The translations under genes were made by a program, and so were the position numbers. This document shows, one piece after another, positions 1 to 64,000 of a stretch of 64,000 nucleotides of DNA. Within the stretch, counting starts at the first letter, position 1; each line of letters starts with the position of its first letter. Location of the stretch: NCBI GenBank assembly GCA_017642885.1, contig JAEPOM010000014.1:1-64000 (forward strand), given 5' to 3'. Under the pieces are notes generated by a model. It was given only the letters and a program-made list of their open reading frames with translations. It made no database searches and had not been told where the DNA came from. The stretch is from Henriciella sp. (GTDB lineage Bacteria; Pseudomonadota; Alphaproteobacteria; Caulobacterales; Hyphomonadaceae).

Positions 1-429
1 CCGGCATCCGGGCACACGATAGATCTTGGGTCCGGCTCGGGTTTTCCAGCCCTGGTTCTGGCGGCGTGCGCGACTGATCCAGATGCTCAATTTTCATTGG
101 TCGAGAGTGTGGGAAAGAAGTGTGCGTTCTTACGATCTGCAATCGCCGCCGCAAATTTGCCGGCGACCGTCATTCAAGGCCGGGTCGAGTCGATTAACCC
201 GGTCCAAGCCCATTGCGTCACGGCGCGGGCCTTCGCGCCACTGCCGAAATTAATCGAATATGCTGCGCCCTGGTTTGAATCCGGCGCATATGGCGTGATT
301 CCCAAAGGTCGGCGCTGGGAAGAGGAATTGACGGATGCGTTGGAATCTTGGAGATTCGCCTATGAAGCGATTCCCAGCGTGAGCGGGGATGGGGCTATTT
401 TGAAAATCTCGGAGGTTTCACGTGTCTGA
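1..429 (+). CDS. rsmG: 16S rRNA (guanine-N7) methyltransferase RsmG, 3' part
   Basis: The start lies before the window; the frame is open from base 1. The visible part begins in the SAM-binding loop (residues like DLGSGSGFP), followed by the acidic motif after strand 2 (SLVESVGKK) and the conserved RAFAPL segment, all typical of RsmG (GidB), which methylates G527 of 16S rRNA. The stop overlaps the parA start by 8 nt, and rsmG-parA-parB is the classical origin-proximal order in many bacteria. The C-terminal part is complete; only the N-terminus is missing. Confidence 0.93.
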   Translation, partial: PASGHTIDLGSGSGFPALVLAACATDPDAQFSLVESVGKKCAFLRSAIAAANLPATVIQGRVESINPVQAHCVTARAFAPLPKLIEYAAPWFESGAYGVIPKGRRWEEELTDALESWRFAYEAIPSVSGDGAILKISEVSRV

Positions 430-1234
430 AGCTAATACACGCATACTCGCGATCGCCAATCAGAAAGGCGGTGTCGGGAAGACGACGACTTCGATTAATC
501 TGGGGACAGCACTTGCGGCGGTCGGGCGAAAAGTTCTCGTTATCGACTTCGATGCGCAAGGGAACGCCTCAACGGGACTCGGAATTACGCGTCCAGAGCG
601 TCAACTGACCACCTATGATGTGGTTGTCCACAACGAATTTCTCGGAGATGCGGTCCTGAATACCCTGGTCCCGCGTCTCGATATTGTTCCTGGCGATGAA
701 AATCTCGCAGGCGTAGAAACTGAACTTTCTACGGATCCACACCGGTCCTATCGGTTGCGCAATGCGCTTCGCAATTATGTCAAGGAAGCTGCTGGTCGCG
801 GTATGACCGAGTATGATTACATTCTGATCGACTGCCCTCCATCTTTGTCGGCGCTTACAATCAACGCAATGACCGCGGCCGACTCTCTTTTGGTGCCCTT
901 GCAATGCGAATTCCTGGCGCTCGAAGGATTGAGCCAACTTTTGAAAACGGTTGAACTTGTGCGGAGCGGACTTAACCCGGACCTCGATATCCAGGGCGTG
1001 GTCCTCACCATGTATGATCGCCGCAACAATTTGTCTGATCAAGTTGCCGACGAAGTGCGCTCCGTCCTCGGCGCGAAAGTCTACAATACGGTGATTCCGC
1101 GAAACGTTCGTTTGTCCGAAGCCCCAAGCTTTGGCAAACCGGCTCTGCTGTATGATTATCGCTGCCCTGGAAGTGAGGCCTATATCCGCCTCGCCTCTGA
1201 AATGCTCAAACGCGAACGCGCACTTCGGGGGTAG
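422..1234 (+). CDS. parA: Chromosome partitioning ATPase ParA
   Basis: 270 residues. A deviant Walker A motif KGGVGKTT lies at residues 15-22, a DFDAQGN segment (A') near residue 43 and the Walker B region LIDCPPS near residue 140, as in chromosomal ParA (Soj) proteins of about 265 residues. ParA binds DNA non-specifically and pulls ParB-parS complexes apart. I use the GTG at 422 because GGAGG stands 6 nt upstream and the N-terminus fits the family. It overlaps rsmG by 8 nt and is followed by parB after 3 nt, so the three are probably co-transcribed. Confidence 0.96.
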   Translation: MSEANTRILAIANQKGGVGKTTTSINLGTALAAVGRKVLVIDFDAQGNASTGLGITRPERQLTTYDVVVHNEFLGDAVLNTLVPRLDIVPGDENLAGVETELSTDPHRSYRLRNALRNYVKEAAGRGMTEYDYILIDCPPSLSALTINAMTAADSLLVPLQCEFLALEGLSQLLKTVELVRSGLNPDLDIQGVVLTMYDRRNNLSDQVADEVRSVLGAKVYNTVIPRNVRLSEAPSFGKPALLYDYRCPGSEAYIRLASEMLKRERALRG

Positions 1235-1237
1235 GGC

Positions 1238-2158
1238 ATGTCACCGGCAAAACAAAGCCGACTCGGAAAAGGCCTTTCCGCCCTGATCGGAGAGGTGGAA
1301 GGCGTTGGTCTGGCGGCTCCCGAAGAGTCAAACACTCCGGCAGGATCAAGTTCGGGCGGTTCTTCCGTTGATGAGTTTAGCGTCGCGGACATTCGTCCGA
1401 ATCCGGCCCAGCCTCGACGGACTTTTTCCGAACAAGAGCTCGATGAACTTGCCGCTTCGATCAAACAACGCGGTGTTTTGCAACCGATCTTGTTGAGACC
1501 GGATCCGGATGCGCCGAACCAATATCAAATCGTGGCCGGCGAACGGCGCTGGCGTGCGGCACAGCGCGCGGGCCTGAAGACGATCCCGGCGGTTGTGCGG
1601 GACATGGATGAATTGCAGCTTCTGGAAGTTGGCATCATCGAAAACGTACAGCGCGAAGATTTGAACCCCATCGAAGAAGCGGAAGCCTATGGTGCTTTGA
1701 TCAAGCGATTTGGGCGCACGCAGGAAAACCTTGCAGAGAGTGTTGGGAAGTCCCGGGCGCACATTGCCAATACGATGCGCCTCCTCAATCTCGGGGAATC
1801 GGCGCGAGAGCATTTGCGACAGGGCCGGATTTCCGCGGGACACGCCCGCGCAGCACTTGGGGCGCCGGATCCCGATCCGGTCGTCGATATGGCGGTGGCG
1901 AAATCCATGTCGGTTCGCGAAGTCGAAGCTTTGGTGAAACGTCTCAAAGATGGCAGCGCGCTCGATACTGTGGCCAACAAAGTCAATCAGATTGACAAGG
2001 ACGTCGATACTGAGGCGCTTGAAAGTGACTTGGCGCGGGTGCTTGGCTTGAAAGTCGATATTCGCCAAGGCGCCAAAGGCGGTGAGCTCCGGATCAAATA
2101 TGGCGACCTCGAACAATTGGACGAGTTGTGCCGACGATTGACGGCGAAACGCACTTAA
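1238..2158 (+). CDS. parB: Chromosome partitioning protein ParB (CTPase, parS-binding)
   Basis: 306 residues, normal for ParB. The N-terminal RLGKGLSALIG box (residues 8-18) is the conserved ParA-contacting segment. The CTP-binding GERRWRA motif sits at residues 101-107, then ENVQREDLNP and the helix-turn-helix region (about 150-190), and a C-terminal dimerisation domain after an acidic linker. ParB loads at parS sites and slides as a CTP-dependent clamp. A purine-rich GGGGGTAGGG precedes the ATG. No convincing full parS site was found beside it. Confidence 0.96.
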   Translation: MSPAKQSRLGKGLSALIGEVEGVGLAAPEESNTPAGSSSGGSSVDEFSVADIRPNPAQPRRTFSEQELDELAASIKQRGVLQPILLRPDPDAPNQYQIVAGERRWRAAQRAGLKTIPAVVRDMDELQLLEVGIIENVQREDLNPIEEAEAYGALIKRFGRTQENLAESVGKSRAHIANTMRLLNLGESAREHLRQGRISAGHARAALGAPDPDPVVDMAVAKSMSVREVEALVKRLKDGSALDTVANKVNQIDKDVDTEALESDLARVLGLKVDIRQGAKGGELRIKYGDLEQLDELCRRLTAKRT

Positions 2159-2320
2159 TCCGCTGTATTTGTTAATTTATTCGTAGAGTCCGATGCGCGC
2201 GGAGGATCCCTCGGGCGAGGTTTGTGATCCTCTTGTCGTCGAGTTACGTATTCACGAACGCCGAAAATCGCCTAGTCTGTTCTCTCGATGCTTAGCACGT
2301 CGCAGATACGGGGAATTGAA

Positions 2321-3649
2321 ATGGCAGATACACTCTATCAAGGCCCAAAAACGCTCGACCGACCGGTCATTTCCTATCGTCAGCCGTCCTATCCTGGATA
2401 TCTCGAACGTGGAGATACGGTTCCTCCTGCGAGCACGCTCGATCTCGAAGCAATTGATCTGGCGGATGTTGAGCCCTGGCGACAGGATAAAATGTGGGAT
2501 CGACTCGAGCGCCTCCGAAAAGAAGATCCGATTCATTATACGCCGGACAGTATTTTTGGCCCCTATTGGTCGATTACCCGCCATCGGGACATTGTTGCCG
2601 TCGATTCCGATCACAAAAGGTTCTCCTCGGACTCCTCAATGGGTGGTATTACGCTCTCGGATATGCCGGACGGCATGGTGTCGCGAAGCTTCATTTCTTC
2701 CGATGAACCGGTTCATTCGGCGCAGAGAAAAGTAGCACAACCCGCCGTCGCGCCGACGGCGCTGAGAGATTATGAGCCGCTGATCCGTCAACGCACGCAG
2801 GCCGTGCTGGATAGCTTGCCGGTTGGTGAGCCGTTCGACTGGGTCGACAGAGTTTCAATTGAACTGACAGCGATGATGCTCGCCACTCTGTTCAATTATC
2901 CGCAAGAGCGGCGCAGCGAACTCACGCGTTGGTCCGACGTTACGACCAATCCGACTGACCCGGACATTTGTCCCGGTGGCATGGAACAATGGCGCGAGGA
3001 ATTGACCCAATGCGCTCATGTCTTCTGGGAGATTTACCAGGGGCGGAAAAATGCCGAACCGGCCGGCGATTTGATGAGCCTGCTCGCGCATGGCGAAGCC
3101 ACGAAGAATATGGATCCTCGCGAATTGCTTGGAAATGTCATCCTGCTGATTGTCGGCGGAAATGATACGACCCGAAACTCCATGTCGGGCGGGGTCTATG
3201 CGCTCAACAAGTTTCCGGATCAGTATGAAAAACTGAAAGCGGATCACAGTCTGATCCCGAACATGGTGTCCGAGTTCATTCGCTGGCAGACGCCGCTCGC
3301 CTATATGCGACGTACGGCAGTTGAGGATGTTGAAATGCACGGCAAGCTGATCCGGAAGGGCGATAAGGTTGCGATGTGGTATGTTTCGGGCAATCGCGAT
3401 GAGAGCTTCTGGGATGAAGACCCTAACCAGTTAATTATCGATAGAAAACAAGCGCGTAACCATGTCTCGTTTGGGTTTGGCATTCATCGTTGTGTCGGAA
3501 ATCGTCTAGCTGAGTTGCAATTACGGATCCTGTGGGAGGAAATCCTCGCCCGGTTTGAGCACGTGGAAGTGTTAGATGAACCCAGCCGTGTCTCAAGCAG
3601 CTTTGTGAAGGGGTATTCGTGGCTGCCCGTGGTCTGTCATCCTCGATAA
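2321..3649 (+). CDS. Cytochrome P450, CYP153 family (alkane/fatty acid terminal hydroxylase)
   Basis: 442 residues from the ATG at 2321; an in-frame ATG at 2288 has no ribosome site and adds 11 atypical residues. The oxygen-binding helix I shows GGNDTT, and the heme loop reads FGFGIHRCVGNR with the thiolate Cys at residue 391. The wording around both, and the C-terminal KGYSWLPV, match CYP153 enzymes, which hydroxylate medium-chain n-alkanes at the terminal carbon. It needs a ferredoxin and ferredoxin reductase, which usually sit next to CYP153 but are absent here. Function is inferred from family resemblance; the CYP153 assignment is strong, the substrate is not shown. Confidence 0.85.
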   Translation: MADTLYQGPKTLDRPVISYRQPSYPGYLERGDTVPPASTLDLEAIDLADVEPWRQDKMWDRLERLRKEDPIHYTPDSIFGPYWSITRHRDIVAVDSDHKRFSSDSSMGGITLSDMPDGMVSRSFISSDEPVHSAQRKVAQPAVAPTALRDYEPLIRQRTQAVLDSLPVGEPFDWVDRVSIELTAMMLATLFNYPQERRSELTRWSDVTTNPTDPDICPGGMEQWREELTQCAHVFWEIYQGRKNAEPAGDLMSLLAHGEATKNMDPRELLGNVILLIVGGNDTTRNSMSGGVYALNKFPDQYEKLKADHSLIPNMVSEFIRWQTPLAYMRRTAVEDVEMHGKLIRKGDKVAMWYVSGNRDESFWDEDPNQLIIDRKQARNHVSFGFGIHRCVGNRLAELQLRILWEEILARFEHVEVLDEPSRVSSSFVKGYSWLPVVCHPR

Positions 3650-3829
3650 CACAAGTCTGACACGGACAGATTGAGAGCAAACTGTACTCGATCGAGCGTC
3701 GCTGGTATGGATCTCACATGACTCGCGACCCGATCATAAGACTCGCCGAGCACGTGTTACGGGACTGGCTCACCGGCCATAGCTGATCTCGTCTTTTGAA
3801 TTCACCCAAATTCAAAAGAGAGAAAACCT

Positions 3830-4576
3830 ATGAACCGAAAAGAATACCTCGAAATGATGCGTGGCGCGGGCAAGCTCGACTACGAAATCTATTTGAACAC
3901 CGAACGACTTCTGGCGTGTCAGAAAGAGCCAGAGGATTTGTGCAATCCAGACGAGTTACAATTCATGATCGTCCACCAGGTCGAAGAATTGTGGATGAAA
4001 CTGATGGGCACAACTCTCCTCGACATTGATGATGAGATGCGTGCAGGTCGGACTCTGAAGGCGCTAACGCTGTTTCGCCGTGTCCATATGTGTCAGGAAA
4101 TGATGAGCACACAGCTTGCTTTGCTCGAGACCATGTCGCCGAAGGATTACCAGGAAATCCGCCTCCTGCTCGGTAATGGCAGCGGCCAGGAGAGTCCGGG
4201 ATTTCGAGTGCTTCTCAAAATGCCGAAAGACCTCTGGCAGACTTATGTCGACGTGTATCTTGAGGGCGGAAAACGGACGCTCGAACAAGTCTATGATAGC
4301 GAATACTCGCACGATGAGGCCTATATGGTGGCTGAGGCGCTGGCCGAGTTTGACGAGCAATTTCAGAAATTTCGCAACGCCCATATGCAGCTCATCTATC
4401 GCTCTATCGGCGTCGCAGCGAATTCCTTGAAAGGCCGTCCGGTGGAGATTCTCGACGCCGGAGTTAGGCAGAAATTCTTCCCGGACTTATGGAGTGTCCG
4501 CGCAGAAATGACTGATCGCTGGGGCGCGTCTTATGGCGTCAAACGCGACAAGCTCGAGCCCAAGACGGATGCGTGA
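3830..4576 (+). CDS. Tryptophan 2,3-dioxygenase family protein
   Basis: 248 residues. The N-terminal half has the TDO pattern DELQFMIVHQVEELW, with His49 at the position of the distal active-site His, and LLGNGSGQESPGFR resembles the family's FQSGQFR stretch. His185 (AHMQLIYRSIG) lines up with the proximal heme ligand. The Gly/Ser-rich GTGGSSG loop that contacts tryptophan in canonical TDO is replaced by an unrelated sequence after residue 193, and the protein is about 30 residues shorter than usual. It overlaps a kynureninase-like gene, which supports a kynurenine-type pathway, but the exact substrate is open. Confidence 0.8.
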   Translation: MNRKEYLEMMRGAGKLDYEIYLNTERLLACQKEPEDLCNPDELQFMIVHQVEELWMKLMGTTLLDIDDEMRAGRTLKALTLFRRVHMCQEMMSTQLALLETMSPKDYQEIRLLLGNGSGQESPGFRVLLKMPKDLWQTYVDVYLEGGKRTLEQVYDSEYSHDEAYMVAEALAEFDEQFQKFRNAHMQLIYRSIGVAANSLKGRPVEILDAGVRQKFFPDLWSVRAEMTDRWGASYGVKRDKLEPKTDA

Positions 4577-5654
4577 GCATTTCCACGTTCCCGACAATTA
4601 CTTCCTGTCCCACTCGGTCGGCTGCTTGCCGAAAACAGCGCCCGACCGCTTGGGCCGGGATTATCTCGAACAATGGAAGACCCATGGCGGTGATGCCTGG
4701 CCGGGTTGGCTGGACGTGCTCGATACATTTCGCGCCCGGCTTGGCGGTTTGCTCGGAAGTCCGGCGCGTAATCTTTGTCCGCAGACCAACATTTCCAGCG
4801 GTCTGACAAAGCTGCTCTATTCCTTGCCTGCTCCCAGCACCAGGCCGACAATCCTGTGTTCGCCCGAGGATTTTCCAACTACCGGTTTCGTCTTCAAGCA
4901 AGCCGAGCGGATGGGGTTTCGCGTCAAGTTCATACAAAGCGACGTGGCTGACCTGGATGCCTGGACGGAGGCGTTCGATGATAGCGTCGGGCTGATCCAC
5001 ATCACGCATGCTTTTTCGAACACGTCGAAACTTGCGCCGGTCGCGGAACTTTGCGCGCTTGCCCGTGCCCGAGGCGCGATCAGCGTCGTCGACATTGCTC
5101 AGTCTGCAGGGGCGATCCCGGTGGATCTTGATCTCTGGCAGCCGGACTTTGCGCTCGGTACGGGTGTGAAGTTCCTGTGTTTCGGGCCGGGTGCGTGCTT
5201 TTTGTATGCCTCCGACGAGATGATCGAAACTTGCGCCCCCGTGGATGTGGGTTGGTTCTCGCACGAACAGCCGTTTGAAATGGACATTCACAGCTTTCGC
5301 TATGCCGATTCCGCCATGCGTTTCTTCGGCGGCACCCCGTCGCCCGCGCCCTTCGTTTTGGCGACTGCAGCGCTAGACCTGTGGGAAAAGCTCGGTTCGG
5401 AGCGGGTGCAGGCGCGCATTCAATCCCATCTAGACCGGTTGTGCGCCGCGGTATCGGACGAGATCCTGGTCTCGCCGCGAACCTCGGGCGCGCGCGGCGC
5501 TGCATTCGTGATCAATCCGCCCGACCGCGACCCGCTTCGCGAGGTACTGGCCACGCAAAACATCCGCTGCGACGAGCGCAAAGAAGGCTTCCGGTTCTCC
5601 GTGCACGCTTACACAGATGAGCGTGAGATTGATGGATTGATTGGGGTGCTGTAG
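4569..5654 (+). CDS. Kynureninase-like PLP enzyme (aminotransferase class V fold)
   Basis: 361 residues from the ATG at 4569, which overlaps the stop of the dioxygenase by 8 nt; an in-frame ATG at 4533 would give 12 more residues. The order VVDIAQSAGAIPVDL, then GTGVKF with the likely PLP lysine (Lys201), then GPG, then GWFSHEQPFEMD and RFFGGTPS follows kynureninase closely. Kynureninase cleaves kynurenine or 3-hydroxykynurenine to (hydroxy)anthranilate and alanine. No formamidase gene lies with the pair. Translational coupling with the upstream gene is likely. General class V enzymes such as cysteine desulfurases fit less well. Confidence 0.8.
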   Translation: MREHFHVPDNYFLSHSVGCLPKTAPDRLGRDYLEQWKTHGGDAWPGWLDVLDTFRARLGGLLGSPARNLCPQTNISSGLTKLLYSLPAPSTRPTILCSPEDFPTTGFVFKQAERMGFRVKFIQSDVADLDAWTEAFDDSVGLIHITHAFSNTSKLAPVAELCALARARGAISVVDIAQSAGAIPVDLDLWQPDFALGTGVKFLCFGPGACFLYASDEMIETCAPVDVGWFSHEQPFEMDIHSFRYADSAMRFFGGTPSPAPFVLATAALDLWEKLGSERVQARIQSHLDRLCAAVSDEILVSPRTSGARGAAFVINPPDRDPLREVLATQNIRCDERKEGFRFSVHAYTDEREIDGLIGVL

Positions 5655-5694
5655 CCGGCAGCGGACCCATTCACGTGGTCCAGTCAATGATCGA

Positions 5695-6448
5695 CTAACC
5701 CGCGGTTTCGATATTGTTCTCCAAGATAACTCTGATTTTTGTGACTTGCTCAGCCCAAGGAACGATGCCGAACCTGTTTGTCACGGCACTAAATCGATTC
5801 ATATTTGACGCCAGGGCGTTCATCGCGGCGCGGTTTTGCGACAGCGCTTCCGCATCACATGTGGTTTCCGTCGTGTAGTAAAATTCGCTCGGGTGCGTCG
5901 TTGAGTTCCGTCCTAACCGGCTTCGCTTCGAAGAGCTCGGGGTGGTTTGCCAACAGATTATGGCCCTGAAATTCTGCGATCCCCATAATGCGGTCGAGTG
6001 ATTCCCGCTTCTGAGAGAGGGTGGCGAGGGCGCGACGTAAGTCTCCATTTCTCACGATGTTCGTTCGTCCGGCATCGCGAAGGGCCGTCCAAGATGGTAG
6101 GCTCGTCGCGACAATTCCCGGGGAGTGAGACGTTGAAATGGAATCACACTCGATTTCGGTTAGGTCTCGCCAAGGCGCTCGGCCGAATAGGACGTCTGAC
6201 GCCGCTCCGATCGCCTTCAACTCCTCAATGCGCAGTTCAATTAATTGAGTGGAGTTTTTCTCCAACTCAAGCACGTCTTGATACAACGCTTGCAAGAAAA
6301 CAGCTTCGTCTGCGCGATCGATGCGGGATTGATTCCAGGCATTCACTTGCAGACCCAGGAAGATACCGATCATCACGATCAAGACTTCCAGAGACACTGT
6401 AAACCAATCTTGCCGCCGGATGGCTTCAGCGATCCGTTTTAATATCAT
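5695..6448 (-). pseudogene. Frameshifted membrane-anchored protein (DUF6090-like)
   Basis: The first frame starts at 6448 and encodes 197 residues: a short cytoplasmic head, one hydrophobic helix (VSLEVLIVMIGIFLGLQV, about residues 18-35) followed by NAWNQ, then a helical domain, ending abruptly at 5855. The frame one base away continues with CDAEALSQNRAAMNALASN and runs to a stop at 5695, and this reads as a natural C-terminus for the same protein. A single-base indel between about 5860 and 5890 would restore one frame of about 250 residues. Either the gene is broken or the base is a sequencing error. Function unknown. Confidence 0.62.
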
Positions 6449-6582
6449 GGTCTTTGCCCCTGCGTGTGTTTTCCAACACAGAGCATGAACTGACAGCAGA
6501 TTGTTGGCAAAGGCTTAAGTTCGCGCCGACCCCACGCCACCTCGTCCACCCGTCGGCACACATCTATCAATCAAGGAAAAGT

Positions 6583-6656
6583 TGGAGCGGGTACACGGAA
6601 TCGAACCGAGCTACACAGCTTGGAAGGCTGGTGCATTACCACTATGCTATACCCGC
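6583..6656 (-). tRNA. tRNA-Gly(TCC)
   Basis: 74 nt including encoded CCA. The acceptor stem GCGGGTA pairs with TACCCGC, the T arm carries GGTTCGATTCC, and the anticodon loop CTTCCAA gives anticodon TCC. It lies 49 nt downstream of tRNA-Tyr on the same strand. Confidence 0.95.
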
Positions 6657-6705
6657 TCACGGGTGCGATGCCCTAAACATGGGCGTGTCTCAGGAATTGT
6701 GCAAG

Positions 6706-6790
6706 TGGTGGAGGGGACTGGATTCGAACCAGTGTACGCAAAGCGGCCAGATTTACAGTCTGGTGGATTTAACCACTCTCCCACCCCTCC
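6706..6790 (-). tRNA. tRNA-Tyr(GTA)
   Basis: 85 nt including encoded CCA, with the long variable arm expected of bacterial tRNA-Tyr. The acceptor stem GGAGGGG pairs with CCCCTCC, the anticodon loop CTGTAAA gives GTA, and the T arm contains GGTTCGAATCC. It is transcribed toward tRNA-Gly. Confidence 0.96.
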
Positions 6791-6885
6791 AAAGGGTCTT
6801 GCACAACGCCATTTGACGTCGCAGTTTCCGACCGTCAGAAGGGGGGCAGAACCCACCCGCCTTTCAACCGGAAACCGGCCTTATA

Positions 6886-7656
6886 ATGAGCAAGCCTCGC
6901 ACACGCAACCGTCCTAATTCACACAGACGAAAAATGTCTGGTCGCCAGCATGGCAGCGGTGAAAACTGGCTGTGGGGCGTGCATGCGGTGACGGCGGCGC
7001 TGGCCAATCCAAAGCGGAAATTGACGCGCTTGCTTGGCACCAAAAATGGGCTGGACCGGCTCGGGCAAATTCAGGCGCGGGGCGAGGTGGTCGAGCCCTC
7101 CGCGATCGATGCCTTGCTGCCGCGAGATGCGGTTCACCAGGGATTGGCGGCGCAGTTCGAACCACTGCCAACTGTACAAATAGACGATTTAATTGAGGGC
7201 GAATGTCGCCGCATCGCGGTGCTCGATCAGGTTAGTGATCCGCATAATCTCGGGGCGATTTTCCGCTCTGCGGCCGCGTTTGGCTTTGGCGGGCTTGTGC
7301 TTCAAACCCGCAACGCCCCAGCAATCACGGGTATCGTGGCCAAGTCCGCCGTCGGGGCCATAGAAACCGTACAAGAGTGCAGGGTGGTTAATATTTCTCG
7401 CGCGCTCGAGGCCCTGAACGACGCTGGCTATCATACGGTTGGCCTGGCTGGTGCAGGAGACGCCTCTATCGAGGCCGCGGTTTCAGGGGCAGGCAAGCTC
7501 GCGGTAGTGCTCGGTGCAGAAGGACCTGGTCTGCGTCCAGGGGTAGCCAAAGCCTGCGCCGAACTTGCCCGAATTCCGATCGCCGCAGAGATGGAAAGCC
7601 TCAATGTTTCGAACGCAGCCGCGATCGCATTCTATGAAGCGGCGCGCAACGGATAA
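6886..7656 (+). CDS. rlmB: 23S rRNA 2'-O-ribose methyltransferase RlmB (TrmH/SpoU family)
   Basis: 256 residues. After a basic N-terminal tail, the substrate-binding domain opens with LWGVHAVTAAL. The SPOUT knot motifs follow: LDQVSDPHNLGAIFRSA (motif 1), VLGAEGPGLRP (motif 2) and LNVSNAAAIAFYEAAR (motif 3). These bind SAM in RlmB, which methylates G2251 in the peptidyl-transferase loop; related TrmH paralogues cannot be excluded. A later ATG at residue 17 is possible. It is divergent from the tRNA pair. Confidence 0.88.
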   Translation: MSKPRTRNRPNSHRRKMSGRQHGSGENWLWGVHAVTAALANPKRKLTRLLGTKNGLDRLGQIQARGEVVEPSAIDALLPRDAVHQGLAAQFEPLPTVQIDDLIEGECRRIAVLDQVSDPHNLGAIFRSAAAFGFGGLVLQTRNAPAITGIVAKSAVGAIETVQECRVVNISRALEALNDAGYHTVGLAGAGDASIEAAVSGAGKLAVVLGAEGPGLRPGVAKACAELARIPIAAEMESLNVSNAAAIAFYEAARNG

Positions 7657-7720
7657 GGATGTTCCCGGATTGCGGGCCCGGCCTGGGTCGGCTCTTGCTT
7701 AGCGAAACTCAGGAGCGGTT

Positions 7721-7849
7721 ATGGGCAATCTCATATTCGATCCTCTGGCCATCGCGGCACTAGCGGGCTTCGGGATCCTCATTCTCATCTCAGTCGGAAT
7801 CTTCGTCAGGCTGATGCGCAAGGCGGGCAAAGCTGCGGGTGAGCGTTAG
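7721..7849 (+). CDS. Small single-pass membrane protein, 42 residues
   Basis: An ATG at 7721 is preceded by AGGAG at 6 nt spacing. The product is 42 residues: a short head, one hydrophobic helix of about 23 residues (AIAALAGFGILILISVGIF) and a basic tail (RLMRKAGKAAGER). Positive residues after the helix suggest the C-terminus stays in the cytoplasm. It lies 64 nt after rlmB in the same direction, and its stop overlaps the convergent ATP-grasp gene by 4 nt. I do not recognise the family; the good ribosome site and clean topology are the support. Confidence 0.55.
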   Translation: MGNLIFDPLAIAALAGFGILILISVGIFVRLMRKAGKAAGER

Positions 7850-8718
7850 GCCAGCCGAGACCGAACCGCCGCCGCCATCAGCGGACCGAGTTGCTCACCT
7901 TCGAGCGGATACAGATAGGGCTCGATCAGTTCGAGCTCCATCAGAAGCAATCCATCATTTGCACCGCGAAGCATATCGACGCGCGCATAGAGCGGTGTTT
8001 CATCGAGCAGGTCGAGAATGCGCGCTGCATCCTTCAGGTCGCTCGGGTCCGGAGTGATCGGCGTTTCAATGCCGCCATATGTGGACTGAATACGATAGTC
8101 GCCTGCTTTGGCTTGCTTGAGCAGCGCGTGTGAGAATGCACCGTCGATAAAGATGAAGCTGTATTCGCCTTCTTCTTGAATCCTCGACAGGAAGGGCTGG
8201 ACCATCATGGGATGCGGCATGTCAGGCAGAGCATCCTGTGGCGAAAGCCGAAATTGCCCGTCTGCGCCGGCCCCGACCTGACGTTTAAAGACCAAATCTT
8301 TGCTGCCGAGCGTATCGAACGCACTTCGAAAGGCCGCATCATCGACCTTGTCGATCCAGAGGGTCGGGATCAGACGCGCGCCTTTTTCCGCGAGGGTTTT
8401 GAGATAACCCTTATGGCTGTTCCAGTGCACCAGTTCTGTCGAGTTGAAGAGCTGCGTTTGTTGTTCGATCTCGTCGAGCGTTTTCAGAAATGCTTCGGCA
8501 TGGTCCCAATAGTCCCACGTTGTCCCGATAATGACGGCGCCATAGCTCGCCCAGTCTTGGGTGTTGTCGGCCCAATCGACATCGACGACTTCCATATCGA
8601 GATCGGCAAAGGGAGCGCGCAAGGCATCCATCATTCGGTCATGCTCGAAAGCATCAGACCTGCGAAGGGGCGACCCTGGCAGAGTTACTTTGGAGGCGAG
8701 GTAGGCAATCTTGATCAT
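7846..8718 (-). CDS. RimK-like ATP-grasp protein
   Basis: 290 residues from the ATG at 8718, where the chain begins like family members (MIKIAYLAS); in-frame starts upstream (ATG 8739, GTG 8757) are less likely. DWASYGAVIIGTTWDYWDH, then NSTELVHWNSHKGYL, then VFKRQVGAGADGQFRL and the terminal ELELIEPYLYP give the ATP-grasp layout, with acidic metal ligands in ELELIEP. Members resembling this (glutathione-synthetase or RimK type) join an amine to a carboxylate, but the substrate here is not evident. Convergent with the 42-residue gene. Confidence 0.75.
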   Translation of the reverse strand: MIKIAYLASKVTLPGSPLRRSDAFEHDRMMDALRAPFADLDMEVVDVDWADNTQDWASYGAVIIGTTWDYWDHAEAFLKTLDEIEQQTQLFNSTELVHWNSHKGYLKTLAEKGARLIPTLWIDKVDDAAFRSAFDTLGSKDLVFKRQVGAGADGQFRLSPQDALPDMPHPMMVQPFLSRIQEEGEYSFIFIDGAFSHALLKQAKAGDYRIQSTYGGIETPITPDPSDLKDAARILDLLDETPLYARVDMLRGANDGLLLMELELIEPYLYPLEGEQLGPLMAAAVRSRLA

Positions 8719-8804
8719 CGCCCCGCCATAACTGGCCATAATGGTTGCGTCCAGCACCTAGATCTGGCACAGCGCACCAGTAATTTTCACAGGGATAATC
8801 CTCA

Positions 8805-9803
8805 ATGACGGCAGCACTTTACGACGTGGTTGGCCTCGGCAATGCAATTGTCGACGTGATCTCAAAGCAGGATGACGCCTTCCTCGCGAAATGGGGCATC
8901 AACAAGGATGCAATGAACCTGATCGAAGAAGACCGCGCGGACCTGTTGACCGACGCTTCGGTCGATGCGCTGGAAACGTCAGGTGGATCAGGCGCCAATA
9001 CGATTGCCGGCATTGCGAGCCTGGGCGGAAAAGCTGCCTATATCGGCAAAGTTGCTGATGATCGCCTGGGTAAAGTGTTCAAGGCGGACATGGAAAATGT
9101 CGGGGTGCCGTTCCCAACCGCGCCGCTGACAGAAGGCCCTGCCACGGCGCGTTCGATCATTTTCGTGACACCGGATGGCAAGCGTAGCATGAACACATTC
9201 CTCGGTGCGTCGGTGGAGTTTTCACCGAGTGATGTCGACCGCGCCACCGTGGAAGCTGGCGGCATCCTCTATCTCGAGGGATATCTATTCGACAAGGAAG
9301 CGGCGAAGGCTGCCTTCGTGCACGCTGCTGAAATTGCGCACGCCGCCGGACGCAAAGTGTCGCTCACTCTGTCAGACAGTTTTTGCGTTGACCGTCACCG
9401 CGACAGTTTCCGCCAATTGATCCGCACGCAAGTTGATATCCTGTTCGCAAACGAGGAAGAGCTGCTTAGCCTTTACGAGACTCGGGATTTCGATGCCGCC
9501 GTTGAACAGTTGCAGGCTGACACGGCAATTGCCGCGGTCACGCGCAGCGAGAAAGGCTCCGTCGTGATCGGTGATGGCGAACCGATCAGCGTTCCGGCTG
9601 AACCTGTAAGCCAGGTGGTCGACACAACGGGTGCCGGCGATCAATATGCCGCCGGCTTCCTGTTTGGTATTTCGCGGGATCTGCCACTCGCGACTTGTGC
9701 GCATCTCGGCCACATCGCGGCTGCGGAAGTGATTTCGCACTACGGCCCGCGGCCAGAAGTTTCGCTGTCGGAGCTTGCAGCGCGCGCCGGAATTGACGCC
9801 TAA
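8805..9803 (+). CDS. Adenosine kinase / PfkB-family sugar kinase
   Basis: 332 residues. The N-terminus VVGLGNAIVDVI and the GGSGANTIAGIASLGG block form the substrate-side PfkB signature, and DTTGAGDQYAAGF at residues 273-285 is the second signature containing the catalytic base Asp279 and the anion hole. The overall sequence matches alphaproteobacterial adenosine kinases (adenosine to AMP) better than ribokinase. Divergent from the ATP-grasp gene; it ends tail to tail with the isomerase gene, overlapping by 4 nt. Confidence 0.88.
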   Translation: MTAALYDVVGLGNAIVDVISKQDDAFLAKWGINKDAMNLIEEDRADLLTDASVDALETSGGSGANTIAGIASLGGKAAYIGKVADDRLGKVFKADMENVGVPFPTAPLTEGPATARSIIFVTPDGKRSMNTFLGASVEFSPSDVDRATVEAGGILYLEGYLFDKEAAKAAFVHAAEIAHAAGRKVSLTLSDSFCVDRHRDSFRQLIRTQVDILFANEEELLSLYETRDFDAAVEQLQADTAIAAVTRSEKGSVVIGDGEPISVPAEPVSQVVDTTGAGDQYAAGFLFGISRDLPLATCAHLGHIAAAEVISHYGPRPEVSLSELAARAGIDA

Positions 9804-10402
9804 GCGGTCAGGGCTTCCTCGGCATAGTCAAGACGGTCGTGTCCGAAGAACATCTCATCACCGACGAAGAATGTCGGAGCCCCGAACGCGCCGCGCGCAA
9901 TCGCTTCTTCCGTGTTGGCACGCAGCATTGCCTTGGTTTCCGGGTCGTTGCCGAGCGCCCAGAGTTGGTCGGCGTCGAAGCCCTCTGAGCCAAAAGCTTC
10001 TTTGAATTCCGCCTCATCGCCAGTATTGACGCCGCCATCTTTCCGACCCCAGACATGTTTGAAACCGGCATTCAGCAATTTGATCTGCTGTTCCTGATCG
10101 TCCGCAAGACGGATCGTGGCCCCGGTGAGAGGGCGCGTATTCATCATCGGAAAATGCTTGTTCGAGAAAATCTGGATCCCGTGCCGCGCACAGCAGCGGG
10201 CCATGTCCTGCTGCATATATTTCCCTTTTGCGGGCACCATTCCCGGTGGTTGATTTCCGGTGGCCTTCATGACGCCGCCAAGAAACATTGGCTTGATCTT
10301 CAACTCTGCGCCGGTTCGTTCTATGACACCCGGCACAACGGCCCATCCAAGAAATGAGGTAGGGCTCATATAATCAAAGAAGAATTCCAGGGTCTTGGCC
10401 AT
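9800..10402 (-). CDS. DsbA-like 2-hydroxychromene-2-carboxylate isomerase family protein
   Basis: 200 residues from the ATG at 10402 (CGGAG 7 nt upstream); the frame extends 13 residues further but atypically. FFFDYMSPTSFLGW at the N-terminus, with Ser instead of the CxxC of thiol oxidases, and the GAFGAPTFFVGDEMFFGHDRLDY tail are the signature of HCCA isomerases, kappa-class GST-like enzymes that use glutathione. The family isomerises aromatic breakdown intermediates, but many members have unknown substrates. Divergent from the HxlR gene, its likely regulator. Confidence 0.84.
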   Translation of the reverse strand: MAKTLEFFFDYMSPTSFLGWAVVPGVIERTGAELKIKPMFLGGVMKATGNQPPGMVPAKGKYMQQDMARCCARHGIQIFSNKHFPMMNTRPLTGATIRLADDQEQQIKLLNAGFKHVWGRKDGGVNTGDEAEFKEAFGSEGFDADQLWALGNDPETKAMLRANTEEAIARGAFGAPTFFVGDEMFFGHDRLDYAEEALTA

Positions 10403-10422
10403 TGGTGCGCTCCGGCGTCTGC

Positions 10423-10462
10423 GGCCCGAAAATCGGGCCATGAAAGTTCTTATTTGGAACTT
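10423..10462. promoter_or_regulatory. Two palindromes in the isomerase/HxlR divergent region
   Basis: The 87-nt region between the two divergent genes holds a perfect 7-bp inverted repeat, GGCCCGA-AAA-TCGGGCC (10423-10439), and a second one, AAGTTC-7 nt-GAACTT (10444-10462). HxlR proteins bind palindromic operators, so one or both are candidate operators. No binding data; inference from position and symmetry. Confidence 0.45.
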
Positions 10463-10489
10463 AGTGCAAATCAGGATAGGCTGGCAAGT

Positions 10490-10828
10490 ATGAAGTGGAC
10501 AGATCTAGACGATAATTGGTGCCCGGTCGCCCGAACGCTTTCGCTTGTCGGTGATCGTTGGACGCTGTTGATCCTTCGCGATTGCTTTCTTGGCATGTCG
10601 CGGTTCGACCAGTTTGCCGACAGCACAGGCGCTACGCGGCACATTGTTTCAGACCGCCTGAAACGGTTGGTCGAAGCGGGAATCCTCGAAAAGTCGGCCT
10701 ATTCCGATCGCCCCAAACGCTATGAATACGTGCTGACCGAGCGCGGGCAGGAATTTGCGCCGGCGCTGATCGCGTTCCGGGACTGGGGAAAGAAGCACTT
10801 GCCCGTGCGGCGCCCGACACAGGCTTAG
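10490..10828 (+). CDS. HxlR-family transcriptional regulator
   Basis: 112 residues from the ATG at 10490; a TTG at 10454 would add 12 residues without a better ribosome site. CPVARTLSLVGDRWTLLILRD with Cys near the N-terminus, RFDQF, and ISDRLKRLVEAGIL-like helix-turn-helix and wing (HIVSDRLKRLVEAGIL) define the family. HxlR proteins are winged-helix dimers that often sense reactive aldehydes, quinones or disulfide stress via that Cys. Its divergent placement implies control of the isomerase gene and itself. Confidence 0.88.
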   Translation: MKWTDLDDNWCPVARTLSLVGDRWTLLILRDCFLGMSRFDQFADSTGATRHIVSDRLKRLVEAGILEKSAYSDRPKRYEYVLTERGQEFAPALIAFRDWGKKHLPVRRPTQA

Positions 10829-10833
10829 GCGAC

Positions 10834-11259
10834 CTATTCCTCGTCTTCTTCAGGATCGAGATCGCGCGCAACCTCGGCGCGTCGAAACACAGCATTCATT
10901 TCAGCGGCTTCGTCATAAGAAAGGTCAGGAATGAAGTGCAGCTGCGGCGTGAACTTCATGTCGATCTCGCGGCCGAGCCGACCCCGCAGAAAACCGGCGG
11001 CGCGATTGAGCGCCGCGGCGATGGATTCCATTTCTTCCTTGCCTGATTTGCCCAAAGCCGAACAAAAGATGTTTGCGTGGCGCAAATCCGGGGAGCTGCG
11101 CACCTCGCCAATGGTCACAGCGACACCTTGCAGGTCAGGGTCTCGAAACTCTTCGCGGGAAAGGATTTCCACCAACGCATGACGCACCAGTTCTCCAGCA
11201 CGCAATTGGCGCTGGGTTGGGGCGTGTGCACTCAGGTTTGATTTTCGGTTTCGGGCCAT
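10834..11259 (-). CDS. rbfA: Ribosome-binding factor A
   Basis: 141 residues. RQLRAGELVRHALVEILSREEFRDP begins the KH-like fold; HANIFCSALG and the helix FLRGRLGREIDMKFTPQLHFIPD are the conserved core, followed by an acidic tail (DLDPEEDEE). RbfA helps mature the 16S rRNA 5' end and 30S subunit. It usually follows infB; here an YcxB-like gene and the infB terminator stand between. The truB-rpsO-pnp genes that often follow rbfA are not here. Confidence 0.94.
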   Translation of the reverse strand: MARNRKSNLSAHAPTQRQLRAGELVRHALVEILSREEFRDPDLQGVAVTIGEVRSSPDLRHANIFCSALGKSGKEEMESIAAALNRAAGFLRGRLGREIDMKFTPQLHFIPDLSYDEAAEMNAVFRRAEVARDLDPEEDEE

Positions 11260-11783
11260 GCGCCCTTACTGCCCTGCCCGAGGCGTCTCATAAAGATCTC
11301 ACACGCAGTTTTTTCGCCAAACCAGTCATGCGGCAGCATGAGCGGGTCAGCGCCATCGAACAAAACCAGAGTATAACTGCGTTTGCTGATGATTTCGCGA
11401 ATGGCTTCCCAATCTATACGTGTTTCCACCAAATCGCGCCGTACGACGAGCTGCTCACCCTCGAGCCGAACCTCGGTGTTCTGGCTCATCTCAGCCGCAC
11501 GGCCATGCTGGTGGCGATACGCCCAGCGCATAAAAATCAGATACCAGGTGACGCCTGCCATTGCCGCGATGATCGCGGAAAGCATGGTGACCCAATAAGG
11601 AGACATCTCAATTTGCGTCAGCGCTCCTTGGGAAACCAGGGCCATACTTGCCCCGATCACGGGTGCTGTAACGCCCGCATAGTAAAGCGTTGTTGGTCCG
11701 ACCGTGCCGCTACGAATAGCGCTGGTCATGCGTCGCGCGTCGCGTTTGCTCAACGAGCCCTGGATTGAGTATGTGTTTCCCAT
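11232..11783 (-). CDS. YcxB-like membrane protein
   Basis: 183 residues from the ATG at 11783 (a TTG at 11828 is an alternative). Two hydrophobic helices (GPTTLYYAGVTAPVIGASMALV and YWVTMLSAIIAAMAGVTWYLIF, roughly residues 28-50 and 63-85) are followed by a cytoplasmic beta-rich domain with RIDWEAIREIISKRSYTLVLFDG, similar to the YcxB C-terminal domain. Function unknown in the family. Its 3' end overlaps rbfA by 28 nt, so the two are likely translated together. Confidence 0.65.
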   Translation of the reverse strand: MGNTYSIQGSLSKRDARRMTSAIRSGTVGPTTLYYAGVTAPVIGASMALVSQGALTQIEMSPYWVTMLSAIIAAMAGVTWYLIFMRWAYRHQHGRAAEMSQNTEVRLEGEQLVVRRDLVETRIDWEAIREIISKRSYTLVLFDGADPLMLPHDWFGEKTACEIFMRRLGQGSKGAWPETENQT

Positions 11784-11833
11784 CTCAGCCAGCGGTAACG
11801 CAAAGAGTTTGGAAATTCGGAAACCCAATCGAT

Positions 11834-11867
11834 AAAAATGAAAAGACCGCGCCTTTCGACGCGGTCT
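11834..11867 (-). terminator. Rho-independent terminator of the infB operon
   Basis: On the minus strand, 24 nt after the infB stop, AGACCGCG and CGCGGTCT form a perfect 8-bp stem with an 8-nt loop (11844-11867), followed by a T-rich run (TTTTCATTTTT). This separates infB from the YcxB-like gene and rbfA. Confidence 0.85.
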
Positions 11868-11890
11868 CTCAAATTGGATTTGGACGGTGG

Positions 11891-14464
11891 CTAGTCGAGC
11901 GAGCGTGCAATCATCTCGACTTCAAAGCACTCGATCCGGTCGCCTTCGCGAATGTCCTCATATTTCTCAAAGGCCATGCCGCATTCCATCCCGTTGGTGA
12001 CTTCGGGAACTTCGTCCTTGAAGCGCTTCAGGGTTTTCAGCATGCCTTCGTGAATGACGACATCATCGCGGAGCAGACGCACACCGCAGCCGCGCTTCAC
12101 GACGCCTTCGGTCACCTTACAGCCAGCAACCTTGCCGACTTTGGTGATGTTGAAGACTTCCAGAATGTCTGCGTAGCCGATGAAGGTTTCTTTCTTCTCT
12201 GGCTCCAGCATGCCGGATAGTGAGGCTTTCACATCATCGATCAGCTCATAGATGATCGAATAATAGCGAATTTCGACGCCTTCTTTTTCGGCCAGTTCGC
12301 GCGCTTGCTTATTGGCGCGGACGTTGAACGCAAAGACCGGCGCGCCGGAAGATTGGGCCAGCAAGATATCGCTTTCGGAGATACCGCCGGCTGCACCGTA
12401 AATGACGTTTGCGCGAACTTCTTCGGTGGAAATCTTTTCCAAGGACTGCGTAATCGCCTCCACTGAGCCCTGAACATCGCCCTTCAGGACAATTGGCAGA
12501 TCTTTGGTATCAGCCGAACCGTCTTTCAGGCTCGTCATGAATTGTTCCAGAGACGCGCGCTGTGTGGCAACGCCCTGCTTCTGGCGCTTCATGCGCTGAC
12601 GATACTCAGTGATTTCTCTCGCGCGTGCTTCGGTGGAGACGACATTGAATGCATCACCTGGTTCAGGCGTGCCGTCGAGACCGAGGATCTCTGCAGGCAT
12701 CGAAGGCAAAGCCTCCTTCATCTGCTGATTTCGCTCGTTCACCAGAGCGCGTACCTTGCCCCACTGGGCGCCAGCGACGACAATATCGCCTCGTGTCAGC
12801 GTTCCGCGTTTGACCAGGACGGTCGCGACCGGGCCACGACCTTTGTCGAGCTGCGACTCCACAACAATACCGTCGGCTTCGCGTTTCGGATTTGCTGTCA
12901 GTTCCAGAAGCTCCGCCTGAAGCGTGATTGCTTCTGTCAGCTCATCCAGACCAGTTCTCTTAAGGGCGGAGACTTCAATGGCTTGAACCTCACCACCCAT
13001 CGCTTCGACTTGAATATCATGTTGGAGCAAATCGGTGAGAACGCGGCTTGCGTCTGCATCCTGAAGGTCAACCTTGTTCACGGCAACGATGATCGGAACT
13101 TCCGCAGCCTTGGCGTGTTTGATGGCTTCGATGGTTTGCGGCATGACGGAGTCATTCGCCGCGACCACTAGGATGACGATGTCGGTGACATTCGCGCCGC
13201 GGGCACGCATGGCCGAGAAGGCCGCGTGGCCCGGCGTATCGAGGAAGCTGATTTTGTCGCCAGATTTCAGCTGAACCTGATAGGCACCAATATGCTGAGT
13301 AATCCCGCCAGCCTCGCCAGACACGACATCCGTAGATCGCAGAGCATCGAGCAGTGATGTCTTACCGTGGTCAACATGACCCATGATCGTGACGATTGGT
13401 GGACGTCCAACGAGATCCTTCGGATCGTCATCAGTGCCTTCAAGGCCAATTTCCACGTCGGCTTCAGACACGCGCTTCACGCTGTGTCCAAACTCTTCAG
13501 CGATCAGTTCGGCAGTATCCGCATCGATAATATCGTTGCCGCGCAGCATATCGCCTTGCTGCATCATGAATTTCACGACGTCTGCGACCCGCTCATTCAT
13601 CCGACCGGCAAGGTCTTGCAGCGTGATGGTTTCCGGCAGCGTCACCTCTACAGAGAGCTTTTCCGACTGCTCATTGCCCATGCGCCGTTCGCGCTCACGT
13701 TCGCGAGCACGCTTTACGGAGGCGAGGGAGCGTTGGCGATCGCCATCGTCGCCCAGCGCCGAAGCAATGGTCAGTTTTCCGCGACGTCGTTTTGAGTCGC
13801 CACCACGGCCACCACGGCCTCCGCCTTGATCGCGGCGATTACGGTCATCGCGATCATTGCGTCCACCTTTGCGGCGACTAGTGGTTGAGTTCGCCGCTGC
13901 TTCGAGATCTGCCTGGCTTGGAGCCGCATCGCGCTTACCGCCGCTGCGTTCTGCGCGAGGGGCCTTTGCTGCCTCAGGTTCAGGCTTGTTCTTGGCTTCG
14001 GCTTCCGCCTTCTTGCGCTCGGCCTCTTCAGTCTTGCGACGCACTTCGGCTTCTTCGCGCTCTTTTTCTTTTTGCTTTTGAGCGTGCTGTTTTTCTTCCA
14101 GGGCCTTGGTGCGAGCGTTTTGCTTTTCTTGCTCGACCTTGCGAGACTCTTCGGCCTTCTTGCGTTGCAGCAAGACTTTCTGGCGCTGGATCAGCTCCTC
14201 TTCAGTGATCCCGAGTTTCGCCGCTGCAGCCGCGATCTTGGATTGCTGCTTCCCAGCAGGTGCCGCCTTCTTGCCGCCCGCTCCGGGCTTTGCTGCACCA
14301 GGCTTGGTCTGCGCCCCCACGGTGCGGCGCTTTTTGGTTTCGACCACAACCTGTTTGGAACGCCCATGGCTAAAGGTCTGCTTCACCGTGCCGGATCCAG
14401 ATCCGCGTGAAACAGTCAGTGGCTTGCGCCCGCCAGTAGTGCCTTTGTCTTTCGTATCGCTCAT
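11891..14464 (-). CDS. infB: Translation initiation factor IF-2
   Basis: 857 residues from the ATG at 14464, where the protein begins MSDTKDK as in relatives; the frame stays open 33 codons upstream. The first 250 residues are low-complexity Lys/Glu/Ala and Gly/Arg/Asp-rich. The IF2 N domain follows, then the GTPase with G1 GHVDHGKT at residues 362-369, DTPGHAAF (G3), NKVD (G4), and the beta-barrel and C-terminal fMet-tRNA binding domains. IF-2 brings initiator tRNA to the 30S subunit. Last gene of rimP-nusA-ylxR-infB, with a terminator just after it. Confidence 0.97.
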
Positions 14465-14513
14465 GCGTACCCTGGTGTTTAACCTTTCATTCGAGGCGAA
14501 AAGCTCGCCCCTC

Positions 14514-15194
14514 CTATAATTTCTTTTCCCGCCCGCCGGAGAACCAGCCTGTCTCGGGCGCAACGCGGAATCCTGTCAGCCGCCGATAGGCAACCGAGAA
14601 GGCATCCGCAAGAGAACCGTGTTCAAGCAGCGCATGTATCACATGCTGCCGCCCAAAGGCCATGCCCAATTCAGCGGACGATAGAGCGCCCGCGACTTTG
14701 ACGTCTTCATATATCGCCTTGGCGAGAAAATGAACCTTGTTCCGGCCATCTTCTGCACCATCACTCGCTTCTAGAAGTAAGCCCGGCTCTTGTCTGCGGA
14801 TATAGTCGCGCACCTGGTCGAATCCAAGCACGGCCAAGCCGCTCTTTTTCGCCATACCCAGCAGCCCAGTGCAGCGCTGCACGAGTTGGCGCTCTACTTC
14901 ATCGACCAAGCCCTCCATCGGAGTGGACTTGGCTTTGAAGGCTTTGGAAAACGCATCGGACTGCAAGGCAGTCTTCAGTGTTTCCTGATCGGCGGAGATC
15001 CAGGCGCCGCGGCCCGGAAGCTTACCAAATCCGTCTGGAACGACGATTCCATCAGGACTTCGCACAAAGCGAATCAGCGCGTCGGGCGCCAAGCGCTCGC
15101 GCGTCACCGCACACTGGCGAAGCAATCGGCCAGCGCGCGAGTCCTGTTGCGCCTCTAGGCGCTGGTCGGGGTCATTGAGGCTCTGCGGCATCAT
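14514..15194 (-). CDS. RNA-binding protein: YlxR (DUF448) domain plus L7Ae-like domain
   Basis: 226 residues. The N-terminal half ([24 protein letters not shown], then LPGRGAWIS) is the YlxR/DUF448 domain. The C-terminal half ([23 protein letters not shown]) reads as an L7Ae/YlxQ-like RNA-binding fold. Firmicutes encode these as two genes, YlxR and YlxQ, between nusA and infB; alphaproteobacteria usually have the fused form seen here. It overlaps the end of nusA by 23 nt. Confidence 0.9.
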
Positions 15195-16983
15195 CGCCGC
15201 CCTCCATGAGAAGGTCCTCGTCTAGATCGAGGCCCTCCAATTCAGCCAGGATGTCTTCGTCGCTGACATCCAGGGTTTCATCGACAACGGCGTCGTCGCT
15301 CGCAGTGGACTTACCAAGTTCGCCGAGCGCCAGAAGTGCGCGCTCTTCTTCGGTGAGGTCTTGCGGCTCTTCGCCGGCGGCTTCAGCGGCCATGTCAGCT
15401 TCCAGCTGCTCGAGCGCTTCTGGTTCGATCCAACCTGCAATGACGCGGGCTTTCATGATGAAAAGCTGCGCATCGTCTTTGCGCATTTCGCCTTTCTTCA
15501 GAATGCCGTCCTGCCAGACTGGCTTGCCTTCTTTGTTGTTCTCGCGCCAACCGGTGAGGTCGTCTGGCACCAGACCAGCGACATCCTCGACGGTCTTCAC
15601 TTCGTTCTCGCCGAGTTTCACAGCAAAGCCCGGAGACATGCCATCGAGTTCCATGACGGCGTCTTCAACGCCAAGCTCCAAACGCTTGGCATCCTGTTCT
15701 GCAGCGAGTTTTTCAAGATATTCGCGGGCGCGTTCCTGGATTTCAGCAGCGACTTCTTCGTCGAAGCCTTCAACCTGCATGAACTCTTCAGGAGCGATAT
15801 AAGCGATGTCCTCAACTTCACCGAAGCCTTCGGATGCGAGCAGCTGTGCCAGCGTTTCGTCGGCATCGAGAGCCTGCATGAACAGATCTGTACGGCGCTG
15901 GAAGTCGAGCTGATAACGCTCGGAATCGTCGGTCTCGGTGACGAGATCAATCTGCCAACCCGTCAGTTGCGACGCGAGGCGAACGTTTTGTCCGCGGCGA
16001 CCAATGGCCAGCGGGAACTGATCATCGGCAACAACGACTTCAACGCGGTGCTCTTCTTCGTCGAGAACCACTTTTGAAACTTCGGCCGGCTGCAACGCGT
16101 TCACGATGAAGGTCGCGTCATCATAATTCCACGGAATAATGTCGATCTTCTCGCCGGAGAGTTCTCCGACCACGGCCTGAACCCGCGCGCCGCGCATACC
16201 AACACATGCACCGACTGGATCAATGGAGCTGTCATTCGAGATTACGCCGATCTTGGCGCGCGATCCTGCATCACGGGCGCAAGAGCGGATTTCGATCACG
16301 CCTTCATAGACCTCAGGAACTTCTGCTGCGAACAGTTTCACCATGAAGTCAGGGTGCGCGCGAGACAGGAAGATTTGTGGGCCTTTGATCTCGCGGCTTA
16401 CTTTATACAAGTAAGCGCGGACGCGGTCGTTTGGCTGGAAGTTCTCGCGCGGGATACCATCATTGCGGCGAATGATGCCTTCAGCGCGGCCCAGGTCGAC
16501 AATGACGTGGCCATACTCGACGCGCTTGACGATCCCATTGATGATCTCGCCTTCGCGATCCTTGTACTCGTCGAATTGGCGCTGCCGCTCTGCATCGCGC
16601 ACTTTCTGCATGATGACTTGTTTTGCGGTTTGCGCAGCAACCCGGCCAAAATCGAACGGCGGAAGCTCTTCGGTGATCTCGCTGCCGAGCTCCAGGCTGG
16701 CGTCCAGTTTCTTGGCGTCCTTCAAAGAGATCTGTTGCGCAGCGTCTTCAACTTCGTCATCGGCTACAACGGTCTGAATCCGCCACAGGGTCTGCTCGCC
16801 TGTCTCGTGATCGATGATGGCGCGGATATCATGTTCCTGGCCATAGCGAGACTTTGCAGCTTTCTCGATCGCTTCCTGCATCGCTTCAATGACGATGGAG
16901 CGATCAATCGCTTTTTCTTCGGCAACCGCTTTCGCGATTTGCATGATTTCAAGACGGTTTGCGGAAACGCCAACATTCGACAT
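15172..16983 (-). CDS. nusA: Transcription termination/antitermination protein NusA
   Basis: 603 residues from the ATG at 16983 (GGAG upstream); a start 5 codons earlier is possible. The N-terminal RNA-polymerase-binding domain (about 1-130), S1 domain (GIVKRVEYGHVIVDLGRAEG, about 138-205), two KH domains (PVGACVGMRGARVQAV; FPLAIGRRGQNVRLASQLTG) and C-terminal helix-hairpin-helix acidic repeats are all present, with a very acidic tail. NusA controls pausing, termination and antitermination. Starts 4 nt after rimP ends. Confidence 0.97.
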   Translation of the reverse strand: MSNVGVSANRLEIMQIAKAVAEEKAIDRSIVIEAMQEAIEKAAKSRYGQEHDIRAIIDHETGEQTLWRIQTVVADDEVEDAAQQISLKDAKKLDASLELGSEITEELPPFDFGRVAAQTAKQVIMQKVRDAERQRQFDEYKDREGEIINGIVKRVEYGHVIVDLGRAEGIIRRNDGIPRENFQPNDRVRAYLYKVSREIKGPQIFLSRAHPDFMVKLFAAEVPEVYEGVIEIRSCARDAGSRAKIGVISNDSSIDPVGACVGMRGARVQAVVGELSGEKIDIIPWNYDDATFIVNALQPAEVSKVVLDEEEHRVEVVVADDQFPLAIGRRGQNVRLASQLTGWQIDLVTETDDSERYQLDFQRRTDLFMQALDADETLAQLLASEGFGEVEDIAYIAPEEFMQVEGFDEEVAAEIQERAREYLEKLAAEQDAKRLELGVEDAVMELDGMSPGFAVKLGENEVKTVEDVAGLVPDDLTGWRENNKEGKPVWQDGILKKGEMRKDDAQLFIMKARVIAGWIEPEALEQLEADMAAEAAGEEPQDLTEEERALLALGELGKSTASDDAVVDETLDVSDEDILAELEGLDLDEDLLMEGGDDAAEPQ

Positions 16984-16987
16984 GGCT

Positions 16988-17602
16988 TTAAGCTCCACTC
17001 TCTAGGTTATCTTCAATTGTATCAGTTTCGGCCTCTTCAGTCTCGAGGCCTTCAAAATTGTCATCGCCGGGCTGTGGCGGCAGGCTGCCGTCCGCGGTTG
17101 CCGCGTCGATAAGCTCATCGGTCAGGATCAAGCTGGCTTTTGCCATCTCATGAACCTGTGCAACCAGCTCACTGTCATCTTCGAGCAAAATGGCAACACC
17201 ATGCTCGTCTTCGCGCTGGATCGTACCTTGAAACCGACGGCGGCCCTCAAGCGGCATGATCAATTCAAGCTTCGCGAGGTGACCGACCCAGCGCCCGAAA
17301 TCACCCGCGCGCGTCAGAGGGCGGTCAATCCCTGGCGTAGACACTTCCAGGCGGTAGGCCTCGCTGATCGGGTCTTGCTCTTCCAGTATAGGCGAGAGAT
17401 TTCGAGAAAACGTCGCGCAATCCTCAACATCTGTTGGGGCGCCACCTGCTTTCTCGATCATGATCTGCAGCAGGGGCCGATTTCCGCCCATGATCCGAAT
17501 GCGCACCACGTCGAGACCGAGCTCCCGGGCAAGCGGGTCGGCCATGGCAAGGATGCGTTCTTCCTGTGGGCTGGTGGTAATCAAAGGTTGGCTTTCAGAC
17601 AA
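16988..17602 (-). CDS. rimP: Ribosome maturation factor RimP
   Basis: 204 residues if started at the TTG at 17602; another TTG at 17671 runs through a terminator hairpin and an internal ATG (residue 20, MADPLAREL) would cut the first helix. LGLDVVRIRIMGG, LEVSTPGIDRPLT and the following SH3-like domain are RimP hallmarks; the acidic tail is lineage-specific. RimP is needed for 30S assembly. First gene of the rimP-nusA-ylxR-infB unit; the start codon touches the T-tract of the csp terminator, so the true start is uncertain. Confidence 0.9.
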   Translation of the reverse strand: MSESQPLITTSPQEERILAMADPLARELGLDVVRIRIMGGNRPLLQIMIEKAGGAPTDVEDCATFSRNLSPILEEQDPISEAYRLEVSTPGIDRPLTRAGDFGRWVGHLAKLELIMPLEGRRRFQGTIQREDEHGVAILLEDDSELVAQVHEMAKASLILTDELIDAATADGSLPPQPGDDNFEGLETEEAETDTIEDNLESGA

Positions 17603-17636
17603 AGAAAAGCGGCGGCCCCGTTCCCGGAACCGCCGC
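17601..17636 (-). terminator. Terminator/attenuator hairpin between csp and rimP
   Basis: Reading the minus strand, a GCGGCGG/CCGCCGC 7-bp stem (17630-17636 with 17609-17615) encloses a loop that may itself pair GTTCC with GGAAC, and TTTTCTTT follows. It would end the csp transcript 49 nt after its stop. The T-tract overlaps the proposed rimP TTG start, so read-through could feed the operon. Confidence 0.75.
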
Positions 17637-17684
17637 CGATATGTTTCGACTTGGCGCCTAGATAGGCGCAAAGATCGTAAATGT

Positions 17685-17894
17685 CTAGATGAGTTTCAGA
17701 TCGACCGCAGACGTCTTGCCGCGACGCTCATCATGATGGAGTTCGTACTCAATCGGTTGATCGTCCTGCAGGCCTTGCAGACCAGACTTCTCAACTGCTG
17801 AAATGTGCACAAAGACATCATTTCCGCCCTCATCAGGCACGATAAATCCAAATCCTTTTGTGGCGTTGAACCACTTCACTTTTCCGGTGGCCAT
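17685..17894 (-). CDS. Cold-shock domain protein (CspA family)
   Basis: 69 residues, the standard single cold-shock domain. KVKWFNATKGFGFI contains RNP1 (KGFGFI) and VFVHIS is RNP2; both expose aromatic residues that bind single-stranded RNA. These proteins act as RNA chaperones, often at low temperature or in stationary phase; which role applies is not visible. It precedes the rimP operon with its own terminator. Confidence 0.95.
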   Translation of the reverse strand: MATGKVKWFNATKGFGFIVPDEGGNDVFVHISAVEKSGLQGLQDDQPIEYELHHDERRGKTSAVDLKLI

Positions 17895-18074
17895 GATCAG
17901 CCCTTTCCGTTGATTTGCGCCGAGACTGCACTGTGCAGCTGGTCGCGAAGTCGATTACGGAGAGGTAGGGACTTTAATTATCCGCCGGTCTGGCGGGGTC
18001 TTCTCAATTCAGACCGGCCGTATTCGATGGCGAGAGAGGCTCATATTCTGGCGTTTTGGTCAAGCAAAACCGGA

Positions 18075-18989
18075 TCAGCGAATTGTAAAAATGAGCGGTA
18101 CCACGACGTTTGTGCGCTCCAGACGACACGAAACGCCGACCGCATTCTTGTTGTCCGGTTTGAATCGCCATTTGCCAACCACGCGAGTCGATTTCTCGTC
18201 GAAGACGCCTTCCGGAACCGATGCGCGGACCGTCGGATTGATGACTTTACCTGCTGGGTCGAGGTCAAAATGCATAATGACGGCACCAATCCGGCCGCGG
18301 TTAAGCTGCCCCGCAGGGTATTTCATCGCGGGCCTCTGGATCAGCTTTCCTGAACAAAAGGCGAGCCCTGCATCGTCCAGTGAGCGATCAGCAAGCGCAT
18401 TCAGCGTGGCCACATCCGCGCCATAGCTCGCCAGAATAGTTTGGATTTCTTGTTCTGAAGGACCTCGGTCGCGGGTGCTTTCAAAGTACGCGCCCATCGC
18501 CATACCCCAGGCGTCGGCTTTCCATTTCAACGTTTCAGCCCAGACCGGTTGCTCGCCAATCTCGTCCGTGAAAGCGCGGCTACGGCCCTCGACATGGGCC
18601 ATTTCAAGCATCGTTTCGGGGTCAGGATCATGATTGAACTGTGCGACCGCCGCTAGAAATCGCGCTTCGAGATACTGTTTGGGCAGGATGTCGGAAACCG
18701 GCTCGAGATGAGCCGTTGCCCGTGTTGCTGATTCAATTAAGTCTTCGCCATTGTCGCCCACGGCATCATGCATGAGGAGGCGAACATAGGCGTTGACCGA
18801 TTGAACAGTTGCTTCGCCGGTATAGTCATCCAGTGCGGCAATAAGCGTGCCGCGATTGGCCTCCGATGGATCGGCCAGGAACGCGTCGCTCGCCGCAACG
18901 ATGTCGGTAACATCAAATTCCTGAGCAAAGACGGGAAGGCTCACCCAACCGCTCATGAGCAATACAAGCAGGCTGAAAACCAAACGCAT
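18075..18989 (-). CDS. Secreted/periplasmic protein with a TonB C-terminal-like domain
   Basis: 304 residues from the ATG at 18989 (GGGAG 5 nt upstream). A signal peptide (LVFSLLVLLMSGWVSLPVFAQ, cleavage after AQ near residue 23) precedes a helical region of about 180 residues. The C-terminal 100 residues (MKYPAGQLNRGRIGAVIMHFDLDPAGKVINPTV... VGKWRF) have the beta-alpha-beta TonB-C pattern. It lacks the usual N-terminal membrane anchor and Pro-rich linker of true TonB, so it may not transduce energy. Function unknown. Confidence 0.7.
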   Translation of the reverse strand: MRLVFSLLVLLMSGWVSLPVFAQEFDVTDIVAASDAFLADPSEANRGTLIAALDDYTGEATVQSVNAYVRLLMHDAVGDNGEDLIESATRATAHLEPVSDILPKQYLEARFLAAVAQFNHDPDPETMLEMAHVEGRSRAFTDEIGEQPVWAETLKWKADAWGMAMGAYFESTRDRGPSEQEIQTILASYGADVATLNALADRSLDDAGLAFCSGKLIQRPAMKYPAGQLNRGRIGAVIMHFDLDPAGKVINPTVRASVPEGVFDEKSTRVVGKWRFKPDNKNAVGVSCRLERTNVVVPLIFTIR

Positions 18990-19042
18990 TGAATTCTCCC
19001 TAAGTTCGGGTCCAATCTTATGCGTGTCTTGTGGGTCGTCAA

Positions 19043-19750
19043 TCAACTTTGGTGAGATACTGTGAAGTCGTAATAAACCGGCTCAATATCGCCCAGGCGT
19101 TTCATCTGATAGCGCGTTTCAATGTGATCCGGTGGCGCGATCCGCCAATCGCCTGCGGATCTGGCGGCCCACGTATAAGCGGGATGCGCGAGGAAGCGTT
19201 CCAGTGCTTCATCTGCGTAAGAGCGCACATCCGTCGCAAACCTGACGCGCGCGCCCGGTTTCATGACGCTCGCCAGCGCATCGAGAAAGTCCGGCTGGAT
19301 GATCCGTCGTTTCTGGTGGCGCGCTTTCGGCCATGGGTCGGGGAACAATATGAACGCGCGATCAATGCTGTTCTCGGCCAATCCGTCGACCATCTCGCGC
19401 GCGTCTTCCGGCCAGATGCGGACATTCTCCAATTTTGAATCCGCGACTTGCCCCAGCAGTTTCGCGATGCCTTCAAAAAACACCTCGCTCGCCAGGATGC
19501 CGACGGACGGATTTGCCTCCGCTTGGCCGCTGACATGCTCGCCGCCGCCAAAACCGATTTCGAGCCAGATCTCTGACGCCTCCTCAAATAGGGTGCGCGG
19601 ATCGAGCGTACTTCCCTCCGCAATTGGTACGCGCAGCTTTGGCAATACCTCATCCATTAGGACGCGCTGCCTTCCGGATAGGGGACGCCCGCCGCGCCGC
19701 CCAAAGGTTTTCAGCGGTCCGCCAGAATATGGAGATTTCGATTCTGCCAT
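19043..19750 (-). CDS. trmB: tRNA (guanine-46-N7) methyltransferase TrmB
   Basis: 235 residues from the ATG at 19750. EIGFGGGEH is the SAM-binding loop, FILFPDPWPKARHQKRR is the TrmB catalytic signature including the conserved Asp, and FATDVRSYADEAL follows as usual. The enzyme makes m7G46 in tRNA variable loops. The frame is open further upstream but with non-conserved residues. Divergent from the MFS gene. Confidence 0.94.
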   Translation of the reverse strand: MAESKSPYSGGPLKTFGRRGGRPLSGRQRVLMDEVLPKLRVPIAEGSTLDPRTLFEEASEIWLEIGFGGGEHVSGQAEANPSVGILASEVFFEGIAKLLGQVADSKLENVRIWPEDAREMVDGLAENSIDRAFILFPDPWPKARHQKRRIIQPDFLDALASVMKPGARVRFATDVRSYADEALERFLAHPAYTWAARSAGDWRIAPPDHIETRYQMKRLGDIEPVYYDFTVSHQS

Positions 19751-19924
19751 GTCGATCGATCTACTTTCTAAGAGATTCCCAGCGCTCTGGTGGGCGCCAT
19801 GCCCCAAAAGCGGCGTGGACTCAATCGGTCCGGGCCACGATTGAAAAATTGTCTCAGAAAAAGCTTGCACGGAAAAGGTGAGAGGCGCACAACCCGCGCC
19901 TTGGTTTCAAAGAGAGATGGTCCC

Positions 19925-21166
19925 GTGAGCAGTCCCGATGCAGCAGCGATGGAAGAGGTGCAGCCACCTTCCCTCCCCATGCCGCAATGGGAACTGGTGA
20001 TCATGGTCGCGGCGCTGATGTCCCTTAATGCGCTCGCGATCGACATCATGCTACCGGCGCTCAGCAACATCTCCGAGCATTACAGTCTGACGCGCGACAA
20101 TGACCAGCAATTGGTGATCTTTGCCTACATTGCCGGGTTTGGGGCGCCGCAATTGGTGTTTGGACCGATTTCGGACCGGTTCGGGCGAAAAGGACTGCTC
20201 AGCCTATGTCTGGTCGGCTACGCGATCGCTGGCCTGGCTTGTATCGCAACCAACTCCTTTGCGACTCTTTTGATTGCACGATTTGTCCAGGGGATATTCG
20301 CGAGCGGTGTTCGCGTGATCGCTGTTTCTATCGTGAGAGACTTGCTCGCAGGGCGCGCCATGGCGCGGATTATGTCGCTGGTCATGACCGTGTTCATGGT
20401 GGTTCCGATTCTCGCGCCGACCATCGGTGCAGGTGTCATGTTGGTTGCGCCTTGGCAGTGGACGTTCGCTTTGCTCAGTGTTGCGGCCATGCTCAACCTG
20501 GTCTGGATTCAGATCCGGCTGCCTGAGACGCTGTCCGAGGACGATCGGCAACCGCTCAATCCAAGCCAGACGGGCAAAGCTTACTGGCAGGTCCTGAAAA
20601 CACGGATCACATTCGGATATATGTGCGCCAGCGGGGTCATCTTCGGAGCTTTGTTCGCGTTCGTTGCTGCGTCAGAGCAGATCTTCACAGACGTATTCGC
20701 GCAGCATGAGACGTTTGCGCTCTGGTTTGCGGGGGTTGCTGCAGCTTTGGCGGCAGCGAATTTTCTAAATGCGAAGATCGTAGAGCGCTTCGGCATGCGC
20801 CGGATCAGCCATTCAGTATTGTTGATGTTCATTGCGCTCGCCCTGATCAATGTGATCACGCTCTACACCGTTGGTGAGAAGCTATGGCTTTTCTATCCGC
20901 TGTTCTGTCTGACATTCGGGTGCTTCGGTATGTTGGGCGCTAACTTCACCGCGCTCGCCATGGAGCCGCAGGGCAAAATCGCAGGGACAGCCAGCGCGGC
21001 CTACGGGTTCGCATCGACAACAGTGTCCAGCTTTATCGGCTTTCTCGTTGCAGGTCAGTTCGACGGCACCATCGCCCCTTTCATGTGGGGTTTTGTGGCG
21101 CTGGGTGTCGGTTCACTGACGATCATCCTGATCACCGAACGCGGCCGGCTCTTCCAAACGCGTTAG
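19925..21166 (+). CDS. Bcr/CflA-type MFS drug exporter
   Basis: 413 residues from the GTG at 19925 (AGAGAGATGG upstream); the frame extends left but overlaps the divergent trmB region. Twelve hydrophobic helices are visible. The first carries ALAIDIMLPAL, typical of the Bcr/CflA (DHA1) group, and GPISDRFGRKG is the MFS motif A between helices 2 and 3. Relatives export bicyclomycin, chloramphenicol or small metabolites by proton antiport; the substrate here is unknown. Confidence 0.87.
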   Translation: MSSPDAAAMEEVQPPSLPMPQWELVIMVAALMSLNALAIDIMLPALSNISEHYSLTRDNDQQLVIFAYIAGFGAPQLVFGPISDRFGRKGLLSLCLVGYAIAGLACIATNSFATLLIARFVQGIFASGVRVIAVSIVRDLLAGRAMARIMSLVMTVFMVVPILAPTIGAGVMLVAPWQWTFALLSVAAMLNLVWIQIRLPETLSEDDRQPLNPSQTGKAYWQVLKTRITFGYMCASGVIFGALFAFVAASEQIFTDVFAQHETFALWFAGVAAALAAANFLNAKIVERFGMRRISHSVLLMFIALALINVITLYTVGEKLWLFYPLFCLTFGCFGMLGANFTALAMEPQGKIAGTASAAYGFASTTVSSFIGFLVAGQFDGTIAPFMWGFVALGVGSLTIILITERGRLFQTR

Positions 21167-21233
21167 GCTCTTGCGCTTCCGCAGCGATAGCGGCCTTATC
21201 TCCGCCGACAAACAATCGAGAACAGGAAATCCC

Positions 21234-22172
21234 ATGGCGCTCAAGACCCGCATCACCGAGATGCTCGAGATCGAAAAACCAATCATTCAGGCGGCAATGG
21301 GGTGGATTGCGCGTTCGCAATTGTCCTCAGCCTTTTCCAATGCGGGTGGCATGGGCATCATCGAAACCAGCTCGGGTGAGCTGGACGCAGTGCGCGCGGA
21401 AATTCTCAAGATGCGCGATCTCACCGACAAACCGTTCGGGGTTAATGTGGCGCAGGCTTTTGTGCGCGATCCGGATATCGTTCAGTTCGTGATTGATCAG
21501 GGGATCAAGTTCGTCACCACGTCTGCCGGAAACCCCAAGAAATATACCAGCCAGCTGAAAGAGGCGGGACTGACGGTTTTTCACGTCGTCCCCAGCTTGA
21601 AAGCAGCGCTTGGAGCGATTGATGCCGGGGTCGATGGTCTGATCGTCGAAGGCGGCGAGGGCGGGGGCTTCAAGAACCCGAAGGATGTCGCGTCCATGGT
21701 GCTCATCCCGCAGGTTTGTGAAGCGGTCGACGTGCCGGTTGTGGCCGCAGGCGGGATTATGGATGGTGGCAGCATGGCCGCGGCATTCTCTCTTGGCGCT
21801 GAAGGTGTTTTGATGGGCACGCGGATACTCTCGAGCGCAGAGAGTCCGGTGCACCAGAACTGGAAACAAGCCATCGTCGATGCGGATGCCACCGACACGG
21901 TCTTCCTCAACCGCGACGGCCCAGGCCCGGCGCTGCGGGCCTTGCGCACGGAACGCACGACGCGGATTGAACAGGACGGGGTTGAGAATATTTTCGGCGA
22001 GTTTGCCGGCACGCGGCAGGTTTACTTTGGTGGTGACCTCGAAGCTGGCATTGCGCTGACGGGACAAGTCGCCGGCCGAATCAAGGGCGTACGGCCTGTC
22101 GCGGACATCCTGAACGAGACCATGGCCCAGTTTGAAGCCACGGTTTCGCGCCTCAGCCAGCTACAAGTGTGA
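21234..22172 (+). CDS. Nitronate monooxygenase (2-nitropropane dioxygenase family)
   Basis: 312 residues from the ATG at 21234 (AGGA upstream). The TIM-barrel FMN enzyme pattern is clear: PIIQAAMGWIA at the N-terminus, GVNVAQAF, VTTSAGNP, VDGLIVEGGEGGG, PVVAAGGIMDGGSMAAAFSLGAEGVLMGTR (phosphate-binding end). Family members oxidise nitronates such as propionate-3-nitronate, but related flavoproteins include enoyl reductases. It follows the MFS gene by 67 nt in the same direction. Confidence 0.82.
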   Translation: MALKTRITEMLEIEKPIIQAAMGWIARSQLSSAFSNAGGMGIIETSSGELDAVRAEILKMRDLTDKPFGVNVAQAFVRDPDIVQFVIDQGIKFVTTSAGNPKKYTSQLKEAGLTVFHVVPSLKAALGAIDAGVDGLIVEGGEGGGFKNPKDVASMVLIPQVCEAVDVPVVAAGGIMDGGSMAAAFSLGAEGVLMGTRILSSAESPVHQNWKQAIVDADATDTVFLNRDGPGPALRALRTERTTRIEQDGVENIFGEFAGTRQVYFGGDLEAGIALTGQVAGRIKGVRPVADILNETMAQFEATVSRLSQLQV

Positions 22173-22241
22173 CAGCCTAACCCTAGGCGCATGATCCAAA
22201 ATCTGATTAAACACCGCAATGTTCCACTCAAAGGTGACCCC

Positions 22242-24443
22242 ATGACCGCAAAAACTTACCTATTTGGCGGTGCCGCAGCTCTGGCACTAATCCTCGCGGG
22301 TTGCGACGTTGTTCGCGCCCCCGCCAATGATACCCAGGCCGACAGCGATACGGCTAGCACCCAGTCGGCGGACGCCGAAACGTCTGCTTTTGACGAGGCG
22401 GCCCTGGCGGAAAACCCGTTGCTTCAGGATTGGGACACGCCTTACGGCGCCCCGCCTTTCGCGGAGATTGCTGACGAGGATTACCTGCCAGCGATTGATT
22501 TCGCGATTGCAGAACTGCAAGGCGAGATCGAAGCGATCACCAACAATGAAGAGGCGCCGACCTTCGAAAATACGATTGTCGCGCTCGACAAGGCTGGCGG
22601 TATGCTGAGCCAAGTGGCGCTGGTCTTCTCGAACATTACCAACACAGACACCAATGACACGCTGGCGGATCTCGAAACGAAGATTTGGCCGAAAGTTACC
22701 GCCGTACAGAACGAGATCAATTTCAACGAAGCTTTGTTCGCGCGGGTTAAGGCGGTGAACGACGCCGCGCCGACGCTGGATCTGGACGAGCAGGACCTGC
22801 GCTTGATCGAGCTGACCTATCGCGGCTTCGAGCGCGCTGGCGCCACTCAGAGCGTAGAGGTCAAGGAGAAGGTCGCTGCGATCAATGAAGAGATCTCCAG
22901 CCTGACAACGAATTTTGCGCAAAACCTGCTGGCATCGACCAAGGCATTCAAGCTGGAAATCACCGATGAGGCTGAACTGGTTGGCCTGTCTGAAGATTTC
23001 AAAGCGGCGCTTAAAGATGGCGATACATGGACCTTGACCGTCGACCGTTCGGTCTACGAGACCTTCATGACGCAATCGGAAAACCGCGATCTGCGCTCGC
23101 AAATGTTCGACGGCTATCGTCTGCGTGCCAATAGCGGCGAGTTCGACAATGGCCCGATCGCGATCAAGCTTGCTCAATTGCGTGCCGAGCGCGCAGAGTT
23201 GCTCGGATATCCTTCGCACGCCGCCTACACGCTTGAGTACAACATGGCTCGCACCCCAGAGACGGTCGAGAATTTCCTCGTCCGCGTATGGGAACCAGGT
23301 CTGGCCCAAGCCAAGACTGAGCGCGATGAAATGCAAGGCATGATTGGCGACGAGTTCACCTTCGCAGGCCATGACTGGTGGCATTACAGCGAAAAAGTGC
23401 GCCAGGATAAGTATGCATTCGACGACAATGTCCTGAAACCATATTTTGAGCTCAGTGCCGTGCGCGAAGGCGCCTGGGCCATGGCGGAGCGCCTGTTCAA
23501 TGTCACACTCGAAGATGTTGACGTTGAAGGCTGGAACCCTGTCGTAACATCTTACGATGTGAAAGATGCCGAAACCGGCGAGCATCTCGGTCTGTTCATG
23601 ATGGACATGTATGCCCGCGACAGTAAGCGCGGCGGTGCATGGATGAGTTCTTATCGCAACTCTACCAATTATGCTGATGCCGACGAAGTTCGTCCGATCA
23701 TCACCAACAATTTGAACCTGATCACGCCTGCGGGCGACGGTCCGACCCTGATGCGGTTCGACGAAGTAGAGACCTTCTTCCACGAATTTGGCCACGGCCT
23801 GCACGGCTTGCTGACGCAGATCAAGTATTCGAACTTCTCCGGCGTAGACGGACCGAGGGACTATACCGAATTCCCGGCGCAGATCCTCGAGCATTGGGCG
23901 GGCGCACCTGAGATGCTGGCGGAGTATGCACTTCACTACGAAACTGGCGAAGCGATCCCGCTGGAGCTGATCACAAAGATGCGGGAAGCCTCCAACCACA
24001 ATCAGGGCTTCCGCACGACAGAGTTCATCGCGGCATCACTGCTTGATCTTGCCTGGCACAATCTCAGCCATGACGAAGCAATGGCCATCACCGATGCCCG
24101 CGCCTTTGAACAAGAGGTGCTGGAAGGGTACGGCCTGATCGAGGAAATCGAGCCACGCTATCGCAGCCAGTATTTCAGCCACATCTTCGCGGGTGGCTAC
24201 AGCTCAGGCTATTACGCCTATCTGTGGTCTGAAATCCTCGACGCAGACGGCTTTACCGCTTTCCGTGAAGCCGGAGATATCTGGGACCCGGAACTCGCAG
24301 CGCGCCTCAAGCAGTGGGTCTATGAATCCGGCGGCCTTCGCCCAGCGGATGAGCTTTACCGCAACTTCCGTGGATCTGATCCAACAATCGAGCCACTGCT
24401 GCGTATCCGCGGATTCGAGACCAATGAGGAAGGCGAGGGCTAA
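22242..24443 (+). CDS. M3-family metallopeptidase lipoprotein (peptidyl-dipeptidase Dcp-like)
   Basis: 733 residues from the ATG at 22242. The N-terminus is a lipoprotein signal (LALILAGC, lipidated Cys at about residue 21), so it is probably tethered in the periplasm. A long helical N-terminal half leads to the zinc site HEFGHGLHG with His514, Glu515 and His518, and the third ligand is expected in the following helix (EHWAG region). M3 enzymes cut short peptides; Dcp removes C-terminal dipeptides. An upstream in-frame ATG at 22191 would spoil the signal peptide. Confidence 0.92.
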   Translation: MTAKTYLFGGAAALALILAGCDVVRAPANDTQADSDTASTQSADAETSAFDEAALAENPLLQDWDTPYGAPPFAEIADEDYLPAIDFAIAELQGEIEAITNNEEAPTFENTIVALDKAGGMLSQVALVFSNITNTDTNDTLADLETKIWPKVTAVQNEINFNEALFARVKAVNDAAPTLDLDEQDLRLIELTYRGFERAGATQSVEVKEKVAAINEEISSLTTNFAQNLLASTKAFKLEITDEAELVGLSEDFKAALKDGDTWTLTVDRSVYETFMTQSENRDLRSQMFDGYRLRANSGEFDNGPIAIKLAQLRAERAELLGYPSHAAYTLEYNMARTPETVENFLVRVWEPGLAQAKTERDEMQGMIGDEFTFAGHDWWHYSEKVRQDKYAFDDNVLKPYFELSAVREGAWAMAERLFNVTLEDVDVEGWNPVVTSYDVKDAETGEHLGLFMMDMYARDSKRGGAWMSSYRNSTNYADADEVRPIITNNLNLITPAGDGPTLMRFDEVETFFHEFGHGLHGLLTQIKYSNFSGVDGPRDYTEFPAQILEHWAGAPEMLAEYALHYETGEAIPLELITKMREASNHNQGFRTTEFIAASLLDLAWHNLSHDEAMAITDARAFEQEVLEGYGLIEEIEPRYRSQYFSHIFAGGYSSGYYAYLWSEILDADGFTAFREAGDIWDPELAARLKQWVYESGGLRPADELYRNFRGSDPTIEPLLRIRGFETNEEGEG

Positions 24444-24469
24444 GCCACCTTTCCAATATTGGGAACAGG

Positions 24470-24500
24470 AAAAAGCCGCTCCTTTCGGGGCGGCTTTTTT
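24470..24500. terminator. Strong bidirectional hairpin after the M3 peptidase gene
   Basis: AAAAAGCCGCTCC and GGGGCGGCTTTTT form a stem of 13 pairs (one G-T) with a TTTC loop and T run, 27 nt after the peptidase stop. Poly-A on the left and poly-T on the right would let it work on both strands. Confidence 0.93.
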
Positions 24501-24534
24501 GCGCAAAGGCCCGCATTTATGCTACAGGCAGCGG

Positions 24535-24807
24535 ATGAGTTATGATGTCGGATCTGGTGATCTCGTTCTTTGTGTGAACGCCGCGCCCAATCATGTGACG
24601 GGTGAGCCCGTACCACTGGTTCAGGGCGAGACTTATCGCGTTTGGGGGATATTGCCCTTCATGTGTCCATGTGGCCGCGGCGATGCGCTGCTGGATGTCG
24701 GGGTCGACTTCGCCTGGTGCCAAACTCGGTTTCGCCTCCTGCCCAAGCCGCGCGCTGAGAGCGTACGCAGGAAAGCCTCCGTCCCAAAAGAAGTTGAGCC
24801 GGTTTAG
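24535..24807 (+). CDS. Small Cys-containing protein of unknown function
   Basis: 90 residues from the ATG at 24535. The segment after residue 30 (VQGETYRVWGIL) reads as a beta-rich domain like those in small phage or integrated-element proteins. It has a CPC pair (MCPCGRGDALLDVG) and a further Cys (FAWCQTRF), a possible metal or disulfide site. The tail is basic. It follows the strong terminator, so it needs its own promoter, and converges with the tetR gene. I do not recognise a family. Confidence 0.55.
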   Translation: MSYDVGSGDLVLCVNAAPNHVTGEPVPLVQGETYRVWGILPFMCPCGRGDALLDVGVDFAWCQTRFRLLPKPRAESVRRKASVPKEVEPV

Positions 24808-24831
24808 CGAAGATAGCGCCCGGCGTCGTAG

Positions 24832-25428
24832 CTACGCATCCGCTTGAGCGATTTGTAGCGCTGCAGCGATACCTGGGAACAGCCTCGCCACGTCGACACC
24901 GCTTCGGACCATTATCCGGTAACCAGAATAGAGCCCAAGCAACAATTGAGCGCGGTTCTCCAAAGCTGTTGCGTTCAAGTCAGGGGTCAGCGCGCGAAGG
25001 GGCACCTCGATCGCTTTGGCGAGCGTCTCGAAACTGGTCCGGACCAGCGTCCGCGTTTCCGGATTCAGATCGGCTTGATCGGCAGACGCATTGCAGAGGA
25101 AGCACCCGGAGCGATCATGCTCCGCAGCAGTCAGCGGCGCCGAGAGAAATGCGCGGAGGCGCTCGATAGGCGGCACCGTTTCATCTTTCAATGCGCGCGC
25201 CGCGCCTGTCACCGTGTCGCTGTGATATTGCTGCAAGGCTTTGAGATACATGGCGCGCTTGTCGCCAAACGCTGCGTAGAGACTGGCCTTTTGAAGGCCT
25301 GTTGCAGACATGATTTGTGACAGCGAGACTCCCTCGAACCCAGATTTCCAGAACAGGCCCGTGATTTTTCGCAAGACTTCCGTGTCGTCAAACTCACGTG
25401 GTCGACCGGCTGATGTTCGTTCACGCAT
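24832..25428 (-). CDS. TetR/AcrR-family repressor
   Basis: 198 residues. The N-terminal helix-turn-helix (EVLRKITGLFWKSGFEGVSLSQIMSATGLQKASLYAAFGDKR) is canonical. The ligand domain has GCFLCNASADQA, with two Cys, as in the NemR/AcuR-like branch that senses electrophiles through thiols. It is divergent from a DUF417-glutaredoxin-SnoaL operon with matching palindromes at both start sites, so it very likely represses both directions and responds to thiol-reactive stress (inference). Confidence 0.9.
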   Translation of the reverse strand: MRERTSAGRPREFDDTEVLRKITGLFWKSGFEGVSLSQIMSATGLQKASLYAAFGDKRAMYLKALQQYHSDTVTGAARALKDETVPPIERLRAFLSAPLTAAEHDRSGCFLCNASADQADLNPETRTLVRTSFETLAKAIEVPLRALTPDLNATALENRAQLLLGLYSGYRIMVRSGVDVARLFPGIAAALQIAQADA

Positions 25429-25448
25429 CTGTGAACTCCTATATTCTT

Positions 25449-25460
25449 GACCGAACGGTC
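25449..25460. promoter_or_regulatory. Putative TetR operator 1
   Basis: GACCGAACGGTC is a perfect 12-bp palindrome, 20 nt upstream of the tetR start. Its half-site GACC/GGTC is shared with the second palindrome 56 nt away and resembles NemR-like boxes. Confidence 0.7.
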
Positions 25461-25515
25461 TTTAATGCATATTTCCCAGTTCCCGGACGCAAGGCAACTT
25501 GTCACAACCAATTAA

Positions 25516-25529
25516 AGACCGATTGGTCT
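25516..25529. promoter_or_regulatory. Putative TetR operator 2
   Basis: AGACCGATTGGTCT is a 14-bp inverted repeat with a 4-nt centre, 22 nt upstream of the DUF417 gene. It shares the GACC-N4-GGTC core with operator 1 and would sit over the promoter or transcript start of the operon. Confidence 0.72.
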
Positions 25530-25551
25530 AGATTTAAAAAGGAAGCTCGAA

Positions 25552-26061
25552 ATGTCAACATCAAACGCAGTTCTCGCAGGCCAATCCCCAGAAGATCTGG
25601 AGGCCTTGTCCGCCAAAACCACCGCCATCGGCCGTCTCGCCTTGCGCTTTTCAATTGCCGGTGTGCTCGGCTGGATCGGTGCGATGAAGTTCACCGCTTA
25701 CGAGGCCGGCGCAATTGAGGGTCTGGTTGCCTCCAGCCCGTTCACCAGCTGGCTCTATAGCGTCACCAGCGTTCAGGGTGCCTCCAATCTGATCGGCTCT
25801 GTTGAGATCGTCACCGCGATTGCTTTGGTTGCGGGGCTCAAATTCGCACGGGTTGGTTTGCTCGGTGCACTGGCCGCTGCATTCACGTTTCTGTTGACCT
25901 TCAGCTTCCTGCTGACGGCGCCCGGTTGGGAACAAAGCCTCGGCGGATTCCCGGCTCTGTCTGTGGTCCCTGGGCAGTTCCTGCTCAAAGACGCGGTTCT
26001 CTTTGCGGGCGCGCTCTTTCTTGCGGGCCATGAACTGAAACGGATCGCCGACGACGCCTAA
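25552..26061 (+). CDS. DUF417 (YkgB/RclC-like) membrane protein
   Basis: 169 residues with four hydrophobic helices. GWIGAMKFTAYEAGAIEGLVASSPFTSWLY and the SNLIGSVEI segment are the DUF417 signature; E. coli RclC (YkgB), an inner-membrane protein needed for survival of reactive chlorine species, belongs here. Molecular activity of the family is not known. First gene of an operon with glutaredoxin and a SnoaL-like protein, behind a TetR operator. Confidence 0.9.
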   Translation: MSTSNAVLAGQSPEDLEALSAKTTAIGRLALRFSIAGVLGWIGAMKFTAYEAGAIEGLVASSPFTSWLYSVTSVQGASNLIGSVEIVTAIALVAGLKFARVGLLGALAAAFTFLLTFSFLLTAPGWEQSLGGFPALSVVPGQFLLKDAVLFAGALFLAGHELKRIADDA

Positions 26062-26097
26062 GGCGTCTCACTCTCCAGCTATCGAAAGGATATCACG

Positions 26098-26370
26098 ATG
26101 CCGCACATCCTACTCTACACGATGGGTCATTGCCCTTACTGCCGCCGCGCCAAAGCGCTCCTCCGTGAGAAAGGCGTGATTGATTGGGAAGAATACGATT
26201 TGGAGATCGTTCCCGAAAAACGCGGTGAAATGCTGGCGAAGTCGGGCGGACGTCACACGGTCCCCCAGATCTTTATCGGCGAAACGCACGTTGGCGGCGC
26301 TGATGACCTTTTCCGTCTCGATGCACAGGGCGGACTGGACCCACTACTCAATCTCGAACTTCAATCTTGA
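26098..26370 (+). CDS. grxC: Glutaredoxin (Grx3 type)
   Basis: 90 residues, one thioredoxin fold. The active site CPYC is at Cys12-Cys15, the cis-Pro segment is HTVPQIFIG, and GGADDLFRLDAQGGLDPLL carries the glutathione-binding GG(A)D. It reduces protein disulfides and glutathione mixed disulfides. AAAGGA stands upstream of the ATG. Its place in a TetR/DUF417 operon suggests use during thiol stress rather than general housekeeping. Confidence 0.95.
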   Translation: MPHILLYTMGHCPYCRRAKALLREKGVIDWEEYDLEIVPEKRGEMLAKSGGRHTVPQIFIGETHVGGADDLFRLDAQGGLDPLLNLELQS

Positions 26371-26380
26371 GGATAAAACA

Positions 26381-26740
26381 ATGGAACAACAAAATCTTAC
26401 GCACCTGAACACTCTGCTCGGCATGCTCGAACAAGGTCAATTCGTTGAAGGCATGGAAGCCTTCTTTGCGCCCGACGTCACAATCCAGGAGGTTGGTCAG
26501 GCTCCGAAAACCGGACGCGACCTTACGATCGCGGTGGAAAAGGAGTTGCTGGAAGGCGTCTCGGAATTCATTCAATACCGCGCTCATACGATTGGCGCTG
26601 GAGGTGACAAGACGTTCTACGAAGCGACCATGGAATTCAAAACGACCGACGGTCAGCACGTGGTCCAGAATCAAGCCGTCGTAACCACATGGCAAGACGG
26701 CAAGATCGTCGATGAGCGCTATTATCACGGCAACGTCTGA
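26381..26740 (+). CDS. SnoaL-like (NTF2-fold) protein
   Basis: 119 residues from the ATG at 26381 (GAGGA upstream). Pattern: N-terminal helix LNTLLGMLEQGQFVEGMEAFFAPDVTIQEV, then GRD, then four beta strands ending WQDGKIVDERYYHG, typical of small SnoaL/NTF2 domains. Such proteins bind small hydrophobic molecules; some are isomerases or cyclases. No catalytic residues can be assigned. Third gene of the TetR-controlled operon, 10 nt after grxC. Confidence 0.78.
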   Translation: MEQQNLTHLNTLLGMLEQGQFVEGMEAFFAPDVTIQEVGQAPKTGRDLTIAVEKELLEGVSEFIQYRAHTIGAGGDKTFYEATMEFKTTDGQHVVQNQAVVTTWQDGKIVDERYYHGNV

Positions 26741-26868
26741 TCGCGGCGCCCGCACGAAATGACTTAGACCCGCGCTTCACTTTATCTCTGAAGCGCTGGT
26801 CTTTGCCTTGTTATTTCGCCAAGCGTGGCCGATCAACGACCCGAACGGGTCGCGTGGAGGCAGAAAGA

Positions 26869-27880
26869 ATGGCACTCTCCATATCAGGCGCAGGCAGCCT
26901 GCTCGTGCGCATCCCCACGGCACTGTTCCCAATCGCACTGGGCCTCGCGGGACTAGGAGCGCTTGCGATTGCGGCGTCCGACCGCGTGGAGATCGACAGC
27001 CTGATTCCTGTCGGGCAAGTCCTATTGGGGCTCGCCGGCGGGATGCTGCTCATCGATCTGGCACTGTATCTGGTCAAACTCCTTCGCCATCGAGAGGAGG
27101 TCGCCGAAGATATCAGCATGGCCACGCGCGCAAACTTGTTGGCGCCCGGTCTGATGGCGGCGATGGTACTTGGCGGCGCTTCTGCGCCAACCTGGGCTGG
27201 GGGGGCACTGGGTCTGGATGATCGCGTCCATTGGCCATCTATTGCTATTGTTCAATTTTGTTGGGCGCTGGCTCACGCATGATTACGATCCTGCAGAGCT
27301 TAATCCGACATGGTTCTTGCCGGCTGCTGGCATCATGACGTCGGCAATGACCTGGCCCGGTTTTGGACCGATCGCCTTTCCAATGCTGACTTTCGGGGCA
27401 GGCTTGATGCTCTGGCTGATGCTCCTGCCGCTGGTGTTCCGCCGCCTTGTATTTGAGCCAGCAGTACAACCACAGCTGCGCCCGACTTTGTTCATCGTCG
27501 CCGCGCCGTTCGGGCTCGCGGCGGGGGCTTTGATAACGCTGTTCCCAGAACTGCCGTGGCAAGGTCCTTTTGTGCTGCTGAGCGGCGGTGCCTTTTTTAT
27601 TGTCGCGCTGATCTTGCAGCTTCGCTTTATTGCGGCGGCTGGCATCACTCTAAGCTGGTGGGCGACGACGTTTCCTGTCGCGGTGGTGGCGAGTGGGTTC
27701 TTCAGGCTCGGCGAAGTTGCCGGCCCGATTGCGCTTTATCTTGGCTGGTCTTTGCTGGCGCTTGCTTGCCTGACGACGAGTTTTGCGATCATCGCAACAT
27801 TCAGAGCGGCCTGGTGCACGTGCGCCAAAACGGTTGCCCGCGCTGAGCGGGAAATCGAGGCCATGCAGGGCGAAGCCTGA
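26869..27880 (+). pseudogene. TehA/SLAC1-family transporter, frameshifted at a G7 run
   Basis: The ATG at 26869 (GAGG upstream) opens a frame with helices LLVRIPTALFPIALGLAGLGAL and LIPVGQVLLGLAGGMLLIDLALYL, reaching ASAPTWAGG. At the seven-G run 27199-27205 the homologous reading jumps to the next frame (HWVWMIASIGHLLLLFNFVGRW), which runs to 27880. With six Gs a single protein of about 337 residues and ten helices results, the usual TehA/SLAC1 size. Family members are anion channels/exporters, including tellurite-resistance TehA. The break may be a true mutation, phase variation, or a sequencing error. Confidence 0.8.
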
Positions 27881-28500
27881 CCGACAGGCCGACACTAAAC
27901 TGACCAAAGTCACCATCGAACATCTCCGAAGGAGTTCTGTTTCTGGCGTCCCAGCTCGCGTTGTGCGGCTGCGGGCAGACCATATTCGTCGATTGAGGTT
28001 TGAATTAAATTAGAGAACGCCTGTCCCTGATTTGCGCTACAAACCACCGCATTCTGGCGCTGAACCCTGTGGTCATCTAGCGCACTTCTGACGCAGTAAC
28101 CGCCTGGAACAGGCCTTTAGGAAAGTCAGAGCCGAAAATTTCGTTACGTTTGCAACTTTTCTGGGGCGGCCGCGTTCTGAGCGGTGCAAATGAAGAAAGA
28201 CGAGCAGGAACAGCACCTTATGAGCGGGTCCTCAGCAGGGTAATTGGCACCGGTTAGCCAGTTTCCTGCAAGCTTGCTCAATTGTGCAGTTTTTGAGGCA
28301 GAAGCCAGCCCCATTTTCTCCTTGATTTCACACCAGAGAACGGGGCTCGCCAACTGCATTTGATTGGAGTATAGGCGCGTGGCTTTGATGGTTAATATTG
28401 CTGAATTGTAAAAAGACGGCTTGGGCAGACAACGGTACTCTATAAGCCGTGCGAACACAGACCGGGCGCGTTTAGCGTACCAAGGTGGGGTTATCTCAAC
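27881..28500. other. Intergenic stretch with no recognisable gene
   Basis: 620 nt between the TehA-like gene and the transglutaminase-like gene. Short open frames on both strands (for example 28144-28458 minus) have no ribosome site or recognisable domain. The last 50 nt hold the leader of the next gene with AAGGTGGGG as ribosome site. No tRNA, clear terminator or repeat was seen. Confidence 0.6.
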
Positions 28501-30939
28501 ATGAACTGGCTAGCACGTCTCGCGACAATTGCGCGACATCCGAGCGGATGGTTGATCGCGATATGCCTTGTTCTGGCGATTCTGCACCTGCGCAGCTCGC
28601 CGACCCTACTGAGCCAGCTCCGTGCGGTTACGCTGTTCGACTATTCGCTCTCGATGAGCTTTGTTGGCGATGATCGCGAGGTCGACGTCACGACATTCCT
28701 CCCCTCTGCCGATGAGCGTCAGGACATCGTCCGGGAGACGATCCTGTCAGGCCAGTTGCAGTTTGACGACCAGACTGACCAATCGGGACGGCGTGGTATG
28801 TGGTCAGGCGACCGGGGGCGAGAAATTCGCTATCACGCGATGATCACCTCGAAACAGTTGAGCTATGCGCTCGATGAATCTCTGCAGGTCCCGCAATTCC
28901 TGCCCGAACAGTATTCCCAGTACTTGGTCGAGGAAGAGGGCGTTCAAGTCGGCCATCCAGAAATCATGGAGCTCTGGTCCACCATCCAGCCCGCTGATAG
29001 CCGTGAACTGGTGCCGGTGCTGCAGGCCATCTACGGCTACACATACGAGAACATTGAAGGCGCGCCCTTCAAAGGTTTCACCGACGCGCTGACGGCTTTG
29101 CGTCTGGGGCGTGCGAGCTGTAACGGAAAAGGGCGCCTATTCGTGGCGCTTGCGCGTTCCAACGGCATCCCAGCCCGTTTGGTCGGCGGCGTGATCATGA
29201 ATGAGGGGTCAAAAAAGACCTCGCACCAATGGCTCGAAGTGTTGATCGAGGGGCGGTGGGTTCCGTTCGATCCGACCAATGGACACTTTGCCAGCCTGCC
29301 GGAAAACTATTTGCGCCTCTATACCGGCGACCACGCGCTGTTCCGGCACACGCGCAACATCAATTTTGATTACAGGTTCACGATAGCGCCTGTCAGCCAG
29401 TCGCCCGCTTTGTTCGAGTTTGACGAGAACGAACCCGTGCTCAATCGCTTTAATGCTGCGCGTCTGATGAAGCTGACCGGACTACCGGAAGAAATGATCG
29501 GCGTGTTTCTGATGTTCCCGCTGGCGGCTTTGGTGACGATCTTCCTGAGGAGTGTCGTCGGATTGCAGACCTTTGGTATTTTTATGCCAATGCTGATCGC
29601 TGCCGCGTGCATGAATACAGGCCTCTGGCTCGGCCTGATCACGTTCTCTGGCATTGTTGCGTTTGCAGTTGCAATGCTCGCTTACTTCAACTCGTTCAAT
29701 ATATTAAAGATCCCGCGATTAGCCGCGGTGATAACGATTTGTACGGTTCTGTTTATCGGATTGCTGCTTTGGCTGGGCAATCGATCCAGCTTGCAGTTCG
29801 GTATTCTCGCGCTCTTCCCGGTGGTGATCATTTCCTTCCTGGCCGAGCGGATTCACAACATGGTCGACGAAAGCGATTGGCGCGGCATGATGACCACCGG
29901 TGCCGGCACGCTGGTGACGATCATAGCGTGTTATATCGTATTTTCTTCGGTCCTGCTCCAGGGCCTCTTCGCTCTCATGCCGGAGCTTCTATTATTGGTT
30001 CTGGCGATCCAGCTGGCAATCGGGCAGTGGTCGGGTATGCGGCTGCAGGAATATGTGCGCTTTCGCTCAATCCTCGGCAATGGGCCTGTGCTCGGCATGA
30101 ATGCGCGTAACCGGGACTACGTGAACACCCTCAATCCTACAGAGCTTCTGGATCTTGCCGCAGATAAGCTGCGCAGCAAGGAGATCCTGAAAGATGCGGG
30201 CGTGCCCGTCGCGAAGACCTATGCGGTCTGTAAATCCTTCCGAGAAATGCCTGAGTTCATGCAGACTCTCGCAGACCTCGGCGCGTTCGCTCTGAAGCCA
30301 AATCGCGGCTCTCAAGGCAATGGGATCATGATCATTAGCGGTCGCGAAGGCAAAAACTTCGTCTCCGCCAGCGGCAAGGTTCGCACACCGGAACAGCTAT
30401 CGCGCCATGTCGGCGAGATCCTCAATGGATCCTTCTCACAAAGCGGCGACGAGGATTTCGCTTATGTCGAGCCGCTGCTGACGCAGCACGGAGAGTTGAG
30501 CGAGCTCTCAGATTTCGGTCTATCTGATATTCGCGTCATCCTGCACGAAAAGCGTCCAGTATCGGCGATGCTGCGCCTGCCGACCAAGAAATCCGGCGGC
30601 AAGGCGAACTTGCACCAAGGGGCGATCGGCCTCGCCATCGATATTGAGACGGGCGAAGTTACCAATGCTGCTCTGAAGGGTCAGAAGACGCCAGAGCACC
30701 CGGATACCGGCGCAGACCTTATTGGCTTCAAGATCCCGAAATGGCGGCAGATCATCGAGATCTCCAAGAATTCCGCGGAAGCGATCCCGCTTGGCTATAT
30801 CGGTGTGGACGTCTGCATCGATCATGATCGCGGACCACTCGTGCTGGAAGTGAATGGACGGCCCGGCATCGAAATTCAAAACGTGCAGCAAAAAGGCCTC
30901 GTTGAAAGCCTGAAAGACAAGGGTCTCGCCCATGCTTGA
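28501..30939 (+). CDS. Fusion: transglutaminase-like membrane protein + 7 TM helices + ATP-grasp ligase
   Basis: 812 residues. Helix at about 16-32, then a periplasmic domain (to about 170), then a transglutaminase-like core with Cys207 (RASCNGKG), His242 (SHQWLEV) and Asp257 (FDPTNG), then about seven hydrophobic helices (330-510), then a cytoplasmic ATP-grasp domain (about 530-812) with KPNRGSQGNG and VLEVNGRPG. In many proteobacteria the 7TM 'inactive transglutaminase' protein and the 'alpha-L-glutamate ligase-like' protein are separate neighbouring genes; here they are one frame. The triad looks intact. Likely links peptide or amine transfer across the inner membrane, but no substrate is known. 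Confidence 0.85.
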   Translation: MNWLARLATIARHPSGWLIAICLVLAILHLRSSPTLLSQLRAVTLFDYSLSMSFVGDDREVDVTTFLPSADERQDIVRETILSGQLQFDDQTDQSGRRGMWSGDRGREIRYHAMITSKQLSYALDESLQVPQFLPEQYSQYLVEEEGVQVGHPEIMELWSTIQPADSRELVPVLQAIYGYTYENIEGAPFKGFTDALTALRLGRASCNGKGRLFVALARSNGIPARLVGGVIMNEGSKKTSHQWLEVLIEGRWVPFDPTNGHFASLPENYLRLYTGDHALFRHTRNINFDYRFTIAPVSQSPALFEFDENEPVLNRFNAARLMKLTGLPEEMIGVFLMFPLAALVTIFLRSVVGLQTFGIFMPMLIAAACMNTGLWLGLITFSGIVAFAVAMLAYFNSFNILKIPRLAAVITICTVLFIGLLLWLGNRSSLQFGILALFPVVIISFLAERIHNMVDESDWRGMMTTGAGTLVTIIACYIVFSSVLLQGLFALMPELLLLVLAIQLAIGQWSGMRLQEYVRFRSILGNGPVLGMNARNRDYVNTLNPTELLDLAADKLRSKEILKDAGVPVAKTYAVCKSFREMPEFMQTLADLGAFALKPNRGSQGNGIMIISGREGKNFVSASGKVRTPEQLSRHVGEILNGSFSQSGDEDFAYVEPLLTQHGELSELSDFGLSDIRVILHEKRPVSAMLRLPTKKSGGKANLHQGAIGLAIDIETGEVTNAALKGQKTPEHPDTGADLIGFKIPKWRQIIEISKNSAEAIPLGYIGVDVCIDHDRGPLVLEVNGRPGIEIQNVQQKGLVESLKDKGLAHA

Positions 30940-32818
30940 CCAATCACGCCTCTTCTCTGCCCCGGTCTTGACGACCGTTGCGGTCGCGCTGTCGGTCAGT
31001 GCGATGGTGGCTGAGTTCGTCGTTCGCAGCGATCATCAGGAAGGCATCGTGCGGACGATTTCCTCCGACGATGAATCAGAAATTGATCGCACCGCCGAAG
31101 AAATACTGGATGCCGATTACCACGACGACCTGGTTGCCATCGTTCAAAACACCGCGCTGGCTCCGCTTTCATCAGAAAATCTGCGAACGACGGCAGTTTT
31201 CCGCACGATTGATCCTTCGAAACGTGCTGAATTGCAGGCCTATGTCGGGCGCCTGCTCGCTAAGAGAAAACGGCACGAAGAAGCTCTGGCAGTGTTGTCC
31301 GGATTGTCACCTGAAGAACGGATCGAGCATGACAGTTCTTTCTCGTATGCCCAGTCCTATCGCGGCGCAGGAAACACTGAGGCAGCAATCAACGCTTATG
31401 CGGTGCATGTTGCTGCCAACCCGAACCACAATCCGGGCTATGTAAATTACGGCATTCTACTCGCCGAAACGGGTCAACACGAACAGGCAATTCGGGTATT
31501 TGAGCGCTCGGTTGAAATTACGAGCAGCTCGCGCAAGGGCAAATCGCTATCACTTCTCGGACAGTCTCAAGTCGCAATCGGCGCGTATGAGGACGCGATC
31601 AAATCATTCGACAAATCCATCGAGTACCGTCCCGATAGCGGCCCCACGTGGCGTCGCCTTGCGACCGCCAAAGCGCGTGCGGGATCCTATTCAGGCGAAG
31701 AGGTTCAGGCTGATTATGCCCGGGCTTTGGCGCTTGCACCGGATAGCTCAACGACGATGAAAGAGTGGGCCGAGTACAATTTCGCTTTCGGGCGCTTCGA
31801 AGCGGCGCTGCCAATGTTTCGCGATGCGAGTGAAGAGGCTTCTAACGATTTCGATATTCTCTTCTCACGGGCCGTAAACTTGATCGCATCAGAAAGACCG
31901 CGCGCGGCCCGAAAGGTCGTCGGCAAAATGTCCAATGTAGAGATGTCGACGGAACAGGAAACCCTGCTCCTGGCTCTTCAGGAGGTCAGTGGAATCATTC
32001 GTCCGGCCACGATCGAGACCCGGAACCAGACCTGCGCCGCACGGGCCGACAATGAGCGGTTTGTATATCTCTGCGCATTGCTTCAACTCGCTACAGAATC
32101 CCCCAGGATGGCGGTTGAGACAGCCTCAGCGCTGCCGGAGACGTCCATCTATACTCAGCCCGTTATGTTTGCTCTGGCGCGGTATGAGTATCGCAATGAA
32201 GCCGCCGACTCGGCATTGGCCCGGCTGGATGGCCTGATCGAAGTGAACCCAGAGAGTTCACTATTCTGGCTCTACAAGGCGCGCGCCCAGACCGTGCTCG
32301 ACGACCGTGAAGGTGCGTTGCCATCGTTCCAGCAGGCGCTGGCTCTCAATCCTGAGAGCCGCAAGATCACTTTCGAGCTGGCGGATCACCTGATGGCGAT
32401 GGAAGAGTTCGAGCAAGCCGAGGCAACCCTGCTCGCCTATATGGAAATGCGCCCGAACGACGCCTCGGTATTGACGGCTCTGGCGCGCAACTATGCTGCC
32501 ACCGGAAACCCGGAAAAGGCCGAAGAAACGCTGCTACAGCTAATGTCGATGAGCGAAGAAGCAGAGCCGGAAACAATCGCTCAGTTGATCGCTGTCCAAA
32601 TCGCACTCGATAAGTTCCAGGATGCGCTGTCGAACGCCGACAACCTGCTGGAGCGGGATCCTGCAAACATCACCGTCCGCCGTATGAGGGTCCAAGCGCT
32701 AACCGAGCTCGACCGCGATGCCGAAGCCGAAGAAGAGCTCGATCGCATCAAGCGCCTGGAACCGGAAGCGAACTTGGACGACGCGGCGACCACCGATTTC
32801 GCGTCTGCAGCCCCGTAA
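30932..32818 (+). CDS. Membrane-anchored TPR-repeat protein
   Basis: 628 residues. One N-terminal hydrophobic helix (APVLTTVAVALSVSAMVAEFVV) acts as anchor or uncleaved signal, then many TPR units fill the chain (for example NYGILLAETGQHEQAIRVFERSV and ARNYAATGNPEKAEETLLQLM), so it is likely a periplasmic scaffold. It starts inside the upstream gene (8-nt overlap, ATGCTTGA), so the two are probably translated together and act in one complex. It ends 3 nt before the left att repeat of the island. Confidence 0.85.
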   Translation: MLDQSRLFSAPVLTTVAVALSVSAMVAEFVVRSDHQEGIVRTISSDDESEIDRTAEEILDADYHDDLVAIVQNTALAPLSSENLRTTAVFRTIDPSKRAELQAYVGRLLAKRKRHEEALAVLSGLSPEERIEHDSSFSYAQSYRGAGNTEAAINAYAVHVAANPNHNPGYVNYGILLAETGQHEQAIRVFERSVEITSSSRKGKSLSLLGQSQVAIGAYEDAIKSFDKSIEYRPDSGPTWRRLATAKARAGSYSGEEVQADYARALALAPDSSTTMKEWAEYNFAFGRFEAALPMFRDASEEASNDFDILFSRAVNLIASERPRAARKVVGKMSNVEMSTEQETLLLALQEVSGIIRPATIETRNQTCAARADNERFVYLCALLQLATESPRMAVETASALPETSIYTQPVMFALARYEYRNEAADSALARLDGLIEVNPESSLFWLYKARAQTVLDDREGALPSFQQALALNPESRKITFELADHLMAMEEFEQAEATLLAYMEMRPNDASVLTALARNYAATGNPEKAEETLLQLMSMSEEAEPETIAQLIAVQIALDKFQDALSNADNLLERDPANITVRRMRVQALTELDRDAEAEEELDRIKRLEPEANLDDAATTDFASAAP

Positions 32819-32821
32819 ATC

Positions 32822-32836
32822 TGGCGGAGAGAGAGG
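32822..32836. repeat. attL, direct repeat of the tRNA-Ser 3' end
   Basis: TGGCGGAGAGAGAGG, identical over 15 bp to 43480-43494. It lies 3 nt after the TPR gene stop and 130 nt before the integrase start. Confidence 0.88.
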
Positions 32837-32966
32837 CAGATTTTCCGCCATACGGAGAGTTCCAATGGGTTACGGTGAGTAGACTAACGTATTATTTATA
32901 TTGACTTTTATGCTCCAGCGAGCATCGGTAAGGCCCACCTTATTCCAGTTGCTTCAGAGGGATAAA

Positions 32967-34220
32967 ATGGGGGATGGAAGTTCGAATTCCACAATGCGTG
33001 CGATGGGCAAACCCTTAAGCGCGGCATTCGTCAGAACCGTTTCTGAACCGGGTAAGTATCACGATCGTCAGAACACTGGGCTCATCCTTCAGGTAGATCG
33101 CAACAATCGAAAATATTGGAAGCAGCGTATCGTCATCAATGGTCGGCGCCGCGAGTTGGGCATCGGCAATGCAAACTTTGTTTCACTTGCAGATGCGAGG
33201 GAGAAGGCTTGGGAAACCAAGCGTTCCGTTGTAGCCGGGCGTGACCCATTCGCCGAAAAGCGAGCGTTAAAGGAGCGCATAACATTCGCTGAAGCCACCG
33301 AAAAAGCTCTCCTGAAACGTTTCAGAGAGCTGACCAATGAGAAGCACAAAAAGCAGTGGCAATCGACGTTGGAGCGCTATGCGTTTCCAGTCATAGGGGC
33401 GATGCGCGTATCTGACATTGAGACGCAACACATTTTGAAAGTGCTTTCTCCTATCTGGGAGCAGAAGACGGAAACGGCGACACGGCTGCGAGCTCGAATT
33501 GAAGTGGTTCTTAATTGGGCAACCGTTTCGCGTCACCGCAGCGGCGATAATCCGGCCCGATGGAAAGGCAATCTCTCAGAACTCTTGGCAAGCCCATCAA
33601 AGGTCGCCCAAAAGTCTAATCATCCCGCGGTGCAGATGCATGACCTCGGGCGTTGGTGGAGCGCACTCTCAGAGCGTGACGGCATGGCCGCAAAAGCACT
33701 TCAGTTTTTAGCCATGACGGCTGCCCGGTCCGGTGAAATTCGCGGCATGGTCTGGCAAGAAATCGATTTTGAGCGTGCGCTTTGGACTATCCCAGCTGAA
33801 CGCATGAAAGCAAATCGGGAACATCGCGTGCCCCTTTCAGAGCGTGCCGCGAAGCTGTTGAACTCGATGCCACGACTCGTAGGTTCCGACTTCGTGTTCT
33901 TCGCGCCGCAGGGTGGCGCATTGGCGGATATGTCGATATCCGCGGTCATGAAAAGGCTCCACAAATCGGACATCCGAGAGGGTGGGAAAGGGTTCCTAGA
34001 TCGGCGATCTGGCCGACCAGCGGTACCGCATGGTCTGAGGTCCAGCTTTCGAGATTGGGCAGCAGAGCAAGGCGTAGATCGGAACCTGGCCGAGATTTGT
34101 TTGGCACATAAAGTCGGCTCTGAAGTTGAGCGAGCATACCTCAGGTCAGACATGGTTGAACGACGCCGGGGGGTTATGCAGGATTGGCAGTCTTTCTTGT
34201 CGAACTCCCTCAAAAGCTAG
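32967..34220 (+). CDS. int: Tyrosine recombinase/integrase of the P4 type
   Basis: 417 residues from the ATG at 32967, which has AGAGGG 5 nt upstream; ATGs at 32994 and 33003 are alternatives. The N-terminus (LSAAFVRTVSEPGKYHD, then RNNRKYWKQRIVINGRRRELGIG) is the arm-binding DUF4102-like domain, followed by a core-binding SAM-like domain and the catalytic domain with Arg254 (ARSGE), His355/Arg358 (HGLRSSF) and Tyr391 (RAYLR). Such integrases usually target tRNA 3' ends, matching the att repeats. It sits at the end distal to the tRNA, pointing inward. Confidence 0.95.
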   Translation: MGDGSSNSTMRAMGKPLSAAFVRTVSEPGKYHDRQNTGLILQVDRNNRKYWKQRIVINGRRRELGIGNANFVSLADAREKAWETKRSVVAGRDPFAEKRALKERITFAEATEKALLKRFRELTNEKHKKQWQSTLERYAFPVIGAMRVSDIETQHILKVLSPIWEQKTETATRLRARIEVVLNWATVSRHRSGDNPARWKGNLSELLASPSKVAQKSNHPAVQMHDLGRWWSALSERDGMAAKALQFLAMTAARSGEIRGMVWQEIDFERALWTIPAERMKANREHRVPLSERAAKLLNSMPRLVGSDFVFFAPQGGALADMSISAVMKRLHKSDIREGGKGFLDRRSGRPAVPHGLRSSFRDWAAEQGVDRNLAEICLAHKVGSEVERAYLRSDMVERRRGVMQDWQSFLSNSLKS

Positions 34221-34344
34221 AATCAATTTCATCTGGCTGAAACGCACTGTGGTTCTCCGGCGCTTTTGGAGATTCACGGGTGACACTGCCCTAGTGGTTA
34301 GGTTGTTTATGAGTCGTCCCTCCTAAGAGAAGGGACCATAAAAA

Positions 34345-34542
34345 ATGACCAACAAGATTCTAAGACGCGAAGAAGTGCTAAACCGCACGGGCCTGTCCGT
34401 CTCGACGCTCTACTATTTCATGAAAGAGGGTCGCTTCCCGCAGCGCATCAAGCTCGGTGTCCGTTCAGTTGGATGGTTGGAGAAGGACATTGATGACTGG
34501 ATCAACTCCCGTCGCGGCAGTGCGGGGATCGATCATGCTTAG
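34345..34542 (+). CDS. alpA: AlpA-family helix-turn-helix regulator
   Basis: 65 residues. LRREEVLNRTGLSVSTLYYFMKEGRFPQ then GVRSVGWLEKDIDDWINSR is the AlpA/excisionase-like MerR-type DNA-binding pattern. AlpA proteins activate integrase or replication genes in P4-like and PICI satellites. Its 3' end overlaps the primase start by 8 nt. A short inverted repeat (GTCCCT at 34316, AGGGAC at 34331) lies over its ribosome site. Confidence 0.9.
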   Translation: MTNKILRREEVLNRTGLSVSTLYYFMKEGRFPQRIKLGVRSVGWLEKDIDDWINSRRGSAGIDHA

Positions 34543-35392
34543 GAGAAATGCCAAAGAACTAACGCATGAATTGAAGGGGCACTGGTACGGCTCCTACGGG
34601 GTCGCTTTTTGTCCCGCCCACAAGAATTCGAAGACTCCGGCACTAAGCATCGGTTGCGGTAAAAATGGAAAGCTGTTGTTGAATTGCAAAGCGGGTTGTT
34701 CATATGCGGACGTCAAACGCGCCTTGCTCGCTCTCGATATGTATCCCGATTCAGCGACTGTTTCGCCCGATGTACGCAAGAATAACGGGAAGTCTCGGAT
34801 CGCTCGTAGAATCTGGGAAGAGTCAGACACCGTTCTGGGAACCGCGGCAGAGCGGTATCTTCGTACTCGTGGTATTTCTTGTTCCATTCCAGATACACTC
34901 AGGTTCCACCCGAACTGTCGGCATTGCTCAGGAAAGCATTACCCCGCCCTCATTGCTCGTTTGGACGGAGGTTCAGATTTTGCGATACAGAGAACCTTCT
35001 TATCGAGGTGCGGGCAAGGCAAAGCGCGAGTAGTCACCAATCGAATGATGCTTGGTTCATGCGTTGGCGGAGCAGTTCACCTATCGAGGGGTGAAGGCGC
35101 GCTCGTGATTGCCGAAGGAATAGAAACGGGCTTATCGCTGAGGTCGGGACTTTTGCGAGATCCCATCGTTGTTTGGGCGGCATTGTCGACCTCGGGCATG
35201 AAGTCTCTCAGCCTGCCCTCTACTCCCAGAAAGCTCATCGTTGCGCCAGACGCTGACGATCCGGGAATGCGAGCGGCGAGAACACTTGCGGAAAAAGCTC
35301 ATCGCCTTGGATGGGCGGTCCAATGGTTCGAACCACCGGAAGGAAAAGACTGGAACGATGTCCTTTTAGAAAGGAACGAAAACGATGGCTGA
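34535..35392 (+). CDS. Primase with CHC2-type zinc finger and Toprim domain
   Basis: 285 residues from the ATG at 34535, overlapping alpA. The N-terminal zinc-binding pattern CPAH...CKAGC (about residues 28-60) is that of CHC2 primases. The Toprim half has ALVIAEGIETGLS with the catalytic Glu, and LIVAPDADDPG with the Asp-x-Asp metal pair. WNDVLLE at the end is common in mobile-element primases. It would make primers for island replication. It overlaps the next gene by 8 nt, so alpA, primase and DUF3987 form one coupled unit. Confidence 0.9.
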   Translation: MLRRNAKELTHELKGHWYGSYGVAFCPAHKNSKTPALSIGCGKNGKLLLNCKAGCSYADVKRALLALDMYPDSATVSPDVRKNNGKSRIARRIWEESDTVLGTAAERYLRTRGISCSIPDTLRFHPNCRHCSGKHYPALIARLDGGSDFAIQRTFLSRCGQGKARVVTNRMMLGSCVGGAVHLSRGEGALVIAEGIETGLSLRSGLLRDPIVVWAALSTSGMKSLSLPSTPRKLIVAPDADDPGMRAARTLAEKAHRLGWAVQWFEPPEGKDWNDVLLERNENDG

Positions 35393-36917
35393 TCAGGACC
35401 CTAAAGACTATGAACCGGAAGAATTTCAGCCGATACTGCTGGAAGTTGGTGATCGTCCAACGTTTCCCGTAAACGCGCTAGGCCCTCTCCGCCGGGCCGT
35501 AGAGTATATTCAAATCCGATCTAGCGCACCGATCGAAATCGCCGCCCAGTCGGTTCTCGCGGTAACCTCCTCAGTTGTTCAAGGATTCGCGGATGTAAAC
35601 AGAGAGCTTCTTGGTGGTGTGTCTCCGCTATCAAGTTACTTTATTACGATCGCTGAATCAGGAGAACGAAAATCTGCGTGTGACAGTCTAGCTAGAAAAC
35701 CGCTCGATGACTTTGAACGGCAATATCACAGGCTCTTCGCAGAGGCTCACAGGCAATGGAAAGTCCTGAGCTCAAGGTATGAGGCGGAATTCGAGCAGTA
35801 TCAACAGCTGCGCAAAATGGATAAAGGTCAACAGCTCGATCCCGGGGACGACGCGCCCATTGAACCCGTTCCGCCTTTAAGTCCCCAGCGATACAGCACG
35901 GAACCAACTATCGAAGGATTGATCAAACTGTTTGGGAAAAGTCATCCGGCGCATGCGATTCTATCAGATGAAGGCGGCCAATTCCTGGGTGGTTATTCTA
36001 TGAGTGCGGAGAAGGCAAAAAATACCATCGGGAACTTGAACAAAGCCTGGGACGGAGCTCCTCTCAAGCGAATCCGAGCCGGTGACGACAATCTAATGCT
36101 ATTTGGCAGGCGACTGTCGATGCATCTGATGGTCCAAAAAGGAGTTGCGATCGATTTGTTTGCAGATCCAAAAGCCAGGGACATGGGATTCTTGGCAAGG
36201 TGTCTCATGGTTGAGCCCGAAAGCCGAATTGGACTCCGTCCAGCATTGACCGAATTGCCGGATGATAGTGCGTATCAAGCGTTCTATCGCCGCATATTCG
36301 ATCTGCTTTGCTTGGATCTGGACTACCATAATGGCGAAGCACCGGAAGACGGACGGATATGTCCATACACCGGGGCTTTGAATTTGAATGCGTTGATATT
36401 GTCTCAACCAGCTGCGGAGGAGCTACGCGACTATTACAATAGGGTGGAACGCGAACAGCGCCGTGGCGGGGAGTTTGAGTTTATCAGGTCGTTCGCGTCA
36501 AAATCTCCAGAAATGGCTGCACGTCTGGCGGGTTTGTTGGCCATATACAGGAGCGAGGTCGAGACCAGAATCGACTTAGATGATATACGAAACGGAATTG
36601 AGCTTGCTAGATTCTACCTCCGCGAAGCGATGAGAGTTATGAGTCGCGCTCCGGCAGAGGCCATACATCGAGATGCGCAGAAACTAAGTGACAGGCTTTC
36701 GGATCCGAAAGCACCGATGGTTGAATTCACGCCTAGTCAAATCCAAAACGGGGGAACAAACGTCTTGAGGAACCGAGCTTACTTAAACGAAGTGTTGGGC
36801 GTACTCGAAGAATTTGAGCACATTAAGAGGTTGCCGCCTGGTACTGAAGTCGGGGGCGCAAAGAGAACCATCGCTTACCGCTTGCACCCTGATCTCTGTC
36901 CACCACAAAGCGACTAG
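35385..36917 (+). CDS. DUF3987 (YfjI-type) replication/helicase-like protein
   Basis: 510 residues. IAESGERKSACDSLA (about residue 87-101) is the DUF3987 version of a Walker A loop, and LSDEGGQFLGGYSM the Walker B-like region. HLMVQKGVAIDLF and GFLARCLMVEP are also family hallmarks. The C-terminal 80 residues may be a winged helix, as in Rep proteins (YLNEVLGVLEEFEHIKRL). DUF3987 proteins accompany primases in prophages and satellites. An inverted iteron-like repeat starts 4 nt after its stop. Confidence 0.85.
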   Translation: MADQDPKDYEPEEFQPILLEVGDRPTFPVNALGPLRRAVEYIQIRSSAPIEIAAQSVLAVTSSVVQGFADVNRELLGGVSPLSSYFITIAESGERKSACDSLARKPLDDFERQYHRLFAEAHRQWKVLSSRYEAEFEQYQQLRKMDKGQQLDPGDDAPIEPVPPLSPQRYSTEPTIEGLIKLFGKSHPAHAILSDEGGQFLGGYSMSAEKAKNTIGNLNKAWDGAPLKRIRAGDDNLMLFGRRLSMHLMVQKGVAIDLFADPKARDMGFLARCLMVEPESRIGLRPALTELPDDSAYQAFYRRIFDLLCLDLDYHNGEAPEDGRICPYTGALNLNALILSQPAAEELRDYYNRVEREQRRGGEFEFIRSFASKSPEMAARLAGLLAIYRSEVETRIDLDDIRNGIELARFYLREAMRVMSRAPAEAIHRDAQKLSDRLSDPKAPMVEFTPSQIQNGGTNVLRNRAYLNEVLGVLEEFEHIKRLPPGTEVGGAKRTIAYRLHPDLCPPQSD

Positions 36918-36920
36918 AGA

Positions 36921-36981
36921 TGCGATTCCTGCGATTTTGCGATTCTGTGGAGTTTGGAATCGCAGAATCGCAGGAATCGCA
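36921..36981. repeat. 24-bp inverted repeat built of TGCGATT iterons, candidate origin
   Basis: Left arm 36921-36944 and right arm 36958-36981 are complementary at 23 of 24 positions with a 13-nt spacer. Each arm contains three copies of TGCGATT at 8-9 bp spacing (the third in the right arm in inverted form). It lies immediately after the replication gene, where satellite origins are found, and could equally be a large terminator, though no T-tract follows. Confidence 0.7.
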
Positions 36982-37158
36982 AGTCCGATAATATTTAGTG
37001 CGGCTCCGATCATGATATCAACCTGCGCAGTTTGACCGTCTAAGCTCCAACGAAGAAGGGAGGGGTAGGTCCGTTCCTCAGAATCAAACACGCGGGGACC
37101 GGTGGAGGGACTTGCGCACGCATTTTTTTCAGATTCGAAAACTTTTTTGGAGGCATCA

Positions 37159-37605
37159 ATGAGCAAGCAGGCGCGCCGCCGACTTAATGCAGCTGATTCT
37201 CGCACCTCTGACACCGACCTGAAGGTGATCCAGACATTGGACGGACCGCCGAATGGGTTCGAGAAGAGGCGGTCGGAGATTTGGCTATATTTCGAGAGGC
37301 AAGTCAGTAAGGCGGGCGGGATCCAACAAAGTAAAAGCGTACCGCTTGAATTGCTCGTTGATGCATATGTTCAGTATGAAGAAACCAGCCGTATTCTGCG
37401 CGTAGAGGGTGTTTATTATACGACTTCGAGTTCCCATACCTCAGGGCTTAAACGAAAGCACCCTCTGGTCGACGTAAATAGCGCCCTACGGAAGCAGATA
37501 ATAGAATTATTGGAACGGCTTGGAATCTGCGCTCTTACGAATGCTTCGGCCGAAAATTCGGGTACGTCTGAAGTGGATGCGGCGGCTAAATACTTCTCCT
37601 GCTGA
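37159..37605 (+). CDS. terS: P27-family phage terminase small subunit
   Basis: 148 residues from the ATG at 37159 (TTTTTGGAGG upstream). A basic N-terminus is followed by EIWLYFERQV, then a helix ELLVDAYVQYEETSRILRVEG, then KRKHPLVDVNSALRKQIIELLERLGI, the P27 TerS pattern. TerS recognises pac/cos sites and hands DNA to TerL. No large terminase or head gene is nearby. Orphan TerS genes in PICIs redirect a helper phage's packaging to the island. Identification is by sequence pattern alone. Confidence 0.78.
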   Translation: MSKQARRRLNAADSRTSDTDLKVIQTLDGPPNGFEKRRSEIWLYFERQVSKAGGIQQSKSVPLELLVDAYVQYEETSRILRVEGVYYTTSSSHTSGLKRKHPLVDVNSALRKQIIELLERLGICALTNASAENSGTSEVDAAAKYFSC

Positions 37606-37738
37606 GTTGATACCGCCGACTAGTCACGACACTTGCACGCGCCTGTGATGAGCAGTGATTGGCACTTGTTCAATGGTGCTCATAGTTGGGGATCAAGCCG
37701 AAAACGGCTCGAAATACTCGACAACCAAGGAAATTCAT

Positions 37739-38185
37739 ATGTCTCGCTTCACTCACATCGCCGCTGCAATTGCGGTCAGCGTCACTGGCGTCAGCGTCTT
37801 CACTCCCTCAGCACTAGCTCAGAATGCAACCGGCTTGGAATCGGTTGAGCAGGAGTTATCATCTGGCTCGTTCATAAAAAAGAAGAAAAAACTAAAAGGC
37901 GCATGGGAAGTTGTGCGACGGGGCGACAAGATCTTCATCGTTTTTGGCGATGATTTTCGCGCGGCAAACGGGCCCGATCTCAAAATCTTCCTCTCACCCC
38001 AAACTGTATCGGAGGTGACCGGAAAGACGGCTATTAATGGATCCGTCAACATTGGTGAACTGAAGGCTACAAAAGGTAGCCAAGAGTATGAAGTGCCAGC
38101 CGGAATAAGTCTCTCCGATTACTCCAGCGTTCTCGTTCATTGCGAAGCCTACTCAGTACTTTGGGGCGGCGGTGACCTCAACTGA
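37739..38185 (+). CDS. Secreted DM13-domain protein
   Basis: 148 residues from the ATG at 37739 (AAGGA upstream). A signal peptide (FTHIAAAIAVSVTGVSVFTPSALAQ, ending about residue 26) is followed by a Lys-rich stretch (FIKKKKKLKG) and a DM13 domain: GAWEVVRRGDKIFIVFGDDFRAANGPDLKIFLSP to DYSSVLVHCEAYSVLWGGGDL, with the conserved Cys. DM13 domains are proposed to take part in redox or adhesion at the cell surface. It has its own terminator and is unrelated to satellite core functions. Confidence 0.85.
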   Translation: MSRFTHIAAAIAVSVTGVSVFTPSALAQNATGLESVEQELSSGSFIKKKKKLKGAWEVVRRGDKIFIVFGDDFRAANGPDLKIFLSPQTVSEVTGKTAINGSVNIGELKATKGSQEYEVPAGISLSDYSSVLVHCEAYSVLWGGGDLN

Positions 38186-38206
38186 TCCATAGTATGTGAA
38201 ATGAAG

Positions 38207-38236
38207 AACCGGCGCCGAGATGGGGCCGGTTTTTTT
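38207..38236 (+). terminator. Rho-independent terminator after the DM13 gene
   Basis: AACCGGC and GCCGGTT (38207-38213, 38225-38231) form a 7-bp stem with an 11-nt loop, followed by a run of seven T including the stem end. It sits 22 nt after the DM13 stop and ends at the tail of the convergent 140-residue gene. Confidence 0.88.
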
Positions 38237-38657
38237 ATCGCCCCGTGCGAAATGCCTTACGACCGAGATACTTGTTCTTTGCCGGTTTTGGTTGATCCGG
38301 CTGTTCGGCGAGATCGGAAGCCTCTAGCACGACATTGCCGGCCAAAACCTTGCGGACATGCGCCAAAGCGGAACTGCCTGTATTGACCTCGATTTCTGCC
38401 GCGGTCTTATCCAGCCGTCGGGCGAGAAGCTTTACGTGATAGGGCGTCAGACTATCCAGCGTTTTCTCAAACATGTCTTCGCCAAGCGTCTCTTTGAGCT
38501 TCAGCAGATCATCGCGCGTTAGGCCTGCCGCGACAATTTGTTTTCGAGCGAGTTTGATCGCTGCTCCAGAGAGATCAGAATCGTTGACGCGCGGGAAAAG
38601 GGACTCATGCGCCAGGATCGCTGAGAGCGCGGTGCGTCCGTCTGGAATGAGAGCCAT
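38235..38657 (-). CDS. Unknown 140-residue partner of the island ParA
   Basis: 140 residues, helical, with a basic C-terminus (KPAKNKYLGRKAFRTGR). The body has GLTRDDLLKLKETLGEDMFEKTLDSLTPYHVKLLARRLD, which might be a helical DNA- or ParA-binding domain, but I do not recognise a family. It starts 3 nt after the ParA stop, so the two form an operon and it could take the place of ParB. Codon use looks chromosomal (GC-rich) compared with the SIR2 block. Confidence 0.65.
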   Translation of the reverse strand: MALIPDGRTALSAILAHESLFPRVNDSDLSGAAIKLARKQIVAAGLTRDDLLKLKETLGEDMFEKTLDSLTPYHVKLLARRLDKTAAEIEVNTGSSALAHVRKVLAGNVVLEASDLAEQPDQPKPAKNKYLGRKAFRTGR

Positions 38658-38660
38658 GAT

Positions 38661-39569
38661 CTATGCTGCTGCCGGTTTTGATTGCGCCGCGAGTCGGGCT
38701 TGTACTTCCTGATATAGCATATTCACAGTCGCGAGCGCATCCCCTGGCCACTTCTGGGCCAGCGTTGGGTTCGCGCCTAGCTCGACAGGGTTTGCTGCGA
38801 AGTCGGATTTTTGCGGGATGACGGTCTGGAAGATGTCATATTCGCTCTCTGGATCGGCAGCACCCTCGCGCATGGCCTCGAGAACAATGCTCTGATGCGT
38901 TGACCCGTCGAACTTGGTCGGCAGCACGACCGGTCGGTTAGACAGGCCGCGTTTCTTGAGGCTTTCGATGATGTCCCCAGTAAACAAGTCAAGGCCAAGC
39001 GTCGACATGAAGTCAGGAATAGTAGGAACAATAATCAGATCGGATGCCGAGAGGGTTGCTTCAGTCATCGCCGATATACCCGGCGGGCAATCGCAGATCA
39101 CAATGTCATATTGTTTGCGAAGATCCGCCATGTCCTGACGCAGTCGAAGACCCACACGGCCTTCAATCGCCGTCATGGAATAACCCTGCTCGGTCAGGAT
39201 GTAGATCAGTTCTCGCTCCGCGCGCCTCAATCCGGGCGTCGCGGGAACCAGAGAAAGGTCCAGTGGTTTACCCATGAAGGTGACGTCGCTCGCGTGCGGG
39301 ACAACGAACTTGGTCATGTGTGCGAAACATTCGCCAAGGAAGTTTTCGCGCAAATAGTCGGAAACATTCGTGTAATTGTGGATCGCGTCATAGAGCCGCT
39401 CATCACCGTTTTCGCCATAGATGAGCAGAGAAGCATTGGCCTGGCTGTCTAGATCGACGACCAGCGTCTTATAGCCCTCCGCCGCGAAAGCCTCCGCCAG
39501 AGAAACCGTTGTTGTTGTCTTGCCGACGCCGCCTTTTGAATTAGCAACAGAAATCACACGCCCGAGCAT
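38661..39569 (-). CDS. Second ParA-family ATPase, island-borne
   Basis: 302 residues. Deviant Walker A KGGVGKTTT at residues 12-20, DLDSQANAS (A') at about 43, and the Walker B segment ICDCPPGISAMTEATL. It is distinct from the chromosomal ParA at 422: longer, with an insertion around YDAIHNYTNVSDYLRENFLGE. Island and plasmid ParAs segregate DNA or position complexes; a satellite that replicates could use one for maintenance. Its neighbour is a 140-residue unknown protein; no ParB is present. Confidence 0.88.
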   Translation of the reverse strand: MLGRVISVANSKGGVGKTTTTVSLAEAFAAEGYKTLVVDLDSQANASLLIYGENGDERLYDAIHNYTNVSDYLRENFLGECFAHMTKFVVPHASDVTFMGKPLDLSLVPATPGLRRAERELIYILTEQGYSMTAIEGRVGLRLRQDMADLRKQYDIVICDCPPGISAMTEATLSASDLIIVPTIPDFMSTLGLDLFTGDIIESLKKRGLSNRPVVLPTKFDGSTHQSIVLEAMREGAADPESEYDIFQTVIPQKSDFAANPVELGANPTLAQKWPGDALATVNMLYQEVQARLAAQSKPAAA

Positions 39570-40018
39570 TTAGCCTCCACTTTTATATCGCTGACTGTTG
39601 AATACTCGACCTGCAGCGCAGTTGCGCGAGCGACCAGAACACTCATCGTCCTTCAATTCGCCTGAAATTATTTAAGAAAGCGAAAACCCAATCGGCGCCT
39701 CGAGATTCTTCTACTCATTCTCGGTGTTGCGAAGGTGTGTTTTGGACCGGCCGGTACTTTCCGCGCTTCGTCGCGACCGAGCGGCGAACAAAAGCGGACA
39801 TTAGGAATAGCAACCTCAAATTTGTTGGAGCGAGGAGCTATTTGTTGATAATGTTCGCTTAGAGAGAAAGCGAAACTTCGGAAACGTGCGACGAACTTTT
39901 GGAAATTGTTTTCGCCGAATGCGAGCACAATGCGGATGGCTTCAACTCTCTAAGTGCGATCCGACTGCAGCCCCGCAGTAACCGCGAGTGAAATGCCTGC
40001 CCAGTTGATCTCAATCAG
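39570..40018. other. Intergenic stretch between ParA and the SIR2 block
   Basis: 449 nt without a supported gene. It should hold the promoter of the ParA operon (minus strand, right of 39569). A minus-strand frame 39668-39928 has no ribosome site or recognisable domain. The composition shifts here from GC-rich to lower GC toward the right. Confidence 0.55.
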
Positions 40019-40603
40019 TTACTCTGAGGGATAGTCGAACGTGTGTCCCCAGTTCCGGTCGCCCAGCGTAAAATCGCCCCAGAGTGCCCATTTAGACTGG
40101 TCGGGCGCCAAGGTTCCAAAAACCCAAAATTCTTTGACGGTGAGGTCCTTTGGAATCTTCAAGCAAGAAGGGTCAAAGGTAGTTTGTTGAGAGATGCTTA
40201 CTGCCACAACCAAGTCGCTACTATCTCCATAGCGCCTTAAACTTTGAAATACATCCTCAATTGATGCATGGGGGTTTAAGTCGTGGGGAGCAACTTCTTT
40301 GAGCTGAACTGGACAAAATTTCGTCGATTCGTCCTCCCGCCACATAGTAACGAAGTCATAATCTTGGTTCTCGCTGTGCGCGAACCAGATCTTCAATCCA
40401 ATCAGCGACGTCATTCCAACGCAAAACACCGCTGCGAGCCGCGTTTCATGCCAGGATTTTAGTCCATTGGTGCGAAGTCGACGTGCGAGGTCTGTAGTGT
40501 TTCGAGGCGGTAGCGAATACTCAATCTCGCGGAGTTTTTTCAGGACAACTTCAGGATCATGGTATGTGAGATTCGCGAGCTGTCTGAGGTTGATCAAATC
40601 CAT
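40019..40603 (-). CDS. Unknown 194-residue protein, possible PD-(D/Q)xK nuclease fold
   Basis: 194 residues from the ATG at 40603 (AGGA upstream), 9 nt after the SIR2 gene, so co-transcribed. A helical N-terminus (to about 65) is followed by a segment in which Glu53, Asp83 (QDYDFVTMW) and Gln100-x-Lys102 (FCPVQLKEV) fall in the order and spacing of Mrr-like PD-(D/E/Q)xK nucleases. This is a weak pattern match; no family is recognised. As the second gene of a SIR2 pair it might be the sensor, the partner or another effector. Confidence 0.6.
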   Translation of the reverse strand: MDLINLRQLANLTYHDPEVVLKKLREIEYSLPPRNTTDLARRLRTNGLKSWHETRLAAVFCVGMTSLIGLKIWFAHSENQDYDFVTMWREDESTKFCPVQLKEVAPHDLNPHASIEDVFQSLRRYGDSSDLVVAVSISQQTTFDPSCLKIPKDLTVKEFWVFGTLAPDQSKWALWGDFTLGDRNWGHTFDYPSE

Positions 40604-40612
40604 CTGCTCGTC

Positions 40613-41602
40613 CTACCCACGTAATGGATGAAAGAAGCGCATCAGTTTGCTGTACTCTGCATTGTTAGGGTCCACTATTTCATGGATGCTACGTCGCGAC
40701 GCACCAATCAAATTTCCCTCAAGGTAATTTTCGCCTCTTATGTCCCCGATTCCTGCACCCGGCGTTTCCGTCCAAGCATCAGCGCCTTCAGGACTAATGT
40801 TGAACAATTTAAGCCCGGAGGAAAACCCGTCCGAGATCGCTTGATTGATATGCGGGTCTCCGAAACCATATCCGATGGTCATCAATCGAGTCCCTGACGC
40901 GTTCAGGGCTTCACGAAACAACTCACCATACCAGTTTAAGAGCGGGTCTTGCGCGATAGCGCCCGCTTTTCGGCCACCGATTATCAGCACGTTCGTTTCG
41001 GCGTCGCTTCGCCGCCACAGAGAAGACCCGTGAAGCTTAATGATCGGCTGAACATTTTTCTCAATGTGCATAGGTGCGTCAGGATCGATCATCCAAGGTT
41101 CTGTGAGCCAACGTTGTGGTTCGAATTCGGCTAAGCTGTAAGGCGGACGAACGCATGGCCACTGAACTCCGTTCCAGCGATTCACTCCGTCCGGTAATGG
41201 AAAAACCGAGGAGGCGTATTGCCGTTCAAGCAAAATATCTTGGTTGAGGGTGTAGATTGCGTCAAATCTCGTAAGGAACTTGCGGACCAGTTGCCCAAAC
41301 TCAAACTCTTGAGCGACGAAAGCGGCATTCATTTCAGCAAACATTTGCATAACGCCTTGCTCGAGTGCCTCGAGCGATTGTTTGTCATCAGTCGTTGCTC
41401 CAGCCCGTGCTGATAGCCCCTGTAGTTCTGCCAATGCCCCCTCGAAGCCGCCCGAATGTTGGTACTTCCACAACAACTTATAAATGCCAGGTTGCTCTTG
41501 AATGCTCGGTAGTCCTATCAAATACTCGAAGACTTCGCTGGCGAGCCAGCCACCCCAATTTCTGCTGAAACCGGCGCCGAGAAGTAGTATTCGTTTTGTC
41601 AA
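40613..41602 (-). CDS. SIR2-family (NADase-like) defence protein
   Basis: 329 residues from a TTG at 41602 (GGAG upstream; the chain begins MTKRILLLGAGFSR directly at the nucleotide-binding loop). GAGFS at residues 9-13, Asn120 in TLNQD, His191 in IKLHGSS and GYGFGDPHI at 244-252 are SIR2 hallmarks; the Asn and His are those used for NAD cleavage in antiphage SIR2 proteins. No C-terminal effector or sensor domain is visible beyond the SIR2 core. With its 194-residue neighbour on a satellite-like island it is likely an abortive antiphage module (inference). Confidence 0.85.
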   Translation of the reverse strand: MTKRILLLGAGFSRNWGGWLASEVFEYLIGLPSIQEQPGIYKLLWKYQHSGGFEGALAELQGLSARAGATTDDKQSLEALEQGVMQMFAEMNAAFVAQEFEFGQLVRKFLTRFDAIYTLNQDILLERQYASSVFPLPDGVNRWNGVQWPCVRPPYSLAEFEPQRWLTEPWMIDPDAPMHIEKNVQPIIKLHGSSLWRRSDAETNVLIIGGRKAGAIAQDPLLNWYGELFREALNASGTRLMTIGYGFGDPHINQAISDGFSSGLKLFNISPEGADAWTETPGAGIGDIRGENYLEGNLIGASRRSIHEIVDPNNAEYSKLMRFFHPLRG

Positions 41603-41764
41603 AAGACGTGCTCCATGTTGCGAAGATTTTCAGGACGATGTCAGTGTTCTCAGGAACCTGGAGCCCCATCCGTTAACTCAACACTTTGGCAGAGCTGAGA
41701 CGAATACCAACCCAAAAAAGACAACCAGCGCTCGGGTTGATGGGGGACGCCTCGTCTATCAAAC

Positions 41765-42487
41765 TCACAACTCGGGGAGTATTACCGGGTTAGCGATAGG
41801 TCCATCGTTGGTAGCACCGTCAGGGAAACACACTTCAACGGCTCCGCCGCTTTGGCCATAAAGCGGAACCGATGCACCGCAATATACCTTGGTTCCGGAC
41901 TGTGGTTTGAGCTCATACCGCCAACAAGCTGGTAACAAAGACGGCAATGCGAACCTTCCGACTGCTGAGAACCCTGTTGGTGTAAAGAAAAGCTCTGACG
42001 ATGGCGCTGCGTAAGTGCCCTTGGCAATTTGCTGCCGCGTGAGTCGTCGACTATTTGGAAAGGACTCGAAGCGGTAGAACACTTCATTGGGCACACTGTT
42101 TAGGTGAAACGGCAAGTGTCCGTATATCGAATTCGGCGGGGCAGGTGGGGATCCAAGCTGAAATCGATTTGTCGCTCTCAACACGGCGAAAACGGAACGC
42201 GCTTGGCCTTCTTCGAGAGGATCAACATTTGACAACTTCGGTAGACCATCGATCCACTCATTTAGTCTTTGGACATACTCGTCTTGAACTCTTACGAATG
42301 ATTCGCGAGCACGAATTCTTAGCCTCTGAATTTGTTCGAAGGCTTCTTCGTTCATCTCGATAGCAATTCTCATGTTTGCGATCATCACAAGTCTTTCGCC
42401 CGAGAATGCTATGTGAACACCCATCGCGACTTCGGCGACGTCGACGAAGCGTTTCATTTCATCGTCATCCAACTTGTAGATCGTCAT
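41765..42487 (-). CDS. Unknown 240-residue protein upstream of the SIR2 gene
   Basis: 240 residues from the ATG at 42487, with GGGAGAGGG just upstream. The first third is helical (EAFEQIQRLRIRARESFVRVQDEYVQRL), the rest appears beta-rich with many aromatic and Pro/Gly residues (FHLNSVPNEVFYRFESFP, KVYCGASVPLYGQSGGAVEVCFP). It lies 162 nt upstream of the SIR2 gene on the same strand and may belong to the same defence block. No family recognised; no signal peptide. Confidence 0.65.
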   Translation of the reverse strand: MTIYKLDDDEMKRFVDVAEVAMGVHIAFSGERLVMIANMRIAIEMNEEAFEQIQRLRIRARESFVRVQDEYVQRLNEWIDGLPKLSNVDPLEEGQARSVFAVLRATNRFQLGSPPAPPNSIYGHLPFHLNSVPNEVFYRFESFPNSRRLTRQQIAKGTYAAPSSELFFTPTGFSAVGRFALPSLLPACWRYELKPQSGTKVYCGASVPLYGQSGGAVEVCFPDGATNDGPIANPVILPEL

Positions 42488-42606
42488 TACCCTCTCCCTA
42501 TACGAGATTATTGGAATTGTATTTCTCTCGACATAGTAACCCTATTTGTTTTATTTACGGCACGTTTGAACGCACTCATACAAGTTAGATCTCGACAGGC
42601 AGGGCT

Positions 42607-43077
42607 ATGAACTTTGATAATTGTCCCACTCTGCATAATCAGCCGGAATCAGGCGTCTTATTTTTTAAGATCATGATGAGGCTGGAGTACGCCTTGAAGG
42701 CGAAGAAGTTAGTGCAACCATTTGGAGAGGACTTTAAAGTTGATTGGGACAGGTTCGCGAACGAACGCCTCGGGTCCGGTTTTTTCGATTTTGTTGTCCA
42801 GTCTCAAGAAGCCGAAACGCTTATAAATGAATCCCCACTCAAGCAAATCTGGAATGGAGAAGCTTTAGAATTTCGACCGGTTGCGCCACCTGGAAACATC
42901 CAAGAATTAATCGGCGCGGTATGCCGAGTGCGGAATAATTTGTTTCATGGTGGAAAGGCTGGTCAGATCCAACACGGGCGAAATGAAGCGCTAATCTCGG
43001 AGGCAATAAACGTAGTACGATTGGCGCTTGAGCGAGATACAGAAATCAAAATGCTGTTTGAGACGGCGGCCGCATAG
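42607..43077 (+). CDS. HEPN-like protein
   Basis: 156 residues, mostly helical. CRVRNNLFHGGK near residues 106-117 has Arg109-x4-His114, the HEPN RNase motif, in the setting RNNLFHG seen in many HEPN proteins. HEPN domains act as ribonucleases in toxin-antitoxin and antiphage systems, often with a partner nucleotidyltransferase, which is absent here. It is divergent from the 240-residue gene. Whether it is active is unknown. Confidence 0.7.
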   Translation: MNFDNCPTLHNQPESGVLFFKIMMRLEYALKAKKLVQPFGEDFKVDWDRFANERLGSGFFDFVVQSQEAETLINESPLKQIWNGEALEFRPVAPPGNIQELIGAVCRVRNNLFHGGKAGQIQHGRNEALISEAINVVRLALERDTEIKMLFETAAA

Positions 43078-43479
43078 CTGAAGCGTAGATTGCATTGTAG
43101 CACGTGCGGGTCGACTCAAGATCGCGAGTTGGCATTATTCCAGACGCCTGTTTTTATGCAATCGGTGTTCTGTTGCGACCGCCCATGCGCCCCAGGTCTA
43201 AAGGAAGTCACTCTTGTCGATGGACCCAATTACGTACGCTCTTGAGGTCAATAGACTCCTACATTTTCGCTTTTGAACAAAGCGATAGCCACCGCCGCAG
43301 CAGGCAAAAAACCAACTTTGGGGTCAGATTAAGAATGCATGTTGGCGCAAAATGTCCGCTTTCGGCGTTCAGAAGGCGAAGGCAATGTAAGCGGCGCTCA
43401 CCTGAAGAGGGGTGAATTGGGGGATGAAAACCCCGCTTAATAAAAATATATCACAAAAACAATGGTTTATAGCTCACTT
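43078..43479. other. Right end of the island, no gene seen
   Basis: 402 nt between the HEPN-like gene and tRNA-Ser. Frames here are short and do not resemble proteins; the stretch before 43480 is AT-rich (AAAAATATATCACAAAA) and would hold integrase arm-type sites on the right side of the element. Confidence 0.55.
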
Positions 43480-43494
43480 TGGCGGAGAGAGAGG
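43480..43494. repeat. attR, within the 3' end of tRNA-Ser
   Basis: TGGCGGAGAGAGAGG, the complement of the last 15 nt of tRNA-Ser including CCA. It matches 32822-32836 exactly; one base further the two copies differ on each side. The tRNA remains complete because the repeat restores its end. Confidence 0.88.
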
Positions 43495-43569
43495 GATTCG
43501 AACCCTCGGAACGCTTGCGCGCTCAACGGTTTTCGAGACCGTCCCGTTCAGCCACTCCGGCACCTCTCC
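43480..43569 (-). tRNA. tRNA-Ser(CGA)
   Basis: 90 nt with encoded CCA and a long variable arm (GAGCGCGCAAGCGTTC), as in class II tRNA-Ser. The acceptor stem GGAGAGG pairs with CTCTCC-type sequence, the anticodon stem ACGGT/ACCGT holds the loop CTCGAAA, giving anticodon CGA. It is the insertion site of the island. Confidence 0.94.
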
Positions 43570-43737
43570 GCGCGGGGATCCCCTAGCGCTGGACGAATAA
43601 CGCATCAAGCCCTGCATTTCATGCGGAAATGGGTTTGACTCAGAAGCGTGTTTGGTGTTTACCCGCGCCTTCATGTCCGCGCCGGTTTCGGCAGCGGCCA
43701 AAGTTTCATTCTTTATGTTCTGAAAAGGACGAGCGTT

Positions 43738-44412
43738 ATGTTCGCGGTCATTAAGACAGGTGGCAAACAATACAAAGTTGCCGAAGGCGATGAAATCGTC
43801 ATTGAGAAGCTCGCTGCGGATGCCGGCGACAGCGTTACGTTCGACAGTGTTCTGATGCTGGGCGATGGCAAGAAGGTCACCATTGGTGAGCCGGTTGTGT
43901 CTGGTGCCAGTGTTGTTGGTACCGTCGCCGAGCAGCGCAAGGGCGCCAAAGTGCTGATCATGAAAAAGCGTCAGCGCAACACCTACCGCCGCAAGAAAGG
44001 TCACCGTCAGCTGGAAACAGTCGTGACGATCGACTCGATCCTGGCGGACGGCAAGAAGGCACCAGCTAAGAAAGCGGCTCCTAAGAAAGAAGCAGCCCCT
44101 GCGAAAGAGGCGGCTCCTAAAGCAACAGCTAAGAAGCCAGCGGCGAAAAAGGACGAGGCTGCTAAGCCTGCGGCCAAGAAGGCGGCCCCTAAGAAGGAAG
44201 CCGCTCCAGCGAAAGCTGACGACCTGACGAAGATGAAGGGTCTCGGCAAAGTGTTCGCTGGAAAGTTGGAAGCGGAAGGCATCACCACTTTTGCGCAGAT
44301 CGCGAAAATGAAGAAAGCCGACGTGGAAGCACTCGAGGAAAAGATCGGCGCTTCCGGAAAGTTTGAGAGCAATGACTGGGTTGCCCAGGCCAAAGAGCTC
44401 GCGAAAGGGTAA
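43738..44412 (+). CDS. rplU: Ribosomal protein L21 with a Lys/Ala-rich and helix-hairpin-helix extension
   Basis: 224 residues from the ATG at 43738 (AAAAGGA upstream). Residues 1-102 are L21 ([17 protein letters not shown] to [16 protein letters not shown]). Then comes a repetitive Ala/Lys/Pro segment ([17 protein letters not shown] type) of about 60 residues, and a C-terminal domain [28 protein letters not shown] like a helix-hairpin-helix. Normal L21 is about 103 residues, so the protein is doubled. Extended L21s occur in alphaproteobacteria. First of the rplU-rpmA pair. Confidence 0.95.
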
Positions 44413-44453
44413 GTTTTCGGCTATAGGCTGAAACGTAAGATTGGAGACCGGAT

Positions 44454-44723
44454 ATGGCTCATAAGAAATCAGGCGGCTCGTCGAAGAACGGACGCGATTC
44501 AAATCCTAAGTACCTCGGCACCAAAAAGTATGGTGGCGAGCACGTAATCCCGGGCAATATCATCATTCGCCAACGCGGAACCAAGACCTATCCGGGTCGC
44601 GGCGTCGGCATGGGCAAGGATCACACCCTCTTCGCACTCGTCGAGGGAAAAGTGGAATTTACGCGCAAGCGCGGCAACCGTCAGTTCGTGTCGGTGACAC
44701 CGCTTGCGGACGCAGCTGAATAG
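44454..44723 (+). CDS. rpmA: Ribosomal protein L27
   Basis: 89 residues, normal length. [21 protein letters not shown] and [16 protein letters not shown] are the L27 signature; the flexible N-terminus reaches the peptidyl-transferase centre. Lies 41 nt after rplU, with GGAG near its ATG, and is followed by a strong terminator at 44767. Confidence 0.97.
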
Positions 44724-44766
44724 CGCGACCCAGCATCGGTCGCCGAGGGGTGGCCAAAGAATCCAA

Positions 44767-44796
44767 GGGGAGGCAGGCCACTGCCTCCCCTTTTTC
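44767..44796 (+). terminator. Terminator of rplU-rpmA
   Basis: GGGGAGGCAG and CTGCCTCCCC form a perfect 10-bp stem with a GCCA loop, followed by TTTTTC, 43 nt after the rpmA stop. Confidence 0.95.
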
Positions 44797-44820
44797 TTTG
44801 CCCCCCGACGGAGACCACAA

Positions 44821-45375
44821 ATGAGCAGATCATTTGAATTCAGGTCTGAACGCTTCCTGATGCGCCCACCCGTGGCGCAGGATGCCCGGCAGATCGCGTG
44901 CTGCGTCAATGATGCCGAAATGGCGCGCAATCTCGCGCGACTACCTTATCCTTATGCGCCGGGCGACGCGCTGGACTGGATAGCGTATGCCGACCAAGCC
45001 CGTGAGCGGGGCAGCGAATATGCGTTTGTGATTACGCACGCTGAAGCTGGGGTGATTGGATCGGTTGGCTTCAATCGCACGTCTGGAGAAGCGTGGGAGA
45101 TCGGATATTGGGTCGACAAGGCGGTTCAGGGGCGCGGCGTTGCAACCGAGGCTGCGCGCGCGTTGATCGCCTGGGGCGAGGCAGAGTTTGGAGTCACCAG
45201 TTTCATCGCCGGACACTTTCAGGACAATCCGGCATCCGGGCGGGTGCTTGGTAAGCTGGGCTTCGAACGGGTCGGCGAGAAGATGATGTTTAGTCAGGGC
45301 CGCGGCGGCAGAGATGCGGCGTGGCGGTATGCACTGAGCCTCCAGAGTGATACCGCCATAGGTGCAGCAGGATAA
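44821..45375 (+). CDS. GNAT acetyltransferase (RimJ/RimL-like), copy 1
   Basis: 184 residues from the ATG at 44821 (GGAG upstream). FRSERFLMRPP opens the fold; the acetyl-CoA loop is VQGRGVATEAARALIAWG and DNPASGRVLGKLGFERVG is the typical C-terminal helix-turn. RimJ/RimL-type enzymes acetylate N-termini or amines; the substrate is unknown. A second related GNAT follows 12 nt later, and both share HAEAGVIG/HAEHGVIG and DNPASGRVL, so they look like a tandem duplication. Confidence 0.88.
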   Translation: MSRSFEFRSERFLMRPPVAQDARQIACCVNDAEMARNLARLPYPYAPGDALDWIAYADQARERGSEYAFVITHAEAGVIGSVGFNRTSGEAWEIGYWVDKAVQGRGVATEAARALIAWGEAEFGVTSFIAGHFQDNPASGRVLGKLGFERVGEKMMFSQGRGGRDAAWRYALSLQSDTAIGAAG

Positions 45376-45387
45376 GGGGGGAGGACA

Positions 45388-45945
45388 ATGGCCAATCCGA
45401 TCATATTAAGAACGCAGCGGCTGGTCTTGCGACCACCCCTCCCGCATGACGCCCCTCAGATCGCTGAGCGGATCGGGGTAAAAGCCGTTGCGTGGAATTT
45501 GGGGCGTGCACCGTTTCCCTACCAGCTTTCCGATGCGCAAGACTGGCTCGAGCGGGTGCCCAAAGGCTGGGTCGAGGACACCGCCTATGTGCTGCTCATC
45601 ACGCACGCCGAACACGGCGTGATCGGGTGTGTTGGTCTCGACCTCAAGCCTATGGATGTCTGGGAGATCGGCTACTGGCTCGGCCAGGACTGGTGGGGCC
45701 AGGGCTATGTGACGGAAGCTGCGCAGGCCGTCATGGATTGGGCTGAAACGGAAATGGAGATTCAGCAATTCGCATCCGGGCATTTCACGGATAATCCCGC
45801 ATCTGGGCGTGTTTTGAAGAAGCTCGGCTTTGACCCTTGCGGTGAAGTTGAGCTGTTCGGGCAGGCACGGGGACGAAAAAGCCCGGCCCTTCGCTACACA
45901 AAAGGCACAGATCCCCACCTGGCCTTGCGTATTGCCGCACATTAG
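45388..45945 (+). CDS. GNAT acetyltransferase (RimJ/RimL-like), copy 2
   Basis: 185 residues. LRTQRLVLRPPLPHDAPQIAER, the CoA loop WWGQGYVTEAAQAVMDWA, and HFTDNPASGRVLKKLGFDP are the GNAT elements. About as long as copy 1 and alike in the same segments, yet diverged, so probably an older duplication. Located 15 nt before obgE in the same direction, so the four genes 44821-48134 may form one transcript. Confidence 0.88.
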   Translation: MANPIILRTQRLVLRPPLPHDAPQIAERIGVKAVAWNLGRAPFPYQLSDAQDWLERVPKGWVEDTAYVLLITHAEHGVIGCVGLDLKPMDVWEIGYWLGQDWWGQGYVTEAAQAVMDWAETEMEIQQFASGHFTDNPASGRVLKKLGFDPCGEVELFGQARGRKSPALRYTKGTDPHLALRIAAH

Positions 45946-47006
<1,061 letters not shown>

Positions 47007-47007
<1 letters not shown>

Positions 47008-48134
47008 TGACCGCGAAGGCTCTCGACTCCTTGCGCGCAGCGAAACGGATCGTTGTCAAAATCGGCTCCGCATTGGTGGCTGAGGACGGGCGTGCGCGGC
47101 AGGACTGGCTGAACTCATTGGCGCAGGACATGTCGGCGCATCGCGCCGCGGGTCAGGACGTTATATTGGTCTCCTCCGGCGCGATTGCGCTTGGGCGCGA
47201 CAGACTCGGCCCTGATCGCCCGCGTAAACTGGAAGAAAAACAAGCCGCTGCGGCTCTCGGGCAACCGCTCTTGATGGCGGCGCTCTCAAAAGCGTTCGAC
47301 GCGCATGATGTGCCTGTGGCGCAAGCGCTGTTGACGCTGGACGACACTGAGAACCGGCGTCGTTGGCTGAATGCGCGCGCGACCCTCGAAACCCTTCTTG
47401 GCGCAGGCGCGATCCCTGTGATCAATGAGAACGATTCCGTTGCAACCGACGAAATTCGCTATGGCGACAATGACAGGCTGGCCGCACGGGTGGCCCAGAT
47501 GGTGGGCGCCGATGCGCTCGTATTGCTATCGGATGTCAGCGGTCTCTACACGGCCGACCCAAGAACAGACGGCAATGCCCGCCACATTCCCGTCATCGAA
47601 GAGCTCACCGCAGCGCATGTTGATATGGCGGGCGATATCAATCAGGCAGCGGATGTCGGCAGCGGCGGAATGACGACCAAACTTGCCGCGGCTCGGATTG
47701 CCCAAGGCGCCGGCTGTATGACCGTGATCACGCTCGGAACAGCCCTCAATCCTCTTTCGGTTCTATCAAATGGCGGGTTAGCGACTTTCGTGCTGCCTTC
47801 CATGACGCCTGAGAAAGCGCGGGAGATTTGGCTGCGCGGACATCTCACGCCTGAGGGCACCGTCTATGTAGATGCGGGCGCCGCAACGGCGCTGCGCAGC
47901 GGCGCGAGCTTGCTTCCCGTCGGCGTGACACGCATTGAAGGCCGGTTTGCGCGCGGCGCGGCAGTGGCAATCAAGAATGATGCAGGTCGTCTGATCGGCA
48001 AAGGCATCACGGCCTACGGGGCGGAAGACGCAGCCCGGATCGCGGGATTGCAATCTGATGCAGTGGAGGCGCAGCTTGGTTACCGGGGCCGACCTGCACT
48101 GGTTCACAGAAATGATCTGATCCTCGAAACCTGA
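47007..48134 (+). CDS. proB: Glutamate 5-kinase ProB
   Basis: 375 residues. The amino-acid kinase domain (VVKIGSALVAEDG, VSSGAIALGRDRLG, NENDSVATDEIRYGDNDRLAARVA, SDVSGLYTADPR, GSGGMTTKLAAARIA) and a C-terminal PUA domain (residues about 285-365) make a standard bacterial ProB, which phosphorylates glutamate in proline synthesis and is often feedback-inhibited by proline. Coupled to obgE. proA is not adjacent. Confidence 0.97.
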
Positions 48135-48177
48135 AGCCTTCTTGACTTCTTAAGCCAAGCTCTGCCCATGTGAGCGG

Positions 48178-49629
48178 ATGGATAAATCTCCTCATCTTGC
48201 GGGTCGGATTGGCCTCGTTCTCGGGCCAGGCCTCGCCGCTATCATGTTACTCGTCGGGGCGCCGGAGGGCCTGGCTTTTCCGGCCTGGGCGACAGCGGCG
48301 CTCTTGGTATGGATGGCGATCTGGTGGGCGACGGAGCCGATACCGATCCCCGTGACGTCCTTGTTGCCGTTGATCGTACTGCCTTTGTTTGATGCGGGAT
48401 CGCCCAAACAAATCGGGTCTGGCTATGCCGATCATATCGTTCTTCTCTTGCTCGGCGGATTTATCGTTGCGCTCAGCATCGAGCGGTGGAACCTGCACAA
48501 GCGGATTGCCCTCAACGTGGTATCGGCGGTTGGCGCATCCCCAATGTCGCTCGTGGCAGGGTTCATGATCGCAACCGCTCTGCTGTCCATGTGGATATCG
48601 AATACGGCGACAACCTTGATGATGGTGCCGATTGCGCTGTCTGCCGCTGCGGCTTTGAAAGACGATGATGGGCGCTTCGTCACCGCCCTATTGCTTGGGG
48701 TGTGCTATGCCGCGTCGATAGGCGGGGCCGGTACTCCGATTGGAACCCCGACGAATTTGATCGCGATTGACTGGCTGCAGAACAATGCCGGGGCGAGCAT
48801 CAGCTTTGTCGAGTGGATGAGCTTCGGCATTCCCGCAGTGCTCCTGCTCATTCCCGCGGCCTGGTGGAGTGTTACCCGTGGGCTCGGCAAGATCGAGAAT
48901 AGCGAAGGCGCTATTCTCGAAGTTCGCTCGCAGAAAACAGCGCTTGGCAATATGACCGTGCCGGAACAGCGCGTGGCGATGGTGTTTGCCCTGGTGGCGG
49001 TGCTGTGGGTGAGCCGGCGCTGGACGGTGCAAGGGCTCGAAGCGATTGGGTGGGACACGCTAAGCCAATATAGCGGCGCGCAGGTGGATATGATGATCGC
49101 GATGCTGGGCGCGGTATTGGTTTTCGTCATTCCCGCAGGCGGCGGGCAATCGCGCGCAATCTTGAATTGGACAGAAGCGAGCAAGCTCCCTTGGGGCGTT
49201 TTACTTTTGTTTGGGGGTGGAATCGCGCTTGGGCGGGCAGTTCGCGATACGGGTTTGTCGGCTTGGATCGGTCAGAATCTTGAGCCATTGTCTGTGCTGC
49301 CGCCAATCGTTTTCATCGCTGTTGTGGTTGCGTTGGTGATTTTCCTGACGGAACTGACCAGCAATGTTGCGACGATGACCACGCTTGCTCCAATTCTTGG
49401 GGCATTATCGGTCGCGATAGGCGCAGCCCCTGCGAGCCTGCTCGCACCTGCAGCTGTGGCGGCGAGCTGCGCGTTCATGTTGCCTGTCGCGACCGCTCCA
49501 AATGCGATCATTTACGCAACCGATGAAATCCCGATTGGTAAGATGATCGCGCGCGGTTTGCGCGTGAACCTGATCGGTATTGCGGTGATTACAGCGATAG
49601 GGTTCTGGCTCGCGCCGCTCGTGCTCTAG
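48178..49629 (+). CDS. SLC13/DASS-family sodium-dependent anion transporter
   Basis: 483 residues with about eleven hydrophobic helices. WWATEPIPIPVTSLLP is the DASS signature near the N-terminus; SNTATTLMMVPIALS and the later LTSNVATMTTLAPILG are the two SNT-like sodium/substrate clamp motifs of SLC13 carriers, which import dicarboxylates or sulfate. The substrate cannot be told from sequence. It ends 1 nt before the convergent HPr gene. Confidence 0.9.
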   Translation: MDKSPHLAGRIGLVLGPGLAAIMLLVGAPEGLAFPAWATAALLVWMAIWWATEPIPIPVTSLLPLIVLPLFDAGSPKQIGSGYADHIVLLLLGGFIVALSIERWNLHKRIALNVVSAVGASPMSLVAGFMIATALLSMWISNTATTLMMVPIALSAAAALKDDDGRFVTALLLGVCYAASIGGAGTPIGTPTNLIAIDWLQNNAGASISFVEWMSFGIPAVLLLIPAAWWSVTRGLGKIENSEGAILEVRSQKTALGNMTVPEQRVAMVFALVAVLWVSRRWTVQGLEAIGWDTLSQYSGAQVDMMIAMLGAVLVFVIPAGGGQSRAILNWTEASKLPWGVLLLFGGGIALGRAVRDTGLSAWIGQNLEPLSVLPPIVFIAVVVALVIFLTELTSNVATMTTLAPILGALSVAIGAAPASLLAPAAVAASCAFMLPVATAPNAIIYATDEIPIGKMIARGLRVNLIGIAVITAIGFWLAPLVL

Positions 49630-49630
49630 C

Positions 49631-49930
49631 CTATTTGCAGGCGCATTCCGCGTCTTCTGCGAGTTCGCCAAAGCCGTCTTTGAAAAGGGCTTCGACTTGA
49701 TTCAAGGCGAGCATCGCATCCTCGCCATCGGCACCAATCTCAACCTTGCTGCCGATTCCGGCACCAAGGCAAAGCAGATCCATAATCGAGCGGGCATCCG
49801 CGCTCTCACCTTCATAGCTGACCGTGACAAGCGTCGGTAGGCTCAATGCGAGCTCGGCCAGCTTGGCAGAGGCGCGCGCGTGCAGGCCCTTGCGATTGAT
49901 GATTTCGACGAGGCGAGTTTGCGCGGTCAT
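49631..49930 (-). CDS. ptsH: Phosphocarrier HPr
   Basis: 99 residues. GLHARASAKL contains the phosphorylated His (near residue 17), and ARSIMDLLCLGAGIGSKVEI holds the regulatory Ser and the conserved second helix. The Cys/Glu-rich tail (ELAEDAECACK) is unusual. Overlaps the upstream EIIA gene by 4 nt. With EIIA-Man but no sugar permease, it belongs to the regulatory PTS common in alphaproteobacteria (known from the family). Confidence 0.95.
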   Translation of the reverse strand: MTAQTRLVEIINRKGLHARASAKLAELALSLPTLVTVSYEGESADARSIMDLLCLGAGIGSKVEIGADGEDAMLALNQVEALFKDGFGELAEDAECACK

Positions 49931-50331
49931 TTTGTGCGGCTCATGATTTGCGATCCGATGCGAATATAACGCTTTCCGGCGTCACTAGCGGCCAACACGG
50001 CCTCATCTAGCGTCAGGTCGTTTCTGATCTGGGCAAGATGGATGAGCATGGGCAAGTTTACGCCGCCAATAACATCGATCTTCCCGTCAGCCAGGTTCGA
50101 CAATGCCAGATTGGACGGTGTGCCGCCGAACATATCGGTCAGGATGATCACGCCTTTGCCCTTGTGGCAGGCTTTGACCGTGTCCCGAATCTCATCGCGG
50201 CGCTGATCAATGTCATCTTCCGCTTCAATCGAAAGTGCTTCAAAGGCATCCTGCGGGCCAACGACATGCTCCGCAGCGCGCACTAGTTCCTGCGCAAGTC
50301 TTCCGTGACTGACAACAACGATTCCGATCAT
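49927..50331 (-). CDS. PTS EIIA-Man-type domain protein
   Basis: 134 residues. IGIVVVSHGRLAQELVRAAEHVVG has His9, the expected phosphorylation site, and VIILTDMFGGTPSNLAL is the classic EIIA-Man core. No membrane or IIB/IIC component is nearby, so it is likely the regulatory EIIA that in alphaproteobacteria works with HPr kinase and sensor systems (inference). It precedes ptsH in the operon; hprK is outside the window or elsewhere. Confidence 0.93.
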   Translation of the reverse strand: MIGIVVVSHGRLAQELVRAAEHVVGPQDAFEALSIEAEDDIDQRRDEIRDTVKACHKGKGVIILTDMFGGTPSNLALSNLADGKIDVIGGVNLPMLIHLAQIRNDLTLDEAVLAASDAGKRYIRIGSQIMSRTK

Positions 50332-50448
50332 GGGACCGTTCCATTTGCTCTCGTTTCACTTTGAAGCTGACACTACAAAGATTAACGTCAAGTCAGTTTT
50401 TCAGTATTTGCGGAGCATCCTGGTGTGTTGTGCCTACCAGGTCACGCC

Positions 50449-50895
50449 TCAATGTGACGCCAAGGACGCAAAAAAGTCAGCATAGATTGTATCAGCGTCA
50501 CTTTGCATGAGACCGATCTGAACCTGAATACCTGCGGCTTTCAAGCGGTCTATTCCGCCGCTGCCCTGGGGGTGTGGATCGGGCGTTGCGATGACAACTT
50601 TTGCAATTCCGGCCTCAATCAGGCGCTGGGAACAAGCCGCTTCACTTGTTGATCTTTCTCGACAGGGTTCGAGCGTGACATAGGCCGTACCGCCCGCGGC
50701 GGCCCCAACGGGAACGCGCGAAAGCGCAAGCTGTTCTGCGTGTGGACGTCCGCCATCCCCGGTCGCCGCTTCGCTAAGTAAACGGGCGTCTCGATCCAGG
50801 ATTACGCAGCCAACACTTGGGTTCTTGCCGGTTCGCCCCTGCTGCATTCGAGCCAGTTCCAACGCCCGCGACATATGCATGCGATGCGCACTCAT
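50449..50895 (-). CDS. Stand-alone RibD-like cytidine/pyrimidine deaminase domain
   Basis: 148 residues. MSRALELARMQQGRTGKNPSVGCVI, then HAEQ (zinc-binding His and catalytic Glu), then LEPCRERSTSEAAC with the two Cys, is the zinc deaminase core as in RibD's N-terminal domain. RibD usually has HAEV and a reductase half of about 220 residues, which is missing. It could deaminate a riboflavin precursor or a different pyrimidine. It overlaps the purU stop by 4 nt, so it is the last gene of gpmA-purU-deaminase. Confidence 0.83.
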   Translation of the reverse strand: MSAHRMHMSRALELARMQQGRTGKNPSVGCVILDRDARLLSEAATGDGGRPHAEQLALSRVPVGAAAGGTAYVTLEPCRERSTSEAACSQRLIEAGIAKVVIATPDPHPQGSGGIDRLKAAGIQVQIGLMQSDADTIYADFFASLASH

Positions 50896-51746
50896 TCGAA
50901 CACCACCGTGCGTTTCCCATTGAGAAAGACCCGGCCTTCGGCATGCGCTGTAACGGCGCGCGCCAGCACGCGGGCCTCTATATCCCTGCCAAGTTCTGCC
51001 ATGCGCTCAGGGGACATGCGATGGTCAACGGGGGCGACGTCCTGTGCGATGATCGGGCCCTCGTCCAAGTCTGCGGTAACATAATGAGCGGTCGCGCCCA
51101 TGAGTTTTACCCCGCGTTCGTGCGCCTGATGATAGGGGCGAGCCCCTTTAAAGCTGGGCAAGGCAGAATGGTGGATGTTGATGCAGCTGCCCTCCAACTC
51201 GCGACTGAGTTCGTTCGAAAGGATCTGCATATAGCGCGCCAATACGACGATATCGGCCCCCGAGGTCTCGATTAAGCCCCGTAGCTTCTGTTCCGCTTCT
51301 GACTTGGTATCTTTCGTCACCGGGACATGGTGAAAGGGTAAATCGTGCCGGTCAGCATGCCATTTTGCGTCACTATGGTTAGAAACCACGGCGACGATGT
51401 TTGCTCCCAGCCGCCCGCGGCGGTGGCGGTAGAGCAGGTCATTCAGACAATGGTCTCCCTTCGAGACCATGATCAGCGCGTTTGGACGATCGCTTTCTGA
51501 CCTCAGAGACCACTCAATATCCCGGCGCTCGGCGAGTTTCGAAAACCCGTCTCTGAACGCTGTCTCGTTGAAGCCTTGCTCCGCTTCAAACTTCGCCCAG
51601 ATGAAGAATTTTCGGGTCACCGGGTCGCCAAAATCATGGCTCTCTGTGACGCTCACACGGTGACTGGCGAGCTGGCCCATGACATCGGCCAGAATGCCAA
51701 TTCCATCAGGCGAGGCGGCGCGCAGGATGAACCGCGTCTTGCTCAT
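50892..51746 (-). CDS. purU: Formyltetrahydrofolate deformylase PurU
   Basis: 284 residues. The N-terminal ACT domain (FILRAASPDGIGILADVMGQLASHRVSVTESHDFGD) is followed by a formyl-transferase fold with INIHHSALPSFKGARPYHQA (catalytic Asn and His) and TAHYVTADLDEGPII (catalytic Asp), exactly the PurU active site. It releases formate and THF from 10-formyl-THF. Overlaps gpmA (4 nt, upstream) and the deaminase gene (4 nt). Confidence 0.96.
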   Translation of the reverse strand: MSKTRFILRAASPDGIGILADVMGQLASHRVSVTESHDFGDPVTRKFFIWAKFEAEQGFNETAFRDGFSKLAERRDIEWSLRSESDRPNALIMVSKGDHCLNDLLYRHRRGRLGANIVAVVSNHSDAKWHADRHDLPFHHVPVTKDTKSEAEQKLRGLIETSGADIVVLARYMQILSNELSRELEGSCINIHHSALPSFKGARPYHQAHERGVKLMGATAHYVTADLDEGPIIAQDVAPVDHRMSPERMAELGRDIEARVLARAVTAHAEGRVFLNGKRTVVFE

Positions 51747-52456
51747 GGCAGATCCGGTAGCTCCTTGGCGCGATCCGTGTCGAGATACTCTGCGGAAATT
51801 GGTGTCAACGCAGCGTCCAGATCAATCACCAGCGGATTACCCGTTGGGATTTCCAATCCGGTGATCGTCTCGTCGGCGACGCGGAACAAGTGCTTCACCA
51901 GTGCGCGCAGAGAGTTTCCGTGCGCCGAAATGATCGTGTCTTGCCCGTTTTCCAGAATCGGACGGATGGCGCCGTCCCAATAGGGAAGCACGCGTTCCAG
52001 CGTCAACTTCAGGCTTTCAGCGCCCGGCACAGGCACGCCGCGATAGCGCGGCTCATCCGCCAAATTGTATGGACTATCTGCCGCGAGCGGTGGTGGCGGG
52101 ATATCGTATGACCGGCGCCATATGTGAACCTGGTCCTGGCCATGTTTTTCAGCCGTTTCGGCTTTGTCGAGCCCAGTTAGCCCGCCATAGTGACGCTCGT
52201 TTAGACGCCAGTGCTTTTCGACCGGGATCCAGGCGCGATCCATTGCCGCGAGACTGAGCCACAGCGTGCGAATGGCTCGAGTTTGATAGCTGGTAAAAGC
52301 GAAGGTGGGTTCGAGTCCTTTTTCCTTAAGCAGGACGCCGCCTTTGCTCGCTTCTGCCTCGCCTTTTTCGGTTAGATCGGCATCCCACCAACCGGTAAAA
52401 CGATTTTCCAGGTTCCACTGGCTCTGGCCATGACGCGTGAGAATGAGCTTGGGCAT
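51743..52456 (-). CDS. gpmA: 2,3-bisphosphoglycerate-dependent phosphoglycerate mutase
   Basis: 237 residues from the ATG at 52456; a TTG 3 codons upstream is possible. LTRHGQSQWN with the phosphorylated His9, then NERHYGGLTGLDKAETAEKHG and SAHGNSLRALVKHLF give the dPGM active site. It interconverts 2- and 3-phosphoglycerate. First gene of gpmA-purU-deaminase. Confidence 0.96.
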   Translation of the reverse strand: MPKLILTRHGQSQWNLENRFTGWWDADLTEKGEAEASKGGVLLKEKGLEPTFAFTSYQTRAIRTLWLSLAAMDRAWIPVEKHWRLNERHYGGLTGLDKAETAEKHGQDQVHIWRRSYDIPPPPLAADSPYNLADEPRYRGVPVPGAESLKLTLERVLPYWDGAIRPILENGQDTIISAHGNSLRALVKHLFRVADETITGLEIPTGNPLVIDLDAALTPISAEYLDTDRAKELPDLP

Positions 52457-52591
52457 TGAGTTCAATCCATTAAATATGAGTCTAAACGCGATTGAAGCAG
52501 TGTTCAGGGTCGCGTTTCGCTGGCGGCGTTGCTATCAGAGCAGAGACGGGATTGCTACCCGCCGCTATGGAATTGCCTCAGGAGCAACGCG

Positions 52592-53176
52592 TTGAGAGAC
52601 ATCATCTTCTATCCGCTGATCGCTCTAGTCGTTTTGATCATGGTGATCGCGGGGGTGTACGAAGGTTGGACCCAGCCGAAATGCGGCCCATTTGGCGGGG
52701 CTGAAGGCCCGGCGGACTACAGCCTGATTATTCTCAATGGCGGCGATTTGTGCCGAATGGAAGGTGCGCAAGGGTATGAGCTTGATCTCGACAATGATGT
52801 TCTGACCATACGCGCAGAGGAAACGGCGCTCGTGTCCGGCGTACACGAAAACGCGCATTTTCGACTCGGCCCAGACCTCAAGACCGCCTATTTCGGGCAA
52901 AAATTGAGGATCTCCCTCACTGTGAAGCCCACCGATAGTGGCGGCGCGCAGGCGTTTGAGTTCAATTACTCATCCGGTTTCGTCCGGGATACCGGATGGA
53001 CGCGATTCGATTTGAAGCCCGATTGGGACACTTATACTGCCGAGGTGAACATTCCGCAGAAGGTGCTCGAAGCGCCCGGAGGGTTTGACTATATATCGAT
53101 ACGCCCCGTGGTGCCGGATAAGACCCGCAGCATCGAATTGAGAGAAATTCGGTTCCGAAAGCTCGGCCCGTGGTGA
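52592..53176 (+). CDS. Unknown membrane-anchored protein with a beta-rich outer domain
   Basis: 194 residues from the TTG at 52592, which has GGAG 7 nt upstream; a TTG at 52529 has none. One N-terminal hydrophobic helix (IIFYPLIALVVLIMVIAGVY) is followed by a beta-rich domain resembling a carbohydrate-binding jelly roll (FRLGPDLKTAYFGQKLRISL, FEFNYSSGFVRDTGWTRFDL). Unknown function. Two Cys in the head of the domain may pair. It converges with ecm (1 nt apart). Confidence 0.6.
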   Translation: MRDIIFYPLIALVVLIMVIAGVYEGWTQPKCGPFGGAEGPADYSLIILNGGDLCRMEGAQGYELDLDNDVLTIRAEETALVSGVHENAHFRLGPDLKTAYFGQKLRISLTVKPTDSGGAQAFEFNYSSGFVRDTGWTRFDLKPDWDTYTAEVNIPQKVLEAPGGFDYISIRPVVPDKTRSIELREIRFRKLGPW

Positions 53177-53177
53177 T

Positions 53178-55178
53178 CTAGCCCAGCCAGGCCGTCTCAA
53201 CCACGTCGACTACGTCTTCCATGATGCTTGTGATCTGGAAGTCTTTTGGCGTGTAGACCCGCCGAACGCCCATCTGACGAAGAGCTTGCTCATCCTCGAA
53301 CGGAATGATGCCACCGACGACGAGCGGGGTCTTCTCGAGGCCAGCTTTCTGCATCTCGGCCAGTGTTTCTCGCACCAGATCCAGATGACTGCCAGAGAGA
53401 ATAGAGAGGCCGATAACATGCGCTTTCGCCGCTTTTGCCTGCGCCACGATTTCTAACGGCGTGAACCGGATCCCCTCATAGACCACTTGCATGCCGCAGG
53501 CCCGGGCGCGCGCAGCAATCTGTTCGGCACCGTTTGAGTGCCCGTCCAGACCCGGTTTGCCCAGCACATAGGTGAGATCACGACCCAGACGTTCCGAGAG
53601 CGCTTCGACTTTGGTCTTGGTCGCTTCAATCGCTTCGTCGCCGCCGGTTTCGATGACCACCGCGACGCCGGTTGGACCGCGATACTCACCAAACACTTCG
53701 CGCAGCGTACCGCCCCATTCCCCAGACGTAACGCCTGCTTTAGCCGCCTCGATGCTCGGTTCCATAATGTTCGCGCCAGATGAAGCAGCGTCCTTAAGGG
53801 CGATGAGCGCCGCCTCAACTCGCCCCGCATCCCGGCCCGCACGCCATTTGCGCAAAGCGTCTACTTGCTGGCGCTCGACCATAGGGTCGACGGTTTCGAT
53901 CGCATCGTTGCCTGCGCCGAGCGGACTGTCCTCGGTCTGGGTAAAGGCGTTCACGCCGATGACTTTCAGGTCGCCGCTCTCAATGCCCCTTACCCGGTCA
54001 ATATGCGCACCGACTAGGCTTTCTTTCATATAGCCAACGGCATCCACCGCGCCGCCCATATCGTCGATTCTTGCAAGTTCGGCACGGGCCTGAGCACTGA
54101 GATCATTGGTTTTCTTTTCGATGACGTGGCTGCCATCGAACAAGTCCTCATACTCGAGCAGATCCGTCTCGAATGCGAGGATCTGCTGCATGCGAAGGGA
54201 CCATTGCTGATCCCAGGGCCGCGGCAGGCCAAGCGCTTCATTCCAGGCGGGCAATTGCAGGGCGCGGCAGCGCGCTCGCTTGGACAATGTCACGGCCAGA
54301 GCCTCGATGAGAATGCGATAGACATTGTTTTCGGGTTGCGGCTCGGTCAGTCCCAGCGAGTTGACCTGGACACCGTAGCGGAAGCGCAAGGCTTTCGGGT
54401 CCGTTACGCCATAGCGATCCCGGCCAATCTCTTCCCATAGGTCGACAAATGAGCGCATTTTGCACAGCTCAGTGACGAACCGTACGCCCGCATTGACGAA
54501 GAACGAGATGCGGCCAAACACGATGGAGAAGTCTTCTTCCGGGACCTGGCCGCCTTGTTTCACGGCGTCGAGCACGGCGCACGCAGTCGCCAATGCATAG
54601 GCCAGTTCCTGTTCAGGCGTCGCGCCTGCTTCCTGCAAGTGATAGGAGCAGACATTCATGGGATTCCACTTGGGAACTTCGGTGTAACACCAGCTGATCA
54701 TGTCGCTGATCAGGCGCATGCTGGGCTGCGGTGGAAAAACATAGGTGCCGCGAGAGAGATACTCCTTGATGATATCATTCTGCGTGGTGCCGCGCAGCTT
54801 CGAGCGATCGTCTCCCCGCTCATCTGCCAGAGCCACGTAGAGCGACAGCAGCCAGGCGGCCGGCGCATTGATGGTCATCGAGGTGTTCATCTCTTCCAAC
54901 GGCAACTGGTCGAACAGGACGCGCATGTCGCCGAGGTGCCCGACTGGAACGCCAACTTTCCCGACTTCTCCGCGGGCCAGGATATGGTCGGCGTCATATG
55001 CGGTTTGCGTCGGCAGATCGAATGCGATGGACAGCCCGGTTTGCCCTTTTGACAAGTTGCGCCTGTATAGCTCGTTGGACTTCAGCGCGGTGGAGTGACC
55101 TGCATAGGTCCGGAAGATCCACGGACGGTCCGGCTCATGTTGGTATTCGGTATCTGCCAAGACGTCCTCCACAGTCAT
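53178..55178 (-). CDS. ecm: Ethylmalonyl-CoA mutase (B12-dependent)
   Basis: 666 residues from the ATG at 55178; ATGs at 55193 and 55241 are alternatives. The N-terminal mutase barrel begins RTYAGHSTALKSNELYRRNL and FDLPTQTAYDAD; the C-terminal B12 domain has GKPGLDGHSNGAEQI with the lower-ligand His, then LSILSGSHLDL and GGIIPFED. Shortness and wording fit Ecm (MeaA-like) rather than methylmalonyl-CoA mutase. It converts ethylmalonyl-CoA to methylsuccinyl-CoA in the ethylmalonyl-CoA pathway, alongside crotonyl-CoA carboxylase/reductase 2 kb away. Confidence 0.92.
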   Translation of the reverse strand: MTVEDVLADTEYQHEPDRPWIFRTYAGHSTALKSNELYRRNLSKGQTGLSIAFDLPTQTAYDADHILARGEVGKVGVPVGHLGDMRVLFDQLPLEEMNTSMTINAPAAWLLSLYVALADERGDDRSKLRGTTQNDIIKEYLSRGTYVFPPQPSMRLISDMISWCYTEVPKWNPMNVCSYHLQEAGATPEQELAYALATACAVLDAVKQGGQVPEEDFSIVFGRISFFVNAGVRFVTELCKMRSFVDLWEEIGRDRYGVTDPKALRFRYGVQVNSLGLTEPQPENNVYRILIEALAVTLSKRARCRALQLPAWNEALGLPRPWDQQWSLRMQQILAFETDLLEYEDLFDGSHVIEKKTNDLSAQARAELARIDDMGGAVDAVGYMKESLVGAHIDRVRGIESGDLKVIGVNAFTQTEDSPLGAGNDAIETVDPMVERQQVDALRKWRAGRDAGRVEAALIALKDAASSGANIMEPSIEAAKAGVTSGEWGGTLREVFGEYRGPTGVAVVIETGGDEAIEATKTKVEALSERLGRDLTYVLGKPGLDGHSNGAEQIAARARACGMQVVYEGIRFTPLEIVAQAKAAKAHVIGLSILSGSHLDLVRETLAEMQKAGLEKTPLVVGGIIPFEDEQALRQMGVRRVYTPKDFQITSIMEDVVDVVETAWLG

Positions 55179-55332
55179 ATTGCAGCGCAACATGATCCAA
55201 GACGCGCCCGCTCGCAAGGGTCTCCAGCGGGAAGGGAAAGGCATGCGATTATGCATGATAGTATTGGAAAGTTATGCGGTGCTGAGAGCTGCGCTTCGTG
55301 ATACTTCAGCCGACCACCTGGAGTTCACGAAC

Positions 55333-55617
55333 ATGGTAGAAATCATCGGACTGGTAGCGGCAATTCTCACCACGCTATCCTTCTTGCCGCAAACGTTGAT
55401 GGTGATGCGCTCTGGCCAGACGAGCGGCATATCCCTGACGATGTATGCGATGTTCACCACAGGCGTCGCCGGATGGCTCGTCTATGGCATTCTGCAGGCG
55501 AGTCTGCCGATCATACTGGCCAATGCAGTCACATTGATGTTCGCGACGATTATTCTGCTCTTGAAAGTGCGCTCGGTGGTCAAATCCAGACCGCGTGGAT
55601 TGCCAGCGATCGTATAA
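55333..55617 (+). CDS. SemiSWEET-type transporter
   Basis: 94 residues from the ATG at 55333 (GGAG upstream) with three helices: EIIGLVAAILTTLSFLPQTLMVMR contains the PQ motif, then SLTMYAMFTTGVAGWLVYGIL and PIILANAVTLMFATIILLLK. This is the single-repeat SWEET architecture, which dimerises to carry sugars or related small molecules. The substrate is unknown. Located between ecm and a further membrane-protein gene. Confidence 0.9.
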   Translation: MVEIIGLVAAILTTLSFLPQTLMVMRSGQTSGISLTMYAMFTTGVAGWLVYGILQASLPIILANAVTLMFATIILLLKVRSVVKSRPRGLPAIV

Positions 55618-55656
55618 GCGCGGTAACTGTGGCCGCGTTCCTTAATCGAGCTTCTT

Positions 55657-56223
55657 ATGCCCACATCTTTTCTTGTTCCGATTCTGCTCCGCCTAGCCGG
55701 GCCCATTTCATTCCTGGTTGCAGCGATTACGGCTGGCGTGATGAACCGCAGCGTTTTGTTGATTCCGCTGCTCACGCTTGTCGCAACTTTGACGACCATT
55801 CTTATCCGAAAAGTGAGCCCGTCGCCGGTGACGGATTTGCAATCGGTGCTGTCACCGGACGCCCAGCCCACTCCACCAAATATCTTCCGCGGTGCAGGCC
55901 GCCGGTTTGCCATCGGGCTCGTCGGCTATGGTCTTGCGTTCGGCTTGGCAGCTTTGGTCGCCGCCGTATTCAAGACGACAGAATTTGAGCCTCAGCTGAT
56001 GATCTCAGATTCGGTCTATCTAATCATTCCGACTATTCTGGCGGTTATTTGTGCCTGGGTTTCTGCCCGTATCGGGATGAGCCAGATGGCGGGAATGATG
56101 GGCCAGATGCAGGAAATGATGGCGCAAATGCAAGCGGCCCAGAACGGTCAAAACGCTGAGGATGCAGCTTTCACAGTCGACGGTGAGGTGATCGATCCCG
56201 AGCCCGACCCAAAAGACCTATAG
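55657..56223 (+). CDS. Unknown membrane protein with Met/Gln-rich tail
   Basis: 188 residues. Four hydrophobic helices are visible (two at residues 5-50, two at about 85-135), and the last 50 residues are hydrophilic: MSQMAGMMGQMQEMMAQMQAAQNGQ then an acidic end (IDPEPDPKDL). The Met-Gln run looks like a coiled-coil or low-complexity segment. No family recognised. Ends by overlapping the convergent aminotransferase gene by 6 nt. Confidence 0.7.
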   Translation: MPTSFLVPILLRLAGPISFLVAAITAGVMNRSVLLIPLLTLVATLTTILIRKVSPSPVTDLQSVLSPDAQPTPPNIFRGAGRRFAIGLVGYGLAFGLAALVAAVFKTTEFEPQLMISDSVYLIIPTILAVICAWVSARIGMSQMAGMMGQMQEMMAQMQAAQNGQNAEDAAFTVDGEVIDPEPDPKDL

Positions 56224-57129
56224 CCAGTCCAACCTGGAAAGATCGGCGCGGATATACTGATAATAGGCCGCCTGGACTTTGCGCGTAACCGGTCCTGGGC
56301 TCCCCGAGCCGACGGGCGCCCCGTCGACACTCAGCACAGGCGCGATGACCACGCCCGTAGAGCTGGTGAAGGCCTCAACCGCGCTGCCGAGCTCCTGCAA
56401 TGAAAACGCACGTTCCTCGATCTGGTGGCCGTCGGAGTCGAGCAGATCGACCAGCCGGCCGCGCGTAATGCCTGGCAATAGAGCGGACGATAAATCCCGG
56501 GTGACGAGCGTGCCGTCCGCGGTCACGATCCAGAGGTTCGCGGATGCGGCTTCTGTCACGATTCTCTCTTCGTGCAGGATCGCTGTATCAGCGCCTGCAC
56601 GGCGCGCGGCACGATAGGCCAGCGTTTGCGTCAACAATTGCGTGGTCTTGAGGTCGCGCCGTTGCCACCGCGTATCCTCATACGTGATCGCGGTCAGACC
56701 CTTTTGCGCAACCTCGCTAATGAGCGTTTTGTGGGTGGCAAACATATAGACCGTCGGCTCGAACACCTCAGGGCCGTAATAGTCCCGAGGCCCCGGATCG
56801 CCCGCCGTGACCTGCACATATACCAGACCTTCGCGCAGCTCATTTCGATCGATCATCTCCTTGTGAAGGTGTCCAAAATCGAGCGCTGGCTGAGAAATCT
56901 CTATCCCAGCCAAAGTCCGCTCCAGCCTCAACATATGATGGTCAAAATCGATCAGCTTGCCATTGAAGACGGCGGTGACCTCATAGGCCGCGTGGGCGAA
57001 CAAAAAGCCGCGATCGTTCACCGAAACGCGCGCATCCTGCGCTGGAACAAATTCACCGTTCAGGAAAACCCAGGGGCCGATACGGGGTTTTGACTGGGCG
57101 CCGGACGCCCCAAACTGCGCATGTTGCAT
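56218..57129 (-). CDS. Class IV aminotransferase (D-amino-acid transaminase / branched-chain type)
   Basis: 303 residues from the ATG at 57129; a GTG at 57150 is possible. NDRGFLFAHAAYEV, the Lys-bearing segment RRDLKTTQLLTQ, EERIVTEAASANLWIV and LPGITRGRL are fold type IV hallmarks. The sequence resembles D-alanine transaminases more than IlvE, but a substrate cannot be fixed. Divergent from ccr with about 107 nt between. Confidence 0.85.
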   Translation of the reverse strand: MQHAQFGASGAQSKPRIGPWVFLNGEFVPAQDARVSVNDRGFLFAHAAYEVTAVFNGKLIDFDHHMLRLERTLAGIEISQPALDFGHLHKEMIDRNELREGLVYVQVTAGDPGPRDYYGPEVFEPTVYMFATHKTLISEVAQKGLTAITYEDTRWQRRDLKTTQLLTQTLAYRAARRAGADTAILHEERIVTEAASANLWIVTADGTLVTRDLSSALLPGITRGRLVDLLDSDGHQIEERAFSLQELGSAVEAFTSSTGVVIAPVLSVDGAPVGSGSPGPVTRKVQAAYYQYIRADLSRLDWL

Positions 57130-57236
57130 CGCACAAAAATTCCTTGCCACACTCCAAGTCGTGGTCCAGTCTGACGCGAAATGTAAGGCCTGTGAAGACG
57201 CTTATACCGCCGTGCGCAGTGCCGACGGAGGATAGA

Positions 57237-58517
57237 ATGGCTGGTTCTGCAAAGACCAAATCCCGCGAACAAAAAGATCTCTACGCGATCGGAGAAATCC
57301 CGCCGGAATTCCACGTTCCAAAACTTATGCATGCCTGGGCAATCCGCCGCGAGCGGCACGGACGACCGGCAACCGCAATGCAGATAGAGCAGGTCCCGGT
57401 TCCTGAAATCGATAGCGACGAAGTGCTTGTCTTCGTGATGGCGGCGGGCGTGAATTATAATGGTATCTGGGCCGGGCTCGGCGAGCCTATTTCGCCCTTT
57501 GATGTGCACAAAGCCGAGTATCATATCGCTGGATCGGATGCGGCTGGAATTGTCTGGGCTGTGGGACGCAAAGTGACTCGCGTGAAGCCGGGTGATGAAG
57601 TGGTGATCCATTGTAACCAGGACGATGGGGACGACGAGGAATGCAATGGCGGCGACCCGATGTTCTCGCCGAGCCAGCGCATCTGGGGTTATGAAACGCC
57701 TGACGGGTCATTTGCACAGTTCTGCCGGGTTCAGGCGCGCCAATGCATGCCCCGTCCGAAGCACCTGACCTGGGAAGAAAGCGCTTGCTACACGCTGACC
57801 CTGGCAACGGCCTATCGCATGCTGTTCGGACATCGACCGCACATTGTGAAGCCCGGAAACAATGTCCTCGTCTGGGGCGCCTCAGGCGGCCTGGGAAGTT
57901 TTGGTGTTCAGCTCTGCGCTGTGACGGGCGCGCACGCAATTGGCGTGGTCGGGTCAGATGACAAGAAGGATTTCGTCTACTCGATGGGGGCGAAGGGGGT
58001 CATCAATCGCAAGGATTTCAATTGCTGGGGCCAGCTCCCTACGGTCAACGGACCTGAGTTCAACGACTATATGCGCGAATGCCGTAAGTTCGGTAAAGCG
58101 ATATGGGAGGTCACCGGCCGAAAGGATGTCGACATTGTCTTCGAACACCCGGGTGAATCGACGTTCCCGGTCTCCGTCTTTGTCGTCAAACGCGGCGGCA
58201 TGGTGGTAATTTGTGCAGGCACGACGGGCTTCAATCTAACCATGGATGCGCGATTCCTGTGGATGCGGCAGAAGCGTGTGCAGGGATCGCACTTCGCGAA
58301 CTTGAAACAGGCCTCCGCTGCGAACCAGCTCGTGATCGACCGGCGCATCGATCCGTGCATGTCTGAAGTATTTGCCTGGGCGGATATTCCGCAAGCACAT
58401 GAGAAGATGCTCGATAACAAGCATGCGCCAGGCAACATGGCGGTTCTGGTCAACAGCCCGAAGCCTGGATTGCGGACGGTCGAGGACGTTCTCGAGGTTG
58501 GGCCGCTCGTCGGGTAG
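57237..58517 (+). CDS. ccr: Crotonyl-CoA carboxylase/reductase
   Basis: 426 residues from the ATG at 57237, with GGAGG just upstream. FVMAAGVNYNGIWAGLGEPISPFDVHK, GSDAAGIVWAVG, VIHCNQDDGDD and WGASGGLGSFGVQLC are MDR fold signatures peculiar to Ccr, the NADPH enzyme that reductively carboxylates crotonyl-CoA to ethylmalonyl-CoA. It supports acetate/C2 assimilation by the ethylmalonyl-CoA pathway. Ecm is at 53178, in the opposite orientation. Confidence 0.95.
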   Translation: MAGSAKTKSREQKDLYAIGEIPPEFHVPKLMHAWAIRRERHGRPATAMQIEQVPVPEIDSDEVLVFVMAAGVNYNGIWAGLGEPISPFDVHKAEYHIAGSDAAGIVWAVGRKVTRVKPGDEVVIHCNQDDGDDEECNGGDPMFSPSQRIWGYETPDGSFAQFCRVQARQCMPRPKHLTWEESACYTLTLATAYRMLFGHRPHIVKPGNNVLVWGASGGLGSFGVQLCAVTGAHAIGVVGSDDKKDFVYSMGAKGVINRKDFNCWGQLPTVNGPEFNDYMRECRKFGKAIWEVTGRKDVDIVFEHPGESTFPVSVFVVKRGGMVVICAGTTGFNLTMDARFLWMRQKRVQGSHFANLKQASAANQLVIDRRIDPCMSEVFAWADIPQAHEKMLDNKHAPGNMAVLVNSPKPGLRTVEDVLEVGPLVG

Positions 58518-58520
58518 CCT

Positions 58521-59672
58521 TTATGGCGCCGCAACGGGCTCAAGGTGCGGGGTTTGATAGCATCGGGCGATATGCTTGATGCGCTCAGAAACAATCTCGC
58601 GCCAGTCGCTACTAGGGGGCGACCCATGACGGACCAGAAATCCTTGATTGCAGGGTTCGGGCAGGCCGGCGCCTTTGGATCGGACGAACCGACCGTCAAA
58701 TACGCTGTCAGAGCTTGCCTTCGGACTAATCCCGGGGTCGCGGCCGATCAGAAACCCGTTCGCTGTTTTCTGAATCCAGGCGCCTCCGAGCGTTTGTCGC
58801 GTCCCGGGCGCGCCGAGCCGGCTAAACAGCTCGCGCATCGCGCTGCCGCGTGGCTCTGACGCGGTTCCGCTGGCGCACCGACAAAGCAAGGATAGGGTGC
58901 GCAGCGATGCATCCGGGTCATCTATTTCGATCAGACCATCGGGATGCACCCGAACCCGCTCCAACGCGCGCGCGAGCGCGATATCATCCAGATGTCGCTG
59001 GTCCTGAAGCGCGCGGACAAAACGGGTGCTGTGCGATTTTAGTCGCGGGTGTCGATCCAGAAATTTCCGGATTTTGACGCGTTCAAATGCGGTTGAGTGA
59101 TTTGACGGATCGTCGGCCCAGGACCAGTTTCGCTGCTGTAAATGCGCCTGCAACGCCTCGCGCGACACCCTAATCAGGGGACGAACCAGGGAAACACCGC
59201 GCCCCTCAGGCCAAACCGGAGCCGGTGAAGCTAAAGCTGGCCCCGCAATGCTCGCGTCCCGGACGCCGCGCCGTCGCCGGATGAGCGCGGTTTCGACAAC
59301 ATCATCCAGCGTGTGACCAAGCAAGAGACACGCTGCTCCGTGGTCGTGCATTGCCGCGCACATGAGGCGGTATCGCGCTTTGCGGGCTGCGCTCTGGGTC
59401 GCTTTCGGGTCGTCCCAGACGAGCGTTTGATGCTTGTGACCGAGCTCTGACGCCAGCCGGGCAACGGCGTCTGCTTCGGATTTGGCTTCAGGGCGTAATT
59501 GATGATCAACCGTGAACACGATGACCGCCCGCTGATGATCCGTCGCCCATGCATCTGTCAAAGACAGCAAGGCCAGCGAATCGCTGCCGCCAGAGACCGC
59601 GATCGCTAGGGGATGATCGGTGTTTGGGGAGAATCGCGCGATCAGCGCATCAAAGTCAGCGCCGAGCTTCAC
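58521..59672 (-). CDS. tilS: tRNA(Ile)-lysidine synthetase TilS
   Basis: 383 residues. The PP-loop SGGSDS at residues 27-32 binds ATP; DHQLRPEAKSEADAVARLA and LLLGHTLDDVVETALIR are typical of TilS, and the C-terminal domain is weakly conserved. It changes the CAU anticodon of tRNA-Ile to lysidine. It lies 5 nt after cpoB and converges with ccr. Confidence 0.92.
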   Translation of the reverse strand: MKLGADFDALIARFSPNTDHPLAIAVSGGSDSLALLSLTDAWATDHQRAVIVFTVDHQLRPEAKSEADAVARLASELGHKHQTLVWDDPKATQSAARKARYRLMCAAMHDHGAACLLLGHTLDDVVETALIRRRRGVRDASIAGPALASPAPVWPEGRGVSLVRPLIRVSREALQAHLQQRNWSWADDPSNHSTAFERVKIRKFLDRHPRLKSHSTRFVRALQDQRHLDDIALARALERVRVHPDGLIEIDDPDASLRTLSLLCRCASGTASEPRGSAMRELFSRLGAPGTRQTLGGAWIQKTANGFLIGRDPGISPKASSDSVFDGRFVRSKGAGLPEPCNQGFLVRHGSPPSSDWREIVSERIKHIARCYQTPHLEPVAAP

Positions 59673-59677
59673 GAGAT

Positions 59678-60691
59678 CTAGCTATTCTCGCACCCTGAGC
59701 GAACCCGTTCACCGGCTGCCAGGTTGCGAGTGACGCCAGACGCGTTCGGATAGCGCTGTGGCAGCAGGTTGAGCGCATTGCAGGCTTGATCTGTATCTCC
59801 CACAAGCCGCATCGACCGCGCTAGTTTGGCCAACGCCTCGGGTGCGCGCGGATCGTCGGGATAGGACCGGATCATATCTGTATAGGCTGCGCCGGATTCG
59901 GCATAAGCTTCTTGCTGGTACAGGACTTCCGCCAGCCAGTATTGGGCTTCGCCAGCTTGCGGATCATCGCCAAACCTCGCCAGAAACGCCCGGAAGGCTT
60001 CTTCAGCCCCGGCATAGTCAAATTGGAGGAGGCGAGATTTCGCCTCGCCAAATAGCGGACCAGCCTCGCCGGGGAGCGCGCTGGCGGACAGGGTTCCAAG
60101 CGATCCTTGCGGGAGCACAAGTCCATCTGGTCCCGTTTGCACAATTTCTCCCGCTGAAGAGTCTTGAGCGGGAGCGGTATCTGTTCGGCGTACAATGCGG
60201 GTCGGGCCGGCGGCGCTCGACGCGCCTGCAACCGCGTCACCAGACCCGGTTTCGTCAAACGTATCTGCTTCGTCTTGCAGAACGGACGGGCCGGGGGTCG
60301 CAGATAGAAAGGCGGGCTCAGGTTGAAGCGCAGCAATCTTGCGGTTGAGGTCCGAAATGGTCTTTTCCTGCGAATCAAGACGGCCCTCTAATCGGGTGAT
60401 CAAGCGGTCGAGTTCTGCGTCGTCGGTCTGCATGCGATTGATTTCATCGCGCGACTGCGACAGCAGAAATTCCAGTGTTTCAACTTTGCCTGTGAGCTGA
60501 GCCTTGTCGGATTCTATTCCGGTCATGCGAGCTCTCAGCTCGGCATTGCTGACGCGCAATTCCTCGACCGTCAGCGCCAGTTGCCCGCTTGTTGCTCCCT
60601 GAACGACTTCCGCGCGGCGCTGGGCATCTGCCAATGGCGTCATTCCGAGGACTAACAGCGCTGTCAGCGCAAGGCAGGAAGATCGAAGCAT
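59678..60691 (-). CDS. cpoB: Cell-division coordinator CpoB (YbgF), Tol-Pal associated
   Basis: 337 residues from the ATG at 60691 (GGAG upstream). Signal peptide (SSCLALTALLVLGMTPLADAQ), then a coiled-coil region of about 90 residues (LRVSNAELRARMTGIESDKAQLTGKVETLEF), a linker rich in Ala/Ser/Asp, and C-terminal TPRs (AQYWLAEVLYQQEAYAESGAAY). CpoB links peptidoglycan synthesis with Tol at the septum. Next to pal as usual, but a terminator lies between. Confidence 0.9.
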   Translation of the reverse strand: MLRSSCLALTALLVLGMTPLADAQRRAEVVQGATSGQLALTVEELRVSNAELRARMTGIESDKAQLTGKVETLEFLLSQSRDEINRMQTDDAELDRLITRLEGRLDSQEKTISDLNRKIAALQPEPAFLSATPGPSVLQDEADTFDETGSGDAVAGASSAAGPTRIVRRTDTAPAQDSSAGEIVQTGPDGLVLPQGSLGTLSASALPGEAGPLFGEAKSRLLQFDYAGAEEAFRAFLARFGDDPQAGEAQYWLAEVLYQQEAYAESGAAYTDMIRSYPDDPRAPEALAKLARSMRLVGDTDQACNALNLLPQRYPNASGVTRNLAAGERVRSGCENS

Positions 60692-60740
60692 AGGGGACGC
60701 ACTCCAAGGACAAGAAAACCGGTTGTGATATTCCGGATAC

Positions 60741-60774
60741 GAAAAGGCCGGGGCCAAAATGTGACGCCCGGCCT
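60741..60774 (-). terminator. Terminator after pal
   Basis: On the minus strand, AGGCCGGG and CCCGGCCT form a perfect 8-bp stem (60745-60752, 60767-60774) followed by TTTT, 27 nt after the pal stop. It separates pal-tolB-tolA-tolR from cpoB. Confidence 0.85.
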
Positions 60775-60800
60775 AATCAAATGTAAATATTGCAGTTGGC

Positions 60801-61352
60801 TTAGCCAACAACGCCTGAAATTAGCTGTGTGAAGCCGTTCCGGTTCTGCGCCCAGGCAGAATCGTTGGAGCCAAGCGCCAGCGGACGCTCTTTTCCGTAA
60901 GATACGGTTTGGACACGTGCCGGGTCGACGCCGAGGTCAACCAGGTAGTTTTTCACAACAGACGCGCGGCGTTCGCCGAGAGCCAGGTTGTATTCGCGTG
61001 TGCCACGCTCATCGCAGTTACCAGCGACGAGAATGTTCACGTCTGGGTAAGATGCCAACCAAGCGGCCTGACGCTGCAGGATGCTTTGTGCGTCAGCAGA
61101 GAGGCGGTACTGATCCAGGTCAAAATAGACGCGGTCGCCAACATTTACCTGGAAATCTTCCAGTGAACCTTCGACTGGGCCAGTTGGAACGACGGGCAGA
61201 ACCTCTTCTACCACGACGACTTCGGGCTCTGGTTCTTCTTCTACGACGACAGGCTCTTCTACCACAACCGGCTCTGGTTCTGGTGTTGAAGAACATGCCG
61301 CAACGCCGATAAATACGGCGATCGACGCGGACGTCATCATAAGCTTACGCAT
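60801..61352 (-). CDS. pal: Peptidoglycan-associated lipoprotein Pal
   Basis: 183 residues from the ATG at 61352 (AGGAG upstream). The lipobox VAAC places lipidation at Cys20. A Pro/Glu/Val-rich spacer (EPEPVVVEEPVVVEE) leads to an OmpA-like domain with VYFDLDQYRLS, NILVAGNCDERGTREYNLALGERRA, the peptidoglycan-binding core. Pal tethers the outer membrane to the cell wall and works with TolB. Confidence 0.97.
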   Translation of the reverse strand: MRKLMMTSASIAVFIGVAACSSTPEPEPVVVEEPVVVEEEPEPEVVVVEEVLPVVPTGPVEGSLEDFQVNVGDRVYFDLDQYRLSADAQSILQRQAAWLASYPDVNILVAGNCDERGTREYNLALGERRASVVKNYLVDLGVDPARVQTVSYGKERPLALGSNDSAWAQNRNGFTQLISGVVG

Positions 61353-61483
61353 GTGGGTCTCTCCTTGCTTGCGCTGCAATGGGTGCATTAGGTGCGGTTT
61401 TTGTCAACTTCGTGAGGCCCCTATACCTGAATTTCCTAGGATTTGGGAAGATTAACGTCTTGTCAGACTGCGATTTTTTTCTC

Positions 61484-62857
61484 CTAGTCGAGAAGTGGGG
61501 ACCAGGCTGGGTCTGACGCATCAGTCGGCGTTGGCAGCCGTCGCAGATTGCGACCCGTCAGATCGACCGACCATAGCTCAGGCGAGGCACCAGGCGCGCG
61601 CTCACGGAAGAACGTGATTACGCGACCATTTGGAGACCAGTCCGGGCCTTCATCCAGGTAGGATTCCGTCAGCAGACGCTCGCCTTGTCCGTCAATCCCG
61701 ATGACACCGATATGAAAGCGGCCCCGAGACTGTTTAGTGAACGCGATCAAATCGCCGCGCGGGCTCCAAACAGGGGTTGAGTATCGTCCGGATCCAAAAG
61801 TGATACGACACGCGATATCGCGCCCACCTGATGGGCAAACGCGGGTCGTGCCATTGGTGTTCATGACATAGAGCTGGGGGCTACCGCCGCGGTCGGAATT
61901 GAACACGATCTGCCGTCCGTCTGGTGACATGGAGGGCGAGGTATCAATCGCCGGATGGTCCGTCAGGCGGCGGCTCTGGCGAGTCTGGAGGTCCATCAGA
62001 TAGATATCTGAATTGCCGTTTGTCGCCTGCGTCAGCAGGACAGAATTGCCGTCACGCGAGAAACGCGGAGCAAATGTCATACTACGGAAATTGCCCAGAA
62101 CTTCCTGACGAGCCCGGCGCAAATCATACAGATAGACGCGGGGGGTGCCGCCTTCATAGGACATGTAAGTGATTTGCTGCGCCTCTGGCGAGAAACGCGG
62201 GGTCAGAACCGTGAATGCGCCGCTGGTCAGATATCTCACATTGGCGCCATCAGCGTCCATGATTGCGAGGCGCTTGATCCGCGCATTCTTAGGGCCGGTT
62301 TCGGCAATATAAACGATGCGCGTATCGAAATAACCTTCTTCGCCAGTCAGTCGGCTATAAATCGCGTCAGCAATCTTGTGCGCGATGCGGCGAACGTCTT
62401 CTGGCGTTGTTGTGAAGCGTCGCCCAGAAACCTGGCGTCCTGCTGAATCCTCGAACCGCATCAGCTCTTCGCCGTAGACATCCCACATCCGGACAGAGCC
62501 GCGGATCAGTTCATTGCCATCGCGGGTGATCTGCTCGACGGTGCCGACCACGAGGGCGTCCGTCTGAATGATCTTCCAGTCGGCAAATCGCGGCGCAACT
62601 TCGATATTGAGGTCCGTCTGAATGTAGGCATCCTCGGGCGTGATCGTGAACAGTCCGGTGGACTCCAGGTCGGAGCGAACAACATCGCTGATCGTTTGCG
62701 CGACTTCTGGATCCACGCCGATCGACTCAAAATTCGGGATTGCAATTGGCGTCGGCTTCAGGACGCCTTCCTGAATATTGACCTCAAATTGGGCAAGCGC
62801 CGAAGGGCCGCCTAAACCAAACGCCAAGGCTATGGCGCAGAGCAGTCTTTTCATCAT
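61484..62857 (-). CDS. tolB: Tol-Pal system protein TolB
   Basis: 457 residues. Signal peptide (MKRLLCAIALAFGLGGPSALA), an N-terminal domain of about 140 residues, then a beta-propeller of WD40-like repeats (DGNSVLLTQATNGNSDIYLMDLQTRQSRRLTDH, SPDGRQIVFNSDRGGSPQLYVMN). TolB is periplasmic and binds Pal. GGAG precedes the ATG; the next codon is another ATG. It follows tolA by 17 nt. Confidence 0.97.
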   Translation of the reverse strand: MMKRLLCAIALAFGLGGPSALAQFEVNIQEGVLKPTPIAIPNFESIGVDPEVAQTISDVVRSDLESTGLFTITPEDAYIQTDLNIEVAPRFADWKIIQTDALVVGTVEQITRDGNELIRGSVRMWDVYGEELMRFEDSAGRQVSGRRFTTTPEDVRRIAHKIADAIYSRLTGEEGYFDTRIVYIAETGPKNARIKRLAIMDADGANVRYLTSGAFTVLTPRFSPEAQQITYMSYEGGTPRVYLYDLRRARQEVLGNFRSMTFAPRFSRDGNSVLLTQATNGNSDIYLMDLQTRQSRRLTDHPAIDTSPSMSPDGRQIVFNSDRGGSPQLYVMNTNGTTRVCPSGGRDIACRITFGSGRYSTPVWSPRGDLIAFTKQSRGRFHIGVIGIDGQGERLLTESYLDEGPDWSPNGRVITFFRERAPGASPELWSVDLTGRNLRRLPTPTDASDPAWSPLLD

Positions 62858-62874
62858 GATTCAGGTCTCCGGGA

Positions 62875-63780
62875 TCAACGTGGGTTGGTCGGCGTGAAGG
62901 CGGGTCCAAGATTGACCGCGCCTTCGCGCCAGTTTTCATATTCATCTATAGGCAAATTATAAGGGGCGCACTTCCGTACCGCCCTTAGCGCGCGATCGAT
63001 GGCAGTGCCCATAGGCGAGCTGCCGACGGGGCGACGGCGAGGTTCTACCAGAGTTAGCTCGGCAATCGTACCGTTCTGATTGAGTTCCAGTTTCATGCGC
63101 ACATTGAGGCGCTCCGGGTAAGGCAGGTCGGCAACCCCATCCCAGCATGGGAAAATACGGCTGTAGAGAATGGCTTCGATACGGGCGATGTTGCCGTTTC
63201 GCTCACCAGCGCCGCGGCGATTGCGGGAATCGACCGGTTGCGGGGCGTTTCTCAGCGCTGTTTGTGGGGGCTCTTCAGCAGGAACCGGCGTTGGTTCCGG
63301 ACGTTTGCGGCGGGTTTCGATTTCGCTTTTAAACGTCGACTCGCTCTGATTCAAGAAATCAGACAACGGGTCACGCGGTGGTTTTGGAGTGAGGTCCGGT
63401 TCCGGCTGAGGCTCGGGTGTCTCTTCCGGCTCGTCAGGCGTCTCAGCCTCGAAATCCGGCAAGACATCTTCCGGCTCTGCGTCCGCCGCCGGCTCATCAA
63501 TGTTTGTCACATCCTGATCAGATTCAGGCAGTTCTTCCTCGATCGGATCTTCTTCGGGTAGCTCTTCTGGCTCCTCAGGTTCTGGCGGGGCTGATTCTTC
63601 CTCAGGCTCGATGCGCGGTGCGATATTGGTGATTTCCCCAATCTCGGCAAAGCTGACATCGACGGCCTGAATGTCCGTGGCATAGGTGCGGCTCGAAGAG
63701 CTCCAGTATGGGAACGTCAGATAGGACGCGCTGAGCACGGCTGCGTGTGCAATTATGGAAGCAGGCAGGCCGCGCAGCAT
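62875..63780 (-). CDS. tolA: Tol-Pal system protein TolA (TonB-like)
   Basis: 301 residues. A short N-terminal helix (PASIIAHAAVLSASYL) anchors it in the inner membrane; then a long Glu/Pro-rich region (EPEEESAPPEPEEPEELPEEDP), longer and more acidic than the helical TolA linkers of gammaproteobacteria; then a compact C-terminal domain (RIFPCWDGVADLPYPERLNVRMKLELN). It spans the periplasm to reach TolB/Pal. 3 nt follow tolR's stop. Confidence 0.9.
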   Translation of the reverse strand: MLRGLPASIIAHAAVLSASYLTFPYWSSSSRTYATDIQAVDVSFAEIGEITNIAPRIEPEEESAPPEPEEPEELPEEDPIEEELPESDQDVTNIDEPAADAEPEDVLPDFEAETPDEPEETPEPQPEPDLTPKPPRDPLSDFLNQSESTFKSEIETRRKRPEPTPVPAEEPPQTALRNAPQPVDSRNRRGAGERNGNIARIEAILYSRIFPCWDGVADLPYPERLNVRMKLELNQNGTIAELTLVEPRRRPVGSSPMGTAIDRALRAVRKCAPYNLPIDEYENWREGAVNLGPAFTPTNPR

Positions 63781-63783
63781 GAC

Positions 63784-64000
63784 TTACTGGCCTCTCTCAA
63801 TCCGCGCCTTCGGGTCTGTGACCAAAGCGAAATTGGTGAACCCGGCATTTTGCATTTCGGTCATCACAGCCAGCACTTCGCCATAGGCAGCGTCCGTGTC
63901 GCCCTGCAGGAAGATGCGTTCCTCATAGCCTTCTCCGGCGATCGCCAGAAGTTTGGCCGTCAGCTCATCGCGCTCGATTTCAGTCTCGGAGATGTAGACC
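63784..64000 (-). CDS. tolR: Tol-Pal system protein TolR (ExbD family), C-terminal part
   Basis: The frame runs from the window end to a TAA at 63784; 72 codons are visible. ISETEIERDELTAKLLAIAGEGYEERIFLQGD and YGEVLAVMTEMQNAGFTNFALVTDPK form the periplasmic domain of ExbD/TolR proteins, the inner-membrane proton-motor partner of TolQ. The start and tolQ lie beyond 64000. Confidence 0.93.
   Translation of the reverse strand, partial: VYISETEIERDELTAKLLAIAGEGYEERIFLQGDTDAAYGEVLAVMTEMQNAGFTNFALVTDPKARIERGQ

Follow-up and report, generated by a model that had tools for sequence, protein, structure and literature searches.

A PICI-like candidate phage satellite with its own terS and a cos-like site at tRNA-Ser(CGA) of a Caulobacterales bacterium

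Introduction

The cfPICIs are satellites of tailed phages that carry int, a regulator and replication genes, together with a capsid module of their own. P4-like satellites are recognised by P4 alpha and by psu/delta/sid-type genes. In the parts of the literature that we drew on, satellites are described from Firmicutes, enterobacteria, Pasteurellaceae, vibrios, Streptomyces and marine groups. A search of titles and the beginnings of abstracts returned no PICI (phage-inducible chromosomal island) from Alphaproteobacteria, which does not show that none is in print. The cfPICIs are mentioned in the available part of PMC11389934.

In the excerpts of PMC6092414 and PMC6739421, Gram-negative PICIs of the EcCICFT073 type combine int, alpA, a pri-rep replication module and an origin, and lack structural and lytic genes. 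PICIs measure about 12-15 kb. Some Gram-negative PICIs have terS, and EcCICFT073 is packaged via cos sites, its Rpp redirecting the lambda-type TerS of the helper. The PICMIs of Vibrionaceae, as presented in the available text of PMC10803314, average 6.7 kb, were always found at fis and have int, AlpA and a DUF3987-type primase as model genes; no terS is annotated there in the six-gene prototype. Complete PICMIs are reported there only from Vibrio, and 68 of the 135 elements of the first search lay outside Vibrionaceae. Here we describe an island of Henriciella sp. that shares features with PICIs, PICMIs and cfPICIs. It lies in the first 64,000 nucleotides of contig JAEPOM010000014.1, referred to below as the window.

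Results

The island is a unit of 10,658 bp at the 3' end of tRNA-Ser(CGA) in a 3.66-Mb genome. A sequence-only reading of the window had proposed a 15-bp direct repeat as its boundary and this tRNA gene as its target, and both proposals hold. The two copies of the repeat, TGGCGGAGAGAGAGG, lie on the plus strand at 32822-32836 (int end) and 43480-43494 (tRNA end). The tRNA gene occupies 43480-43569 on the minus strand, so that the right copy is the 3' end of the gene, which is intact after integration. With up to two mismatches allowed, the window contains two matches to TGGCGGAGAGAGAGG against 0.19 expected from shuffles. The possibility that the repeat recurs by chance was checked in the whole genome, where there are two exact matches and none with a single mismatch. 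An integrase gene and a specific att site with flanking direct repeats, as in PICIs, are therefore present. The site is empty in two sister species (G016 and G028), as the sequence-only reading had anticipated for a mobile element, and the junction falls exactly at the position of the int-end repeat. These empty sites support mobility of the island. Direct repeat D3 (24 nt), with plus-strand copies at 32956-32979 and 43406-43429 that are 83% identical, may provide the left and right arm-type sites of the integrase.

In G008, G003 and G015, different DNA lies between a TPR gene and tRNA-Ser; by eye its frames include no obvious integrase, and these loci are absent among the 60 integrase matches listed. 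In a further sister species, G012, a truncated element shows TerL and HNH matches and a partial one to a capsid, and the same 15-bp core lies beside its integrase. This element could itself be a cfPICI, and its shared core bears on the expectation that a PICI att site is never used by prophages.

Four plus-strand genes form the integration and replication part of the island. The tyrosine integrase gene int (32967-34220; likely start by reading, ATG 32967) matches Arm-DNA-bind_3, Phage_int_M and Phage_integrase in Pfam, and alpA (34345-34542) encodes an AlpA-family regulator/excisionase (PF05930, 72.8 bits), a predicted master regulator of the AlpA/MerR type found in Gram-negative PICIs. The primase gene (34535-35392, scanned from 34532) carries DUF7146 and Toprim_3, and rep (35385-36917) encodes a DUF3987 replicative helicase/primase (PF13148, 261.6 bits; PHROG 2373, DNA helicase). 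The gene content first read from the sequence, including a P27-type terS, is thus borne out by Pfam and, for terS, by PHROG 83. Matches of the integrase, AlpA, Toprim_3 primase, DUF3987 and Terminase_4 all exceed curated Pfam cut-offs, and the core reading frames are open. The proposed origin was likewise recovered as an inverted array of GCGATTC-type iterons at 36921-36981, with 25-nt arms that are 96% complementary (z -10.5); with the primase and DUF3987 protein it makes up a predicted replication module and origin of the kind expected in a PICI. Related reps were searched via an alignment of eight reps, and repeats downstream of rep are common among relatives in a comparison that left out L053-L064 (12 identifiers; duplicates or other sources) and stretches shorter than 400 nt. 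PICI core genes are expected to be exclusive to PICIs; here, homologues of the primase-rep pair are also found in viral contigs that encode terL, portal and capsid (for example L149, L156 and L166). Peptide patterns of rep and terS from the window retrieved no viral relatives.

The next gene, terS (37159-37605, plus strand; likely start by reading, ATG 37159), encodes a terminase small subunit of P27/HK97 type and is unaccompanied by terL. It scores 35.3 bits against PF05119 (cut-off 24.7) and belongs to PHROG 83, and it reaches 26.1 bits against the NCBIfam P27 model, under that model's cut-off of 45.6. A Foldseek structure search ranks HK97 TerS first at E 0.32, which is not significant, and the structure comparison gave no significant match. 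Of 80 genome loci that carry a related rep, 74 have no P27 terS match, which counts against a satellite.

As originally claimed, no structural phage genes were found, either among 13 element proteins with Pfam or among 11 with PHROGs. These scans also found no lytic gene, in line with PICIs, and the general output for the element includes no P4 alpha and no psu/delta/sid-type gene. No capsid match, the hallmark of a cfPICI, was found in the element or its genome with Pfam and PHROGs; the host genome has no match to PF05065 (HK97-type capsid) or PF03354 (TerL), and PF05065 is present in 23 of 31 genomes.

A candidate cos region (37058-37152, plus strand) lies within the 241-bp intergenic region between rep and terS. 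It contains GGGAGGGGTAGGTC at 37058-37071, a conserved block, GGGGACCGGTGGAGGGAC, at 37094-37111, and GAAAACTTTTTT at 37137-37148. The order, spacing and place of GGGAGGGGTAGGTC and GAAAACTTTTTT match regions upstream of terS in real phages. The two boxes also occur ahead of terS in vB_EcoS-640R1, a phage of E. coli, as well as in 17 viral contigs, of which 15 are near-identical, so that the set counts as about three lineages. The gap between the boxes is 68 nt in 16 of the 17, and 69 nt in the window. In 16 of the 17 contigs the boxes are followed by terS and terL; the remaining contig, L221, has no terS or terL match. A relaxed form of the two-box motif occurs once in the element and in none of 3000 simulated elements. 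Two other patterns were discarded. GGGGACCGGNGGAGGGAC gave two matches in viral contigs, beside or inside head-like frames by eye and with no terS seen, and was attributed to chance; GGGAGGGGTA-N-GAAAACTTTT gave two matches with a 60-nt gap and, by eye, no TerS-like frame.

Several BLAST relatives of the vB_EcoS-640R1 region lie near record ends, in SfV, SfI, SfIV, mEp235 and Fraca, and in the record interior in Klebsiella. The SfV record ends 22 nt past the G-rich box, with terS starting at base 68, and the mEp235 record begins right at its terS. SfV has the G-rich box, lacks GAAAACTTTTTT and has a different T-tract, so the cut position is transferred by one box alone and the SfV record end is taken as the end of the DNA. 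On this SfV spacing, a cut is predicted at or near 37093|37094, which is the start of the block best conserved with the second island described below. A BLAST comparison of the window's cos block with phages gave short matches alone: nowhere is 80% of the block covered, and the matches listed span 16-24% of it, most of them belonging to large phages that are unrelated. Among 398 genomes of the order, the host itself (G000; G026 lies outside this set) is the single one with the exact two-box motif. A resident phage sharing the motif was thus not found, which argues against an easy helper.

A second island is present in the same genus. The G026 island, of about 20.6 kb, is bounded by a 14-bp att core at both ends, one copy lying within tRNA-Ser(GGA). 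Its int is 73-74% and its alpA 63% identical to those of the window. Across the two genes, 60-63% of third codon positions have changed against 13-20% of second positions, a pattern like that expected under purifying selection. The two TerS proteins share 26% identity, and both have AAKYF at or near the C-terminus. The rep-terS intergenic regions align with an E value of 6e-19, and the box gap in G026 is 68 nt. The replicase families differ, DUF3987 in the window and DUF927 in the G026 island, as does the cargo, while the order int-alpA-rep-repeats-cos-terS is repeated. The G026 island thus belongs to the same family as that of the window.

The right half of the island is cargo. Downstream of terS lie genes for a DM13-domain protein (37739-38185, plus; PF10517), a 140-aa neighbour of ParA (38235-38657, minus; its sole match is a Pfam match below cut-off, with none in NCBIfam or PHROGs) and a ParA-family ATPase (38661-39569, minus; PF13614, 119 bits, also found in the NCBIfam scan). 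They are followed by a 194-aa protein (40019-40603, minus), a SIR2-like protein (40613-41602, minus; PF13289, 27.5 bits, cut-off 24.5) and a 240-aa protein (41765-42487, minus); the 194-aa and 240-aa proteins have no family in the Pfam, PHROGs, PADLOC and NCBIfam scans. The last is a 156-aa protein (42607-43077, plus; PHROG 19013 of unknown function, no Pfam match) with an RNNLFHG motif that resembles HEPN. The idea that this half protects the host is less well supported: the SIR2-like protein, with partial PADLOC SIR2 matches (best E 5.3e-11), looks like defence-type cargo, and the other cargo proteins have no such matches. None of the seven has a recognised satellite function. In the element as a whole, neither an Rpp-like gene nor one for capsid resizing was recognised, and the proteins scanned with Pfam, PHROGs and NCBIfam include no relaxase.

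Discussion

Going by gene content and comparison with related loci, the island is likely a PICI-like, cos-type phage satellite that has its own TerS and cos and borrows the remainder; we do not assert formal PICI membership. The satellite interpretation first drawn from the sequence is strengthened by the cos-like site at terS, by the G026 island and by a host genome in which PF05065 and PF03354 have no match. With the Gram-negative PICIs in the excerpts cited above, the island has in common int, alpA, a replication module, an origin and the absence of structural and lytic genes. It differs from them in its DUF3987 replicase, tRNA-Ser target and Caulobacterales host; its 10.7 kb compare with about 12-15 kb in PICIs, and the G026 island has about 20.6 kb. 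Where EcCICFT073 uses Rpp, this island has an HK97/P27-type TerS of its own beside a cos-like site. As a small island with int, AlpA and a DUF3987-type primase it contains the model genes of a PICMI, but it sits at tRNA-Ser(CGA) rather than fis and, unlike the prototype in that text, has terS. From cfPICIs it differs in that no capsid, portal, protease or TerL gene was found; the truncated G012 element looks more cfPICI-like. The partial texts of PMC11331095 and PMC3851460 on HK97-type cos phages (SfV, mEp235, HK97) show the same placement of a G-rich box before a P27-type TerS with a T-tract near, whereas the search of the island turned up neither terL nor genes for an HNH nuclease, head or tail.

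Since the island combines replication genes of its own with a phage-type packaging gene and an apparent cutting site next to it, it is probably carried to new cells in particles of another phage. A helper phage would induce the island, AlpA and Int would excise it, and the primase and DUF3987 helicase, starting at the palindrome, would copy it into concatemers. The HK97-type TerS of the island would then bind the cos block just upstream of terS and recruit the TerL of the helper, probably with an HNH nuclease; DNA cut near the predicted position would fill helper capsids, recircularise in a new cell and integrate. With no gene recognised for capsid resizing, the DNA would most likely be packaged as multimers in full-size heads (for instance 4 x 10.66 = 42.6 kb). 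PICMIs, in the text of PMC10803314, also lack a capsid-remodelling gene, and multimer packaging would suit either.

The same genes could instead be the remains of a prophage that lost its late genes, with int, alpA, the replication genes, cos and terS persisting by inertia. We regard this as unlikely. That terS is a phage gene, that the primase-rep pair also occurs beside terL, portal and capsid genes in viral contigs, and that the truncated G012 element shares the 15-bp core would all fit such an origin. Decay is harder to reconcile with open core frames, with the selection-like pattern in int and alpA, and with a G026 island that repeats the gene order with another replicase, other cargo and both att copies. 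Moreover, other Alphaproteobacteria repeatedly carry tRNA-bounded islands of 7-15 kb that contain int and a related rep.

Somewhat more improbable still, in our estimate, is that this is an integrative element, or a defence island, spread by conjugative mobilisation, transformation, or general or GTA transduction, in which terS is incidental. The ParA-type ATPase and SIR2-like cargo would suit such an element, as would the rarity of P27 terS beside related reps. No relaxase was found among the scanned proteins, however, and the non-coding block conserved beside terS is one shared with phages. The lack of PF05065 in the host genome speaks against a resident GTA of the type represented in the other genomes, whose capsids we infer to be GTA genes. 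We therefore retain the phage satellite as the preferred reading.

The sequence-only reading had also considered such a satellite new to this lineage. That is now less well supported, as tRNA-gene islands with int, primase and DUF3987 occur in other Alphaproteobacteria too. A broader proposal, which we advance tentatively and judge somewhat short of an even chance, is that a Caulobacterales satellite lineage carries a self-contained cassette of TerS and cognate cos alongside interchangeable replicases (DUF3987 or DUF927) and cargo. Such satellites would retarget the helper TerL by replacing TerS, not through Rpp or capsid resizing, and so could use unrelated helpers having only a compatible TerL in common. 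The island also suggests that terS and cos form a module of fixed place, around which replicase and cargo are swapped. If the satellite reading is correct, Alphaproteobacteria would have satellites of their own whose packaging signal is legible in the sequence itself. The TerS-cos pair would then offer a route to finding more of them, and the ends of particle DNA would provide a direct test.

Boundaries and gene content of the island

The 15-bp direct repeat bracketing the island (32822-32836 and 43480-43494) is real, as the sequence-only reading had claimed: the window holds two matches against 0.19 expected with two mismatches allowed, and just these two copies occur in the 3.66-Mb host genome with at most one mismatch. 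The right-hand copy forms the 3' end of tRNA-Ser(CGA) (43480-43569, minus strand), and the island measures 10,658 bp. GC content per kb is approximately 47-55% within the island versus 51-62% in the flanks. A 24-nt repeat, with 83% identity between its copies, lies just within each island end and may be an integrase arm site. The TPR gene that flanks the island on the left was used as a query in 61 relatives and matched in 47, with nine near-full-length matches including the window's own. Two sister species, G016 and G028, have a single GGCGGAGAGAGAGG, tRNA-Ser and rplU directly after the TPR gene, and the repeat is precisely the overlap between their left and right flanks. The site is therefore empty in both, as the proposed integration would have it.

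Pfam gives the order integrase, AlpA, DUF7146 with Toprim_3, DUF3987 and Terminase_4, all on the plus strand, and PHROGs assignments agree for these core genes. The proposed order of int, alpA, primase, DUF3987 rep (35385-36917) and terS (37159-37605) thus stands, as does the proposed absence of structural genes: Pfam and PHROGs revealed no portal, capsid, tail, lysis or terL gene in the island. The right part encodes a DM13 protein, ParA with a 140-aa neighbour, a SIR2-like protein, and proteins of 194, 240 and 156 aa. The SIR2-like match is weak (27.5 bits, cut-off 24.5) and the PADLOC matches are partial. The 194- and 240-aa proteins received no family assignment in the searches made, and the sole match of the 156-aa protein is a PHROG of unknown function. 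The latter contains an RNNLFHG motif that resembles one of HEPN nucleases, a reading backed by none of the searches. The ParA-type ATPase and its neighbour (38235-39569) lie within an island of satellite size.

Repeats behind the replicase

The candidate origin behind rep consists of GCGATTC-type units in an inverted array of 25 bp, with a hairpin z of -10.5. We surveyed the 400 nt behind rep at 116 loci with a related rep, using as controls 107 stretches further downstream and 121 inside rep. A 7-mer present at least four times was found at 66 of the 116 loci (12/107 and 22/121 in the respective controls), and a perfect inverted repeat of at least 11 bp at 43 (8/107 and 4/121). Short and inverted repeats are therefore frequent behind the DUF3987-type replicase. 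Tandem and inverted repeats of TGCTAAT, TGCGACA, TGCTACA and TCCTACA types recur there at many loci and are likely a common origin type.

A candidate packaging site shared with a second island

Among 105 family genomes, P27 terS has a match in two: the host genome and that of G026, a member of the same genus. The TGA seen in the latter's match is the stop that ends the gene, and no stop interrupts the Pfam match. The left end of the G026 island aligns with the window att core as TGGCGGTGAGACAGG, and its 14-bp core has a second copy, approximately 20.6 kb off, where tRNA-Ser(GGA) ends. Identity to the window is 74% for integrase, 63% for AlpA and 26% for TerS. Across int and alpA, 60-63% of third codon positions differ and 13-20% of second positions, a pattern as would arise under purifying selection. 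The G026 replicase belongs to a different family (DUF927), and the cargo is different, with very large proteins that look surface-like by eye, a weak TetR-like match and Hypoth_Ymh.

When the two islands are compared, the intergenic stretch between rep and terS aligns over 142 columns with 70% identity (E 6e-19 for this pair by itself), and GGGGACCGGNGGAGGGAC is identical in both. Allowing one mismatch, a search of the 105 family genomes recovers this 18-mer in two, with one copy in each island. A similar layout is seen in E. coli phage vB_EcoS-640R1, which carries terS-terL-portal-capsid: GGGAGGGGCAGGTC, 64 nt, GAAAACTTTTTT, then terS, against GGGAGGGGTAGGTC, 65 nt, GAAAACTTTTTT, then terS in the window. 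A two-box search of viral contigs, with the gap left free at 60-80 nt, gave 17 matches, with a gap of 68 in 16 and 63 in one; terS and terL lie downstream in all except L221. Fifteen of the 17 are near-identical, leaving about three lineages. A relaxed form of the two-box motif occurred in none of 3000 simulated elements. TerS was modelled at pLDDT 72; its best Foldseek match is the HK97 small terminase, though not at a significant level (E 0.32), and phmmer against solved structures gave no match.

BLAST of the vB_EcoS-640R1 region matched 49 phage records, several near record ends (SfV, SfI, SfIV, mEp235, Fraca) and others internally (Klebsiella). The mEp235 record end was rejected as a cut marker because that record begins at its terS. 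The SfV record ends 22 nt past its G-rich box, downstream of an HNH gene, and its terS begins at base 68. SfV lacks the GAAAACTTTTTT box; that it has just one of the two boxes slightly lowers confidence in the cos-type satellite reading. According to the SfIV paper, SfI, SfII, SfIV and SfV have one common cos site (PMC3851460). HK97 TerS binds at G21 beside an A-tract, 15-29 bp past the cut, and the overhang is 10 nt (PMC11331095). By our own count SfV has seven T directly after a G at 21; since this fits the HK97 pattern, the SfV record end would seem to be the true cut. The SfV spacing applied to the window gives 37093|37094, where the conserved 18-mer begins. The exact cut position there is uncertain because the T-tracts of the window lie further off.

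Related islands and comparison with known satellites

A rep profile search found 137 genome loci, of which 80 were kept, and 40 viral-contig loci. Some are islands of approximately 7-15 kb that run from a tRNA 3'-end copy, past int, to the tRNA itself; ten of them, the window included and the duplicate L056 excluded, have a related integrase and a core of 14-15 bp at tRNA-Ser. Of the 80 genome loci, 6 have a P27 terS by our TerS HMM, as do 11 of the 40 in viral contigs. Nine further genomes of the order that carry a related rep were searched with PF05119, which matched in G338 only, on another contig. Five tRNA-bounded islands of 8-10 kb in Rhodobacteraceae-type genomes (L091, L097, L108, L119 and L130) carry rep and an HK97-type major capsid protein with P27 terS behind it, and gave no terL or portal match by HMM; the capsid is confirmed by Pfam in L097 and L119. 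These are possibly minimal capsid-carrying satellites. Elsewhere, a tape-measure-like protein lies behind rep in L076 (13933-16239, PhageMin_Tail by Pfam) and, by eye only, in L094 (13686-15704), and a DUF5681 protein lies behind rep in L090 (12419-12904) and L102 (11726-12160), in a slot that terS takes in other islands.

PF03354 (TerL) matched in one of 31 genomes searched and PF05065 (capsid) in 23. The host genome matched neither, and this search, confined to these two models, thus revealed no HK97-type prophage or GTA capsid in it.

A locus of sister species G012 (L251, G012:C6:3011500-3031400) has the same 15-bp core near 2655, beside an integrase with 48% identity. Past this integrase lie a helicase, TerL, HNH and a partial capsid match, with protease- and portal-like frames by eye. 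With neither a further att copy nor a tRNA in the stretch, the element is truncated; it may be a cfPICI remnant.

The island would work in the manner of a Gram-negative PICI, and its int-AlpA-DUF3987 core is common to it and the Vibrio PICMIs. Identity with the PICMIs was rejected since the island has no fis site. The proposal of a PICI-like satellite holds as the best reading, and the island is quite probably a PICI-like satellite of cos type. Its PICI membership is incomplete because the prim-rep pair is not exclusive to satellites and the truncated TerL/HNH/partial-capsid element of G012 uses the same core. Judged from sequence, the new part of the island would be its pairing of TerS with a candidate cos.
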